Below are positions 1 through 46,857 of a DNA stretch of 46,857 bases, in pieces. Position 1 is the stretch's first letter. Every line of letters starts with the position of its first letter. Position numbers and translations under genes: made by a program. Below the pieces are notes generated by a model that was not told the DNA's origin, did no database searches, and saw only the letters and a list, made by a program, of their open reading frames with translations. The DNA comes from a virus, in IMG/VR virus record IMGVR_UViG_3300005337_000009, positions 1 through 46,857 of that record, one strand, 5' to 3'.

Positions 1-30
1 TTCTGGGGTAATTGATTCTCCAGAAGCTGA
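1..30. repeat. Terminal 30-bp overlap, left copy
   Basis: These 30 bases are identical to the last 30 bases of the window (46,828-46,857). The open frame on the right edge continues in phase across the joint when one copy is removed. This is what an assembler leaves when a circular or circularly permuted molecule is cut at an arbitrary point. It is too short for a typical phage direct terminal repeat and lies inside a gene, so I read it as an assembly overlap and not as a physical end. Confidence 0.9.
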
Positions 31-2110
31 AGCAGACTATCGTAGAACCTCCGCAGTAACACAGATTTTACGAGAAGCTACAGCGAATCAAGCTATCCCT
101 GGGGTTTCTGCCCCCGGCCGATTGTTATCTCAAGGTGCAGAGGAACTTCCTTGGATGTGGAATCATATTTCCAATGCCCAACGCGAATCCAATTATTGGT
201 CTCGTCAATTACTTCGCGCTCAATCCAGAACATACCTACGTGATCCTGAATTATCGTCCAACGAAAACCTCCGAAAGGACTTGGCGACTCACTATGAGAA
301 CCTTCTCCATCCGGATCCGGAGATTGCTCAGAAGATGACAAAGTTTGCTTCGACATGGTTTTTGGGATTCAATTTAGCGAGTTCTTTGATCAACGCCGCC
401 CAGCCATTTGCGACTCATGTTGGAGAATTGACCGCGATCTCTGGGAAACCGATAGATAGTTATAAGCGGGTACTTCGGGCCTTGTCGGAATTGGGGGGAA
501 GGTTTTTAGGGAAGAAGGATTATGCATCAAAGGAACATCATGACTTTATGGAGGGCGCTGTTAAAGATGGCGAAGTAGGAATTGGTATGTATGATGACAT
601 GCAAAATCTTGAGGAACAAACGGCCACTAATCTCAAGAGAATGATGATGAAGAATAAGCCCCAATCTATTGGACAAAGATTGGGTTCAGCAGCAGGTACT
701 TATTCTGATGTGGCCATGTGGGTTTTCCAACATGGAGAAAGATTGAATGCAAGAGCGGCATTGATTGCTTCATTTGATTTGTATCGAGATATGGGGTTGG
801 GATTTGAGGAGGCGAAGCAAAAGGCTTATGAATTTAACAGATCGGTAAATTACTCTGGAGGTCGCGCGCAACGTCCAGTAGGCGCGTTTTCAGGGCGAGG
901 AGCATTTCCACGAACTGCTGCAATGCTTGGGACGTCACTTCAATCTTATGTTCTTGGGACGACTTTTCAGATAGCCAGATATTTACAAAAAGGATTATTC
1001 CGTCCAACTGGAGCAACTCCTCACGAAGTCTATGCAGCGAGAAAAGCCGCCATTCAAATGTTGGGAACTCAGTTCGCAGCGGCGGGACTTCTCGGACTTC
1101 CATTTGTTTCAGGGGCCATTGGTTTGTTGGATAAATTGTTTCCTGACTTAGAGTTGAATAAACACGTCCGGGGAGGTATGCAATCCTTCCTAAGTTCGGA
1201 TCATGAAAATGGATCAGTTTTAACGGACATTGCCATGACAGGAGTTCCTTCAATGCTTGGCTGGGATCTTCAGTCTCGTCTTTCGATGGGTAATTCATTG
1301 CCTGGAGTGAGTGAGATTAATGGGTTTCAGCCGGAGAATTTGATGGGGCCGGCTGCGAATATTGTGAGGAATTTTGTGGGCGGAGTTCAGGGGTGGGTCA
1401 AGGGAGATCCGAGTGCCACGGCGAATTTTTTACCTCCTGCTGTAAAGAAGGCCGTCCAACTTGGCACGTCCGTTCTAACCGACGGAGGCGAGATTCGAGA
1501 TTACCAAGGAAGGCCGTTGTCACAGCCAACACCCGGCGAACACTTGGGTCAGCTTCTCGGATTCCAACCCAAACGTCTCTCAGATCAAAATGCAGCCGCT
1601 CGTATTGCGACACAAGCGGATCAAGTGGCTTCTCGTCATGAATCTCAAGATCGGATGGAGATGGCGCAGGAGATTTTGAAGGGAAATTTTGGGACAGTAA
1701 GGAACAGACTTCTTTCCCAAGCCAGAGACGACAAGAATTACAATCCTCAAGATGCTGTGAAAGCGATTGCGAGAAGCGCGGAAGAGCTAACTTTTCCTCG
1801 TGATCTTCGACGTGAAGGGAGTGCAAGGACCGGAAATGATCGGGCAGGTTTATTGAGTTCATTTTCTAATTTGTCTGGGGGCGTTTCACAAGCATCGGAG
1901 GTACAAAGGTTGCAGTATCGGATGGGGATTGAGCAGAAACTTGGGCTTCCGCCGACGAATTTTCGTTCGGAACTGGCAATGGCACAGATGATGGATCAGC
2001 TTCGGCAGGCTTCTCCATCGGCAACCCGCTCGCAGTTACGAGCGATCGCTCAACAACAACTCCGCCGGAGCGTTGGTCGGCAACCCATGCTTCAAGACAT
2101 TCAGGAGTAG
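1..2110 (+). CDS. Giant virion protein, C-terminal part (continues from 41,360)
   Basis: This is the C-terminal 700 or so residues of the protein that starts at 41,360; codons begin at base 2 and the stop is at 2,108-2,110. The segment is mostly helical and low in cysteine. It includes a stretch of the type seen in large polyvalent phage virion proteins, with FNRSVNYSGG at about bases 834-863 followed by an arginine/proline-rich turn and a moderately hydrophobic helix (about 1,060-1,140). Proteins this size at the end of a podovirus structural cluster are usually internal core or DNA-ejection proteins that enter the cell with the genome; that role is inferred. The last 245 bases overlap the minus-strand gene that ends at 1,866. 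Confidence 0.85.
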   Translation, partial: SGVIDSPEAEADYRRTSAVTQILREATANQAIPGVSAPGRLLSQGAEELPWMWNHISNAQRESNYWSRQLLRAQSRTYLRDPELSSNENLRKDLATHYENLLHPDPEIAQKMTKFASTWFLGFNLASSLINAAQPFATHVGELTAISGKPIDSYKRVLRALSELGGRFLGKKDYASKEHHDFMEGAVKDGEVGIGMYDDMQNLEEQTATNLKRMMMKNKPQSIGQRLGSAAGTYSDVAMWVFQHGERLNARAALIASFDLYRDMGLGFEEAKQKAYEFNRSVNYSGGRAQRPVGAFSGRGAFPRTAAMLGTSLQSYVLGTTFQIARYLQKGLFRPTGATPHEVYAARKAAIQMLGTQFAAAGLLGLPFVSGAIGLLDKLFPDLELNKHVRGGMQSFLSSDHENGSVLTDIAMTGVPSMLGWDLQSRLSMGNSLPGVSEINGFQPENLMGPAANIVRNFVGGVQGWVKGDPSATANFLPPAVKKAVQLGTSVLTDGGEIRDYQGRPLSQPTPGEHLGQLLGFQPKRLSDQNAAARIATQADQVASRHESQDRMEMAQEILKGNFGTVRNRLLSQARDDKNYNPQDAVKAIARSAEELTFPRDLRREGSARTGNDRAGLLSSFSNLSGGVSQASEVQRLQYRMGIEQKLGLPPTNFRSELAMAQMMDQLRQASPSATRSQLRAIAQQQLRRSVGRQPMLQDIQE

Positions 2111-3341
2111 CGTAGATGGTTGAGGCTGCGGGAACGTGTTGGCCGTTGACAGAGATGCCGATATTGGCCGCTTTGATTTTGCCGTCGTTGACGAGGAAAT
2201 TGAGAACCTCGGTAAGTGCCTCGTCGGTCTTTCGGCCACCAGGGACGTCACGGAAGAATGCAGTTTTGATCTTGAAGTACTCGACCGGCGCGGGCATGAG
2301 AGTTAGGTGATTGAAAATCTTGAGCGCAAGTTCGGTCAGGTCGTTCTTGCCAACGCCGCCGAAGATTCGATAGAGATCGTTTTCAAGAATTTCTAGATAA
2401 TCCAAGGCTGTCTGGAAATGTTTAACCTCAAGCACTCGATCCAATCTCTCCGACAAACTTGTCAACATCCCAAGTTTCAAAACTTGTGTCGATTTGCTTG
2501 CATACCATGACCGAACCGTAGGATTCCTGGTCGGAACCAATCGCGAATTATTATTATACCAGTCCACGTACCATTCTCTTACTTCCCCCTCGAGAATGAA
2601 TGGTCCGTGGACTTTTTGTATCGCGCGAAGGTGGGCTATGCATCGGGCGCGGGCGTCTTGATGCGCTTGATTGAATTCTGGGAGGGCTTTGGGATCGTGC
2701 CATTTTCGTTCACCATATTGAAATAAAGTACGCCTGGCCAATCCGGTATTGATAATTGCGTCCTTTTGCATGGACGAAGAAATTTGAGTTGTAAGCCCTC
2801 CGAGGAGGGTGATATATGGTCCATGAAGTAGATCATTTCCTTGGTTTTTTGTTTTATAGGAGTAAGAAGGTGCGTCAAATATGTTATTCAAAATGTTAAT
2901 CCAGCCAATGTCATCGGTTTTGATGAAGTCCACGAACTCACTAGCGATGATGTTCATGGGATAGACTTCTTCTGGGATACCCTTTGGGGAAAGATAAAGT
3001 TGGCAATAGCCCGCTCCGCCATATGGTTGAACGGGCTTTGAGGCATTTGGATCTCCGGCCATAAATCGGAGAAGGCCCTCGGGGGTTTCTTTGTCACCAG
3101 AGATGGGAAGGTCCATCTCGGTCATCATTCGTTTGGCTTTGTTGAGTGCCCAGGATTTGCCATTGCCCGCGTCGCCGACAAGAAGGGTAAAGATGTTACA
3201 GAAGATTTCGGAATCCTCAAGGCTCATCCAGACGCGGCGGGAAATGGCGGCAGAGAGAACGGTGTATGCGCAACAGACGTGAAACTGGTCGGGGCACTCA
3301 TTGCCTTCGGCGTGATAGAGGTAATCGTGGAGGAAGGACAT
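1866..3341 (-). CDS. DUF3987-like P-loop replication protein
   Basis: The 491-aa protein has a Walker A motif GDAGNGKS at about residues 56-63. The overall layout resembles DUF3987-type primase/helicase-associated ATPases that phages often encode beside their polymerase. The segment LLGGLTTQISSSM in the middle fits the family's sensor region. The last 60 or so residues are rich in P, S, E and A and look disordered. It is the last gene of the left arm: its start follows the TAA of the MazG-like gene directly, and its 3' end runs 245 bp into the giant virion gene on the other strand. A role in replication, as helicase or helicase loader, is inferred from the motif and neighbours. Confidence 0.8.
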   Translation of the reverse strand: MSFLHDYLYHAEGNECPDQFHVCCAYTVLSAAISRRVWMSLEDSEIFCNIFTLLVGDAGNGKSWALNKAKRMMTEMDLPISGDKETPEGLLRFMAGDPNASKPVQPYGGAGYCQLYLSPKGIPEEVYPMNIIASEFVDFIKTDDIGWINILNNIFDAPSYSYKTKNQGNDLLHGPYITLLGGLTTQISSSMQKDAIINTGLARRTLFQYGERKWHDPKALPEFNQAHQDARARCIAHLRAIQKVHGPFILEGEVREWYVDWYNNNSRLVPTRNPTVRSWYASKSTQVLKLGMLTSLSERLDRVLEVKHFQTALDYLEILENDLYRIFGGVGKNDLTELALKIFNHLTLMPAPVEYFKIKTAFFRDVPGGRKTDEALTEVLNFLVNDGKIKAANIGISVNGQHVPAASTIYATPECLEAWVADQRSGGVVVERSLVTASGLPMEKPAEADPSSVPLPVPNENSSAEAQVSAQSPSDTATFVPPMLVKRPQTN

Positions 3342-3725
3342 TTAAACGTCAAGAATTTGGTGCTCCAAGAGCGGCTGAAGGTCAACGGGTTTGTAGGACG
3401 GGCCTTTAATCCATTTGCCGTCGGCACGGCGATGGCCATCGATGAACTTGGTCATGTTGGATTCATGGATAGCGTTGAAGATGGGTTGGATGTCGATACC
3501 ACAGGTGACCGCGGTGCCATATACGACGTAGAGAAGATCGCCAATCGCATCGGCGATGGGGACGAAATTCTTTACTGCAAAGGCAACAGCTAATTCTTCA
3601 AGTTCTTCTCGGATGAGTTCTAGTCGAAGGATACAGTCTTTCTCACTAGGGATAGTAGGAACATCGTTGATTGTCGCACCGGCCTTCTCGTGAAATCGCC
3701 GGACTTTAAGTTGTTCGGTGGTCAT
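3342..3725 (-). CDS. MazG-like nucleotide pyrophosphohydrolase
   Basis: A 127-aa all-alpha protein with the pattern of MazG/PRA-PH NTP pyrophosphohydrolases: the acidic helix RLELIREELEEL followed by ADAIGDLLYVVYG, which supply the metal-binding Glu and Asp residues. These enzymes hydrolyse (d)NTPs to (d)NMPs, and phages use them to adjust nucleotide pools or blunt stringent responses. I chose the start at 3,725 (MTTEQLK) because its ATG overlaps the stop of the upstream HNH gene; four codons upstream is another possible start. It belongs to the polymerase-ligase operon. Confidence 0.85.
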   Translation of the reverse strand: MTTEQLKVRRFHEKAGATINDVPTIPSEKDCILRLELIREELEELAVAFAVKNFVPIADAIGDLLYVVYGTAVTCGIDIQPIFNAIHESNMTKFIDGHRRADGKWIKGPSYKPVDLQPLLEHQILDV

Positions 3726-4096
3726 TTGGTTTTCCAAGCGTAGCCTTTTTCGTGTCGAATTTGATCTTGTTTCATACGTTTGATGGAATTTTCTGATTTA
3801 GTAAGTGGTTGAATATTTCCGGGAATATATCCAAGTTCGTTTTTGATTCGGTCTATAGTAAGACAATGAGCAAAGTGCCCTGTTTGAAGGTGATAATCAG
3901 TTCCAACACAAGATTCAAATTCTGCAAAGGTAATAGTGAATTCTATCTTTCGTTGTTTAGCTTTATCTCGAAGTCGTGCAAATTGCGCCTTCATAGGATT
4001 CTTCTTTCTCCATTTGGCTTTGATACATTTGTGGCAATAGTTACGGGATTTAACTGCTTGATTACGGCAGCGAGGACTGTAACAAGTCCCTTTCAT
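3722..4096 (-). CDS. HNH-type endonuclease with N-terminal zinc finger
   Basis: A 124-aa basic protein. The N-terminus has paired cysteines (CYSPRC and CHKC) that could bind zinc. The C-terminal half carries the signature of small phage HNH proteins, LTIDRIKNELGYIPGNIQPL followed by TKSENS, where the Asp-Arg-Ile and Gly-Asn-Ile blocks frame the catalytic fold. A histidine pair just upstream (GHFAHC) could supply the first H. Such proteins are homing endonucleases or cut DNA during packaging. Its position between ligase and MazG-like genes, far from the terminase, fits homing better, but no intron is evident in the neighbours. It overlaps the ligase stop by 4 bp. Confidence 0.8.
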   Translation of the reverse strand: MKGTCYSPRCRNQAVKSRNYCHKCIKAKWRKKNPMKAQFARLRDKAKQRKIEFTITFAEFESCVGTDYHLQTGHFAHCLTIDRIKNELGYIPGNIQPLTKSENSIKRMKQDQIRHEKGYAWKTK

Positions 4097-5001
4097 AATA
4101 TCGCTTCAATGGTTGGGTTTTGTGGGATTCCGTCGATGGAATAAGTTAGGAATTTGACTTTGATTTGGTGAGAAACTGCGAGAGAAGGATTGGCCCAGAT
4201 GTCAATTCGTTGTTGATCGGAAAGCCCGGAGGAGACGGAGAACCGTCCAGCTTCAATTCGTTGTCCAACTGGAGTTATGTAAAGGTCGCAAGGACCTTTA
4301 TCACAAACCAAAGCTCCAACCATTCCGCGGTATTTGCCTTCTCCTTCTTGGAGACCGAGGCAAATGAATTCCTCATCTTGCCAATTCTTTCTTTTCAACA
4401 GATGCCAGACACGGTTGTTCTTGTCAGACAAGAAGCCTTTTTGCGACGGCGGTTTGCGTTGTTTGGGGATGGTGTAGGGGCAGTCGTTGATGCGATACAT
4501 CATACCTTCGTAACCAAGAGAAACAAACGCTGAATAAAAATAATTGGCATCAGCTTCATCTTTTACTCTTTGGGTTTCTACGGCAAATACATTTGTACAA
4601 ATGGGTCCTTTGATATAAATATCTTCAACAAATCTCTTCTCAAATCCCTGTCCATAATCAACCCTATCAAACACATGATATTCCACCAATTTCGTATCCT
4701 CATTTGCTTCTTGCCTAACCGGAGTCACCGCCCCAAGGATCCTCTGGAGAGGCCAGCCATGGACATAGAGTTCCCCATCGAGCACAATGTCTGATTTAAA
4801 CAACTGTAGGAGGGGTTGCGCAAGGTGGTCAAGAAGCCCGACAGGAAAAGGCTGTAGGTCGCGAGACTGGAAGTGTCCGGCTTGATAGAGTGCTCGAACG
4901 CCGTTGAGTTTTGGCTGGACATAACAGGGGAAGCTGACGCGGTGTGGTTCATAAACGTGAGCGAGAAGTGGACGAATCCCGGCGGTTTGTGGTTGAGTCA
5001 T
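4093..5001 (-). CDS. ATP-dependent DNA ligase
   Basis: A 302-aa nucleotidyltransferase. The adenylation motif is KLNGVRA (Lys at about residue 31, with Asn in place of the usual Asp). Downstream are LDGELYV (motif IIIa region), YEGMMYR (motif IV) and LLKRKNW (motif V), and a C-terminal OB-fold-like segment follows. It seals nicks in replicated or recombined DNA. I chose the start MTQPQTAG because its ATG overlaps the stop of the polymerase gene; a longer form would add eight residues. The length fits minimal phage ligases. Confidence 0.9.
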   Translation of the reverse strand: MTQPQTAGIRPLLAHVYEPHRVSFPCYVQPKLNGVRALYQAGHFQSRDLQPFPVGLLDHLAQPLLQLFKSDIVLDGELYVHGWPLQRILGAVTPVRQEANEDTKLVEYHVFDRVDYGQGFEKRFVEDIYIKGPICTNVFAVETQRVKDEADANYFYSAFVSLGYEGMMYRINDCPYTIPKQRKPPSQKGFLSDKNNRVWHLLKRKNWQDEEFICLGLQEGEGKYRGMVGALVCDKGPCDLYITPVGQRIEAGRFSVSSGLSDQQRIDIWANPSLAVSHQIKVKFLTYSIDGIPQNPTIEAIL

Positions 5002-7715
5002 AGTTTGAGAGGCATATCTCCCCAAGATGGACCGAAGGTTCCATCAAAAGGAATCGTAAGTTTCGTTCCTGCGATAGTCAATTCGTTATCAAAATAACTT
5101 CTTACTTTGGGTCTGGCCCATTCTCTGAGGAACTTGGGCCACTGACCGCAGAGTGCGTCGTGGACTTGGTGGAGGGGTTCGATGAGGAGGGAGCCGGGGA
5201 CCATGCGTGAAAGCGACTGAATAGTTCCCGACCAATAAAATGTTGTGCCATCGCAAGTTGTAAGTCGGAAGCGACGTTTATCCACCTCAGCAACGCGGTT
5301 AGCTGGGTCACGCCAGAGTCTGAGCATTGCGAGGTTGGTGGAGTATGTGGTAGTGGATTGTGGTTCATGAGCTAAAAATTCCTTAATCGTATCTTTGATA
5401 TCCCGTCCGAATCTGCGGCCAAAGAAGATTCTCTTTTGGCCAGACGGTGATATAAGTTCTCCTTTAGAAACTAAGGTCGATTCTGCCCAAGTGTGCCAAA
5501 GGGAAATACCAGGGTAGCGAGAAAAGTAGAAATTTTGAAGTTGGGTACAGACAGAGTGTTCTATATAAACAGGAACTCCAGATTCCTTGAATGAGTCCTT
5601 CATGATAAGGGTCATCATGGTAGGAATTCCCATTAAGTAGTTAGTTCCATGTTGAATCTTTTTACATCCTGTGTAAATCCAATCTCCAACGAGGGAAAGA
5701 ATAACTTTCCAAGGTTTTCCGTTGGTCCAGAATTTGATTGATTCGCGGTCAAGTTCCCGGACTGCATCGCCCCAAAGATACATGAGGGCGATGATCTTCG
5801 CTGGTTTCAGACCGAACTTGTAATCATCGAACATGGTTGGATCACCAAGGCGCAGGCAATGCGCGGCCACGGTCCAACCATCAGCACCTTCTAGATCACA
5901 TTGGAAGAAGTCGTAGTCGGGATCGGCGGTATAGTTTCCTCGGAGCTTTTTGGTGATTGTAGTGAGATTAGCCCCTGCGCCAGTTGGAGAAGTTTTACAA
6001 CTAAATCGTCCTGTTTCTGTACCAACCACGTTGTAAGCGCAGCGGACTCGTCCGTCCCTGTCAGTAGAAATATTGAGGGTTTCCAATAATCCTTCAAGGT
6101 GCCGGTGTTCAAGAATTGCAGACAGGAATTTATCTCCCGGAAATTTTTTGCGTAGTGCAAGGTTAGAGTCGACATCGGAGGTTAGAGTTTTGGTTCGGAG
6201 TCCGCCGTCGAAATTGGTTTTGTATTGTGGGGGATACGGAGAGATTTTAAATGGGCCAACTTTACGAAGTTTTCCTGATTTTGTTGGTTTGGGGGGGAGC
6301 TGATAAAGGGCGTCAATAAGTCTTTGCGAGCTAAGTGAGCCTTTCGCTCCTCTAAGTTCAACTCCGGAGAGTTCATTAAGAGTTCTGGCGACATCGCTGA
6401 GTTTAAGGATGGTTTCATTTTTCTTTTTAAGAACAGATTGTTGATCGTAATTAATCCCCCGATGCATCATATATCGCGCCGCATTGAGCATGGCGATATT
6501 GTTCTGGTAATGTTCTTGTTGTTTTCCAGTGACGCAGGAATCGAGAGACTCGCAGATTTCGAGAGTGACGGCTACGTCCATACAACAGCCTTGAGCGAGA
6601 TTCTCGCCAGTGGTCTCATACATTTCCTCGTCTTTCCAATGGGGCTGACGGGTGTAGATGGAAGCGCCAACGGAAAGAGATTTTGGAAGCTCGCAGTATT
6701 GCTCCCACATCTTGAGCATGGTGTCTTCAACAATGTTACGGAGAAGGATTCCGTAACCGAACTCTAGAACGAAGGCGTCGTAGAGGGAGTTTTGTAGAAC
6801 CTTTGGGACATCCACACGAGACATGAGTCTCGCAAAGGCTCGTAATATTGCCACATGTTCGACGGGATTAAATTTCCACCAAGCAATCGCAAACGCCTTA
6901 GTAGGTCTTGCGGATAATGCGACACAACGCCATCCAATGTATCGCCTCTTCTTGGAATCTGCTCGTACTCCATCGTTAACACAATCATTCGGTAGCCCTC
7001 CCTCAATATCCAAGCTGCACCTTTGTCCACTTGGCCAGTTGTCCATGATATGGCAAATGGTGCTGGAGTCGTAGGATGTAATGAGTTCGCGGACAGGCAA
7101 TACCAGTTGTGGATCTGATCCTTCTTCCCTCGCACGGGCAAGAGCATGTTTGAATCTGGGGAAGTTGCCATCAGTTCCCCAGAACCTAAGTATCCCCGCA
7201 GGATGAAAGCCTGGGATACATTTGCGAAAATGTAAAGCGGAACCAGATGTCCCCATAAACAGGCTACCAGACCACTCTGAGATTTTGAAGGGGTAATTTT
7301 TTGGGTCCTTGGGTCGTGGTTCGTTTGTCTTTGCGGCATGTAAGGCAGTCCCTCCCAAAAGGACGCAGATGTTAGGCTGGAAAAGATCGAGGTCATGGCG
7401 GAGTTGGGTTAAACCGGATTGAATTTCTTCGCCTGTCCATTCGAATCGGGAAATGTCGTTTTGAGGTGGTCGAACTCCGCAGACGTTTCCAACAAACACC
7501 TTATTCCGGTCAATCCCTGCGTCTCGTAAACATGAGTTAAGAAGCTGGCCACTAGGTCCAGAGAACGGGACCGAACATTGTTCCTCGGTTTCTCCAGGGG
7601 CTTCTCCAATGATTGCGATTCGATAGGGACATGGGGATTCATCGGCAGGGAATTGATTAGGGACAAGACGACGAGAGGTTATAATTGAGGGGGGGAAAAG
7701 GGGAGAATCGGTCAT
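4998..7715 (-). CDS. Uracil-DNA-glycosylase / family A DNA polymerase fusion
   Basis: This 905-aa protein joins two enzymes. Residues 33-200 form a uracil-DNA-glycosylase-like domain with GEAPGETEE (37-45), PFSGPSGQLL (50-59) and HPAGILR near residue 180; the FeS cysteines of family 4 glycosylases are not evident. The rest is a family A polymerase: the 3'-5' exonuclease region begins at SLDIEG, with LQNSLYDAF as the second exo motif and CCMDVAVTLE as the third. Polymerase motif A is CDLEGADGW (Asp607), motif B is KKIQHGTNYLMG (His689, Tyr693) and motif C is VHDAL (Asp853). It is the replicative polymerase of the phage. In motif A the position of Pol I Glu710 is Asp612. It overlaps the ligase gene and the upstream small gene by 4 bp each. 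Confidence 0.93.
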   Translation of the reverse strand: MTDSPLFPPSIITSRRLVPNQFPADESPCPYRIAIIGEAPGETEEQCSVPFSGPSGQLLNSCLRDAGIDRNKVFVGNVCGVRPPQNDISRFEWTGEEIQSGLTQLRHDLDLFQPNICVLLGGTALHAAKTNEPRPKDPKNYPFKISEWSGSLFMGTSGSALHFRKCIPGFHPAGILRFWGTDGNFPRFKHALARAREEGSDPQLVLPVRELITSYDSSTICHIMDNWPSGQRCSLDIEGGLPNDCVNDGVRADSKKRRYIGWRCVALSARPTKAFAIAWWKFNPVEHVAILRAFARLMSRVDVPKVLQNSLYDAFVLEFGYGILLRNIVEDTMLKMWEQYCELPKSLSVGASIYTRQPHWKDEEMYETTGENLAQGCCMDVAVTLEICESLDSCVTGKQQEHYQNNIAMLNAARYMMHRGINYDQQSVLKKKNETILKLSDVARTLNELSGVELRGAKGSLSSQRLIDALYQLPPKPTKSGKLRKVGPFKISPYPPQYKTNFDGGLRTKTLTSDVDSNLALRKKFPGDKFLSAILEHRHLEGLLETLNISTDRDGRVRCAYNVVGTETGRFSCKTSPTGAGANLTTITKKLRGNYTADPDYDFFQCDLEGADGWTVAAHCLRLGDPTMFDDYKFGLKPAKIIALMYLWGDAVRELDRESIKFWTNGKPWKVILSLVGDWIYTGCKKIQHGTNYLMGIPTMMTLIMKDSFKESGVPVYIEHSVCTQLQNFYFSRYPGISLWHTWAESTLVSKGELISPSGQKRIFFGRRFGRDIKDTIKEFLAHEPQSTTTYSTNLAMLRLWRDPANRVAEVDKRRFRLTTCDGTTFYWSGTIQSLSRMVPGSLLIEPLHQVHDALCGQWPKFLREWARPKVRSYFDNELTIAGTKLTIPFDGTFGPSWGDMPLKL

Positions 7716-7915
7716 TTGTGATTTTGTCTCCTTGAAATCATTTGTTCAATCGTGTCGCGATGGGGAAGCGGAACGTCGGCGAGGTGGTCGTAAGAGATTG
7801 GGTCCCGCGGAGACGAAGGCAAGTATCTCAAGCACGACATGAAATCCCCGTCGTCATCGAGTTCGATGACATAGGTATCGGCATGGCGGGGATCAAGGAA
7901 GGAGAGGGTGAGCAT
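7712..7915 (-). CDS. Small acidic protein upstream of DNA polymerase
   Basis: A 67-aa protein beginning MLTLSFLDPRHADTYVIELD. No family recognised. The acidic central part (ELDDDGDF) is followed by a basic C-terminus (RRQNHK). The start chosen is the ATG at 7,915, one base after the stop of the upstream 40-aa gene; a GTG four codons further upstream is also possible. Its stop overlaps the polymerase ATG, so the two are probably translationally coupled. Confidence 0.65.
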   Translation of the reverse strand: MLTLSFLDPRHADTYVIELDDDGDFMSCLRYLPSSPRDPISYDHLADVPLPHRDTIEQMISRRQNHK

Positions 7916-7916
7916 G

Positions 7917-8039
7917 TCATGGATCACGCATTAATGATTTGATTGCAGCAGACCAGCTATAATCATTGAATAGCCAATCCAAAAATAGTGCAGTTAATAA
8001 GAAAGGGAGCAAAACAAAGAAGCGGATTATTTTTTTCAT
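7917..8039 (-). CDS. 40-aa single-pass membrane peptide
   Basis: The frame MKKIIRFFVLLPFLLTALFL continues for another 20 residues and stops at 7,917. Basic N-terminal residues precede one hydrophobic segment (about residues 5-24), as expected for a membrane-inserted peptide with its N-terminus inside. The ATG overlaps the stop of the ParB-methyltransferase gene (ATGA) and the stop is one base before the next ATG. This tight packing is the main argument that it is a real gene. Function unknown. Confidence 0.6.
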   Translation of the reverse strand: MKKIIRFFVLLPFLLTALFLDWLFNDYSWSAAIKSLMRDP

Positions 8040-9574
8040 TTGAATTTTACTTCTGGTCCGAGGGCGGAACGGTAATGTGCCTGGAGATTGACGAGAAGGT
8101 GATGGTAGATTTCATCGGACAACTCCGTACCAAGCGGACGTAGACCTAAGTCAATAGCTGCAATAGGCATTGATCCGCTTCCAACGAATGGATCAAATAC
8201 AATTTGACCGGGAATACTTACCGCTTTCATCAACCACTTCCAGACTCCAAAAGGCTTGGCAAATGGATGATTAAGTTTTTTGGTAACTGATTGTTCATCG
8301 GTAGAGAAGACGGCGGAATTTTGGACTTGGGCGAGGACGGTTCCTGGTTTACGGCAGACCATGGCAAGCTCGTAAGATTTGGGCCATTGGAGTCGGGGAG
8401 CACCATTCGACCGCGCGCGGAAGTCAATCTTTTGCCAGATAAGGGGATGAGGCTGGACATCGAATCCGGCCTCGGTGGCCCAAGATTGAAGAAGGTGGTG
8501 ATGATCGATAGCATACCAGAAGATCAGAAACCCTTTCTCCGCAATAGCTCTATAAGCAAGGGGAAAGAATCGGCGCAGGTCTGCAAGTGAATCCTCAACA
8601 GAAGCTTGTCGGATGCCTTGTTGCATAAGTCCTGGTCGGTTATTAGCTGTCGAATTAATGGAGTCCAATGAGATTGCATAGTCGGGGTCGGTGATGATGT
8701 GGTCGCAGAAACCATCGGGCTGAGCGGCCATGAAATCGAGACCGTTGGTGTGAAGGAACATCTGGGATAGCGGAATGACATTCTCTTTTTGTCCTTCGGT
8801 GACGATTAAGGAGTGGCCGGGAAGCAAAGCAGATAGGCGATCGTTGCTAACTGCCGTAGTTTCCGGGCTAACTTGGGGAAGGATTGATGTAGGCGACGAA
8901 ACCAATGTCGGAGACTTGGACATTGACCGAGTGACAAGAAGTCGAGTCAGTTCGGTGGACTCGGCCTGGAGTCGGACAGAAAGTGCTTGATGCATGTTCT
9001 GGCAATTCTCATACATGCGAGGGTTCGCAATGAAATGGTCGTAGATTCGGACCGCGTTCCACATATCGGTAGCACCAACTCCAAGCATGGCCCCGAAAGT
9101 GGAGGAGGCAAGGGATTCGCCTTCGTCAAGAGCCTGACGTTCGGCCAAACGAAAGGCGCGGACTACGGACTTGACCATGTCGCGCCAGTCCATCTGGTCG
9201 CGGTTGAGGTTTTCCTTGAGTTCTAGAATGAGTTGGGTGTGCAAAGGCGCCTCATCGCGGAGGATAAAACCCGGACGCTCTGGATCGCAGGTAGTTGCAT
9301 GGTAGAGGGTATTACAACCAAGCTCAGCCAATGCGGCAGAACGACGACCTCCGGCGGTGAGGAGGTAAGGACGAGTGGAGTCGAGGGTAAGTTTGAATTC
9401 GGATTCATATTGAAGAACTAGGTCTGGCGTTTTCTCAACGATGACAATGGGTTGGATTAGCCCGGCTTCGGCGATGTCGTTGGCGAGGGCAAGGACATTC
9501 TCATGTTGTGTCCGCGCGCGGTGGCCGAGGTCGATGGAAAGGAATGGGATGGAAGAGGGAATGGATGAGGTCAT
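8036..9574 (-). CDS. ParB-like nuclease domain fused to DNA methyltransferase
   Basis: A 512-aa two-domain protein. Residues 10-130 are ParB/Srx-like, with the conserved block GGRRSAAL at 75-82 followed by a conserved acidic helix. The C-terminal half is a Rossmann-type amino-methyltransferase of the permuted beta class: motif IV reads DPDY (296-299), where most family members have DPPY, and the SAM-binding motif I is FDPFVGSGSM (460-469) near the C-terminus. ParB-methyltransferase fusions are known in phages and prophages, where they are thought to methylate DNA and may protect it from host restriction. The DPDY change could alter activity. The gene has a 194-bp leader with stem-loops. Confidence 0.88.
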   Translation of the reverse strand: MTSSIPSSIPFLSIDLGHRARTQHENVLALANDIAEAGLIQPIVIVEKTPDLVLQYESEFKLTLDSTRPYLLTAGGRRSAALAELGCNTLYHATTCDPERPGFILRDEAPLHTQLILELKENLNRDQMDWRDMVKSVVRAFRLAERQALDEGESLASSTFGAMLGVGATDMWNAVRIYDHFIANPRMYENCQNMHQALSVRLQAESTELTRLLVTRSMSKSPTLVSSPTSILPQVSPETTAVSNDRLSALLPGHSLIVTEGQKENVIPLSQMFLHTNGLDFMAAQPDGFCDHIITDPDYAISLDSINSTANNRPGLMQQGIRQASVEDSLADLRRFFPLAYRAIAEKGFLIFWYAIDHHHLLQSWATEAGFDVQPHPLIWQKIDFRARSNGAPRLQWPKSYELAMVCRKPGTVLAQVQNSAVFSTDEQSVTKKLNHPFAKPFGVWKWLMKAVSIPGQIVFDPFVGSGSMPIAAIDLGLRPLGTELSDEIYHHLLVNLQAHYRSALGPEVKFK

Positions 9575-9768
9575 AAATAAAAAAGTGGTGCTTCGTGGTT
9601 AGACGGATAGCCTGCACCTTAGCTTAGGAACACCAAGATAGAAATTAAACCCGACGCAACTAAGATTTAATTATCTTCTGCCGTCAAGGCACTCACGACT
9701 TGCCTGAAATTGGTAGCAGACTATTATGTCGATCCGGTCTGCCAGCGGAAACTGAGGAGAAGCCTCGG
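9575..9768 (-). other. 194-bp intergenic leader with stem-loops
   Basis: No gene is apparent. The stretch lies between the 103-aa gene and the ParB-methyltransferase start. It holds a 6-bp perfect stem at 9,716-9,721/9,737-9,742 and a second, 5-bp stem (GGTGC/GCACC) near the methyltransferase start. This could be a 5' leader that regulates the methyltransferase, or simply an operon break. No T-run typical of an intrinsic terminator is seen. Confidence 0.4.
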
Positions 9769-10080
9769 TTAAGGGTTACGTTTGAGGAGCTCGTGGAGCG
9801 TGCTATCGAAATCGATATCATCTTCACTCTTCATCGGAAACAGAATTGGTCCAAGCAATTCTTGAATGTTCGCGAGCTTGACTTGTTTCTCTCGACGGGA
9901 TCGAGAGTTGCCAGCGAGTTGTACTCGATGAAGTGCCGCGGTTCGTTCGGCTTGTTGATAAGCTTCGCGAACATAACCCTCGGATTCTTTATCTGCTTCG
10001 TCGAGGGATTCGAGTTCGAATTTGAGATTCTCGAAATCTTCGACCAGCTTTTGCAAGTCGGATTTAGGATTCGTCTTCAT
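9769..10080 (-). CDS. Small coiled-coil-like charged protein
   Basis: A 103-aa, highly charged and helical protein starting MKTNPKSDLQKLVEDF. The N-terminal 60 residues have a heptad-like pattern of L/F/V with E and K, suggesting a coiled coil. I prefer the start at 10,080, which overlaps the end of the upstream 54-aa gene by 17 bp; a frame open further upstream has unlikely basic, proline-rich sequence. No family recognised. Position in the recombination/replication operon is the only functional hint. Confidence 0.65.
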   Translation of the reverse strand: MKTNPKSDLQKLVEDFENLKFELESLDEADKESEGYVREAYQQAERTAALHRVQLAGNSRSRREKQVKLANIQELLGPILFPMKSEDDIDFDSTLHELLKRNP

Positions 10081-10228
10081 CGTCGTATTCGATGTCATCG
10101 ATTTCGACTTCGGTTGCGGTGTCGGGGTACTTGGCTTTGAGTGCTTTTTCAATGGCTTGACAGAGTTCATCTTGATCTTCGAGCTGGGAATTGCCCAGCC
10201 CGTGGATGGTTAGCATTACGTCGGCCAT
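10064..10228 (-). CDS. 54-aa acidic protein
   Basis: The frame begins MADVMLTIHGLGNSQLEDQD and ends with an acidic tail (IDDIEYDDEDES). Composition is clearly protein-like, and the gene fills the space between the ssDNA-binding candidate and the 103-aa gene with a short overlap. The acidic tail resembles the C-terminal tails of DNA-mimic or SSB-interacting proteins, but that is only a resemblance. Function unknown. Confidence 0.6.
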   Translation of the reverse strand: MADVMLTIHGLGNSQLEDQDELCQAIEKALKAKYPDTATEVEIDDIEYDDEDES

Positions 10229-10233
10229 ATGGA

Positions 10234-10743
10234 TTAGGCGTTCAGGTCACCGGGAAAGGTGAACTTGGCGATCTCGTTTTGAGCGCCATACTGTTCATCG
10301 TTCTTCACCTTGACGGTGAAGTAGACTTCCTTGGCAAGCATGGCCTCGTTCATCTTGGCGACGGTTTCTTCGAGAGATCCCGCCGAGAAGTCCGGTCGGA
10401 CCGGTTTGCCTTTTTTGTTGTCGGGATCGCCCGTGCCAAGAATGGCATCGGTCATCCGGCAGATTTGGGCAATGGCGCGCTCGGGGATTTCGCCAGGGGC
10501 GACATCTTTGCCATAGAGGAACACGCGGTTGTTGAGGGAAAATCCCGGATTGATCTGCTTGCCTTCGGACGAAGGGGCAGGGTCAAGGAGATGGAATTCC
10601 CAAGAGAGCATGTTGCCTTTGTCATTAGGGACAAGCTTGACCCCGGCAAAGCGAGCTTTGCAGAGGTGGCCGTCAGCGATGACCGGGCGAGCGGTGGAGA
10701 CTCCGGAGAGGTTGAATGCGGTGGATAAGGGTCCGTTGGACAT
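10234..10743 (-). CDS. Candidate ssDNA-binding protein
   Basis: A 169-aa protein with alternating beta-strand-like segments, including KARFAGVKLV, NMLSWEFHLL and NNRVFLYGKD, compatible with an OB fold. Genes of this size next to a Sak4-like ATPase and a RecB-like nuclease in phages are often SSB-like, and I infer that role. The start MSNGPLSTAF has no Shine-Dalgarno sequence. No catalytic motif is visible, and it could instead be an unrelated beta-rich protein. Confidence 0.6.
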   Translation of the reverse strand: MSNGPLSTAFNLSGVSTARPVIADGHLCKARFAGVKLVPNDKGNMLSWEFHLLDPAPSSEGKQINPGFSLNNRVFLYGKDVAPGEIPERAIAQICRMTDAILGTGDPDNKKGKPVRPDFSAGSLEETVAKMNEAMLAKEVYFTVKVKNDEQYGAQNEIAKFTFPGDLNA

Positions 10744-10757
10744 TAGGTATGGTATGG

Positions 10758-10967
10758 TTATGGTTTTTGTTGGGAAGGTTGGGCGTCAGGGCTTCCGGCC
10801 TGCTGAGGATAAAGTTCGTCACGAACAAACATTCGAACATTTTTATACGCTTCCATTTTGAACGTATAAAGCAAAGCTTCTAAAGCGTTACCTTGTGTAA
10901 CAGCGTCTTCGCGTATATCGACGCAGTCTGCAATTTGTTTGTTTAGATAAGTTTCTAAAGGAGTCAT
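10758..10967 (-). CDS. 69-aa hypothetical protein
   Basis: Starts MTPLETYLNKQIADCVDIRE and ends in a P/Q/S-rich tail. Helical in its first 50 residues. Its ATG overlaps the TGA of the upstream 62-aa gene, which fixes the start; the open frame further upstream is arginine-rich and unlike protein. No family recognised. Confidence 0.6.
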   Translation of the reverse strand: MTPLETYLNKQIADCVDIREDAVTQGNALEALLYTFKMEAYKNVRMFVRDELYPQQAGSPDAQPSQQKP

Positions 10968-11152
10968 ACTTGTGGTGTTTGGAAACTTGTGAATCCTCCG
11001 GGACCGGGATTGACCGGATTGTTTGGTCGAGCCCAAGGAGCGACTTTGATTACGGACCAAGATTTGTCTAGGTCTTCGTGGATTTGGTCGGCGATCAAGG
11101 GGAGTTGAGAGATTTCGTCGATGTCGAGAGTGACGAGAAAGGTTGCGGTCAT
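10964..11152 (-). CDS. 62-aa hypothetical protein
   Basis: Begins MTATFLVTLDIDEISQLPLI. One beta strand and one helix can be guessed from the pattern (TFLVTLDI, then LIADQIHEDL), followed by a proline/glycine-rich C-terminus. Overlaps its neighbours on both sides by 4 bp. Function unknown. Confidence 0.6.
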   Translation of the reverse strand: MTATFLVTLDIDEISQLPLIADQIHEDLDKSWSVIKVAPWARPNNPVNPGPGGFTSFQTPQV

Positions 11153-11478
11153 GACGGGAGGGAAGAGTAATGGTCAGCAGACTCTTCAATTTCCACTTCC
11201 GCTTGAATGATAATCTCTTTCCACTTGATCATCGGCATTTCTTCGATCCAGGCGCGAAGGGGAAGCCCTTCGATGAGAACTCCATGGATGACCGGAGTGA
11301 TCTCGCGAGGAACGAAGCCAAGCATCTGGTCTTTATGCCAGACTTCGATAGCGGAGGGATCATATTGATTGGTTGGATCTGGTTTGAGTTTTACTTCGTC
11401 CTTCAACGCCACGTCGAAGAGATTTGGATTGCGATACGGAAGTCCCGCGATGAAGCAAGAGAGGATGAGGAGGGTCAT
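11149..11478 (-). CDS. HIRAN-domain protein
   Basis: A 109-aa protein whose first 70 residues match the HIRAN pattern: FIAGLPYRN, then a strand containing LKDEVKLKPD, then NQYDPSAIEVW and MLGFVPRE. HIRAN domains (known from HIP116/HLTF and Rad5) bind single-stranded or 3' DNA ends at stalled forks; stand-alone bacterial and phage versions are common. Next to a Sak4-like ATPase and a RecB-like nuclease, a role in recombination or fork repair is a fair inference. The start overlaps nothing; the stop overlaps the following gene by 4 bp. Confidence 0.75.
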   Translation of the reverse strand: MTLLILSCFIAGLPYRNPNLFDVALKDEVKLKPDPTNQYDPSAIEVWHKDQMLGFVPREITPVIHGVLIEGLPLRAWIEEMPMIKWKEIIIQAEVEIEESADHYSSLPS

Positions 11479-11479
11479 G

Positions 11480-12241
11480 TTATTTGGTTGTGTTTGTTTT
11501 TCCTTTATCTAGTGCAGCTTGAATGATGTCCCATTTGAACTCGAATGTCGAAGGAAGACCAAGAGTATTTTTGAGCTCATACTTTTGACTTGGCATGGTT
11601 TCGATTTCCCATTTGTAAGTGTTGTTTAATCCCGATGGTTGAATCTTGACTTGTGCCCGCCAGCAGTTGGTGAACCAAATGCTCATGTTAGTTCCAACTT
11701 GACCGGGCCAATTGACTTTGACAGGAAAGATAGGAAATCCCTCTTTGTCTTTTTCAAGTTTCTCATGGGCGATGAGCACAATGTGCTTGCGCATGAGGGA
11801 AAGGGTTCCTAGGAATTGCCGACTACAATTTGCAAAGAATCCCCATTCTTGTTTGGTCATCTGGGATTTGTTTTGAAGTCGAAGGACTTCGGCAATCATG
11901 ACTTCGGAGAGATTGGTTGCAGAGTCAATGACTACGGTCTGGATCGCGGGATTTGCATCGGCTTCGGTGAGAAGTTTGACAAGACGTTCATACCGCTTTG
12001 GCATCGGGACAGGGACGGACTTACCGTCCTTAACTTCTCGATCGAGAACATCGAAACCAATGGGAAGAGGGAGATTCTTTTCTTTGAGGTAACGGAGGGT
12101 ACCTCCAAGATTGATATCGATGTCGATGATGTAAGCTCCAGGGAATTGGCAGGCAATGGTGGTTTTACCTTGACCGGAAGAGCCTTGGAGAATAAGGCGA
12201 AGCTTGTCGGCTTCGTCGGCGTAGGAAGATATAGGCTGCAT
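11480..12241 (-). CDS. Sak4-like / RecA-fold ATPase
   Basis: A 253-aa P-loop ATPase. Walker A is GSSGQGKTT (about 20-28), and a hydrophobic strand ending in VVIDSATNLSE near residue 105 is the Walker B region. The later strand HIVLIAHEKLEKD matches the segment after Walker B in phage AAA_24/Sak4 proteins. Sak4 proteins are short RecA-like recombinases that promote single-strand annealing with a partner SSB. The neighbouring 169-aa protein would be a natural partner. The ATG overlaps the upstream TGA by one base. Confidence 0.82.
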   Translation of the reverse strand: MQPISSYADEADKLRLILQGSSGQGKTTIACQFPGAYIIDIDINLGGTLRYLKEKNLPLPIGFDVLDREVKDGKSVPVPMPKRYERLVKLLTEADANPAIQTVVIDSATNLSEVMIAEVLRLQNKSQMTKQEWGFFANCSRQFLGTLSLMRKHIVLIAHEKLEKDKEGFPIFPVKVNWPGQVGTNMSIWFTNCWRAQVKIQPSGLNNTYKWEIETMPSQKYELKNTLGLPSTFEFKWDIIQAALDKGKTNTTK

Positions 12242-12492
12242 CAGAGTTTGAGAGGAGGTGGAGTCAAACGCGCGCGGTCGATGAAAGACTTGGCTTGAAT
12301 GACAAGTTTTGATAAGTCAATTCCTCCAAGCATTTCTGGAGAATCGTCCAAGTGTGTATGGATGAAGATGTAAAACCAATTACTTTTGTTTCGGTCATTT
12401 ACATCCACAGTGTATTGCTGCCGGTCTTCGACAGAGGAACTGTACTCTGGTGCATAGGCGATAAGCTCGTCTAGGGCTTCGATTGTGGTCAT
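12241..12492 (-). CDS. 83-aa hypothetical protein
   Basis: Starts MTTIEALDELIAYAPEYSSS. The start at 12,492 avoids overlap with the upstream 79-aa gene; an ATG nine codons upstream would overlap it by 17 bp. A mixed alpha/beta pattern is seen (WFYIFIHTHLDD strand region). No recognised family. The stop overlaps the ATG of the Sak4-like gene, suggesting coupling. Confidence 0.62.
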   Translation of the reverse strand: MTTIEALDELIAYAPEYSSSVEDRQQYTVDVNDRNKSNWFYIFIHTHLDDSPEMLGGIDLSKLVIQAKSFIDRARLTPPPLKL

Positions 12493-12502
12493 AAAGATAA
12501 GG

Positions 12503-12742
12503 TCAATCTTCCATTGCAAGTTGGAGAGTTAGTTGACGTTTGGTAATCTTGGGTTTGACGTCAAGGAGAAGTTGTTCCTCGCGAGATGGGACGTAGGAAC
12601 GGTTGATATGAGAGATATAAAAGTTTCCATAACCCGCGGCAGCAAAGCCGATTTCTCCGGCAGATTTGTAGGTATCCTGTTTGGAATGTTTGACGAAGGA
12701 GTCAGAGAAATCTTCGGATCGGATGAAGAGTTGGAAGGTCAT
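12503..12742 (-). CDS. 79-aa hypothetical protein
   Basis: Begins MTFQLFIRSEDFSDSFVKHS; the C-terminal part is rich in K, Q and L. No recognised family. The ATG overlaps the stop of the 36-aa gene upstream (ATGA), which supports both genes. Confidence 0.6.
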   Translation of the reverse strand: MTFQLFIRSEDFSDSFVKHSKQDTYKSAGEIGFAAAGYGNFYISHINRSYVPSREEQLLLDVKPKITKRQLTLQLAMED

Positions 12743-12849
12743 AGAAAGTAAGGTTCAAATCCAAGTTTTAGTAACAGTTCTCTGTTCATTCCTCGATGCA
12801 AAAAATGAAGCATTCCTTTAAGGTTTTTTCTTTGTTGTCTCGTTCGCAT
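12739..12849 (-). CDS. 36-aa basic peptide
   Basis: Frame MRTRQQRKNLKGMLHFLHRG then 16 more residues, ending FEPYFL. The ATG comes one base after the TAA of the nuclease gene and the TGA overlaps the ATG of the 79-aa gene, so it fills the space exactly. The basic N-terminus could bind nucleic acid. Function unknown. Confidence 0.5.
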   Translation of the reverse strand: MRTRQQRKNLKGMLHFLHRGMNRELLLKLGFEPYFL

Positions 12850-12850
12850 A

Positions 12851-14047
12851 TTATCTCGGATTGGTTGGATTCCAGGTGACAGGTTTGAACGCCGGACTCA
12901 TCAAGTATTTCATGGCCGCGGGCTCGTTGTCGCAAGCCAATGTACAAACGTCGTGATAAGGACACATACCATACTTAACCACACAATTAGCGTCGTTCAT
13001 TGGATAGACTCCTCGGCTGACCGAATGGAGAAAGTCTTCAATGAGCAGGATTGTGTCTCGCTTCCAACGGGAAAGGTCGGTGTCGGAATACTCCGAATTA
13101 ACGTTCGACGGATAGTACGTCCGCTTAAAAGCGAGAGGAGGTTCGCCACCTTTTGCTCCTCGGGCGATGAGACTAGCAGAGGAATTTGTCTTATTTGGTT
13201 TTTTGAAAAAGATTCCATTATGGACGAAGGATTTGGGTTTGATATCGGGCCAGAGTTGTTGCGCTGCCCAGACATAGCCACGGACTTGAGAGGACAATTC
13301 AAATCCGCGGAAGTAATCTGGAGTGTCTATGGAAGAAGTCTTGTGGTCGAGGACACGGGGACGGCCATTGATGGAACATATGAGGTCGATTCGTCCGGAC
13401 CAGGCGAGATGGATGCGAACAGGAGTTTTTGGTGTCGTAGCTGAAGTAATCCAAGTTTCTTGATTTAATATTTTGGCTAGATCCCATAGGGATAGACTTA
13501 AATCCAATACAGCCATCGGAATCTCGAAGCTTCGCTCGATGATCGGGCCTTCGTCATCGGCTAGAATCTCCAGCTCGTAGTCTGGATGAAGTTCGACATT
13601 GGACTGAGCCCTATAGTGCTTCATCACTTCTAGCGCGGCGACCGGAGTTCGGTGGTCGTAAGCGAGGATGTCGGGAGGGATGGGATTGAGAGAGAAGTAG
13701 TTGAGGATAGCTCGGTCTTGAGCCTCCTTGCCATAGCTATATTCAATCATAGCTGTATCATGACTTGGATGATTCCTTGTCCATTGCCAAGTATGAAACA
13801 ACTCCAACCCCTCATGAATAGCCCCTCCAAAGGTCAGTGCCGAGTTCCTCGCATGAGCTTCTCTTCCAAGGACCAAGTATTGCCAAGCGTTTCGATGGCA
13901 GCGTTTGATGTGGTCAAGACTGGTATTGTCAAGGACAAGGAGAAAATTCCCAGGCTCGCCTTCGATAGGAGAAAGGAATGGTCTTCGGACGTTGTCGATT
14001 GGGTCAGGGATTTCGGTGAGGGTTTGGGACAGGTTTAGGTTAAACAT
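12851..14047 (-). CDS. PD-(D/E)XK nuclease with C-terminal cysteine cluster (RecB/Cas4-like)
   Basis: A 398-aa nuclease of the RecB/AddB/Cas4 type. Motifs in order: GGAIHEGLE (His78, Glu79), GRIDLI (Asp221), RVLDHKTSS (Asp234, Lys236) and QVRGYVWA (Gln254). Cys50 and a C-terminal set (Cys355, 362, 368, 372) are placed as in iron-sulfur versions of this family, so a 4Fe-4S cluster is likely. Such enzymes resect DNA ends. Together with the Sak4-like ATPase and SSB candidate it makes a recombination module. Its start lies next to the large structured RNA block, with no Shine-Dalgarno sequence. Confidence 0.88.
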   Translation of the reverse strand: MFNLNLSQTLTEIPDPIDNVRRPFLSPIEGEPGNFLLVLDNTSLDHIKRCHRNAWQYLVLGREAHARNSALTFGGAIHEGLELFHTWQWTRNHPSHDTAMIEYSYGKEAQDRAILNYFSLNPIPPDILAYDHRTPVAALEVMKHYRAQSNVELHPDYELEILADDEGPIIERSFEIPMAVLDLSLSLWDLAKILNQETWITSATTPKTPVRIHLAWSGRIDLICSINGRPRVLDHKTSSIDTPDYFRGFELSSQVRGYVWAAQQLWPDIKPKSFVHNGIFFKKPNKTNSSASLIARGAKGGEPPLAFKRTYYPSNVNSEYSDTDLSRWKRDTILLIEDFLHSVSRGVYPMNDANCVVKYGMCPYHDVCTLACDNEPAAMKYLMSPAFKPVTWNPTNPR

Positions 14048-15286
14048 AAAGGAAGTGCCAGAGATAGAGTCACGGCAATGGCGTCAGAGAAGAAGCTCGA
14101 TGCTCTGTTTAACCTCGAGGTGTGGAGTTTGTGAGACTCCGAGCGGGAACACTTTTCTTCTTCAACACAGGACGGTAGAAAGCCTGTCTAGCAGGGTTGA
14201 ACTTACAATCTAGCTACTGAGAATGCTGGCAATCGCTATCTATCTCTGGCAAAGGAAAAGGACAAGTTGGCACGGAAGAACTGACATCCGTTGGGCATTC
14301 GAGGTCGCGACGCTCGCTGTTTAGGTCATTAAACCGACAACGCCTTTCACTATAGCTGCTTCCAACTTGTCCAAAACATCAGCCTTTCGGATTTACATCT
14401 TTCTATTAAGCTTGAGAAGATGAGGAACTCAAGCGGCTGAAAAAGAATCGGCGGGAAGAGCAGGAAGATAAATCTTTCCCTCGCTTCCTATCGCTGGCCG
14501 TCAGCGGAGAGTTATAACTCAGGTTCCTTAGCAAGAAATAAGTGCTTGATACGGCATATTTACTCTCAAAAGAATCCGGTGAGACAGCGCCGGGACTGGA
14601 AGGTTGGAGGTAGGAGACTTCACCCTAGAGGTAGCTTTATCGTTGCTTGCCCACGAGAAGAGTTAGAGGCACCGTCACAGAGCATTTCTATAACAGTAGC
14701 ACACCACGTTGGCCAAACGGACACTCTTCTAAAGCGTGCCGTGGATTAAGCGCCACGGCGTCGCTAAGGGTTCGTAGCATTCGTTAACCATCACCCATAA
14801 GGTTAACGCTGGGAAGTTCCTTTAGTTTAACGACTCGCACTTCCAACCTATTCCGGTCGATGACAGGTAAGCTGCCACACTACAAGTCTTTAGTTGTTTT
14901 ACCTCGAACATAGACTTGCAAACAACGAGGGAGAGTTCTGACGAGTTTAACGAGCTAGGCAGTACTCACAACCACTCGCTCGGGAGATCGGTGGCTCAAG
15001 GCTCCTGTCTCCAAAGAATCCCGGAATGTTAAGGAGCCGGGTCTCCTAAAGGACGTTATCAATTTTACGCCATGACTCCAATATCTTTAGGCGGACGAAC
15101 TTCCCCACCGTCACTGGGCTTATTCAAGCAGAGAGGAAGGTTTGCGATTACGCACTAACCTACAAGATGCGGAGGGTTTCGGCTACGCATAAACCCACTA
15201 GGACTTTATTGGCGACTGGTTGGTATTGGATATGGGCCATGGAATGTAAGATTTGTTTGGCTCGAATTAGTGCGGTGGATTTTGGT
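14048..15286. ncRNA. Large structured non-coding RNA candidate (about 1.1 kb)
   Basis: 1,239 bases without any protein-like frame, in a genome that otherwise packs genes with overlaps. The core from about 14,090 to 15,200 is dense in perfect helices. Examples: 14,260-14,270/14,362-14,372 (11 bp, closing a multi-stem domain); 14,379-14,384/14,435-14,440 enclosing 14,410-14,416/14,428-14,434 (7 bp); 14,738-14,744/14,753-14,759 (7 bp); 14,782-14,789/14,801-14,808 (8 bp); 15,000-15,006/15,032-15,038 (7 bp). Two H-type pseudoknots are visible at 14,883-14,926 and 15,167-15,196. This is the scale of the ornate phage-associated RNAs GOLLD and ROOL; I cannot assign it to either. Flanking genes are on the minus strand, but the sequence does not decide the RNA strand. 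Confidence 0.72.
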
Positions 15287-15571
15287 TCAATCTTCATCGG
15301 AGAACTTTTTCATTTGTGCCAAGCGTTGGGCAGATGGAACAACAGATCGTTTGGTTTTGGGGTTGCCAGAACTGACAAGGGATTTGATCTTGCTCGGCGT
15401 CGCGGCGACCATTCGGCATTTCATAACGATGGCTTGGAGTTGGGCATCACTGGCCGTTGCGAGCAGCGGGTTTTCTCGAAGGCTCAGTAGGGCTACCAGC
15501 GGCGCGTCGTCGCGGAGGAGCTCCTCGATCGAGAGATGGATTGGGGGGGACTGGTTCAGGAGTTCGCGCAT
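15287..15571 (-). CDS. 94-aa protein, possibly the C-terminal half of a frameshifted gene
   Basis: Begins MRELLNQSPPIHLSIEELLR and is protein-like to its end at FSDED. It overlaps the upstream 140-aa frame by 125 bp. That frame loses protein character shortly before a run of seven C (minus strand, near 15,543-15,549), and this frame gains it there. One base fewer in the run would join them into a single protein of about 193 aa. It may be an independent overlapping gene, the product of programmed slippage, or half of a gene broken by a homopolymer error. No family recognised. Confidence 0.6.
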   Translation of the reverse strand: MRELLNQSPPIHLSIEELLRDDAPLVALLSLRENPLLATASDAQLQAIVMKCRMVAATPSKIKSLVSSGNPKTKRSVVPSAQRLAQMKKFSDED

Positions 15572-15869
15572 TGAAATTGAGATTGGAAATGATTGAGGCT
15601 AGGAGGGCTGGATTCTTTTCGTCCCAGACGGCGGGGATGTTGAGAGATCGGAGATGAGAACAGAACTTCTCGAAGAAGATTCCGACTAGGGCGTCTGCTG
15701 CGCCGTGTTCTCCGGTGAGAAGATGACGGAAGATATAGTCGTGATCGGATTGAGAGACTCGGCCAACGACTTTGGGGTCGCGGAGAGGGGAAGAGGAAGG
15801 GTGTTTATAGGGGTTGGAGAGACGAAGGGGTGGGGAAGAAGGCGGGGGATTTGGGTCAGGATTGGACAT
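15447..15869 (-). CDS. 140-aa protein, possibly the N-terminal half of a frameshifted gene
   Basis: The first 25 residues are P/S-rich. Residues 35-95 look structured (DYIFRHLLTGEHGAAD, then a helix and IPAVWDEKNP). The last 40 residues are P/R/A-rich and low in hydrophobic residues, as expected for an out-of-frame tail. The change comes at a C7 run, where the overlapping frame 15,287-15,571 takes over. The gene follows the 15,869 stop directly. Function unknown. Confidence 0.6.
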   Translation of the reverse strand: MSNPDPNPPPSSPPLRLSNPYKHPSSSPLRDPKVVGRVSQSDHDYIFRHLLTGEHGAADALVGIFFEKFCSHLRSLNIPAVWDEKNPALLASIISNLNFNARTPEPVPPNPSLDRGAPPRRRAAGSPTEPSRKPAARNGQ

Positions 15870-16501
15870 TAATCTTCAAGGGCTAATTGTTTTTGGGTAT
15901 AATCTCGCATCAAGCGAGCAAGGGATTCTAGGACCGGTTTGTCGTTTTCATCGCGGACTAGAGGGAAATCCGGGACCAAAGCGAGATACCCCGACAGCTT
16001 TTCGTTAATCCAATCCAAAGGCTGTTCGAGCCAAGAGGCTGCACGTTTGAGGAACAGTGGTTCGACCGGAGAGGAAGAAGCTGCAGGAGCGGAAGAGATT
16101 CGCATGGACCGAGATACTCGAAGAGCTTCTTCTTGAATTTTTTCCTGAGTCTCCTTGTCCACGTTTACAAATACCCATTCGATATAAGATAACCAACGTT
16201 CCTTGAGGGGGGTTATCTTTCCCGGATTCGAGGCTTCCGACTTCCGCTTTTCGGTACGCTTTTTATCAACTCGGCGTTTCATTCCGGTCAGGTTTTCGAC
16301 CCATTCAACGAAAGCTTTGTCGAAACGGGGAAGAGTCTCGCGATGGAGAAGCCAACGATGACCATACATGAAACAGGCATGGGGTTCGCCGGCGTCGCGA
16401 TCGAAGGCCTCGGGGCTTTCGTAGGTTTGGAATTCGAGGAAGAGAGGGCCGGACTTGGTCGAGATGAAAGGGGGATAATCAGGAGGCATTTGATTCTGCA
16501 T
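15869..16501 (-). CDS. 210-aa hypothetical protein
   Basis: From the ATG at 16,501 (MQNQMPPDYPPFISTKSG) it is 210 aa; an ATG at 16,546 would add 15 residues but overlap the upstream gene by 68 bp. A basic central patch (KRRVDKKRTEKRKSEA) precedes an alanine/serine linker and a helical C-terminus (LARLMRDYTQKQLALED). The basic patch suggests nucleic-acid binding. No recognised family. Confidence 0.65.
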   Translation of the reverse strand: MQNQMPPDYPPFISTKSGPLFLEFQTYESPEAFDRDAGEPHACFMYGHRWLLHRETLPRFDKAFVEWVENLTGMKRRVDKKRTEKRKSEASNPGKITPLKERWLSYIEWVFVNVDKETQEKIQEEALRVSRSMRISSAPAASSSPVEPLFLKRAASWLEQPLDWINEKLSGYLALVPDFPLVRDENDKPVLESLARLMRDYTQKQLALED

Positions 16502-16697
16502 TTGTTTGTTTTGTAAAAGCTTCTTTTTGAGCAGCTCGAAGGACATTATCCCACGAATGCTCAGCGAATTTCGGGGCTAGAGAGTTATCAAAATACGCCA
16601 ATTTCCATTCTTCTTTCTCGGCGAAGTCGATTTGATTCTCTGGGAAAAGATTCCTGACCAACGGGCGGACCTTCGATAATGTGAGTGGTTTGGGCAT
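16479..16697 (-). CDS. 72-aa hypothetical protein
   Basis: Begins MPKPLTLSKVRPLVRNLFPE. Two helices can be guessed. No recognised family. It is the first gene after a 156-bp intergenic region, so it may be the first gene of a transcript. A longer frame in another phase here is rich in P, R and F and was not accepted. Confidence 0.55.
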   Translation of the reverse strand: MPKPLTLSKVRPLVRNLFPENQIDFAEKEEWKLAYFDNSLAPKFAEHSWDNVLRAAQKEAFTKQTNAESNAS

Positions 16698-16853
16698 AAA
16701 AGAAGGTAGGCGAAAGTGGCCAAAGAAGCAAGAAGAAAATGAAGGTATTTTCGAGGGCTAGAGACGGGGAACGGAAGTCGGGCCAATGGGAATTGGGAAA
16801 CTTGGCATTTTCGCTAACGGAAATGAATTTAGGGCTAACGGAAGGGAAGAGAG
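16698..16853 (-). promoter_or_regulatory. Intergenic region with CTAACGGAA repeats
   Basis: The 156-bp gap between the coiled-coil gene and the 72-aa gene contains two direct copies of CTAACGGAA about 20 bases apart (about 16,814-16,840 on the plus strand). On the transcribed strand they read TTCCGTTAG. Related copies occur in the divergent region at 24.5 and 25.0 kb. Placement only in intergenic regions suggests promoter or operator elements; no sigma70-type promoter is convincing. Confidence 0.4.
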
Positions 16854-17978
16854 TCAGGAATTTGGATTTTCCTTGGTCAGTTCGGCCCGGATGTCGGAGG
16901 CGAGCCAAGCGCGATCCCGATTGGCTTCCCATTCACCCTTGTTTGGGAAGTAGGTGTGTTGGTGCGAGCTTTCCCATGCTTCTTTCCACGCCCGCTTCGC
17001 GATCTCCAGCTTGAGCGCGTGGAGGGCTGTGGATGGGGAAAGGGAGAGGGCGGCGGTCGCCATTGCGCACAGTGCGCACAGTTCGTCATGGTATACTGTG
17101 ATAGAATCGCGATGGTTGCCGGTGTAATACTGCCTCGCCATATCCCAAACGTGTGTTGGATTGCACTTCTCCAGCGCCTCTCGCGTCGCCTCCAAAGAGG
17201 CAAGGGATTCGGCGTGATCTTGAGCGATCCGCGAGCTTGCTATACAAAGGTCGTTGTATCTCGCATTGTGCCACGGGATTCCACCTTCGTAGTTAACATC
17301 GGTCAGGATATTGGTTAGCTTCTTCTCCGCCTCCGCGAGTTGCTGGCGAAGGGTGTCGCGTTCGGCATGGAGTTTCTTCACTTGGTTCATGAAGGTTGTA
17401 GCCGTTTGGTCTTTGTACGTAGCGAGGGTCTCTGCCTTCTCGGCGCGAGCGACGGCGGCGTCGCGCTCTCCACCGATTGTTTGCGCACAATCGTTCCACT
17501 TTTTTGCGTCCTCCCTCGCGGCGGTGAGTTCGGCGCGGAGGGAGTGAATTTCACTCGCGTAGGCTTCCGCCTTGTCTGCCTTCAACCGCGCGATCTCCTC
17601 CCGAGCTTCGTTCAGCGTGCCTCGCATTTCGTTCACTTGTTTTTGCCAATCGTCTACGGCGGTTTCCTTTTCCTCCCGCGCTTTCTCCAACTCGGCTTTG
17701 ATGGCCTCTGTTTCGATTCTAAATCCTCCTACAATCCCTGCCCATACTTCGCACCCTGTTTGGAGTGCTTCCTTCTCTCGTCTCTCCTCATTCCGCTCCC
17801 GCGTCAGCCGCTCAATGGTCTCCTTGCGAGTCCATAGTTCCTTAGAACATTTCTCAAGCTCAGTGACAAGCCGCTCAATAGTCTCGTCTCGTTGACGGAT
17901 CGCTCCAAGTGGGTCTTGTTCTGACGTAATAAGTTGATTCACTTCCTTTGAAAGTTGGACGGGATTAGTCTCTGTCAT
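16854..17978 (-). CDS. Long coiled-coil protein
   Basis: A 374-aa protein. Residues 20-220 are an almost unbroken run of heptads rich in E, R, K, A and L, a long parallel or antiparallel coiled coil. The C-terminal 130 residues are more globular, with ARQYYTGNHRDSITVYHDEL and a W-rich end (KRAWKEAWESSHQHTYFPN). The pattern resembles phage proteins of unknown function that end in a small alpha/beta domain. It overlaps the end of the helicase C-half gene by 14 bp, so the two are probably translated together. It might act as a scaffold for replication proteins; that is a guess. Confidence 0.75.
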   Translation of the reverse strand: MTETNPVQLSKEVNQLITSEQDPLGAIRQRDETIERLVTELEKCSKELWTRKETIERLTRERNEERREKEALQTGCEVWAGIVGGFRIETEAIKAELEKAREEKETAVDDWQKQVNEMRGTLNEAREEIARLKADKAEAYASEIHSLRAELTAAREDAKKWNDCAQTIGGERDAAVARAEKAETLATYKDQTATTFMNQVKKLHAERDTLRQQLAEAEKKLTNILTDVNYEGGIPWHNARYNDLCIASSRIAQDHAESLASLEATREALEKCNPTHVWDMARQYYTGNHRDSITVYHDELCALCAMATAALSLSPSTALHALKLEIAKRAWKEAWESSHQHTYFPNKGEWEANRDRAWLASDIRAELTKENPNS

Positions 17979-18669
17979 AATCATTTTCTAGTTTGGTAAG
18001 GTAGTCGAGATCCTTGAGATCAGCTTTGGATAGATTTGGTTCTTTCTCTTTTTCTTCTTTCCATTTGTCGGATTCGATGTAGACTAGGTCGAGTTTGGCG
18101 CGGGTGATGGCGACGTAAATGAGATTGATCTCCTGTTGCTTTTGCCAGTCGAGTCTGGCAAAAGGAGAGGGCATAAGTTTGGACTTGTCCAAAATGAATA
18201 CCTTTGGCCACTCGAGACCTTTGGATTTATGGACGGTGGAAAGAGTCAGTAAGCCTTTAGAGTTATCGTCAAAGAGGTTTCCGATTCTATTACAGAGATC
18301 TTCGATGCTCGAACTCGCAGAAAGAAAGATAGAAATGCATTGACACTTGTCTCGGATAGAATCAGCACTCTGGAGTTCGCCTTTCCTCTCGAACTTTTCG
18401 ACTTCCCTGGCTTCATACATTTCGAGTTTGATTTGGAGTTGGAAGATATCTTGGGCATTGAGTTTTTTGATTAAAGTTACAAGGCCCTGTCCGATCTCCC
18501 TTCCCAGGACTCGGCAGCCGATGCCTCGGCGGATAAGGGAGAAAGCGAGGGAGACAAGAGGGGCGGTGTTGCGGCAAAGGATGGCGGAAGTGGAAGGAAA
18601 GTCGGAAGGTGAATATCGATCAAGATGAGTTACCGAACCCTCGGGTGCTGTTGGAGATGGAAGGATCAT
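17965..18669 (-). CDS. SF1 (UvrD-like) helicase, C-terminal half
   Basis: A 234-aa protein with only the C-terminal helicase motifs: LLTLSTVHKSKGLEW (motif V, 140-154) and INLIYVAITRAK (motif VI, with the arginine finger Arg190). The N-terminus (APEGSV, then AILCRNTAPLVS) is the segment that follows motif IV in intact UvrD-type proteins, so the protein starts where the N-terminal half at 19,243-20,118 stops. Alone it has no Walker A and cannot hydrolyse ATP. It must pair with the other half to work. Its ATG overlaps the TGA of the 71-aa gene, giving a clean, coupled start and arguing against a decaying pseudogene. Confidence 0.88.
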   Translation of the reverse strand: MILPSPTAPEGSVTHLDRYSPSDFPSTSAILCRNTAPLVSLAFSLIRRGIGCRVLGREIGQGLVTLIKKLNAQDIFQLQIKLEMYEAREVEKFERKGELQSADSIRDKCQCISIFLSASSSIEDLCNRIGNLFDDNSKGLLTLSTVHKSKGLEWPKVFILDKSKLMPSPFARLDWQKQQEINLIYVAITRAKLDLVYIESDKWKEEKEKEPNLSKADLKDLDYLTKLENDYDRD

Positions 18670-18881
18670 AGAGAATGGGTAAGGCGAAAATCTCTCACAT
18701 ACTGCCTAGTTTGAGGTTCGGTTCGATTATCAATCACGAAGTAATCTCCAGGCTGATCACAGACGAATTTATCCGCTTGTTCATCGGTAAACATAAATTC
18801 GTATTCCTTCCCAAAATGGTCTTTCATTTTGACTTCGATGTCAAAAGGAACCTCGGTAATTTCGATGGTGTTGTAATTCAT
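18666..18881 (-). CDS. 71-aa protein inserted between helicase halves
   Basis: Begins MNYNTIEITEVPFDIEVKMK. Beta-rich and acidic, with a FMFTDEQADKF helix. Not recognised. It lies in the 573-bp stretch between the two helicase genes and its stop overlaps the ATG of the C-terminal half. Confidence 0.65.
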   Translation of the reverse strand: MNYNTIEITEVPFDIEVKMKDHFGKEYEFMFTDEQADKFVCDQPGDYFVIDNRTEPQTRQYVRDFRLTHSL

Positions 18882-18936
18882 TTAGATAAATTCTAAATCT
18901 TGCGGACTCGTGGCCTGTCCGTAGCCAACATTTGGA

Positions 18937-19242
18937 TCATAGGGTAAGTAGAAACGCGTCGGCGCGCTGGGCGGCGGTGGCAAAGTAGGATTCGCAATCC
19001 GCCTCTTCCACGATGTCTTTAAGAAACTCGATGCACTCGTTTTTCTCTTCCCATCCTAGACACTCCCACGGCTCCTGCATGGCATTGAGATCGTTGAGGT
19101 AGTCAGGGAGTCGGTTTGGATATGCAAACAGCCTCCTTTCAGGGTCAGCCTCCCATGGCCTGCATAGACGCCAGCCGCAATACTCCGCGATCTTCACGCG
19201 TTTTTCTTCGGGAGTTAATTTGTTTAATTCTTCTTGAGTCAT
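18937..19242 (-). CDS. Phage ABA-sandwich-like protein inserted between helicase halves
   Basis: A 101-aa protein beginning MTQEELNKLTPEEKRVKIAE, followed by CGWRLCRPWE and NRLPDYLNDLNAM, and ending AATAAQRADAFLLTL-like. This layout is that of the phage ABA-sandwich family: a short N-terminal helix, a W-containing core and the DYLNDL helix. Its function is unknown, but it is widespread in environmental phages. The ATG directly follows the TAA of the helicase N-half. The 55 bp after it hold no confident gene. Confidence 0.75.
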   Translation of the reverse strand: MTQEELNKLTPEEKRVKIAEYCGWRLCRPWEADPERRLFAYPNRLPDYLNDLNAMQEPWECLGWEEKNECIEFLKDIVEEADCESYFATAAQRADAFLLTL

Positions 19243-20118
19243 TTAATTCAAATATTTCTGAGCTTCTCTTACAACTGCTTGGGAACAGCGATAGGAGATG
19301 GACAATGGCAAAGATTTGCATCCGAAATCCTTTTGGATCGCGGTCATCGAATCCGCATCGGCACCGCGGAAGCCATAGATAGCTTGGGAGGGATCACCGA
19401 CTGCGATCAGGCGAGAGGGACCAGAAGGACTGAAATCTCCCATTCGCTTGGTGAGTTCTCTCTGGATAAAATTCGTATCTTGCGCTTCGTCGATAAAGAT
19501 TCGGGAGGCTTTATCGAATTGGCAATTCCTTAGCCAAGCAAGATACAACATGTCATCGAAATCCACGATCTTCGTGTCCGAGTTGCTTTCGAGCAAAACT
19601 CGATTCGCGATTGCGATACCGCGACTCTCATCGAAGTCTGGGCCATCGCCAGAGAGTCCGAATTTCCCAACCAAATCCGACCAGCCCGCGGGGCACTCTT
19701 CCGCCGGGACAAGCCCGGAGGATTTGGCCAAGGAAACCAATTTGGTTACGAATTGGGAGTAAGTTTCAAATTCGGACCAAGTGATGAGCTTTTCTTTTTG
19801 AGCAAGGGATAAAATGTTCCGAACCTTATCCTTGTCTATCTTTGGGGACTTGGGAAGACTTCGAGTCAAAGCTCTAAGACACCTAGAATGAAATGTCCCG
19901 ACTTGGATGTGCCGGGGGACTCGCGACTCAAGTTCGGTCGCGATGTTTTTGTTGAAGGCGAGGAAGACGGTGAGAATGTGAGGGGGGATGAGCGAAGTCG
20001 AATGGACAATGGTCGAGGTTTTGCCGGAGCCGGCAACGGCTTCAATCAAAAGACTTGATTCCCCGGATTTGATTTCGGAGAAAATATTCTCTTGGAAAAT
20101 GGAAGGGGTTTGGATCAT
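19243..20118 (-). CDS. SF1 (UvrD-like) helicase, N-terminal half
   Basis: A 291-aa protein with the N-terminal SF1 motifs: the Q-motif region (TPSIFQENIF), Walker A AVAGSGKT (27-34), TFHSRCLRAL (motif Ib region), IFIDEAQD (Walker B, Asp210-Glu211), GDPSQAIYGFRGAD (motif III) and ISYRC (motif IV). It stops right after the next helix (REAQKYLN), where an intact helicase would continue into domain 2A. Motifs V and VI are on a separate gene at 17,965-18,669. The two halves total 525 aa, a normal length for a phage UvrD/PcrA-like protein. Its ATG overlaps the 49-aa gene upstream. Confidence 0.9.
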   Translation of the reverse strand: MIQTPSIFQENIFSEIKSGESSLLIEAVAGSGKTSTIVHSTSLIPPHILTVFLAFNKNIATELESRVPRHIQVGTFHSRCLRALTRSLPKSPKIDKDKVRNILSLAQKEKLITWSEFETYSQFVTKLVSLAKSSGLVPAEECPAGWSDLVGKFGLSGDGPDFDESRGIAIANRVLLESNSDTKIVDFDDMLYLAWLRNCQFDKASRIFIDEAQDTNFIQRELTKRMGDFSPSGPSRLIAVGDPSQAIYGFRGADADSMTAIQKDFGCKSLPLSISYRCSQAVVREAQKYLN

Positions 20119-20264
20119 TGACAGGTTTGTTGAGCGAGTCGGACCTCTTCGAGATCCCCAATCTCGCCCGGATGATAATTAAATGCGGACCCGATGAATT
20201 TGCCCCCGGCGTAAAGGACAAATGCAGAGGAGTTGTTTGGATGTTGGTAAAATTCTATTTTCAT
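20115..20264 (-). CDS. 49-aa hypothetical protein
   Basis: Frame MKIEFYQHPNNSSAFVLYAG then 29 residues ending AQQTCQ. It starts on the last base of the upstream stop (TAATG) and its TGA overlaps the helicase ATG. Beta-hairpin-like pattern (AFVLYAGGKFIGSAF). Function unknown; the context places it in the helicase operon. Confidence 0.6.
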   Translation of the reverse strand: MKIEFYQHPNNSSAFVLYAGGKFIGSAFNYHPGEIGDLEEVRLAQQTCQ

Positions 20265-20758
20265 TAGTCTTGGTCAATGTCAGCTTGGATATTCGGGTTC
20301 AATGGTTTCTTGGAATGTTTCCTCGGTCCCGCACTTGCCTTCGCAATCCGTTCTTTCGTCTCCTTATCCCGTTCGAAATGCTGCATATGTCCGAACAACG
20401 TGGTCCCGTCGTCATAAGCAAACCAGCCGACGATCCCGTCGGTGAGGAGGAGGGAAATGGAACAAGTGGTGATTCCGCGGATATACCCACTCTGTGGCTC
20501 TGGCGGAACCCTCCACTCGATGGCATTTTTGGGAAGTGTAATTCCATATTTCAGCATCAGGTCAATTACCTGATTCGCTTTTCGTTCGATTCGCGGCTGC
20601 CGACCGCAATCTCGACCTGGAATTGATTTTGAATATCCACAATTGTCCCCAAGACAATGCCTTCCGATGAGTAAACTTCCACATCGCGGACAGGTTGGCC
20701 GATGTGGATCAATTTCCTCTGAAACTGTGATTGCTTCTGTCAGGATTTCGTCTTTCAT
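20264..20758 (-). CDS. 164-aa protein with zinc-ribbon-like motif
   Basis: Starts MKDEILTEAITVSEE; the ATG overlaps the TGA of the SEC-C gene. A zinc-ribbon-like set follows (CPRCGSLLIGRHCLGDNCG, about residues 24-42), then a helical middle and a basic C-terminus. A frame open further upstream is Arg/His-rich and was not accepted. No enzyme family recognised; nucleic-acid binding is likely from the zinc ribbon. Confidence 0.68.
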   Translation of the reverse strand: MKDEILTEAITVSEEIDPHRPTCPRCGSLLIGRHCLGDNCGYSKSIPGRDCGRQPRIERKANQVIDLMLKYGITLPKNAIEWRVPPEPQSGYIRGITTCSISLLLTDGIVGWFAYDDGTTLFGHMQHFERDKETKERIAKASAGPRKHSKKPLNPNIQADIDQD

Positions 20759-20985
20759 CGAATCCCTCCCAAGCTCGCGGCCATAAGGATAAGATTTGAG
20801 ACTTCTCGCCGACGAGCAGAACGTGTGGCAAGAGTGTCGGTGTCCGCGACGCTTTGCGTCGGGGCCGACCAAGCCGCCTGATTCCTTTCCGTCTCCTTCG
20901 CGGCGTCACCACAACACTTCTTCCATTTGATTCCGCTGCCACAAGGACAGGGAAGATTACGGGGACCATTGTTTTGTTTTTTCAT
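20755..20985 (-). CDS. SEC-C motif protein
   Basis: A 76-aa protein with the SEC-C zinc-binding motif at its N-terminus: RNLPCPCGSGIKWKKCCG. This motif was first described at the C-terminus of SecA, and it also occurs in small stand-alone proteins of unknown role. The remaining 50 residues are alanine-rich and helical. I chose the start MKKQNNGPRN just before the motif; an upstream GTG would add ten residues. Confidence 0.75.
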   Translation of the reverse strand: MKKQNNGPRNLPCPCGSGIKWKKCCGDAAKETERNQAAWSAPTQSVADTDTLATRSARRREVSNLILMAASLGGIR

Positions 20986-21108
20986 AAAAGGGACGAAGTG
21001 GAATCCGCTCCACACTGCGCGGAGCTGAATGCCTCCAATTCACAACGACTGTTCCGGAAAATTCTAGGAGTTTCGCTCCCTGAAGCGCGGTTTGGCTACG
21101 CCATCCCG

Positions 21109-21264
21109 CTATTGATAGAACGCAAAAAGATATCCCAGAAGGAAGAAAATCCCCGCGATCAAAAGCAGGCTTCCTTTGTGCCAAAGGGTGAGACCAGCGG
21201 GCTCGGGTTCTTTTTCCAGATAGGCTTTGGCCAACGCTCGATATCTTCGGTGTTTTGAGGTCAT
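21109..21264 (-). CDS. 51-aa single-pass membrane protein
   Basis: Frame MTSKHRRYRALAKAYLEKEP, a short linker, then one hydrophobic segment (GSLLLIAGIFFLLGYLFAFY) to the C-terminus. Basic N-terminus inside and a tail anchor would be expected. The ATG overlaps the stop of the 74-aa gene. Function unknown. The following 123 bp to the SEC-C gene hold only a 5-bp hairpin. Confidence 0.6.
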   Translation of the reverse strand: MTSKHRRYRALAKAYLEKEPEPAGLTLWHKGSLLLIAGIFFLLGYLFAFYQ

Positions 21265-21485
21265 ATTTTGAGAGTGTTAGTTGGCGAATCAATAACCTCT
21301 TTGGCATTAGGAACATACCTAGAGTATCCATATTTCATCGCATTAAATACACAAAACAAAGCCTCAAATTCAGGGTTGAATTTTTTAGCTAGCTTGAGTG
21401 CCGAACCTACTTTACAAATTTCTTCGTAAGTAAATTCGACAGTGAAATTTCCTTCTCCAGTGTGATTAAAATTTTCTGCTTTCAT
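21261..21485 (-). CDS. 74-aa hypothetical protein
   Basis: Begins MKAENFNHTGEGNFTVEFTY. The pattern is a strand followed by two helices (YEEICKVGSALKLAKKFNPE) and a final strand. No recognised family. It follows the stop of the zinc-finger gene directly. Confidence 0.65.
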   Translation of the reverse strand: MKAENFNHTGEGNFTVEFTYEEICKVGSALKLAKKFNPEFEALFCVFNAMKYGYSRYVPNAKEVIDSPTNTLKI

Positions 21486-21851
21486 TTAGATTTTCTCCAG
21501 TTTTCCATCACCATTCAGCAGGATTTCCCAAGTAAAACCCGCTGGCGCTTTCCATTTGCAATCCTTCGGGACATGTTTACAATGAAACGGCGACATGGAA
21601 GGGTTGACTTTGATCGATTCGACCATGAAATCCAATTGTTCATCGCACATGTAATCGATTCGCTCGATTCCATCGGCACCTTTTCCCGGTTGATGTTCTT
21701 CCCAGGCCTTATCCGATTGCTTCTGCTTTTCCAATCGGCGAAGGTACTTGGCGCGGTCCCTACAGCGTAAGCTGCAATAAAACGTTTGTCCCTCGGCGAC
21801 TTTTTGACATCCGGGATTGTGACACTTTCGATCGGGGTTTATGATAACCAT
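21486..21851 (-). CDS. 121-aa zinc-finger-like protein
   Basis: Four cysteines at the N-terminus (CHNPGC, then YCSLRC) form a likely treble-clef or C4 zinc finger. A charged helix (AKYLRRLEKQKQSDKAWEE) follows, and the C-terminal half has two further cysteines. DNA or RNA binding is likely. It is the first gene downstream, on the minus strand, of the AT-rich origin-like region, and so probably starts a transcript. Confidence 0.7.
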   Translation of the reverse strand: MVIINPDRKCHNPGCQKVAEGQTFYCSLRCRDRAKYLRRLEKQKQSDKAWEEHQPGKGADGIERIDYMCDEQLDFMVESIKVNPSMSPFHCKHVPKDCKWKAPAGFTWEILLNGDGKLEKI

Positions 21852-21879
21852 TTTGTTTACGGGGTTAAGGATTTTTTAC

Positions 21880-22140
21880 TCTCCCTACGGTAGTGGGTAG
21901 CGTAGGAGAAAGCTGAAATTGGCAACGGCCATCGGCCATACATTCAACCCACCCAAACAACCAAACAAAACAGACCCTTTAGGGATTACATACTTAATTT
22001 ATATAAATTAATATATTATTATAAATTAAATGTATTTGTTTGTGTTCTTGTGTTGTTTGGGTTTGTTGAATTTCAGGCCAAAGTGCAAAGGCTAAAAGCA
22101 GTTTCCCCTACGCTTCCAACCTACGGGGGAAGCGTAGGTA
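21880..22140. other. AT-rich nested palindromes, candidate replication origin
   Basis: A non-coding region with nested symmetry. A 10-bp inverted repeat (21,952-21,961/22,052-22,061) encloses an AT-only core with a 16-bp perfect palindrome (21,995-22,010) and a 10-bp pair (21,994-22,003/22,020-22,029). Outside this, an 11-bp GC-rich hairpin lies at 22,107-22,138, and a partly related hairpin built on CTACG/CGTAG lies near 21,885-21,910. An unwinding element flanked by symmetric arms is what an origin or initiator-binding site looks like. Initiator repeats are not evident, so the function is inferred. Confidence 0.5.
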
Positions 22141-22297
22141 ATGCAAGAAGAATCTTTGTGGCCAAGGGAGTCGGGAGGCTGGGAAACGGCCAAGGGGAAC
22201 GGGGAAATTCACCGGGTTCGGTTAGCGCCAGATTTCCGATTGGAAATAAAAACGAAAGTGACAGAAAGACTATGGATCGAACTTCCCCAAAAGAATC

Positions 22298-22380
22298 AGA
22301 TTTGAGCAAAGGGACAAAATTAATCGAGTGGGTTTTTTCTTGTTATGTACACCCGATTTGCATTCCCTTTGCTCAAATCT
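22298..22380. repeat. 17-bp perfect inverted repeat with 49-base loop
   Basis: AGATTTGAGCAAAGGGA at 22,298-22,314 is repeated exactly in inverted orientation at 22,364-22,380. The stem is too long to be chance. The loop contains an A/T-rich strand but no classical U-tract directly after the stem. It could be an unusual terminator for the minus-strand transcript ending near 22,436, a protein-binding site, or part of the origin region. Confidence 0.6.
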
Positions 22381-22418
22381 AATCCCAGAAAAGGAGGTTG
22401 AATCCTTTCCGAATTGCG

Positions 22419-22435
22419 CGGACGTTTTGCGTCCG
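22419..22435 (-). terminator. Hairpin right after the stop of the cysteine-protease-like gene
   Basis: CGGACG/CGTCCG pairs perfectly over 6 bp with a 5-base loop, starting at the base after the TAA. Position fits a transcription terminator or an mRNA 3'-end stabiliser, although no T-run follows. Confidence 0.35.
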
Positions 22436-22855
22436 TTAGTCTTCCATATAAATCCTCGCCCGTTGTCTGGCCTTGGCCATAAGGGGTTCCGTGTCATCCC
22501 CATCGGGATTCCGAATCACCAGATAACATTCCAAGTGCCGCCGTCCACCGGGAACTTGGTCACAAAGAATACCATTCACCACCGCCCAAGCGTGGCCTTT
22601 GTTATAGCAGAAGAATTTTCCCTCTGGACGAAGATCCGTTTTGATGAAACTGAATCCCAAGACTTCTCCCTTGTATTTCTTCAGCCACCCGTGGACATTG
22701 AATCCGGTGTTATCGTTTCTTCTTCCCTCCAGTCTCAACACCTCTTTGACCAACCAATACTCCAACCCTGTCACTTCGACCAATGCCCGAACGACACAGT
22801 CGTTTCGATACATCGCGGAATCCGATTTGTTTTTCTTGAATCCTTGGAATTTCAT
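22436..22855 (-). CDS. Papain-like cysteine-peptidase-like protein
   Basis: From the ATG at 22,855 (MKFQGFKKNK) it is 139 aa; an upstream ATG adds nine residues. The order NDCVVRALVEVTG, then KGHAWAVVNG and LCDQVPGG, resembles small papain-fold proteins in which Cys, His and Asp/Asn form the active site. Similar proteins occur in early regions of environmental phages without a known role. A protease or deamidase acting on a host protein is possible, but catalysis is not shown. The minus-strand G-rich run at 22,906-22,926 lies about 50 bases upstream. Confidence 0.62.
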   Translation of the reverse strand: MKFQGFKKNKSDSAMYRNDCVVRALVEVTGLEYWLVKEVLRLEGRRNDNTGFNVHGWLKKYKGEVLGFSFIKTDLRPEGKFFCYNKGHAWAVVNGILCDQVPGGRRHLECYLVIRNPDGDDTEPLMAKARQRARIYMED

Positions 22856-22905
22856 ACGACAACGGCGAAGGAATTGAACCATTCACCGCTGATAATGAAA
22901 GCGAA

Positions 22906-22926
22906 CCCTCCCTCCCTCCCTCCCCC
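22906..22926 (-). promoter_or_regulatory. G-quadruplex-capable run upstream of the 139-aa gene
   Basis: On the minus strand this is a G5 tract followed by four G3 tracts, each separated by a single A, a textbook intramolecular quadruplex pattern. It would lie in the 5' leader of the cysteine-peptidase-like gene and could slow translation or transcription. No effect is shown. Confidence 0.5.
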
Positions 22927-22951
22927 GATTGTTCGCAAAGATTTCCGATCC

Positions 22952-23032
22952 CTATCTCTTCTGACTCAAAATTAGCGCAATCAATTCCCGGAGGAATTTC
23001 GTTGGCCAATCGTTTGTTTCTTTGGTTAACAT
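22952..23032 (-). CDS. Possible 26-aa peptide
   Basis: Frame MLTKETNDWPTKFLRELIAL followed by six residues ending SQKR. The composition is that of an amphipathic helix, and it fills part of the gap between the 49-aa gene and the 139-aa gene. No Shine-Dalgarno sequence and no overlap with a neighbour support it, so it remains tentative. Confidence 0.3.
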   Translation of the reverse strand: MLTKETNDWPTKFLRELIALILSQKR

Positions 23033-23043
23033 AAAACTGACTT

Positions 23044-23066
23044 GAAAACCTAGGACTCGAACCTAG
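23044..23066 (-). other. tRNA T-arm-like element, copy 1
   Basis: On the minus strand the bases form a perfect 5-bp T-stem (CTAGG/CCTAG) around the consensus T-loop TTCGAGT, followed by seven bases like the 3' side of an acceptor stem. No matching 5' acceptor, D-arm or good anticodon arm can be found upstream, so this is not a complete tRNA. A similar element occurs at 23,727-23,748. Confidence 0.45.
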
Positions 23067-23099
23067 ATTCTCCGTGTCAATTCTAGTCCCGATGATCAA

Positions 23100-23249
23100 T
23101 TAAATGATTCCGTGTAACCACCGACGTACTGCTGTGGCAATGCCGTCGTATTCATCGGCGGTTATTTTGTGCTTTACCTTTCCATCTTCGCATAGACAAG
23201 TAACCAATACTTCACCCGTCCAACGTATCTCTACGGTTCTGTTTTTCAT
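23100..23249 (-). CDS. 49-aa hypothetical protein
   Basis: Frame MKNRTVEIRWTGEVLVTCLC then 29 residues ending RRWLHGII. A three-strand pattern (TVEIRW, VLVTCLC, KHKIT) followed by a helix (DEYDGIATAVRRWL) suggests a small alpha/beta fold. Protein-like composition and orderly neighbours support it. Function unknown. Confidence 0.6.
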   Translation of the reverse strand: MKNRTVEIRWTGEVLVTCLCEDGKVKHKITADEYDGIATAVRRWLHGII

Positions 23250-23262
23250 AATCTGAAAGTTT

Positions 23263-23409
23263 TCAATCTCGATCAATATCCGCTTTGATCCTTTCCTTTC
23301 GAATCAGCTTCCTAATTTCCTCCAAGCTCACTCGCTTGATCGGTTTCCCGCCACCCTTAGGTTCCGGCCAATAGCTGGATTTCCAGCCAATCGGATTCGG
23401 AGTTTTCAT
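23263..23409 (-). CDS. 48-aa basic protein
   Basis: Frame MKTPNPIGWKSSYWPEPKGG then a lysine/arginine-rich helix (LEEIRKLIRKERIKADIDRD). The ATG at 23,409 overlaps the TGA of the 37-aa gene. Longer starts upstream read low-quality sequence in this frame where the 37-aa gene is coded in another. Function unknown; nucleic-acid binding is possible. Confidence 0.55.
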   Translation of the reverse strand: MKTPNPIGWKSSYWPEPKGGGKPIKRVSLEEIRKLIRKERIKADIDRD

Positions 23410-23519
23410 CGAAATCCCCTTAGTGCTCCGATTTGCTCCTTTATTCTTCCTCCTTCCTTGAATTCTATCCATTGATCCTCCCACCTTCCTCCGCCGTGAT
23501 CAATTTTAACCTTCCTCAT
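23406..23519 (-). CDS. 37-aa hypothetical protein
   Basis: Frame MRKVKIDHGGGRWEDQWIEF then 17 residues ending GALRGFR. Both ends overlap their neighbours by 4 bp (ATGA), the same arrangement as in the rest of the arm. The strand-turn-strand pattern suggests a small beta domain. Function unknown. Confidence 0.55.
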   Translation of the reverse strand: MRKVKIDHGGGRWEDQWIEFKEGGRIKEQIGALRGFR

Positions 23520-23686
23520 CCTTTCTCCTTTCCGCGAGCATTTGCTCGCTGTTTCTGCTTACGCATTTCCCTTTTCCATTCTGCCAAGGCTTGTCGCGCG
23601 TAATTCGACAAACCTTGTCCGTTTTTGTATGACATAGATGAGGAGCGAAGGACTAGCGAGAGAGTAACGTTCCTCCCCGTTTCCAT
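23516..23686 (-). CDS. 56-aa protein, possible ribbon-helix-helix regulator
   Basis: From the ATG at 23,686 the protein starts METGRNVTLSLVLRSSS and continues with GLSNYARQALAEWKREMRKQ. A strand near the N-terminus followed by a GLSxYxRQAL-type helix resembles ribbon-helix-helix (Arc/CopG-like) DNA-binding proteins, though the first helix is short. An internal ATG at 23,635 would remove the strand. The start lies between the arms of a 16-bp inverted repeat, which would suit autoregulation. The family assignment is tentative. Confidence 0.5.
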   Translation of the reverse strand: METGRNVTLSLVLRSSSMSYKNGQGLSNYARQALAEWKREMRKQKQRANARGKEKG

Positions 23687-23718
23687 TGTCTCTCTGTCTC
23701 ATTTCGCTCCTCATCTAT
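23634..23718. promoter_or_regulatory. 16-bp perfect inverted repeat spanning the start of the 56-aa gene
   Basis: ATAGATGAGGAGCGAA at 23,634-23,649 is matched exactly in inverted orientation at 23,703-23,718. Four further outer pairs follow after one mismatch, and an inner AGAGAG/CTCTCT pair lies inside. In the minus-strand RNA this forms a long stem that places the start codon of the 56-aa gene in the loop and the internal ATG in the stem. It could be an mRNA switch or a protein operator. Confidence 0.55.
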
Positions 23719-23726
23719 ATCATCCA

Positions 23727-23748
23727 AAAGCCTAGGGATCGAACCTTG
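23727..23748 (-). other. tRNA T-arm-like element, copy 2
   Basis: On the minus strand, a T-loop TTCGATC sits in a stem with four of five pairs, followed by GCTTTTG like the 3' acceptor side. It resembles copy 1 at 23,044-23,066 (shared CCTAGG and CGAACC blocks). No D-arm or anticodon arm is found. The two may be tRNA-like structures or remnants of an attachment site at a tRNA 3' end. Confidence 0.4.
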
Positions 23749-23870
23749 ACTCTGAATTTATATCTTACAACGATTCTTTCCAGTTCTTATTTTTTCATAC
23801 TGCCGCCCCGCGAAGTTGCCCTCGCGAAGCGGAGTGTATGAAAGCGGAATCAAACTTCCGCCGTCCTTCC

Positions 23871-24440
23871 CTAGTCCTGCTGCCCGGCAGCCTGCCGCTT
23901 GAGGAACGCCTTCACTTCTTTCAGAAACTCCTGATCCTCTTCCCAAGGCTCCGTCGGCGCGGCCAGCCCACGGCTCTCCGCGTAGCTCGCCGCCGAGCGA
24001 TCCTCGCCCGTCTTCAATTTCCTCGGGGTCTTTCCGTCTTCCTCGAACAGATACAGCTTGAGAACTTCTTTCTCGTACTTGTATCGCGGTTCGTTCCCCG
24101 CAGTCGGCACGTACTCCGACACGATCACCTCGGTCACTCCCAAATCCTCCATGATGCTTTCCCCCTTCTCATTCTCCCCGATCTCCACCTCAACCCCTTT
24201 GTAATGCTTCGCGAGCACCTGGCCGTTCGCTTCCGACCACGGAATATCCGTCCGCTTGTAACCCGCTGGCCGCTTCTCATACCCCGCCAACTCCTTCTCC
24301 GCCTGCCCCGATACCTTCCCCTGCAAGATGCGCAAGGCACCCTGTTTGAGCAAAGCCGCTTCGACCGCTTCGCTAACATCCAATCGCGCGGTGTATGCGA
24401 TATTGCCGAACGAACTTGACACTTCAATCTGCTTTCCCAT
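23871..24440 (-). CDS. 189-aa hypothetical early protein
   Basis: First gene of the left arm. It begins MGKQIEVSSSFGNIAYTARL and is rich in E, K and G, with a beta-rich N-terminal half and a helical, charged C-terminus (DQEFLKEVKAFLKRQ). I do not recognise it. Being nearest to the divergent region it is probably expressed first, as host-takeover or anti-defence genes often are; that is inference from position only. Its codons are more GC-rich than those of the following small genes. No Shine-Dalgarno sequence. Confidence 0.7.
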   Translation of the reverse strand: MGKQIEVSSSFGNIAYTARLDVSEAVEAALLKQGALRILQGKVSGQAEKELAGYEKRPAGYKRTDIPWSEANGQVLAKHYKGVEVEIGENEKGESIMEDLGVTEVIVSEYVPTAGNEPRYKYEKEVLKLYLFEEDGKTPRKLKTGEDRSAASYAESRGLAAPTEPWEEDQEFLKEVKAFLKRQAAGQQD

Positions 24441-25140
24441 AATGGTTATTTTGTGTCAGAAGAGTTAGGTCCATTGATACCCTGAATTGGTACTATCGAT
24501 GAAGTCTCTTCTGACTAAGATAACCCTAACGGAAATCTTTCTAGGGCCGTTAGCGGAAATGGTTAAGTTTGTTTACCTTAACTTGAATTTGCCCGCTACG
24601 GGCCGCGCGGCTTTGGCAAGGGCAGTACACCCGAACCCACCTGCACCCGCGTTCTACGCCTTCCTAGGCGCGTTCCACGGGCAGGCCAGCGAACCTGTGT
24701 TCGCCACCTGCCGCGCCGGAATTTCCTTTGGCGTCTCCGGGGGCTGTGTGCATTCGCGCTTTCGCTCGCTCTGCGCACACGTACTCCCCTTACTCCGCCA
24801 AATTTCAGATTTTCTAAAGGAACCGCCCTTGCTATCGGGCACCTAGCTGGCCCGCCGCCAGTGGTTGTTTGAGTGGGCGTTCGCTTCCACTTTCTATATA
24901 GAACGGGGACGGCGCCGCCGCTCCGGGGTACCTTTGCCCTTTGACCCATTGGGAGATAGTGTAGATCACACACAGCACCCTAACGGAAATTCGTTCCCTT
25001 CCGTTAGAACTAAGGCCAATTTGGCCAATGGCAAGACTTCGGCCATTGGCCACCGGCCTACGGCCCACCGATATGGCCTTCCTTGCCTTGGTGAAAATAA
25101 AGCTTGCGGGCACGAAAAGGAAGGTATAGGCTGGGGCAAG
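24441..25140. promoter_or_regulatory. Divergent intergenic region with many stem-loops
   Basis: About 700 bases with no convincing gene between the two arms. Perfect inverted repeats lie at 24,455-24,464/24,506-24,515 (10 bp), 24,526-24,532/24,547-24,553 (CTAACGG/CCGTTAG), 24,562-24,567/24,577-24,582, 24,980-24,988/24,999-25,007 (CTAACGGAA/TTCCGTTAG, 9 bp) and 25,023-25,032/25,042-25,051 (10 bp). Promoters for both arms must lie here or nearby. The middle part (24.6-24.9 kb) is GC-rich and looks structured, so an RNA or a second origin-related element is possible. Confidence 0.55.
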
Positions 25141-25326
25141 ATGAAGCAAGAAGAAAATTCGGGAAAAAATGAGGCGGGGCCGTTAGCTCCCAAGCGGGTC
25201 GCGGCGAGGGTTCTGGGCGTGACGGAATTTTCGGAGAGGGCAAAGGCTAACCTCAAATCTCAGCTTCCCAGCGGCGCAGTCCGCTGCGGGCCTTTGCCCC
25301 GAGAGATTGTTCATATCTTACCCTGA
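25141..25326 (+). CDS. Possible 61-aa protein upstream of small terminase
   Basis: Frame MKQEENSGKNEAGPLAPKRV ending REIVHILP. Its TGA overlaps the ATG of the terminase gene (TGATG), as in coupled genes here. Composition is less convincing than for other small genes, and the frame stays open further upstream without a good start. Function unknown. Confidence 0.35.
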   Translation: MKQEENSGKNEAGPLAPKRVAARVLGVTEFSERAKANLKSQLPSGAVRCGPLPREIVHILP

Positions 25327-25913
25327 TGGAAACCCAGATTCCCAATCGAATCGTGGTCGAGGAAACCAAGACAAGGTCTAAGCTTTCTCCTGAAGGCCAG
25401 ATTCTTCCTGGATTTCTTCATACTCCATCGGCGGGGCCGCAAGGTCATAATAAGAAAATGAATCTTTCTGGGATCGGGCATGAGCTTCCTTGGATGAAAC
25501 ATGCTGCACAGTATGTGGCCTTGGGGACGATGACCCAAGGAGCTATTGCGGACCTTTGTGGAGTTTCTAAGGATCAAATCTTTGAGCTTTTCCGTACGCC
25601 GTGGTTCATGGAAAGGGTCAAGGAATTAATGGAGGACGGACAAGATGGGGTAATGGCGATTCTAAAAGGCGCGGGGTCAAGTGCCGCAGTTACCCTCATT
25701 GAAATCTGCAACGATCCTAAGGCTCCGAAATCCTCCCGCATCGCGGCAGCCAAAGAGATTCTGGATCGGAACCTTGGTAAATCTCTGACCCTTGTCGAGT
25801 CTAAAGTTCAGCACATGTCTAACGATCCCGTGGCGGAGGTCGAACGTCTTGAGTCCGAAGTCCGCCGGCTGCGAAGCAACGGATCGGGGCCATTGATACA
25901 GCTTAATTCCTAG
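25326..25913 (+). CDS. Terminase small subunit
   Basis: A 195-aa protein. The central helix-turn-helix-like part (MTQGAIADLCGVSKDQIFEL) and the block SSRIAAAKEILDRNLGK are typical of phage TerS proteins, which recognise the packaging site and form a ring that hands DNA to the large subunit. The C-terminal coiled coil (AEVERLESEVRRL) would serve oligomerisation. It opens the right arm, 4.2 kb upstream of the large subunit. Confidence 0.8.
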   Translation: METQIPNRIVVEETKTRSKLSPEGQILPGFLHTPSAGPQGHNKKMNLSGIGHELPWMKHAAQYVALGTMTQGAIADLCGVSKDQIFELFRTPWFMERVKELMEDGQDGVMAILKGAGSSAAVTLIEICNDPKAPKSSRIAAAKEILDRNLGKSLTLVESKVQHMSNDPVAEVERLESEVRRLRSNGSGPLIQLNS

Positions 25914-25952
25914 CGAGACGGCGAAGCCGAATCGCGTAATGAAGCCCCGCTA

Positions 25953-25978
25953 GGTTAGCCCTAATTCCATTTCTAACT
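25953..25978 (+). promoter_or_regulatory. GTTAG...CTAAC element, copy before the fibre-like genes
   Basis: GTTAGCCCTA followed by 11 bases and CTAAC is an imperfect stem-loop. The same element, with 22 of 26 bases identical, lies directly before the giant virion gene (41,333-41,358). A related half occurs in the 16.8 kb intergenic region. It is probably a promoter or binding site for late transcription. Confidence 0.45.
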
Positions 25979-25982
25979 TTCC

Positions 25983-26006
25983 GAAGGGCTATCCCGCCCT
26001 TCTTTT
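25983..26006 (+). terminator. Intrinsic terminator after small terminase
   Basis: A 7-bp perfect stem (GAAGGGC/GCCCTTC) with a 6-base loop, followed by TTTT. It lies in the 165-bp gap between the small terminase gene and the next gene. The stem is short, so termination may be partial. Confidence 0.6.
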
Positions 26007-26078
26007 GACGATACCCGGTGGGGTCGCCAATGACAAATCAAGCGCCACCGTAACGCCGAATCCGAGGCAAACAAATGT

Positions 26079-26612
26079 ATGGGATGGATGTATCGACCAG
26101 ATGAATTGCAAGTTTTGAAGGGCCAAGGAATTCCAAGTGCCTCGCGGGACACCCCGACGTTGTATGTGGATCTGTTGACTGGGCAAACCTATCTTAATTC
26201 CGGCGGCGGGACGACCTGGACGGCCTTTGGTGCCGGCAATCAAGAAACTCTGACCGCGGCGCGAGTCCTGACCGCGGGTGATTCCGGGAAGACCTTTTTC
26301 TTGAATCTTGCCGGCGGTTTCGACGTGACATTGCCCGCTCTAACCGTCACCGGTTCCTTCAAGTTCATTGTCCTGACCGCGCCGACCACGGCATATACCA
26401 TCACCGGAGCTACCGCTGACAAAATCGTCGGCCATGTTCTATCTTCCTCTGGCGGCGCCGAAGATCACGAGGACACCGCTGGTGGCGACGTGGTCAACTT
26501 CATCGCCAACACCGCGGTCATCGGCGACGAAGTCACCATCACCATGAACGGGACGCTTTACTTTGCTTCCTGTAAATGTGCTGCGGCTGGTGGCATCACC
26601 ATCACCGGCTAA
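26079..26612 (+). CDS. Virion surface or tail-fibre-like protein
   Basis: A 177-aa protein rich in T, G, A and V with short strands, typical of phage decoration or fibre proteins. The N-terminus (YVDLLTGQTYLNSGGG) resembles tail-fibre collar or baseplate-attachment modules. The start could be 26,079 or the ATG three codons later. It is the first of three such genes between the terminase subunits. Receptor binding or capsid decoration is inferred from composition and place. Confidence 0.6.
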   Translation: MGWMYRPDELQVLKGQGIPSASRDTPTLYVDLLTGQTYLNSGGGTTWTAFGAGNQETLTAARVLTAGDSGKTFFLNLAGGFDVTLPALTVTGSFKFIVLTAPTTAYTITGATADKIVGHVLSSSGGAEDHEDTAGGDVVNFIANTAVIGDEVTITMNGTLYFASCKCAAAGGITITG

Positions 26613-26624
26613 TAGCTCGCCCTT

Positions 26625-27320
26625 ATGGCCACTACCTCACTCCTAAAGACGCAGATGAATACTGCGTCTGCGGCCAATCCGGCTGGCTGGACAACCTTCG
26701 AGGCCGCCGTTGAGGTCATTGCCAATGCGATCACATTGGGAATCGGTCCAGGGATCGCGGGGACCGCTGGGACTCCAAATGCTGGAGTCCTTTCTGTCCA
26801 AGGGATAACTAATGGCACCGTTCTCCAGACCAATGACGCTGCACTAATCGCAGCAAATCATACTGACCTTGCGGCTATTTTAGCCAAGCAACCATCTCTC
26901 GGCACCGCGGGCACGGCATCGGCGAATGTCATCACCGTGCAGGGGATTGCGAGTGGGACAGCTCAAGCGTGTAGCGACGCAGGGGCGGCGTGGACCACAG
27001 TCCGTGGCGTCGCCGGAGTGCCATTTACTTCTGCCGATCAACACTCCGCTGTAGCCAGCGTGACCGATGCTCCAACATCAGGCCAGAAGCTTGTCATCAC
27101 CGATCTCATCATTTCGTCCGACACTGCGCTCTCGGTAAGTTTCAACATCGAATCCGACGCCACGGTCATCTACGGTCCGTTCTATCTCGCAGCAGGATCG
27201 ACCGTGAATCTTGTGACTCGCGCCAAGCTGAAACTCGGGACAGCGAATAAAAAACTACAAGTCCAATCCTCTGTCGCCGGAAACATCAGCGTCCTTGCCC
27301 TCTACTACTCCGAAGCCTAA
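26625..27320 (+). CDS. Structural protein, beta-rich
   Basis: A 231-aa protein rich in A, T, G and V. Two similar blocks are visible: TAGTPNAGVLSVQGITNGT near residue 50 and TAGTASANVITVQGIASGT near residue 100. This internal duplication is common in phage surface and fibre proteins. The C-terminal half looks like a beta-sandwich. It was probably part of the virion; no enzymatic motif. Confidence 0.62.
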   Translation: MATTSLLKTQMNTASAANPAGWTTFEAAVEVIANAITLGIGPGIAGTAGTPNAGVLSVQGITNGTVLQTNDAALIAANHTDLAAILAKQPSLGTAGTASANVITVQGIASGTAQACSDAGAAWTTVRGVAGVPFTSADQHSAVASVTDAPTSGQKLVITDLIISSDTALSVSFNIESDATVIYGPFYLAAGSTVNLVTRAKLKLGTANKKLQVQSSVAGNISVLALYYSEA

Positions 27321-27327
27321 TCCCCTT

Positions 27328-28062
27328 ATGTTCAACGTCTCCGCAGTCATCAAGTTCAACGGCACCGTCACCCGACTTTCCGGCACCGTCGACCCGCTCG
27401 CCAATATCCCGTTCGTCGCACGGCTTCAAACGCACCTTGGCGACAATGTGCCACTTGGCATTTACACCGATATGGCTGGCACCATTCCGGCCGTGACGGG
27501 CGACACAGTGCGCTCGTGGAATGACGAACTTTCCGGCAACTCCCATTTACTCACGTCCACAGGAGTCGGAATTACCATGGAGATTGTTTCTGGCGTTCCA
27601 GTGCTTCGTTTCCCTGGTCAAGCCGGCATGACGCTTGGTGAATCCTTTGCCGTAGCGCAACCTCATCACATTGTTTACGCTTATAAGAACAGGGCGATTT
27701 CACCCGCGAGCGGCGACGAAGTCACGACGGGAAACTCCCCCGACAATTGTGCCATCCTCGAAGTGGATACACCCTCAAGCACGGTCTACGCGGGGGCTGG
27801 ATTCTCTGTCAGCATCACCTTGGCGGATAACTTCTTCAACGTGATTTCGGCCTCTTTTAACGGCGCGGATTCTATTCTTCGGTCAAACGGTTCGCAAGTT
27901 GGCGCAGGTAACGCTGGCACGGATGATCGCACTGGCCTCTGCCTCCCCGCCTTTACTGGCGGTCGTCGCGCCGCTGTCGACGTAATCGCCGTCCTTATCC
28001 CCGTGAACTGGTCCGACGTGCCCGCCTGCGAAGCGTACCTCGCTGACCTTCTCCCTGCATGA
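27328..28062 (+). CDS. LamG/concanavalin-like virion protein
   Basis: A 244-aa protein from MFNVSAVIKFNG; an upstream TTG start was rejected because the ATG follows a CCTT leader like its neighbours. Strand-rich sequence with LGIYTDMAG, SWNDELSGN and VPVLRFPGQAG matches the laminin-G-like (concanavalin-type) folds in phage tail and fibre proteins, which bind surface glycans. It probably takes part in host recognition. Its stop overlaps the receiver-domain ATG by 4 bp. Confidence 0.65.
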   Translation: MFNVSAVIKFNGTVTRLSGTVDPLANIPFVARLQTHLGDNVPLGIYTDMAGTIPAVTGDTVRSWNDELSGNSHLLTSTGVGITMEIVSGVPVLRFPGQAGMTLGESFAVAQPHHIVYAYKNRAISPASGDEVTTGNSPDNCAILEVDTPSSTVYAGAGFSVSITLADNFFNVISASFNGADSILRSNGSQVGAGNAGTDDRTGLCLPAFTGGRRAAVDVIAVLIPVNWSDVPACEAYLADLLPA

Positions 28063-28460
28063 CCAAAGTCCTCATAGTCGACGACCACCGCGAAAACGCC
28101 GCCGCGCTCGCCATGCTCATCGAGGCGAGTTGGAAACTCCCCGGCGACGAGATGAAGGTCGTCGTTGTCCATACGATGGAGGACGCCCGTAAGGAGCGAG
28201 ACGACTCCAACGTCACCATTCTCGACCTCGACCTGCCTGACTCCTCACCCGAGGACACTATGGCCGAGATCAAGAACTTCCCTCCGCCGGTCATCGTGCT
28301 GACCGGATGCGCCGACGATGCGCTTAGCGCAGCGTGTATGGTGGCTGGAGCGGCGCACGTCTTCATTAAGGGCTCACTAATGGGCTTCATCCCAACCTTT
28401 TTCAAAGCCCTTCAACTGGACGTACTGCGGCGCGCGGGACAACGCCATGAACCACAGTGA
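28059..28460 (+). CDS. Stand-alone response-regulator receiver (REC) domain
   Basis: A 133-aa protein with the complete active site of a CheY-like receiver: Asp8-Asp9 (VLIVDDH), phospho-acceptor Asp56 (ILDLDLPD), Thr82 (VLTGCADD) and Lys104 (FIKGS). There is no output domain. Its start overlaps the fibre-like gene and its end overlaps the next membrane gene. Such a protein could take phosphate from a host histidine kinase, act as a sink, or time a late function. Carriage by a phage in the lysis region is unusual. Confidence 0.88.
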   Translation: MTKVLIVDDHRENAAALAMLIEASWKLPGDEMKVVVVHTMEDARKERDDSNVTILDLDLPDSSPEDTMAEIKNFPPPVIVLTGCADDALSAACMVAGAAHVFIKGSLMGFIPTFFKALQLDVLRRAGQRHEPQ

Positions 28461-28773
28461 ACTCACCCCAGAAGAGGAGAATCTACTCAAGCGCTTCAAC
28501 ACTCGTCAGCACGAGAGCGAGGATGCTGAGTCCCGTCTTGTAGAAAAATACGGCAACCGAGCCGCGCTTGCAAAACAGGTCTGGAGTGCAATCGTTGCCA
28601 TTATCGTCTTCGCTGTCCTTGCCACCGCTTGGGTACTTTCGATCAAATCCGATGTAGAACGCAACACCCGTGACGCGATCCAAATCCGCACCGACCTTAA
28701 CCGCGTAGCCGACCGAGTAGATGCTATTCGTCTCGAACTGAAAGATAAACAAGATCGTAAACGTGACCCCTGA
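28447..28773 (+). CDS. Single-pass membrane protein of the lysis region (spanin-like candidate)
   Basis: A 108-aa protein: an acidic N-terminus of 44 residues, one membrane segment (about 45-66, AIVAIIVFAVLATAWVL) and a helical, charged C-terminus (RTDLNRVADRVDAIRLELKD) that would be periplasmic. An inner-membrane anchor with a periplasmic coiled coil is what an i-spanin looks like; a pinholin or another role is possible. Overlaps the receiver gene by 14 bp. Confidence 0.6.
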   Translation: MNHSELTPEEENLLKRFNTRQHESEDAESRLVEKYGNRAALAKQVWSAIVAIIVFAVLATAWVLSIKSDVERNTRDAIQIRTDLNRVADRVDAIRLELKDKQDRKRDP

Positions 28774-28776
28774 AAT

Positions 28777-29004
28777 ATGACTCTTTCTTACTTCATCATC
28801 CATTCCGGCACTGGGCCTATCCTCTGGCTTGTCAACATCATCGTCTACCTCATCATCGCGGTAATCCTTTGGCTTATTATCAAATGGGTCGCGGCAGAGT
28901 TTGGTGTTCCGCCGCAGATTGTCAAACTCATCGGTCTTCTTCTTTTCCTTCTCCTTGTACTTTCCCTCTTCGTCGGTTGCACAATTCCCTCCCAACTTCG
29001 ATGA
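28777..29004 (+). CDS. Holin-like small membrane protein
   Basis: A 75-aa protein with two hydrophobic segments (about 12-37 and 49-68) separated by EFGVPPQIV, and a short basic C-terminus. The two-segment layout, size and position before the endolysin suit a class II holin. The second segment contains LFVGC, which is not at an N-terminus and so is not a lipobox. Its TGA overlaps the next ATG. Confidence 0.65.
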   Translation: MTLSYFIIHSGTGPILWLVNIIVYLIIAVILWLIIKWVAAEFGVPPQIVKLIGLLLFLLLVLSLFVGCTIPSQLR

Positions 29005-29240
29005 AAAAGCTTTTACTTTTAATCCTGTTGGGTAGCTCAGGCTGTACCACGGCCTATTATCCCGATGGCAAAAAGTTCGTCTCAGTCTCCTCGAATTTCA
29101 AAGGCCGAATTTCTGGTCCCGGAATGGTCCTCGACGGAGAAATCAACAACGCTATCGTGATCCAGAAAGTCGGGGCCGGCGTGACCCAGGGCATCATGTC
29201 CGCAACAATTCCCGCCATGACCGGAGGAGTAATCAAGTGA
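29001..29240 (+). CDS. Small lipoprotein (o-spanin-like candidate)
   Basis: A 79-aa protein with a lipoprotein signal: MKKLLLLILLGSSGC, cleavage expected before Cys15 (Ser at -3 is less usual than Leu). The mature part is 65 residues and ends in a G/A/T-rich region. Small lipoproteins in lysis cassettes usually are outer-membrane spanins that pair with an inner-membrane spanin. A longer upstream frame was rejected because the lipoprotein signal starts here and the ATG overlaps the previous stop. Confidence 0.65.
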   Translation: MKKLLLLILLGSSGCTTAYYPDGKKFVSVSSNFKGRISGPGMVLDGEINNAIVIQKVGAGVTQGIMSATIPAMTGGVIK

Positions 29241-29437
29241 AACATTATCGAAAATGGGGTGAGCACTCATTTGCCTATAATGCCGCCGGCGTCTGCTTCT
29301 GCGCAGGACTTCTCTTTATTGGCCTTATCCTTAGTGCTGTCTGCGCTCCCCTCACCGCGCTGGGCTGGGCGTTCGGCTATCGCGACGTGCCTCCCTATCC
29401 ACGCGCGGGCTACGGAGGCAACAGCCACTGCCAGTAA
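29237..29437 (+). CDS. 66-aa membrane protein of the lysis region
   Basis: Starts at a GTG that overlaps the previous TGA. One long hydrophobic stretch (about residues 15-44) could span once or form a hairpin; the C-terminus is P/G/Y-rich. It may be a second holin or antiholin. Function inferred from place only. Confidence 0.58.
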   Translation: MKHYRKWGEHSFAYNAAGVCFCAGLLFIGLILSAVCAPLTALGWAFGYRDVPPYPRAGYGGNSHCQ

Positions 29438-29449
29438 ACCTTTTCTGTT

Positions 29450-30040
29450 ATGAGCAAACTAACCGACATCCAAACCCTTTTAGGCGTCACCCCTGACGGT
29501 ATTTGGGGGCCGCGCTCACAAGCCGCACTCGACGGTTTGATTCATCCGGCAGCAACAGAAGAACCCATCCCGAGTCTCGCTGGCCTGCAACACAACGACT
29601 GGCCGCGTGAGGCCGACGCGCAGGCATTCTTCGGCTATCCGCCGAACCTCACACAAGTTGACTTGCCATTCCCAATGCATCTGTTTAGCGCGGACGGTGA
29701 ACTCACACACCGCATCTCTTGCAACCCGAAAGTGGCCGCAAGCCTGCGCCGAATCTTCGCCGCGATTCTCGCGCACTATGGCTCACCCGAGACCATCCAC
29801 GCGACCGGCGTGGACATCTTCGATGGGGTCTACAATGACCGCAACGTCCGCGGCGCGAATCACAAGTCCATGCACGCTTTTGGGGCGGCCATCGACATCG
29901 ACGCGGAGCACAACCCACTCGGAGCCACTAGCGGTCGGATGCCGTCTGCCGTCGTGGAAATCTTCAAAGCCGAAGGCTGGCGCTGGGGAGGCGACTACAC
30001 CGGCCGCAAAGATTGGATGCATTTTGAGGCATGCGTATGA
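29450..30040 (+). CDS. Endolysin: peptidoglycan-binding plus M15-type peptidase
   Basis: A 196-aa protein. Residues 1-30 carry half of a PG-binding repeat (TPDGIWGPRSQAALDG). The C-terminal half has the metal site of M15-type peptidases: SMHAFGAAIDID supplies the first His and the Asp, and DWMHFE near the end supplies the second His. Enzymes of this type (L-Ala-D-Glu or D-Ala-D-Ala specific) cut peptidoglycan peptides to free progeny. No signal peptide, so a holin is needed. Confidence 0.88.
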   Translation: MSKLTDIQTLLGVTPDGIWGPRSQAALDGLIHPAATEEPIPSLAGLQHNDWPREADAQAFFGYPPNLTQVDLPFPMHLFSADGELTHRISCNPKVAASLRRIFAAILAHYGSPETIHATGVDIFDGVYNDRNVRGANHKSMHAFGAAIDIDAEHNPLGATSGRMPSAVVEIFKAEGWRWGGDYTGRKDWMHFEACV

Positions 30041-30138
30041 ACGATTCTCAAAAAGAATTCTACTCTGCGATCTGGATCGCCGGAATCGTCCTGTTTGTTC
30101 TAACCTTCTCCGTTGCCGTCGCCCTCACCGCTAAATGA
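30037..30138 (+). CDS. 33-aa membrane peptide between endolysin and terminase
   Basis: Frame MNDSQKEFYSAIWIAGIVLF then 13 residues ending VAVALTAK, with one membrane segment (about 11-31). ATGA overlaps with the endolysin stop and with the terminase start fix both ends. This packing strongly suggests a real gene. It could be an antiholin or pinholin. Confidence 0.62.
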   Translation: MNDSQKEFYSAIWIAGIVLFVLTFSVAVALTAK

Positions 30139-31817
30139 CCGAATCTTCCTTAGAGGATCAAATTCTTGCCCGCGCACGGCTCTCTGAGCTTCAAGCGGAA
30201 CGGGATGCTATTCTCAAGGCCAAAGCGATTCGCGAGGCGAACGGACTAGAGTTCTATCGCCCCCATTGGAAACAGCACAAATTTCATACCGCCGGAGCAT
30301 TCACCGGTCGAGGCTTGTTCACCGGCAATCGCTTTGGCAAATCCGATTGCGGCGTTGCCGAAACACTTTCTTTTGCACTTGGAGGGCGTCTGTGGTACCG
30401 ACATCGTTTTGAGATTCTCGGTGGCGACCGTTCAGTCGTTGAGATCCATCCGGGCGGGCACAATCATCCGTTTGTGACTCTCGGGATTCCGCAGCGCCCT
30501 CTCAAGTGCCTTATCCTGGTTGTCGATTGGGACATGGCGAAGGAAGTTTTTACGGGGAGAGAAGGAAGTTTCGATACCTGGGGAAAGATTTGGAAGCTGA
30601 TTCCAGAGAAGAACATTGGTAAGATTACGACTGGGGGTCGCGGTGACCGAATCACAAAGATCGAAGTCATTCGGCCAGAGGAATTTGGTGGCGGGGTTTC
30701 GACGATCACCTTCGACACCGTTGAATCTTTCAAACACAATCGGATGGGGGGTGAGTCTAAGGATTGGGATTACATCCATATCGACGAACCGGTTCCGGAG
30801 TCCATGTTCAAAGCGCACTCCCGCGGACTCATGGACCGCAACGGCAAGTTCGCATTCACCTGTACCCCTCTCACCGAAATGTGGATTTACGACAAATTCA
30901 ATCCACCAAATGCGACAGGGATTATCAATTCTGAAGAAGGCAGATTTTTCGATAATAAATACGTCATCACCGGATCGATCTACGATAATCCGTATCGCAA
31001 TGAGGCTGGGGTTAAAGAATTCGAGGCTTCATTGACTACCGAGGAAAAAGCTTGTCGTCTTCATGGTTTACCCTTGAATCTTGCTGGTCTTGTCTATCGT
31101 GAATTCGTTCACGATATGCACGTTCTCTGCGACGTCCCCAAAGGCTGGTCCGAATATTGGCTTCCCCCTCTCAACTACACCATTCGTGTCGCTTGGGATG
31201 TTCATGGCGCGAGGATTCCTCAGGCTTGTCTGTTCGCGGCGACAGCCCCGGATGGAACGGTTTTCATCTACGACGAGCTTTTCTGTGAACCTCTGATTAA
31301 GCCCAACGCCAAACTTGTTAAAGAGAAACTTCAGATTGTTACCAAACTCAAGACCGAGGACGGGACGAAGTTGGTCACTCTTGATCGCCATTGTGTTTCC
31401 AAGATTATTGACCCGAAGGCGCTTATTGTCAACCCGGTCACCGAAACCGCGGATGTTCTGGAAGCCATCGAGGAGGAAGGAATTTATTTCGATCCTGCGT
31501 CGAAAGACTTGACGACTGGGATTTCCGCGGTCAAGGATAAATTGAACGAGCGACATGTGGTGACAAAGTTGCCTACGATTTTCTTTTCCCCTCGCCTCAA
31601 GGAAACCCTTCGCGAGTTCTCTCGATACGTCTATGATCCTGACAAAAACAAACCCAAGGACAAGGACGACCACATGATGGAGAACCTTTATCGCTTAGTC
31701 CTCAATGGTCTGGATTACGTTGAACCTGAAACTAATTACGTTAGCCGGAAATCTCTCGTTCGGCCAGATGAAGACCTTGTCCAAATGTTCCGCCCTGGCA
31801 ATCTCCTTCGTATATGA
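30135..31817 (+). CDS. Terminase large subunit
   Basis: A 560-aa packaging motor. Walker A-like TGNRFGKS lies at about 63-70, Walker B with catalytic Glu at DYIHIDEP (Asp217, Glu218), and the coupling motif region follows (FTCTPL). The C-terminal RNase H-like nuclease has its first acid at VAWDVHG (Asp355), and a late DDHMMENLYRLV block provides further acids. It pumps DNA into the prohead and cuts it. It is followed by the portal with an ATG overlap. Confidence 0.93.
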   Translation: MTESSLEDQILARARLSELQAERDAILKAKAIREANGLEFYRPHWKQHKFHTAGAFTGRGLFTGNRFGKSDCGVAETLSFALGGRLWYRHRFEILGGDRSVVEIHPGGHNHPFVTLGIPQRPLKCLILVVDWDMAKEVFTGREGSFDTWGKIWKLIPEKNIGKITTGGRGDRITKIEVIRPEEFGGGVSTITFDTVESFKHNRMGGESKDWDYIHIDEPVPESMFKAHSRGLMDRNGKFAFTCTPLTEMWIYDKFNPPNATGIINSEEGRFFDNKYVITGSIYDNPYRNEAGVKEFEASLTTEEKACRLHGLPLNLAGLVYREFVHDMHVLCDVPKGWSEYWLPPLNYTIRVAWDVHGARIPQACLFAATAPDGTVFIYDELFCEPLIKPNAKLVKEKLQIVTKLKTEDGTKLVTLDRHCVSKIIDPKALIVNPVTETADVLEAIEEEGIYFDPASKDLTTGISAVKDKLNERHVVTKLPTIFFSPRLKETLREFSRYVYDPDKNKPKDKDDHMMENLYRLVLNGLDYVEPETNYVSRKSLVRPDEDLVQMFRPGNLLRI

Positions 31818-33736
31818 TGGTCCCACATTTAACCGAGGAATTGAAAAAGGAAGCAGTCTCGGATTTCCACGAGCAACTTCTTAGGGAATGTCTTGAAGAT
31901 GTCAAGCGTTCTCGTTCCCGCATGTCCAAGAACTATTCCAAATGGGACATGCACGACGAAGTCTTCCGCGGCGAGCGGCGACTTGACGAGGAAGATGTGA
32001 AGCAAGCCATCAAAGACAAGCCAACCAAGATGGTGGTTCCGAATACCTTTGCTCAGGTAATGACCTTCACCTCGTTTCTTTTTCTTTTATTCAAACAGAA
32101 CGCTACATTCTTCGAGCTAAAACCGACGGGGTCTGAAGATTATGGTCAAAAATGGGAAGACTCGGAGAACATTCTGAATCGCGATTGGAATCGGTCCAAT
32201 GGTTCCAAGAATCTCTTTCAGTTCCTCCTCGATGTTGGCCGCTTTGGCACGGGGATTCTCGAGACCTCCTGGACCGAAGAGACGACAAAGATCTTTGTCA
32301 AACCAACCCCACAGGACATAACCCAGATTCTCGCCGGCGTTCCGTTGACGGCCCCGGCCGCATCGGCCGCGGAATGGAAGACATTCACGAAATTTGAGGG
32401 AAATCTGATTCGTTCGGTATCCCCGTATCGTTGGTTTCCAGATCCGAGTTTTCCGATTTCGGATTTTAATAAGGGAAATTTCTGCGCGAGTGAAGAAGAT
32501 TTCACAATGGCAGGATTGAGAAAGCTTGAAGATGATGGTCTTGTCGCCGGGGTCGATTTCATTCAGGGATTGCCTAAAAATCTTGAGGCTACTCGCGGGG
32601 CCATCACCCGGATGACATTCGCCATTCCGCATGTCTGGGATGCTTCGAATCGTAAATCCCAAGTCATCGTGACTAAGATGCGCCGCTGGATTATCCCGAA
32701 GGATTTCAAGATGCAGGATGGGAAGACTCTTGGAGAAGAGACTTGGCCGGTTCTATATAACATCTGGTACGCCAATGACAACCGGATCATCCGTTGCGAG
32801 CCTTGTGAAGAATGGCATCAGACGTTTGGATATGGCGTTGGCCAATTCACCCCAGACATGCATCGGGACACTTGGGGATTGGCAGATTTGATCTATCGCC
32901 TTCAGGATGTCATTTCTTGGTTTGTTAACTCTCATATTACTTCTGTTCGCCGGGTCATTCAGAATCGAATGATTGTAAATCCTGATGTGATTGAGATGAA
33001 GTCTTACGATGGCGAAGGCGACATTTTCACCAAAAAAGGAATGGGTCGACAGGCTGCTGCTCAGGGTGTAACCCAATTGGCCGTCCAAGACGTCACCGGA
33101 AATCACATGACCGACGTTGACATCCTTGGCAAATTGATGCAAATGGTCACCGGAGTCAATGACAATTTCATGGGACAAATGAATTCTGGCCGACGGTCCG
33201 CTCAAGAAAATCGAGTTCAGACCGCGGGCGCTGCGGGCCGGATGAAAATGCATGGGCATTTGCTGTGGGAGAGCGGACTTGCTCCTATCGGTCGAATGAT
33301 GCTTTCTAATTCGAGACAATCCTTATCTATGACTTCTTTTGGTTGGGCACTTGGAGGAGTCAAAGATCCTCAGATGCTTCAGCAAAGGTATCTGGAATTC
33401 CAAGGAACTCCAGAGGAAATCGTCTGTGGTGATGATTATCTGGTATTCGATGCGACCTTGTCCTCCGAGAAAGGCTTCGCTGCTCAGCAACTTCAGGAGC
33501 TTCTTTCGATGATCATAACCGCCAATCCGATGGCGGCGCAGCAATTGACCTCGCGGATCGATCCAGCCAAGATCATGGCGGAGCTTCAGTACCTACGAGA
33601 TGGTACTCCTATTGAGCGATTCATGTATTCTCCTGAAGAGCAAGCTCAACAAATGCAATTGCAAATGGCACAAATGCAAGCTCAGCAAGCTCAATTGAAA
33701 CCTAGTCCCGAAGCTAATCCTTCTTTTGCCGCATGA
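31814..33736 (+). CDS. Portal (head-tail connector) protein
   Basis: A 640-aa protein directly after TerL, the usual place for the portal. Segments characteristic of podovirus-type connectors include the N-terminal stem (KMVVPNTFAQVMTFTSFLF), RSVSPYRWFPDP and the helix ADLIYRLQDVISWFVNSHI. The C-terminus ends in a Q/M-rich coiled coil (QMQLQMAQMQAQQAQ). It forms the dodecameric ring through which DNA enters and leaves. Confidence 0.87.
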   Translation: MMVPHLTEELKKEAVSDFHEQLLRECLEDVKRSRSRMSKNYSKWDMHDEVFRGERRLDEEDVKQAIKDKPTKMVVPNTFAQVMTFTSFLFLLFKQNATFFELKPTGSEDYGQKWEDSENILNRDWNRSNGSKNLFQFLLDVGRFGTGILETSWTEETTKIFVKPTPQDITQILAGVPLTAPAASAAEWKTFTKFEGNLIRSVSPYRWFPDPSFPISDFNKGNFCASEEDFTMAGLRKLEDDGLVAGVDFIQGLPKNLEATRGAITRMTFAIPHVWDASNRKSQVIVTKMRRWIIPKDFKMQDGKTLGEETWPVLYNIWYANDNRIIRCEPCEEWHQTFGYGVGQFTPDMHRDTWGLADLIYRLQDVISWFVNSHITSVRRVIQNRMIVNPDVIEMKSYDGEGDIFTKKGMGRQAAAQGVTQLAVQDVTGNHMTDVDILGKLMQMVTGVNDNFMGQMNSGRRSAQENRVQTAGAAGRMKMHGHLLWESGLAPIGRMMLSNSRQSLSMTSFGWALGGVKDPQMLQQRYLEFQGTPEEIVCGDDYLVFDATLSSEKGFAAQQLQELLSMIITANPMAAQQLTSRIDPAKIMAELQYLRDGTPIERFMYSPEEQAQQMQLQMAQMQAQQAQLKPSPEANPSFAA

Positions 33737-34053
33737 GTGATGAAGATAAGATTAGCGAATTGGAAGAATTCCGAGACGAAGTAATCTCGTTTCTGGATTC
33801 TCGAATCTATCGCGAATATCTCAAAGGTATTCAAAAAGCAATCAAAGACACCGAAGAAGAATTGCTTTCTCTTGTCATCCGTTCCGATGCGGACATCTAT
33901 TTTCAGGTCGAACAAAAGACTAAGCTTGACTTAGCTCGCGGCGACCTCACTAATTTTGAGGACATGGTCTCTAACCTCAATGGCAGAATCGAAGCTATTC
34001 TTCGAACTGTTCAACCAAATGAGACTCAACTAAAAGATAATGAAGAAACTTAA
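33733..34053 (+). CDS. 106-aa acidic helical protein after portal
   Basis: Begins MSDEDKISELEEFRDEVISF; almost fully helical and charged. Small helical proteins between portal and scaffold genes are common in environmental podoviruses. Function unknown; it may be a portal- or scaffold-associated assembly factor. Overlaps portal by 4 bp and the scaffold candidate by 14 bp. Confidence 0.65.
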   Translation: MSDEDKISELEEFRDEVISFLDSRIYREYLKGIQKAIKDTEEELLSLVIRSDADIYFQVEQKTKLDLARGDLTNFEDMVSNLNGRIEAILRTVQPNETQLKDNEET

Positions 34054-34840
34054 TAAATTCTTCCTCGACCCAGATTTGGGTGGAGGATTTGGAAATGAAG
34101 GGGAGAACGGGCAGTCATCCGGTTTTGAGGGAATCGGAGAAGTCCAGACGAGACCGGCCCCGGTCCCCACTCTCGATGCCAAGGCTTTCGCGGAGAGCTT
34201 TGCGCCGATGATTGCCCAGCAATTCAAACAAAATGCTCCGCAGCAAAATGCTCCGGCTTTGTCCAAAGAAGAGGCTGCAAAGCTTCTGAATGTCTGGGAA
34301 CCCGATGATTCTTTTGTTCAGGAATTTGGTAATTTGGAGAGCCAAAAAACGGCCTTCCAGAAGATGCGAGATGGGCTCATTCGCCAGGCCGATACCATCA
34401 TGCAAGCTCGCTTGTACGAGATGCAGCAGCAATTCGAGCAGAAGTTGTCTCCGGTCCAGTCGCTTCTTCAGGAACGCGCCTCTCAAGAAGCCGAAGCCGC
34501 TTTTGCCAATCGATATCCGCAACTTGCTGATCCGAAATCTAAGCCTTTTGTCAACGGTGTTGCCCAGCAACTCCACGCCCAAGGGAAATTTAATGGACTT
34601 TCTCGCGATCAAGCCTTTGACCTTCTCGCGAACAATCTCGCCGAGGTCATCAAGGTTCACAATCCCAATTTTCAACTGACCCCAAATGGGGCCCAAGCGA
34701 TGAATCCAGGTTCTTCGCCCAATCGTATTACCCCTCAAGTCCACGGAAGTGGAGCTGGGGGCTCTGGTAGTGGAGACATGAATGGAGGCGGAAAGGCTTT
34801 GCCTAAAGCCGCTTCCCTCTTTCCCAAGATTCGAGGTTAA
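34040..34840 (+). CDS. Scaffold-like protein
   Basis: A 266-aa protein with a disordered, glycine-rich N-terminus, a Q/A-rich helical centre (FAESFAPMIAQQFKQNAPQQ) and a disordered G/S-rich tail with a basic end. Low aromatic content and position right before the major capsid gene are typical of internal scaffolding proteins. A longer antisense frame here was rejected. Confidence 0.7.
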   Translation: MKKLNKFFLDPDLGGGFGNEGENGQSSGFEGIGEVQTRPAPVPTLDAKAFAESFAPMIAQQFKQNAPQQNAPALSKEEAAKLLNVWEPDDSFVQEFGNLESQKTAFQKMRDGLIRQADTIMQARLYEMQQQFEQKLSPVQSLLQERASQEAEAAFANRYPQLADPKSKPFVNGVAQQLHAQGKFNGLSRDQAFDLLANNLAEVIKVHNPNFQLTPNGAQAMNPGSSPNRITPQVHGSGAGGSGSGDMNGGGKALPKAASLFPKIRG

Positions 34841-34902
34841 CGGACGTCCTCGACCTGTGTCTTAACTTAGTCCATAACGCAGATAAATAGAAAAACATCC
34901 CT
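34841..34902 (+). promoter_or_regulatory. Leader of the major capsid gene
   Basis: A 62-bp gap with an 8-bp palindrome (GGACGTCC) near its left end and an A-rich stretch before the capsid ATG. It breaks an otherwise continuous series of overlapping genes, as expected for a strongly expressed gene with its own promoter or mRNA-processing site. No consensus promoter is recognised. Confidence 0.3.
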
Positions 34903-36300
34903 ATGCCTCTTGGGCTAATTGGTAGTGAACGCCTGGACGATTACTGGTCCAGGAACATCCGGCGTCGAGTCGCTTATGACTTTCCGCAGGGCAGTGCTGT
35001 ATTGACCGAACTCCTCAGCCATTTCGAACCGGAAGAGACTCCTCTTCCCAAGTTTGGTTGGCAGGAACAACGGTATCAGCAGATTAAGACACTTACGAGC
35101 ACGTCGGGCCAACCGACGACTGACATTGTATTCTACCTCGGAGGTACGACCACGACCGCGGGCACCCCGATCACCATCACCGCGGGGCTTGCGCTTCGCG
35201 TTTATGTCGATGACGCCAGCAACTTCCAAGTCGATGACACCATCATGTTCGTCGACTTGACGTTGACATCCGGCACTGGAAATCTCAACGGTCGTGTCAC
35301 TGGAACCAACACCACCGGAGCCGATTACATCGACTTCGAGTGCACCGCGGTTCCGACTTCGACCGTGGTCAACTCTGTCGCGGCCGAGGGCAAATATGTC
35401 TACCTTCAAGGCTCCGCCTACGCCGAAGGCTCGCGGTCCCGTCAGGGCCGTTCCAAGTTCCCGATCGAAATCGAGAACTATACCCAGATGCACAAGAACG
35501 CATTCTCGCTCACGAGTTATGCGCTCAAAGCGCCGTTGGTTTACAATAAGTCTGGACATTACGAGATTGCCCTCAAGGACAACGGCATCGACCATCTTGA
35601 TGGCCTCGAGAAAACCCTTATCTGGGGCGAACGTCGGACCACGACTGCCGAAGATCCCGACTCTGGCGAAACCGTTCGCCGAGACTTCTCTGGCGGTATC
35701 CTTTGGTTCCTCAAACAATGGGAACTTGGGAATGTCAGCAATGGCGGCGCTATCAACTATCGCCCCGGTGGTGCTGACCTGACTGCCCAGACCGATTGGG
35801 AAACCTACACCGACAAGCGAATCATTCGCCTTGCCAATGCCACGATCTCCAAGTCCCAATTCAACGAGCTCATCTCCCGGGCCTTTGAGAAAACCAATAA
35901 CACGTCTTGGGACAAACTGATCATCTGCGGACAGGGTTACCTGAATAAGGTCACCGAAATGTTCGAGCGACAGATCACTTGGACCTCGATGCGGAATGAA
36001 GGTTATAAGGGCTGGGATTTCCAGTTGGCCGAACATCAGTCGAACGCCGGTAAGGTTTATTACAAAACCCATCCGATGTTTATGGATCCGAACCTCGGGA
36101 TGCGAAACTCGGCACTGGTGGTCGATCTTGGGTTCCTCAAATGGAGGTATTTGACCGACCATGACACCGACGTCAAAACCGGGATTCAAGCGAACGATGC
36201 CTTGGTCCGAAAGGACCAGTATCTGACCGTTGGAGGTCCCGAAATCTGGTATCCGGAAGCCCACATGTTCATCAAAGACCTTGGAGGCATTGTTGACTAA
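34903..36300 (+). CDS. Major capsid protein
   Basis: A 465-aa protein. The N-terminus reads SERLDDYWSRNIRRRVAYDF, followed by a beta-rich domain with many T, G and D, and a C-terminal P-domain-like part. Size, position after the scaffold-like gene and high-quality coding sequence point to an HK97-fold capsid protein. I cannot place it in a named subfamily with certainty. A 449-codon antisense frame here is an artefact of codon bias. Confidence 0.83.
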   Translation: MPLGLIGSERLDDYWSRNIRRRVAYDFPQGSAVLTELLSHFEPEETPLPKFGWQEQRYQQIKTLTSTSGQPTTDIVFYLGGTTTTAGTPITITAGLALRVYVDDASNFQVDDTIMFVDLTLTSGTGNLNGRVTGTNTTGADYIDFECTAVPTSTVVNSVAAEGKYVYLQGSAYAEGSRSRQGRSKFPIEIENYTQMHKNAFSLTSYALKAPLVYNKSGHYEIALKDNGIDHLDGLEKTLIWGERRTTTAEDPDSGETVRRDFSGGILWFLKQWELGNVSNGGAINYRPGGADLTAQTDWETYTDKRIIRLANATISKSQFNELISRAFEKTNNTSWDKLIICGQGYLNKVTEMFERQITWTSMRNEGYKGWDFQLAEHQSNAGKVYYKTHPMFMDPNLGMRNSALVVDLGFLKWRYLTDHDTDVKTGIQANDALVRKDQYLTVGGPEIWYPEAHMFIKDLGGIVD

Positions 36301-36302
36301 TT

Positions 36303-36647
36303 ATGGCCGCTCTTGCATCTACCGCGGTAACGCTCTATCCCAATAATTCGTCAGGCTCTTATCGGGTCAAAACGAACGGTGGGATTCTATGTCGCCGACT
36401 CAAATTAGTCTTGACTGGTCAAGGAGGACAAACCAACACCATTGGAGCAGCAGCTTTGGGATTTTCCAAAGTCATTGACTGTTCTAATCTCTTTGATGCC
36501 ACAAATTCCAAAGTTTATCCTGCTGTTGTTGACCCGGTCAACAATATCATCATCCTCGCGGACGGGTCGGCGGCCCCTGCTCCTGTCGATGTCACCTCGA
36601 CCGCCACTTACATCACGGTGACGGGCACACCAACAATCGCCCGATAA
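36303..36647 (+). CDS. Small beta-rich protein (decoration candidate)
   Basis: A 114-aa protein, T/V/A-rich with short strands (SGSYRVKTNGGILCRRLKLV). Small beta-rich genes right after the capsid gene often encode capsid cement proteins. No enzyme motif. Confidence 0.65.
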   Translation: MAALASTAVTLYPNNSSGSYRVKTNGGILCRRLKLVLTGQGGQTNTIGAAALGFSKVIDCSNLFDATNSKVYPAVVDPVNNIIILADGSAAPAPVDVTSTATYITVTGTPTIAR

Positions 36648-36654
36648 CAAACCT

Positions 36655-36852
36655 ATGGCTATGAAACGAGTTGAATCGGTCTCTAATTGGGACCCCAAAA
36701 TGCCGACCGAGAAGCTTATGGACAGCGATGTTCTTAAGCCAAATGCACACGATAACAAGGATTCTCTAACCCCTGAGTCGCCTTACAAACAGGCGCTTGG
36801 AGGCTCCGGGAAGCCCTCGGGCGACCTTGGTTCTCGCGGTCGCGGATTCTAA
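36655..36852 (+). CDS. 65-aa hydrophilic protein
   Basis: Begins MAMKRVESVSNWDPKMPTEK; low in hydrophobic residues and ending in a G/S/R-rich tail, so probably disordered alone. Conserved-looking small proteins occur at this place in related layouts. Function unknown. Confidence 0.6.
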   Translation: MAMKRVESVSNWDPKMPTEKLMDSDVLKPNAHDNKDSLTPESPYKQALGGSGKPSGDLGSRGRGF

Positions 36853-36864
36853 TCTTTCCCCTCT

Positions 36865-37866
36865 GTGGCTACCTTGCTTGAAATTAAGACGCTCGCGGCG
36901 AGCTATCTGGACTTGGCTCCTTCCGACTTTACCGTCAATGGAATGGATCTGTTCCTGGCTGCCGCTAACCAAGTCAGAAAAACCGCTGAATTGGAGCATG
37001 ATTTTGAGTTTAACCGGAAATCCGTGACGGTAACGGTTAATGGTACCACAGGGGGGAATTTAGAACTAGCAAGAGATGCGGACAATAACCTCGTTGATGT
37101 TAAAACCGTCATCGAGGTAGGGTTGTTGGACCAGAATAGGAATTTGATCCCGGTTGGATGGACAACGGTGGCGGAAAGTCTGGAGGGTCAAAGACAAGAT
37201 AATCCTGGGTTTCGAGATCGACTTTGGCGAACAGATGATCCGGGGGATTGGCGACCAGTTGGTCGAAATCGATTTACATTTTCTGGAAAAAGTATTCGTC
37301 GATGGCCGATGGAGGAGGAGACGGCGGCGACGAATTATGCAGTTTGGCTCGAAGCTTATTGTTTCACCGCGGATTGGTTAGACAATGCTTTAGCCAGTGA
37401 AAAAATTACAATTTCTGGAACTTTAGTCCCCGACGTTACAGGAGACTATTTTCCTGCTGGAACAGATATAAATGGAGACCCAATTTATATCAAATCTGGA
37501 GCGCCGACCTGTGCGATATATACAGATCCAAATATCTCTCCCTCGATTCGATTAGGACAATTTGGAGAACCAGCAGATATCTGGGCCAGTGCAAGTTTTA
37601 ATGGAACTTTTAATCCCGCTGGTTCAGCTACGGGAACCGCGACTTCTACTTATCACACTGGAGCAACTACGGACGTCTGGACGACTCACGGTCAGCAATT
37701 CTTACTTTGGGCAACGATTGTTCAACTAAATAAGAGATACAAATTCTTCGTCCCGAGGCAAGAAGGAAATCTTCCGCCCCCAACGGAACTGGCCGACGCA
37801 GGGTTGGCCCAGCTTGTCGATTGGGACGGGACCAAGTTCGAGGGCTTTCGGAGACACAATCGATGA
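36865..37866 (+). CDS. Head-tail adaptor or tail-tube candidate
   Basis: A 333-aa protein starting at GTG (MATLLEIKTLAASYLDLAPS). The helical N-terminus (EIKTLAASYLDL, then FLAAANQVRKTAELEHDFEF) resembles head-completion/adaptor proteins that bind the portal, as in P22 gp4 or T7 gp11-type genes. A beta-rich middle follows, and the C-terminus (FVPRQEGNLPPPTELADAGL) returns to helix. The role is inferred from place after capsid. Confidence 0.62.
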   Translation: MATLLEIKTLAASYLDLAPSDFTVNGMDLFLAAANQVRKTAELEHDFEFNRKSVTVTVNGTTGGNLELARDADNNLVDVKTVIEVGLLDQNRNLIPVGWTTVAESLEGQRQDNPGFRDRLWRTDDPGDWRPVGRNRFTFSGKSIRRWPMEEETAATNYAVWLEAYCFTADWLDNALASEKITISGTLVPDVTGDYFPAGTDINGDPIYIKSGAPTCAIYTDPNISPSIRLGQFGEPADIWASASFNGTFNPAGSATGTATSTYHTGATTDVWTTHGQQFLLWATIVQLNKRYKFFVPRQEGNLPPPTELADAGLAQLVDWDGTKFEGFRRHNR

Positions 37867-38888
37867 ACACTCCAAAAGATGGTGAGGTTTTGTTTGGGCA
37901 ATTGCTAGATAAGGATTTCCGTCTAGCAATTCCTTATACCCAGCAAATTAGAAATTTCAAAAGGGATGGGGCAGCACCGGAGTATTTAATGGAGGGTGCC
38001 GAATTAACCCCAATCGATGCCAATGCGACCGAGGTTAAGCTTTTTAATTACACCGCTCTCGACGCAGCGAAACTTGCTTATTTTGTCAAAAATCCTGGAT
38101 ATGCTAATATCCAGTTTCCCAGAGAACTTGTTTCGCTCACTTCAGTTTTTGCTACGTCCAAGGGCACCGGAGCCGGAACAGGAACGCCTGCGGCTAACTC
38201 AACCGGAACCTCCTGGTCAGTTGGAGTTTCTTCTTCCAATCACGCAAGTTCTTCTCTGGATTATGTTCCTGATCTCCTTCCTGAATGGAAAATCGTAGAT
38301 GGAGATAATACCGAAACCATTGAGTGTGAATTCTATACCTCTGGAAGTAAGACTTTGGCAGAGATTCTGACTATTTTGTCGACCAAAATTGGAACCTCAG
38401 TTCTTGCTTGGCCCAGATTCAAGTTGGTCGAACATAGTATCAATCTCAAGGGACAATCACTTAGTGTATCGACCGCGGCTAATCTTCAACTTTCTGGTTC
38501 GGCGAGTCCGAATGGTACTTCACTTTCAAAGAATGCGGTGGGAGATTACTCGATTGAAACTCGATCCAATGTCCGAACGCTTGATCTTCCTGCGTGTATT
38601 CATGGGGCTTTGTCTATCACTGGGGATTACACCAAAAGTGATACGATTACGGTCAGTGCGGGGACAAGTTTGACTGGGACGGGAGAAATTGTTGGGTCGG
38701 TCACCAGCGGGGTTTCTGTCCCAACCCAAACCGTAACCGCTTTGATCACTCCGCACTCTTGGTCCGCAACCTCGATCACGTCGGTTCCGACTTCTGGTCT
38801 TCGTCTCCGCGAACTTCGTTCCCAAGATGACGGTGGGGGACTTTTCCTTCAACTTGCAACCATCGTTGACTTCTCCCAATTCGCATGA
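37863..38888 (+). CDS. Tail-associated structural protein
   Basis: A 341-aa protein from MNTPKDGEVLFGQLLDKDFR; this ATG overlaps the previous stop (ATGA), and an earlier start was rejected for that reason. The middle is T/S/G/V-rich with repeated short strands (SITGDYTKSDTITVSAGTSL), as in tail tubes, needles or fibres. No enzyme motif. Overlaps the next gene by 4 bp. Confidence 0.62.
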   Translation: MNTPKDGEVLFGQLLDKDFRLAIPYTQQIRNFKRDGAAPEYLMEGAELTPIDANATEVKLFNYTALDAAKLAYFVKNPGYANIQFPRELVSLTSVFATSKGTGAGTGTPAANSTGTSWSVGVSSSNHASSSLDYVPDLLPEWKIVDGDNTETIECEFYTSGSKTLAEILTILSTKIGTSVLAWPRFKLVEHSINLKGQSLSVSTAANLQLSGSASPNGTSLSKNAVGDYSIETRSNVRTLDLPACIHGALSITGDYTKSDTITVSAGTSLTGTGEIVGSVTSGVSVPTQTVTALITPHSWSATSITSVPTSGLRLRELRSQDDGGGLFLQLATIVDFSQFA

Positions 38889-39670
38889 CCCAAGACGAAT
38901 TTAGAGCTAACCAAAGTTCCCATGCGAATGAACTCAAAACCATTCGCACAATTCAAAAGACTTTTGGAGGATCTCGGTCGCAGATTCGTAATCTTCTTCG
39001 ACTTCAGCAGGCCCAGAGAACTCAGATAAAAGACCCAAATGCGGGGAATCAGGCCGCGCCGCTATTTCAAGATCCTCCAAGGATTCGACGATCCGAGGTA
39101 ATTACTCAGGAAATTAGGCATATTGGCCAAGTCACTCCTTCGGATTTACTTATTGTTCCCCCTGGAGTGGTCCCCGGAGGAACCTCGGGGATTGAAGAAG
39201 TTCCTGATGATAATGTTTATTACGTAAGAAGTCGGGCTCCAAGTGATCCAGTGGGGGCATGGACCCGTGGAGTAGAGGACGTCGGAATCGATGCAAAGAT
39301 TTGGGCGCGGTCAGACGAAGTCTGGTACGAGATTACAGATAAGCTTGTTCTTTCTTCTGATGCAGAAGCAACTAGTACAATCTACACCAATCCTCCTAGT
39401 GCCACTGTAACTCTTTCTCCCGTAGGAAATCTTCACTTTGCTTTTGTGATTCCTGACGGAGCGCCCGGACCTGCCGGAATGGATGGAAGTGATCCTACCG
39501 ATGAGCATCTTAACGATCTTATCGTTGCTTTGTTCGACCCAGCTGATTACGCCTTTAATCCAGTTTCAGTCGGAACATTAACAATGACAGTCTCGAACCC
39601 TCCGACTCAGGTTGAGGTTCAAGCCATCGCGGATAAAGTCGACGAACTTATAAATGCCCTGAAACATTAA
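38885..39670 (+). CDS. Structural protein with collagen-like segment
   Basis: A 261-aa protein: a basic helical N-terminus (IRTIQKTFGGSRSQIRNLLR), a beta-rich centre, and a short collagen-like piece (GAPGPAGMDGSDP, about residue 195) before a helical C-terminus. Collagen-like bits are frequent in phage fibres and trimeric spikes. Function inferred. Confidence 0.62.
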   Translation: MTQDEFRANQSSHANELKTIRTIQKTFGGSRSQIRNLLRLQQAQRTQIKDPNAGNQAAPLFQDPPRIRRSEVITQEIRHIGQVTPSDLLIVPPGVVPGGTSGIEEVPDDNVYYVRSRAPSDPVGAWTRGVEDVGIDAKIWARSDEVWYEITDKLVLSSDAEATSTIYTNPPSATVTLSPVGNLHFAFVIPDGAPGPAGMDGSDPTDEHLNDLIVALFDPADYAFNPVSVGTLTMTVSNPPTQVEVQAIADKVDELINALKH

Positions 39671-39675
39671 ATCCT

Positions 39676-40653
39676 ATGCCTAATCCCAGAGATCAAAGAC
39701 TTCAGCAGTTAGCTGCGTTAATGCAGATGTACAACGGTATGCAACAGGCACAGGGACAGAGTCAACAGAATGCTTTAGGTCAAGCCCAGTTGCAACAAAC
39801 CGGTCAATGGCATCAGGGAGAACTTGCTCAAGCCTTGGCTGCTTTGAATCAACAAGGTCAGTGGCATCAAGGAGAATTGGGAAATCAACAATCGCAGTTG
39901 GCCGAACTTTCAAGATATCATTCTGGAGAACTCCAGAATCAACAAAATGCTCAGGCGCTTGCGGGTCGTCAAGGAGATGCTCAGTTGGCTGAATTGGCTA
40001 AGTATCACCAAGGGGAGATCGAGGCGCGTAAAGCCGAGGGAACGAATCGGACCAATCAAGAATTCATGCAGCATTTCTTGCCGGACCCGAATATTCCTTG
40101 GGAGCAAAAATTAGCCGCTCTTCAAACGATTGCTCCACAGTTTGGTCCGATGGGTAAGGCGATGCACGAATCCGGAGTGAATTCGATGGTCCAGAAAAGA
40201 TTACCAGAGATTCAAGGTATGTATGGCCAATATAACCAAGGCCATGATATGAAGAAATTCCAAGAAGGAATGAATGCTTTGTATCCTTCTATGCCACAGG
40301 AAGTTTTTGACAAAATGCCTTGGGATCAGTTGAATCAAGGGATGTGGGGAGGAGCTTCTCAAGATCCTCAGACTTGGGGAGAACAAATGAATATTGGACA
40401 AAATGGTCGTACTCGTGGGGGACAAGAGATTAGAGATTATTTTGTAAATCCAACTCGTGACGCTTTATTCGCACAACGGGCTAAAGAAAATGCGTTAGGA
40501 ATAGGACAATTTGTTAACGATATTATTGGAGATCAGCCTTCTGGTGTAGGAGGAGCACTCTTTGGAGATATGTTTCGTCCAGGTCCGACTCAAGAAGAAA
40601 TTGCGGCGCAGAAATTAAAACAATATAATCTTGGAAAAATGTTACTGAAATAA
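39676..40653 (+). CDS. Q-rich internal virion protein candidate
   Basis: A 325-aa protein. Residues 25-115 contain several similar repeats around WHQGEL / YHSGEL / YHQGEI, each about 20-28 residues apart and rich in Q, A and L, indicating a tandemly repeated helix. The second half has W/P/G-containing stretches. Proteins of this kind upstream of a giant virion protein are usually ejection or internal core components. Confidence 0.65.
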   Translation: MPNPRDQRLQQLAALMQMYNGMQQAQGQSQQNALGQAQLQQTGQWHQGELAQALAALNQQGQWHQGELGNQQSQLAELSRYHSGELQNQQNAQALAGRQGDAQLAELAKYHQGEIEARKAEGTNRTNQEFMQHFLPDPNIPWEQKLAALQTIAPQFGPMGKAMHESGVNSMVQKRLPEIQGMYGQYNQGHDMKKFQEGMNALYPSMPQEVFDKMPWDQLNQGMWGGASQDPQTWGEQMNIGQNGRTRGGQEIRDYFVNPTRDALFAQRAKENALGIGQFVNDIIGDQPSGVGGALFGDMFRPGPTQEEIAAQKLKQYNLGKMLLK

Positions 40654-40657
40654 ATTT

Positions 40658-41338
40658 ATGACTCCCTCACAAGTACAGCAGTTGCTTGCTCATTGGTCAG
40701 GAAAAGGTTACACTCCTAATCCTAATTTGAGGTATGCTTCACCAAAGCCTCAAATGCCTAATACTGATTTGGCTACAAGTTTTTGGAATGCTCCAGATAT
40801 GCAAGGCTCTGGAGAAGTTTTACCGAAGGCCACAAAAGTAACAGATAGTTCATTTAATCCTGCCGCTTTACAGAAAGCGGGACAAGATTTGGCAGGAGGT
40901 TTTTGGAATGCTCCAGCGGGGCAAACTCAAGTTCAAGCTCCAGCTCCAGTTCCTCCTAACAACGGATTCGATTTCGCCAAAATTATCGAGGCCCTCAATG
41001 CTCCTCGCGGACATCATCTTGGAATCGGTGGAGCAGAAATGACTCAAGCAAATCCGATGGGAAACTTCGGCGGAGACCCTTTTACCAATGGATTTTTCAA
41101 GCCGAATCCGCAATCGGATTATCGTCCTGGTGCAGAGTATCATATGCCGACCATGCCTCAGCAACAGCCGTTTATGCCGTTTCAGGGAGCCCAAGCTCCG
41201 ACGCCGGGGAGCCCGATCTATCGTCAGCAGAATCCAAATGACCCTAATAATCCGGAGAACATTTTGAAACGTATGGGAGGTGGACAAAATAGTGGAAATC
41301 GTCCGCCGTTTTCGTTTGGATTACTTCCCCGCCGTTAG
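40658..41338 (+). CDS. P/N/Q-rich virion protein
   Basis: A 226-aa, mostly disordered protein rich in P, N, Q and G. Two similar pieces, ATSFWNAPDMQGSGE and AGGFWNAPAGQTQ, are about 40 residues apart. It probably belongs to the internal or tail-tip assembly next to the giant protein. No enzymatic motif. Confidence 0.62.
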   Translation: MTPSQVQQLLAHWSGKGYTPNPNLRYASPKPQMPNTDLATSFWNAPDMQGSGEVLPKATKVTDSSFNPAALQKAGQDLAGGFWNAPAGQTQVQAPAPVPPNNGFDFAKIIEALNAPRGHHLGIGGAEMTQANPMGNFGGDPFTNGFFKPNPQSDYRPGAEYHMPTMPQQQPFMPFQGAQAPTPGSPIYRQQNPNDPNNPENILKRMGGGQNSGNRPPFSFGLLPRR

Positions 41339-41358
41339 CCCTAGTTTTAGTTCTAACT
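41333..41358 (+). promoter_or_regulatory. GTTAG...CTAAC element before the giant virion gene
   Basis: GTTAGCCCTAGTTTTAGTTC then TAACTT ends at the base before the ATG and begins inside the stop region of the previous gene. It matches the copy at 25,953-25,978 in 22 of 26 bases. Its location right upstream of a start and its inverted ends suggest a regulatory role in transcription or translation. Confidence 0.45.
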
Positions 41359-41359
41359 T

Positions 41360-44300
41360 ATGCCGTTCACCTATCGCCAGGTAAAAGACCTTTACGACAC
41401 GTTGGCCGACGCCGGCGCGGTAACGAAGCCGTTGGCTGAGTGGGCAGGTGACATGTCAACGATGACAGGGAGCGATCTTTACGATGCTGGATTGCATGAC
41501 AATGTAATCAAAAGGGCATCGGTTGGAATTGACCGGGCTTTGGAGGCGACAGGATTGCCAAAACTTGGAGGAGAATTCGGAAGGACAGTCAGCGAACCGT
41601 TTGGCATGGGTGACCAAGGTCAGTCGATCGGTGAGGGACTGCCCCGTATGGCAGTCAATTTCCTTCCGGCGATTGCGGCGGAAGCGGTGACAGGAGGCGG
41701 GGCAACTCCATTTATCCTTGGGGCATTGGGAACGGGGGCTTTATCGGGCGCTGAAACATACACCGCGACTGGAAGTCCTGCGGCTGGTGTAGTTTCTGGC
41801 GCGGTCAATGCGTTACTTCCGGGAGTGACAGGGAAGGTTGAACAAGGAATTTTGGGTCGACTTGGAGCGAGAGAAGTAGCAGGATCGATTGGAAGGACTT
41901 GGGAAAGTAAATTAGGAGAAGGATTCGTTACAAATCCTGCAATGTCCAATGGAATTCCAAGGACACTGGATGCTGTCAAGCAATATTTCCCAACTAACTT
42001 CGGTCAGCGTGCAGCAGCTTTTGGAGGAGGCCAGCTAGCCGCGGCTGGGATTATGGGAGGAAGTGAATTGGCTCAACAAGCTTTAGCTGGTCAGCCAATC
42101 TCGAATCCATTTACCCCAGAATTTGGATTGGGACTCGGGCTATCTCAGCTCCCGTTTTCTCTCCTTCACCTCGGAGGCAAACTCGTCGGAGGAGCCGGAA
42201 AATCTCCGATGGAACGAGCCAATGATCTCCAGAATTTGATCGACTTGACGACGAGGGGAACGAATCTCAAGGCCGCAAGAGATGCCTCGAAAGAGGCTAC
42301 GCCGGTCATGAAGATTCCTGAGGTAAAACCGATCTTGACCGATCCGGTCGCGGCAGCCAAAATCAAAGCGGATACGGATGCAATCTTGGCCAATCTTGGC
42401 CAACAGAGAAAGGATATAGAATCGAATCCTACACCCGATAACATCGACAAGCTCAACGAGATCAAGATTCAAGAAGATCAAGTTGGAGACAAACAAGTTG
42501 AACAAACAGGGGGAGTTGGAGTTGGTTTGTCTCAACCGACGACTGGGACGATTCCTGTCACGGGGGAAGCCCATTTCTATGGGAATAAACAGAACAAACC
42601 TGAGACGGGATTTCATATTGTCACGGTCAAGGAAAATCCAAACGATGCATTGAAATATCCCGATGGGACTCCGGTTCAACCTGGAGATCGGATCCAGTGG
42701 CCCGCTGGGAGGAAAGATCCGGAGGTGAATAAGGATTCAAGTGAGAATTTCTTGGTTCCAAAGGGAAGGTTCTCGAAGATCGTCGATAAGGCGATGGAAC
42801 AAAAGGTGATTGATGAAATCAAAAATCCTGAACTTCCAGATCAATCGGGTGGGGATTTGGTTAGTCATCAGGCCAGATTGGCCAAAGCTCAAGAAGAATT
42901 TAAAGCAAGACAAGAACAGCATAAAATCAATCTCGATGATCTTGAAAATATCCGTCAAGATCTTGCGCTCCGTGGAACTCTTTCCTATGGAGAACTAGTT
43001 GACAGTCTTCAAGAAGTCAATCGGATTCGAGAACAAGCAGGATATCCAGAGATCGATCTTGCGACATTGGCTAAAACGATCAAGGAAACTCGGGCGACCA
43101 GTCGAAAAGCTGGGCTTTTGTCTGCCATCGAAGAGACAAAAAGATTTGAATTGATTCAAGAGGCCGCTCATGCGGATGCACTTTTGAAGGATCAAAAAGG
43201 CGTAGATGTCTATGGGAAGATTAGTGAGATGGGAGAGAAAGGCGATCCTGAGGCACAGAAGATTCTTGATCTTTATGAAGAGCTTTCGGCCAGTCCAGGC
43301 AACCGCGGACTCCTTGCCAGTTCTGGATTGTTCTGGAATCATGCTCAAGAACTTGAGGCTAAAGGTCAGCTGACTTTGGCTAAAATGGCTTCATTTAGTC
43401 AAGCCGTGGTCAAATCCCCAAAAGGTCCGAAAGGGATGTTGGAGAAACAAATCACTGTCGAGCTCCCGCCGACAATCTTCAAGGCATTGACAGCTGAAGA
43501 AAAGGCAATGAGACAAATTGGGGCCGAGGCAATTTTGAAAGTCACCGCGGGAGATGCTGAATCTGACGAGGCCAAAGTTCTTCGTCAGTTGGTTTATGAT
43601 GGGTCATTTGGAAAAGGCTTGTCTAAAGAAGCTGTTGCAGAGGCTTTTTATCATGCAAGAATCGAAGGTATTGAAACGGACCAAGATGCTGAGATAGCTG
43701 CTGGGGAATGGATGGAATCGCCGAAGGTTCATGGTTGGGTGAGAGAGTTGGCGAATAATTTGGTTAAGAATGAATTGCCAGAGCCGCAATTTAAGGTTGT
43801 CGATGAATCGCCATTTGCGCTCAGAGATTCTGAACGAGTATTTAACGGTCCCTTACTTGAGGCTTATGATAGACTTGTGGCAAAGGATCGAATGAAGTTT
43901 CCCACGGTCAGTATTGGAGAATTGGCTCAAGAATCAGGAATTCCTTTAAATGAGCTTCATGATCAGCTTAGAGCACTTCATCAACAGGGTAAAGTTGTAA
44001 TGGGAGTAGGAGATTTCTCTCTTTCAAATAAAGTTACACAAGAGGGAGGAATGATGATTCCGGGATATGATAAACCGGTATTGACGGTTAGGCCATTAGA
44101 TCCAGAGATTTCAAGGAACTTACAAGAGGAAGAAAAATTCTCTCCTCGTTTGGAGGAAGAAATTAACCATCTTATTTTGGCCTCCGAAGAAAGTCATGAT
44201 CCTACTGATCCGGAATCTTCAATCCGTACTCGTAATGAAGCTATTCAAGAACTTATGCAAGATATGGATGAAAAAGATCATCCTGCACATGAATTTAGAA

Positions 44301-46857
44301 AAGAACTTCAGGATTATGGAATAAAGTTGGGGATATGGAAACCTTATACAAAGGAGCAGTTGTCTAACATTCAGACTTTGGGACGAGGAAAGAAATACGA
44401 TTTCAAACGAGGAGATACTTATTATATCTTTGATAGTTGGCGTGGGTTAGATCAAAAAGAAGGACAAGCTAATATTCTTAAAAATCAACTTCCCCCGAGT
44501 TATGATCCTTCTGATCCAAAAGAACAAGCAATCGTTGACCAGCTTTCTGGGAATGGTATCGAGCAGCTTCAATCAGTTTCTAAAGATCCTTTTCTTACCC
44601 AAATTGCTCAGGCTTGGATAAAGCAATTCTCAAATCTTCTCAAACTTCAGCAGGGATATGTTCATGATGGAGTGGGCACGTATGCTCGTGGGCATATCGA
44701 AGGACTTGGGAATGGCATTTTCTATGACAAGTCGAATATCTCAGCTAAACCAGAAGCTCGAGAAACCGCGGTGATTCATGAGATGGGGCATGGATTGACT
44801 CAGCAGTTAATCGACGAGCTCGGTCCAGATCATCCTTTGATAAAGGAACTCGACGGCATTCGTATGCGAGCTCGACAGGCTTTGTCTGCTGACCTTAAAG
44901 CTTACCTCGACGCGGCAACAAATTCCGACTGGCTCGGACGTTATCGCCGCGGACAAGCCGACGCCTCAGAGCTCGGTCCCGACGCCGCCAGTCGACAAAT
45001 CCTTTATGGCCTTCTCGACAACAAGGAGATGACTGCCCAACTCTGGTCCAGTCACGATTTTCGTGAACATTTCCGGGGGATCGATGGGAGGACCGGAGTC
45101 TGGCGGAAGTTCCTTGAATGGACCAAAAAGATTCTCGGCCTCGGAAATGTTGATAACACGCTTCTTGGCGAATTGCTGGGGGCGACGGGGCAATTGATGC
45201 ATAAAGGAGAATGGCTCGCGGATATGGAAGGGTTCGGAGAAAGATGGTTTGAAAGTCAAGGAAAAGGCGGAGCTTATGGACAGGCGCAGACACAACGCGC
45301 GATGGGCATTCTGGCGGAGATTAACGATGGAATGTCGCCGGAGGAAATGTCGGGAAGTTTGCAGATGGGCGAGGGGAAATTTAATCCAGAATTGGTGAAG
45401 AGGAAGGCGAAGCTGGAGCAGACGTTTCAGAATCTAGATGAGGAGACTCAGCAGTTACATGATGTTTTGGATGAACATGGACAAGACGCGTCGGTCGATG
45501 GAGTGGATAATATGGTCTTGGAAGCTATGTCGGATGGGAAAGGATTGGAGGATACTTTGGATTTGCTTCCCGACTCGGCGGTGAAGTATATCTTTGCGAA
45601 ATTGGATGATCATAAGGATGTGTTGGATGTCCTTGCTGCGGCGACCAAGGAAAAGAATAAAGGATTGATTAATATTATCAATCCAAAGTTGGTCAGAGAT
45701 TCTGTCAAACCAACGTTGAAGCAGGTAGAGAAGATTCTCAAGAATCGCGATCGCCATTTGGATTTGGCCCAGAAACTTGTCAATCTCCAAGCCGTCGAGC
45801 CTCAAGGTTTCGTCAACGCCGCGGCGAGTTATGCACTGAAGGATACGGAGAATTTTATCGAGGGTGAAGGAAAGGGAACAGGAGGAATCATGTCGTGGTT
45901 GTCTAGGTTTCTTGAGCCTATGGCTCAGAAGGCCAGACGAATTCCTGAGATGGCAGAAGGAATCTCAAAGGGATTTGAACTTGGACCGAATGCGAGGAAG
46001 ATGTTCTCGGAAGCAATGAAGGTCTTCGGGATGGACACGAGTTCTCCAAATCTCGATGTGCTTTCGCATGACTCGGTGCAACAGAGTCAGAAGGTTTTCC
46101 AGACTCCGAAAGAATTGAATGCGGTGGACAAATGGATTCATCTAAATCAGGTGGAAGGTAAGGACGCTGTGGTCATGCTTCCAGAATCTCATCCAGAGGT
46201 ACAAAAAATCCTCAGCAAATTGACTGCTGAGGAGAAGGAGAGGGTTCGGGATATGGTAGCGAAGCAGGGTAAGTCAACACAGATGTTGAATGCGCAGAAG
46301 CTTGAGAAGATGAAACAAATCGCCGCGGTCAGCGCAGCGGGACATATCTTGAAGGAATCTGGATTGAAGGTCAGAGATGCGATTGGTTTGGCCGATGCTA
46401 CGATCAAGGCGATTGTGGATATGAATGATCCGGTCATGCAGTTGACGGCACAGGCGCAATTGCAGGCTGTCCAAGCTAGACTTCAGCCAGAAGTTTTTCT
46501 TGAGCTTCTCAAATTCTCTCAAGGCGAAGCCCAGAAGATTAACGATTGGAAAACCTACTTCGACAAAAATCCTTTCTGGGCCACAGCACAGAGGACAGAG
46601 AGGTATCATGTTCAAGGTCGTAATAAAGCTGGAAAGCAAATCAAGAATCAAGCAAGTTCTCTAACCGAGGCCCGAGAAGTCGCTGAGCGGCTTGGAATTG
46701 GTAAACCAGAAATCATTGACTCTTGGAAGGGTCGAGAAGATGAACCTTTTTCTTTTCCGAATATGCCCCCAGAAATGGCACAACGGATGGAACAGATTGA
46801 GGAGAATCAAATTCAAATGCTCAAAGCTTCTGGGGTAATTGATTCTCCAGAAGCTGA
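41360..46857 (+). CDS. Giant virion protein with zinc-peptidase motif, N-terminal part
   Basis: The frame opens at MPFTYRQVKDLYDTLADAGA and stays open to the window edge, continuing at base 2; the whole protein is about 2,525 aa. Residues 75-215 are G/A-rich and weakly hydrophobic, as in membrane-active segments of ejection proteins. Residues 450-1,000 are charged and helical, with a winged-helix-like part (SIGELAQESGIPLNELHDQL, near residue 855). A zincin motif VIHEMGHGL (His1140, Glu1141, His1144) is followed by NKEMTAQ (Glu1223), the layout of a gluzincin active site. It is probably ejected with the DNA. Confidence 0.87.
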   Translation, partial: MPFTYRQVKDLYDTLADAGAVTKPLAEWAGDMSTMTGSDLYDAGLHDNVIKRASVGIDRALEATGLPKLGGEFGRTVSEPFGMGDQGQSIGEGLPRMAVNFLPAIAAEAVTGGGATPFILGALGTGALSGAETYTATGSPAAGVVSGAVNALLPGVTGKVEQGILGRLGAREVAGSIGRTWESKLGEGFVTNPAMSNGIPRTLDAVKQYFPTNFGQRAAAFGGGQLAAAGIMGGSELAQQALAGQPISNPFTPEFGLGLGLSQLPFSLLHLGGKLVGGAGKSPMERANDLQNLIDLTTRGTNLKAARDASKEATPVMKIPEVKPILTDPVAAAKIKADTDAILANLGQQRKDIESNPTPDNIDKLNEIKIQEDQVGDKQVEQTGGVGVGLSQPTTGTIPVTGEAHFYGNKQNKPETGFHIVTVKENPNDALKYPDGTPVQPGDRIQWPAGRKDPEVNKDSSENFLVPKGRFSKIVDKAMEQKVIDEIKNPELPDQSGGDLVSHQARLAKAQEEFKARQEQHKINLDDLENIRQDLALRGTLSYGELVDSLQEVNRIREQAGYPEIDLATLAKTIKETRATSRKAGLLSAIEETKRFELIQEAAHADALLKDQKGVDVYGKISEMGEKGDPEAQKILDLYEELSASPGNRGLLASSGLFWNHAQELEAKGQLTLAKMASFSQAVVKSPKGPKGMLEKQITVELPPTIFKALTAEEKAMRQIGAEAILKVTAGDAESDEAKVLRQLVYDGSFGKGLSKEAVAEAFYHARIEGIETDQDAEIAAGEWMESPKVHGWVRELANNLVKNELPEPQFKVVDESPFALRDSERVFNGPLLEAYDRLVAKDRMKFPTVSIGELAQESGIPLNELHDQLRALHQQGKVVMGVGDFSLSNKVTQEGGMMIPGYDKPVLTVRPLDPEISRNLQEEEKFSPRLEEEINHLILASEESHDPTDPESSIRTRNEAIQELMQDMDEKDHPAHEFRKELQDYGIKLGIWKPYTKEQLSNIQTLGRGKKYDFKRGDTYYIFDSWRGLDQKEGQANILKNQLPPSYDPSDPKEQAIVDQLSGNGIEQLQSVSKDPFLTQIAQAWIKQFSNLLKLQQGYVHDGVGTYARGHIEGLGNGIFYDKSNISAKPEARETAVIHEMGHGLTQQLIDELGPDHPLIKELDGIRMRARQALSADLKAYLDAATNSDWLGRYRRGQADASELGPDAASRQILYGLLDNKEMTAQLWSSHDFREHFRGIDGRTGVWRKFLEWTKKILGLGNVDNTLLGELLGATGQLMHKGEWLADMEGFGERWFESQGKGGAYGQAQTQRAMGILAEINDGMSPEEMSGSLQMGEGKFNPELVKRKAKLEQTFQNLDEETQQLHDVLDEHGQDASVDGVDNMVLEAMSDGKGLEDTLDLLPDSAVKYIFAKLDDHKDVLDVLAAATKEKNKGLINIINPKLVRDSVKPTLKQVEKILKNRDRHLDLAQKLVNLQAVEPQGFVNAAASYALKDTENFIEGEGKGTGGIMSWLSRFLEPMAQKARRIPEMAEGISKGFELGPNARKMFSEAMKVFGMDTSSPNLDVLSHDSVQQSQKVFQTPKELNAVDKWIHLNQVEGKDAVVMLPESHPEVQKILSKLTAEEKERVRDMVAKQGKSTQMLNAQKLEKMKQIAAVSAAGHILKESGLKVRDAIGLADATIKAIVDMNDPVMQLTAQAQLQAVQARLQPEVFLELLKFSQGEAQKINDWKTYFDKNPFWATAQRTERYHVQGRNKAGKQIKNQASSLTEAREVAERLGIGKPEIIDSWKGREDEPFSFPNMPPEMAQRMEQIEENQIQMLKASGVIDSPEA
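46828..46857. repeat. Terminal 30-bp overlap, right copy
   Basis: Identical to bases 1-30. See the left copy: removing one of the two restores one continuous gene across the junction. Confidence 0.9.

Follow-up and report, generated by a model that had tools for sequence, protein, structure and literature searches.

A conserved structured RNA in a phage replication operon, probably from an uncatalogued family of large modular phage RNAs

A real, conserved structured RNA is very probably encoded on the minus strand of the block studied here, positions 14048-15286 of a 46,857-nt viral contig (the window), where it lies between phage genes. Judging from sequence comparison among five phages, in several of which a conserved core, the motif TAATGACC and a 3' domain follow one another in that order with variable domains inserted between them, we consider it probable that this RNA belongs to an uncatalogued family of large modular structured phage RNAs, likely trans-acting. 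The sequence-only reading of the block had proposed one large structured RNA, possibly of a new class; substitutions in the homologues agree with it, as they preserve two stems of the core, H1 and H3, along with the helix that closes the 3' domain. The proposed RNA is as follows.

14056-15200, minus strand: structured RNA, with core, GACC motif, 3' domain and 5' hairpins homologous to spacers of contigs L073, L095, L127 and L129.

The window is probably close to a complete phage genome, since a single giant ORF seems to be split between its two ends (plus strand, 41360-46855 and 2-2110). Its leftward genes from ~3.3 to 22 kb carry replication and recombination functions, with products that include a uracil-DNA glycosylase (UDG)-DNA polymerase fusion, a methyltransferase, a Sak4-like annealing protein, a PD-(D/E)XK exonuclease and a UvrD-type helicase. 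In the fusion gene (4998-7715, minus) the UDG domain starts a family A-like polymerase, and the gene is conserved along its length in related phages. Shine-Dalgarno sequences are almost absent upstream of genes in the window and its relatives, which suggests that the host is not reliant on them. Within this leftward operon the block has the exonuclease gene immediately downstream, on its left, and small unknown proteins on its right, the neighbours it had been assigned beforehand.

12851-14047, minus strand: PD-(D/E)XK (RecB-type) exonuclease gene (Pfam PF12705, E = 9.6e-11; phrog_1218, E = 1.2e-13).
15160-15297, minus strand: 45-aa frame of weakly coding-like composition, which overlaps the RNA 5' end or lies just ahead of it.

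Over 14048-15159 (1,112 nt), coding-like dicodon usage was absent from the ORFs of either strand. The block is thus gene-free over that length, as had been claimed, but its last ~127 nt overlap the 45-aa frame. Within this frame QPVANKVLV resembles QPCHNKVLV, the start of a 93-aa protein of L095 and L073 (7/9 identities, E = 0.009 in a two-sequence comparison), and the frame is possibly a truncated start of that gene; Pfam and PDB searches gave the resemblance no support. The 93-aa protein itself looks GroES-like, judged by eye only. The companion claim that genes elsewhere abut or overlap holds for the most part, but there is a second long gap at 22976-23837 (minus), which folds more strongly than the block. 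This spacer has a predicted folding z of about -7 to -8 on the minus strand and an inverted repeat of 27 nt (23623-23649/23703-23729). It also has two ends that resemble tRNA T-arms (GGTTCGATCCCTAGGC, AGGTTCGAGTCCTAGG), but ARAGORN finds no tRNA in it; similarly strongly folded spacers occur in relatives (G009:38775-39530, G013:16613-17170).

Folding of the block was compared with that of shuffled sequences. On the plus strand none of the 60 shuffles reached a folding energy as low as that of the block (z = -3.3), and on the minus strand one of 60 did (z = -2.5); by itself this is suggestive of an RNA, neither proving it nor settling the strand. Energies of the homologues, computed with a pseudoknot-free model, were not clearly lower than those of their shuffles (z = +0.9, 0.0, -2.0 and -0.6). 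Perfect helices of at least 7 bp showed a modest excess (18 against 12.6 ± 2.9), and two of at least 11 bp with a span below 220 nt were present where the shuffled mean was 0.04 (maximum 1, 25 shuffles). One is the 11-bp domain-closing helix described earlier, found at its place, and the other a 13-bp perfect helix at 14056-14068/14239-14251. The 11-bp helix is missing from the shorter homologues.

14260-14372, minus strand: domain closed by the 11-bp perfect helix 14362-14372/14260-14270 (helix search).

An Rfam scan had been proposed as a check on the block, and it was blank: among the 4,227 families of Rfam 15, none reached its curated score anywhere in the window, and permissive thresholds still gave no match in the block or its homologues. 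Similarly, in cultured phages and plasmids blastn found only chance matches to the block, and in phages it found none to the compact homologues. Portal-protein searches found no relatives, and ~60 related viral contigs were recovered by alignment of the relatives' DNA polymerases. Most of these were without a comparable block (the large gaps of relatives G001, G010 and G013 are not homologous to it), and one, L095, matched weakly in the spacer region that precedes its exonuclease. When the block's minus strand was aligned pairwise with spacers from L095 and from L073, a close relative of L095, similarities appeared in a consistent order (window CCTCGTTGTTTGCAAGTCTATGTTCGAGGTAAAACAACTAAAGACTTG versus CGTCGTTGTTCAGCCAGCTATGTTCGACGTTAACAACTAAAGCTG). 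The pattern ATGTTCGA-N3-10-ACAACTAAAG had six matches in 2.9 million viral contigs (IMG/VR); two lie within long ORFs and four are RNA members, in L073, L095, a 42-kb relative (L127) and a 149-kb contig (L129). An independent pattern for the GACC motif (GCGTAATGACC) returned the same four contigs and none besides, so that core and GACC motif are parts of one element. A covariance model built from these four members with the window left out (R2) matched the window at a single site, 14942-14874 minus, with E = 4e-6, and a fuller model (R1) found a single copy per genome in the four carriers and none in 24 further records; E-values of both models are rough owing to short calibration. All members are IMG/VR contigs and may be incomplete. 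Three further core-pattern matches in genome contigs were rejected because the core model does not match them, as were weak model matches in L071 and L061, which resemble coding sequence. A short spacer of an unrelated viral contig (L038:7570-7800) has repeated hairpin-like units carrying AGTTTAACGA; a search for the double repeat gave chance or coding matches only.

The core is the best conserved part of the RNA, and covariation in it was assessed by direct pair counting.

14880-14942, minus strand: conserved core, an H-type pseudoknot (the R2 match; covariation of H1 and H3).

Its invariant segments are CTATGTTCGA and ACAACTAAAG, and over 50 nt it is near-identical in the four other members. 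H1 (14926-14930/14902-14906) and H3 (14912-14918/14883-14889) interleave and so form an H-type pseudoknot. All five pairs of H1 are kept in all members, one of them swapped between G-C and C-G. In H3, pairs 3-5 counted outward from the loop are U-A, G-C and A-U in the window and G-C, A-U and C-G in the others, and thus changed on both sides. When the core partners were slid by 1-3 columns, pairing fell from 98% to 22-41%. Since the family counts only five members, four of which have almost the same core, this covariation is mainly that of the window against the rest. Two H-type pseudoknots had been read from the letters of the block, at 14883-14930 and at about 15170-15196, and both can be drawn; in the first, the stem 14883-14889/14912-14918 is backed by the homologues, but its partner stem is a different one, 14902-14906/14926-14930. 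A stem GTTGTTT/AAACAAC is broken in two of the four homologues (L095 and L129) and is not claimed here.

Downstream of the core, two further parts are held in common.

14324-14331, minus strand: motif TAATGACC, corresponding to CCCGGCCTGCGTAATGACCGG of the other members, where it holds a matching place in the order, between core and 3' domain.
14056-14257, minus strand: 3' domain, with a layout shared with L073 and L127 and a helix that differs in sequence and is perfect nonetheless.

The 3' domain consists of TTCCTTTG, the 13-bp closing helix (14239-14251/14056-14068) and an internal TAGCGAT (14232-14238) opposite CCGTGAC. With helix strands bracketed, it reads TTTCCTTT-[GCCAGAGATAGA]-TAGCGAT ... 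CCGTGAC-[TCTATCTCTGGC]-ACTTCCTTTATG in the window and GCTTCTTT-[GGGCAACCGTAG]-TAGCGAT ... CCGAGAC-[CTACGGTTGCCC]-TTCTCTTT in L127. Between conserved TTT/TAGCGAT and CCGNGAC/pyrimidine-run anchors, 12 of 12 closing-helix pairs form in each of the two, and 10 of the 12 differ on both sides; L095 keeps 11 of 12. Within the variable 3' domain of the L073 copy (L073:3600-3640), a T-arm-like hairpin GGGAGTTCGAGTCTCCC is a possible tRNA-derived insertion. The compensatory changes, in homologues that were found by independent motifs, refute for the core and the 3' domain the notion of a decayed gene or of fortuitous helices and similarities. That notion draws on the only modestly low folding energies and on counts of helices of at least 7 bp near background, and for the block as a whole we find it hardly credible; for the central 550 nt it may hold.

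The sense of the RNA is the minus strand, as read from the homologues. Each of the five copies runs in the direction of the gene that follows it, which in the window means minus. Upstream of the core, L127 and L129 have a hairpin whose stem differs between them but whose loop is GNRA in both (GCAA, GUAA), a motif that exists only on the proposed strand and so supports it. A plus-strand RNA, considered on account of A-rich linkers and a slightly better z, was abandoned once homologues appeared; the excess of unpaired A equals that of shuffles on either strand. The 3' end is sharp: about 8 nt separate the closing helix from the ATG of the exonuclease. Placement of the 5' end, at about 15165-15200 and close to two hairpins, is uncertain.

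15138-15161, minus strand: 5' hairpin A, AGGTT..GCG TAAT CGC..AACCT (L073 spacer 1 alignment).
15118-15129, minus strand: 5' hairpin B, GCTT GAAT AAGC (spacer 1 of L073 and L095).
14332-14881, minus strand: window-specific centre of ~550 nt with many helices, which we infer to belong to the RNA.

Hairpin A aligned with TGTAGGTTCAGCGTAATCCAGACCT of L073 spacer 1 at a local score of 66 (shuffled maximum 54), hairpin B has counterparts in GCTTGTATAAGC (L073 spacer 1) and GCTTGAACCTAAGC (L095 spacer 1), and the match to L095 spacer 1 is 76% over 59 nt (E = 1e-3). This spacer 1 is a second structured spacer, upstream of the 93-aa gene (L073:2388-2591, L095:2820-2924), that has two hairpins in common with the 5' end of the window RNA and also ends in a stem, a pyrimidine run and then ATG. 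Because the hairpins resemble an element that is separate in L073 and L095, modules may shuffle between neighbouring spacers. The centre had no match in any relative; it amounts to ~550 nt that the window has beyond the compact L127 copy, between core and GACC motif, and the family thereby ranges from about 300 nt (L127) to about 1150 nt (window) through domain insertion. That the block is one RNA can accordingly be upheld for the core and the 3' domain and is likely for the 5' hairpins, but for the middle it stands as a proposal. No promoter or terminator was recognisable at the RNA ends, where the host's own signals may differ.

Conservation of the RNA does not follow that of the proteins. 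L127 and L073 have the same core letter for letter over 50 nt (100% identity), with polymerase and exonuclease proteins that are only ~32-33% identical. The L129 RNA is 88% identical to that of L127 over 121 nt, and the L129 proteins in the 12 kb around the RNA showed no similarity to those of the other carriers. From these alignments it would appear that the RNA travels between phages or that a partner holds it near-invariant, and both imply function. The next gene is the exonuclease in the window, a 222-aa protein in L095 (with L073 alike in this position), in L127 a 254-aa protein homologous to the 225-aa one of the window, and in L129 an unrelated 167-aa protein: four different next genes in five phages, with one RNA copy per genome.

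These arrangements bear on whether the RNA is instead a cis-acting leader or intergenic element that governs translation or processing of the next gene, for instance by presenting its start codon. The constant co-direction with the next gene would suit such an element, as would a closing helix that ends ~8 nt before ATG in the window and L073 (~27 nt in L127) and the rarity of Shine-Dalgarno sequences in the carrier phages. However, that scarcity is general in these phages and not particular to the next gene, 300-1150 nt is very long for a leader, and one would expect a leader to stay with one downstream gene, so that the variety of next genes and the single copy per genome make action in trans the better reading. 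We regard a cis role as rather unlikely and action in trans as probable on the present sequence evidence.

The near-identity of the RNA in a 149-kb contig without protein match to the others, together with differing insertion positions, could also be explained by a mobile RNA element or intron-like ribozyme that jumps between phage spacers with the variable domains as cargo. Hints of 5' and 3' parts flanking an ORF in L073 and L095, and the possible truncated gene upstream in the window, point the same way. Against this, no gene was seen to be interrupted and to resume in a 3' exon, and the RNA is placed between genes rather than within one; the group I intron model did not match at the block and no intron family appeared in the Rfam scans; and among the tested adjoining genes there was no recombinase or endonuclease save the operon's own exonuclease. 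An intron-interrupted gene starting from the 45-aa frame was considered and dropped, as only 7/9 residues agree and there is no C-terminal exon; tblastn (E ≤ 1) found no C-terminal part of the 93-aa protein in the window. We judge a mobile element unlikely.

For the trans-acting RNA that we prefer, the following course can be proposed. The RNA would be read from the minus strand in the leftward replication/recombination operon, from about 15165-15200 to 14056, and would be released from the operon transcript or transcribed from its own promoter. It would then act in trans: the loops of the core that do not vary would dock on a component common to many hosts, for example the ribosome or RNA polymerase, and the variable domains might build size or multimers, as in GOLLD and ROOL RNAs. 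Naming any particular partner is doubtful; a host machine would be the most likely one by analogy with GOLLD, a choice made with low confidence. The picture as a whole, that of a trans-acting class of ornate RNA passed horizontally between protein-unrelated phages, with an invariant core on a host machine and growth by insertion to >1.1 kb, is put forward tentatively. Very few classes of large ornate phage RNAs are known, and a further one, with its own conserved core, a defined 3' domain, compact 300-nt members and one member >1 kb, would offer an independent system for asking what their purpose is. With members this compact, solving a structure is practical, and loops that stay invariant speak for a specific partner. 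The findings also suggest that such RNAs, when confined to uncultured phages, are absent from Rfam.

Among known RNAs, GOLLD and ROOL are the nearest in kind; both are phage RNAs often found near tRNA islands, and GOLLD reportedly binds ribosomes in pull-down assays and assembles into cages (PMC12286853). GOLLD (RF02032) is likewise a large phage or prophage RNA with a conserved 3' region and a variable remainder (PMC12286853). In contrast, the core of the block's family is a pseudoknot which the GOLLD model does not match, and some members are only ~300 nt. The family does have a conserved core and 3' domain with variable insertions, but these conserved parts gave no match to the GOLLD covariance model in the window or the homologues, at gathering or at E ≤ 10. 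ROOL (RF03087) is likewise large, found in phages and prophages, and has several pseudoknots and no known partner (PMC12286853). Its model has 574 positions, whereas the block's family spans ~300-1150 nt with domain insertions and does not keep to a ROOL-like 570-660 nt. The ROOL model matched neither the window nor the four homologue contigs, a result whose weight lies on cmscan since control genomes were also blank. A very divergent GOLLD or ROOL member, one of the identities first suggested for the block, would account for the size, the phage location and the conserved 3' part with its variable remainder, and L129 alone has two tRNA genes, ~3 kb upstream of its RNA. With no tRNA in the window, and no Rfam match in the window or any homologue even at permissive thresholds (E ≤ 10), we hold this identity to be very improbable.

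Group I introns (RF00028) are also pseudoknotted and occur in phage genomes at different sites. They interrupt genes, whereas the block's RNA lies between genes with no 3' exon and ends before the start codon of an intact exonuclease. The RF00028 model had no match at the element in the window or the four homologue contigs; its sole match in the window (12240-12526 plus, 12.3 bits) is far under the cut-off and away from the block.

The dicistrovirus intergenic IRES is a pseudoknotted RNA directly before a start codon that works in eukaryotic cells. It is like the block's RNA in having a pseudoknot before a start codon and unlike it in that the gene downstream of the block's RNA is not conserved. 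In setting, size and modularity, then, the RNA is akin to the large ornate phage RNAs, and it stands as a relative in kind outside the catalogued families tested.
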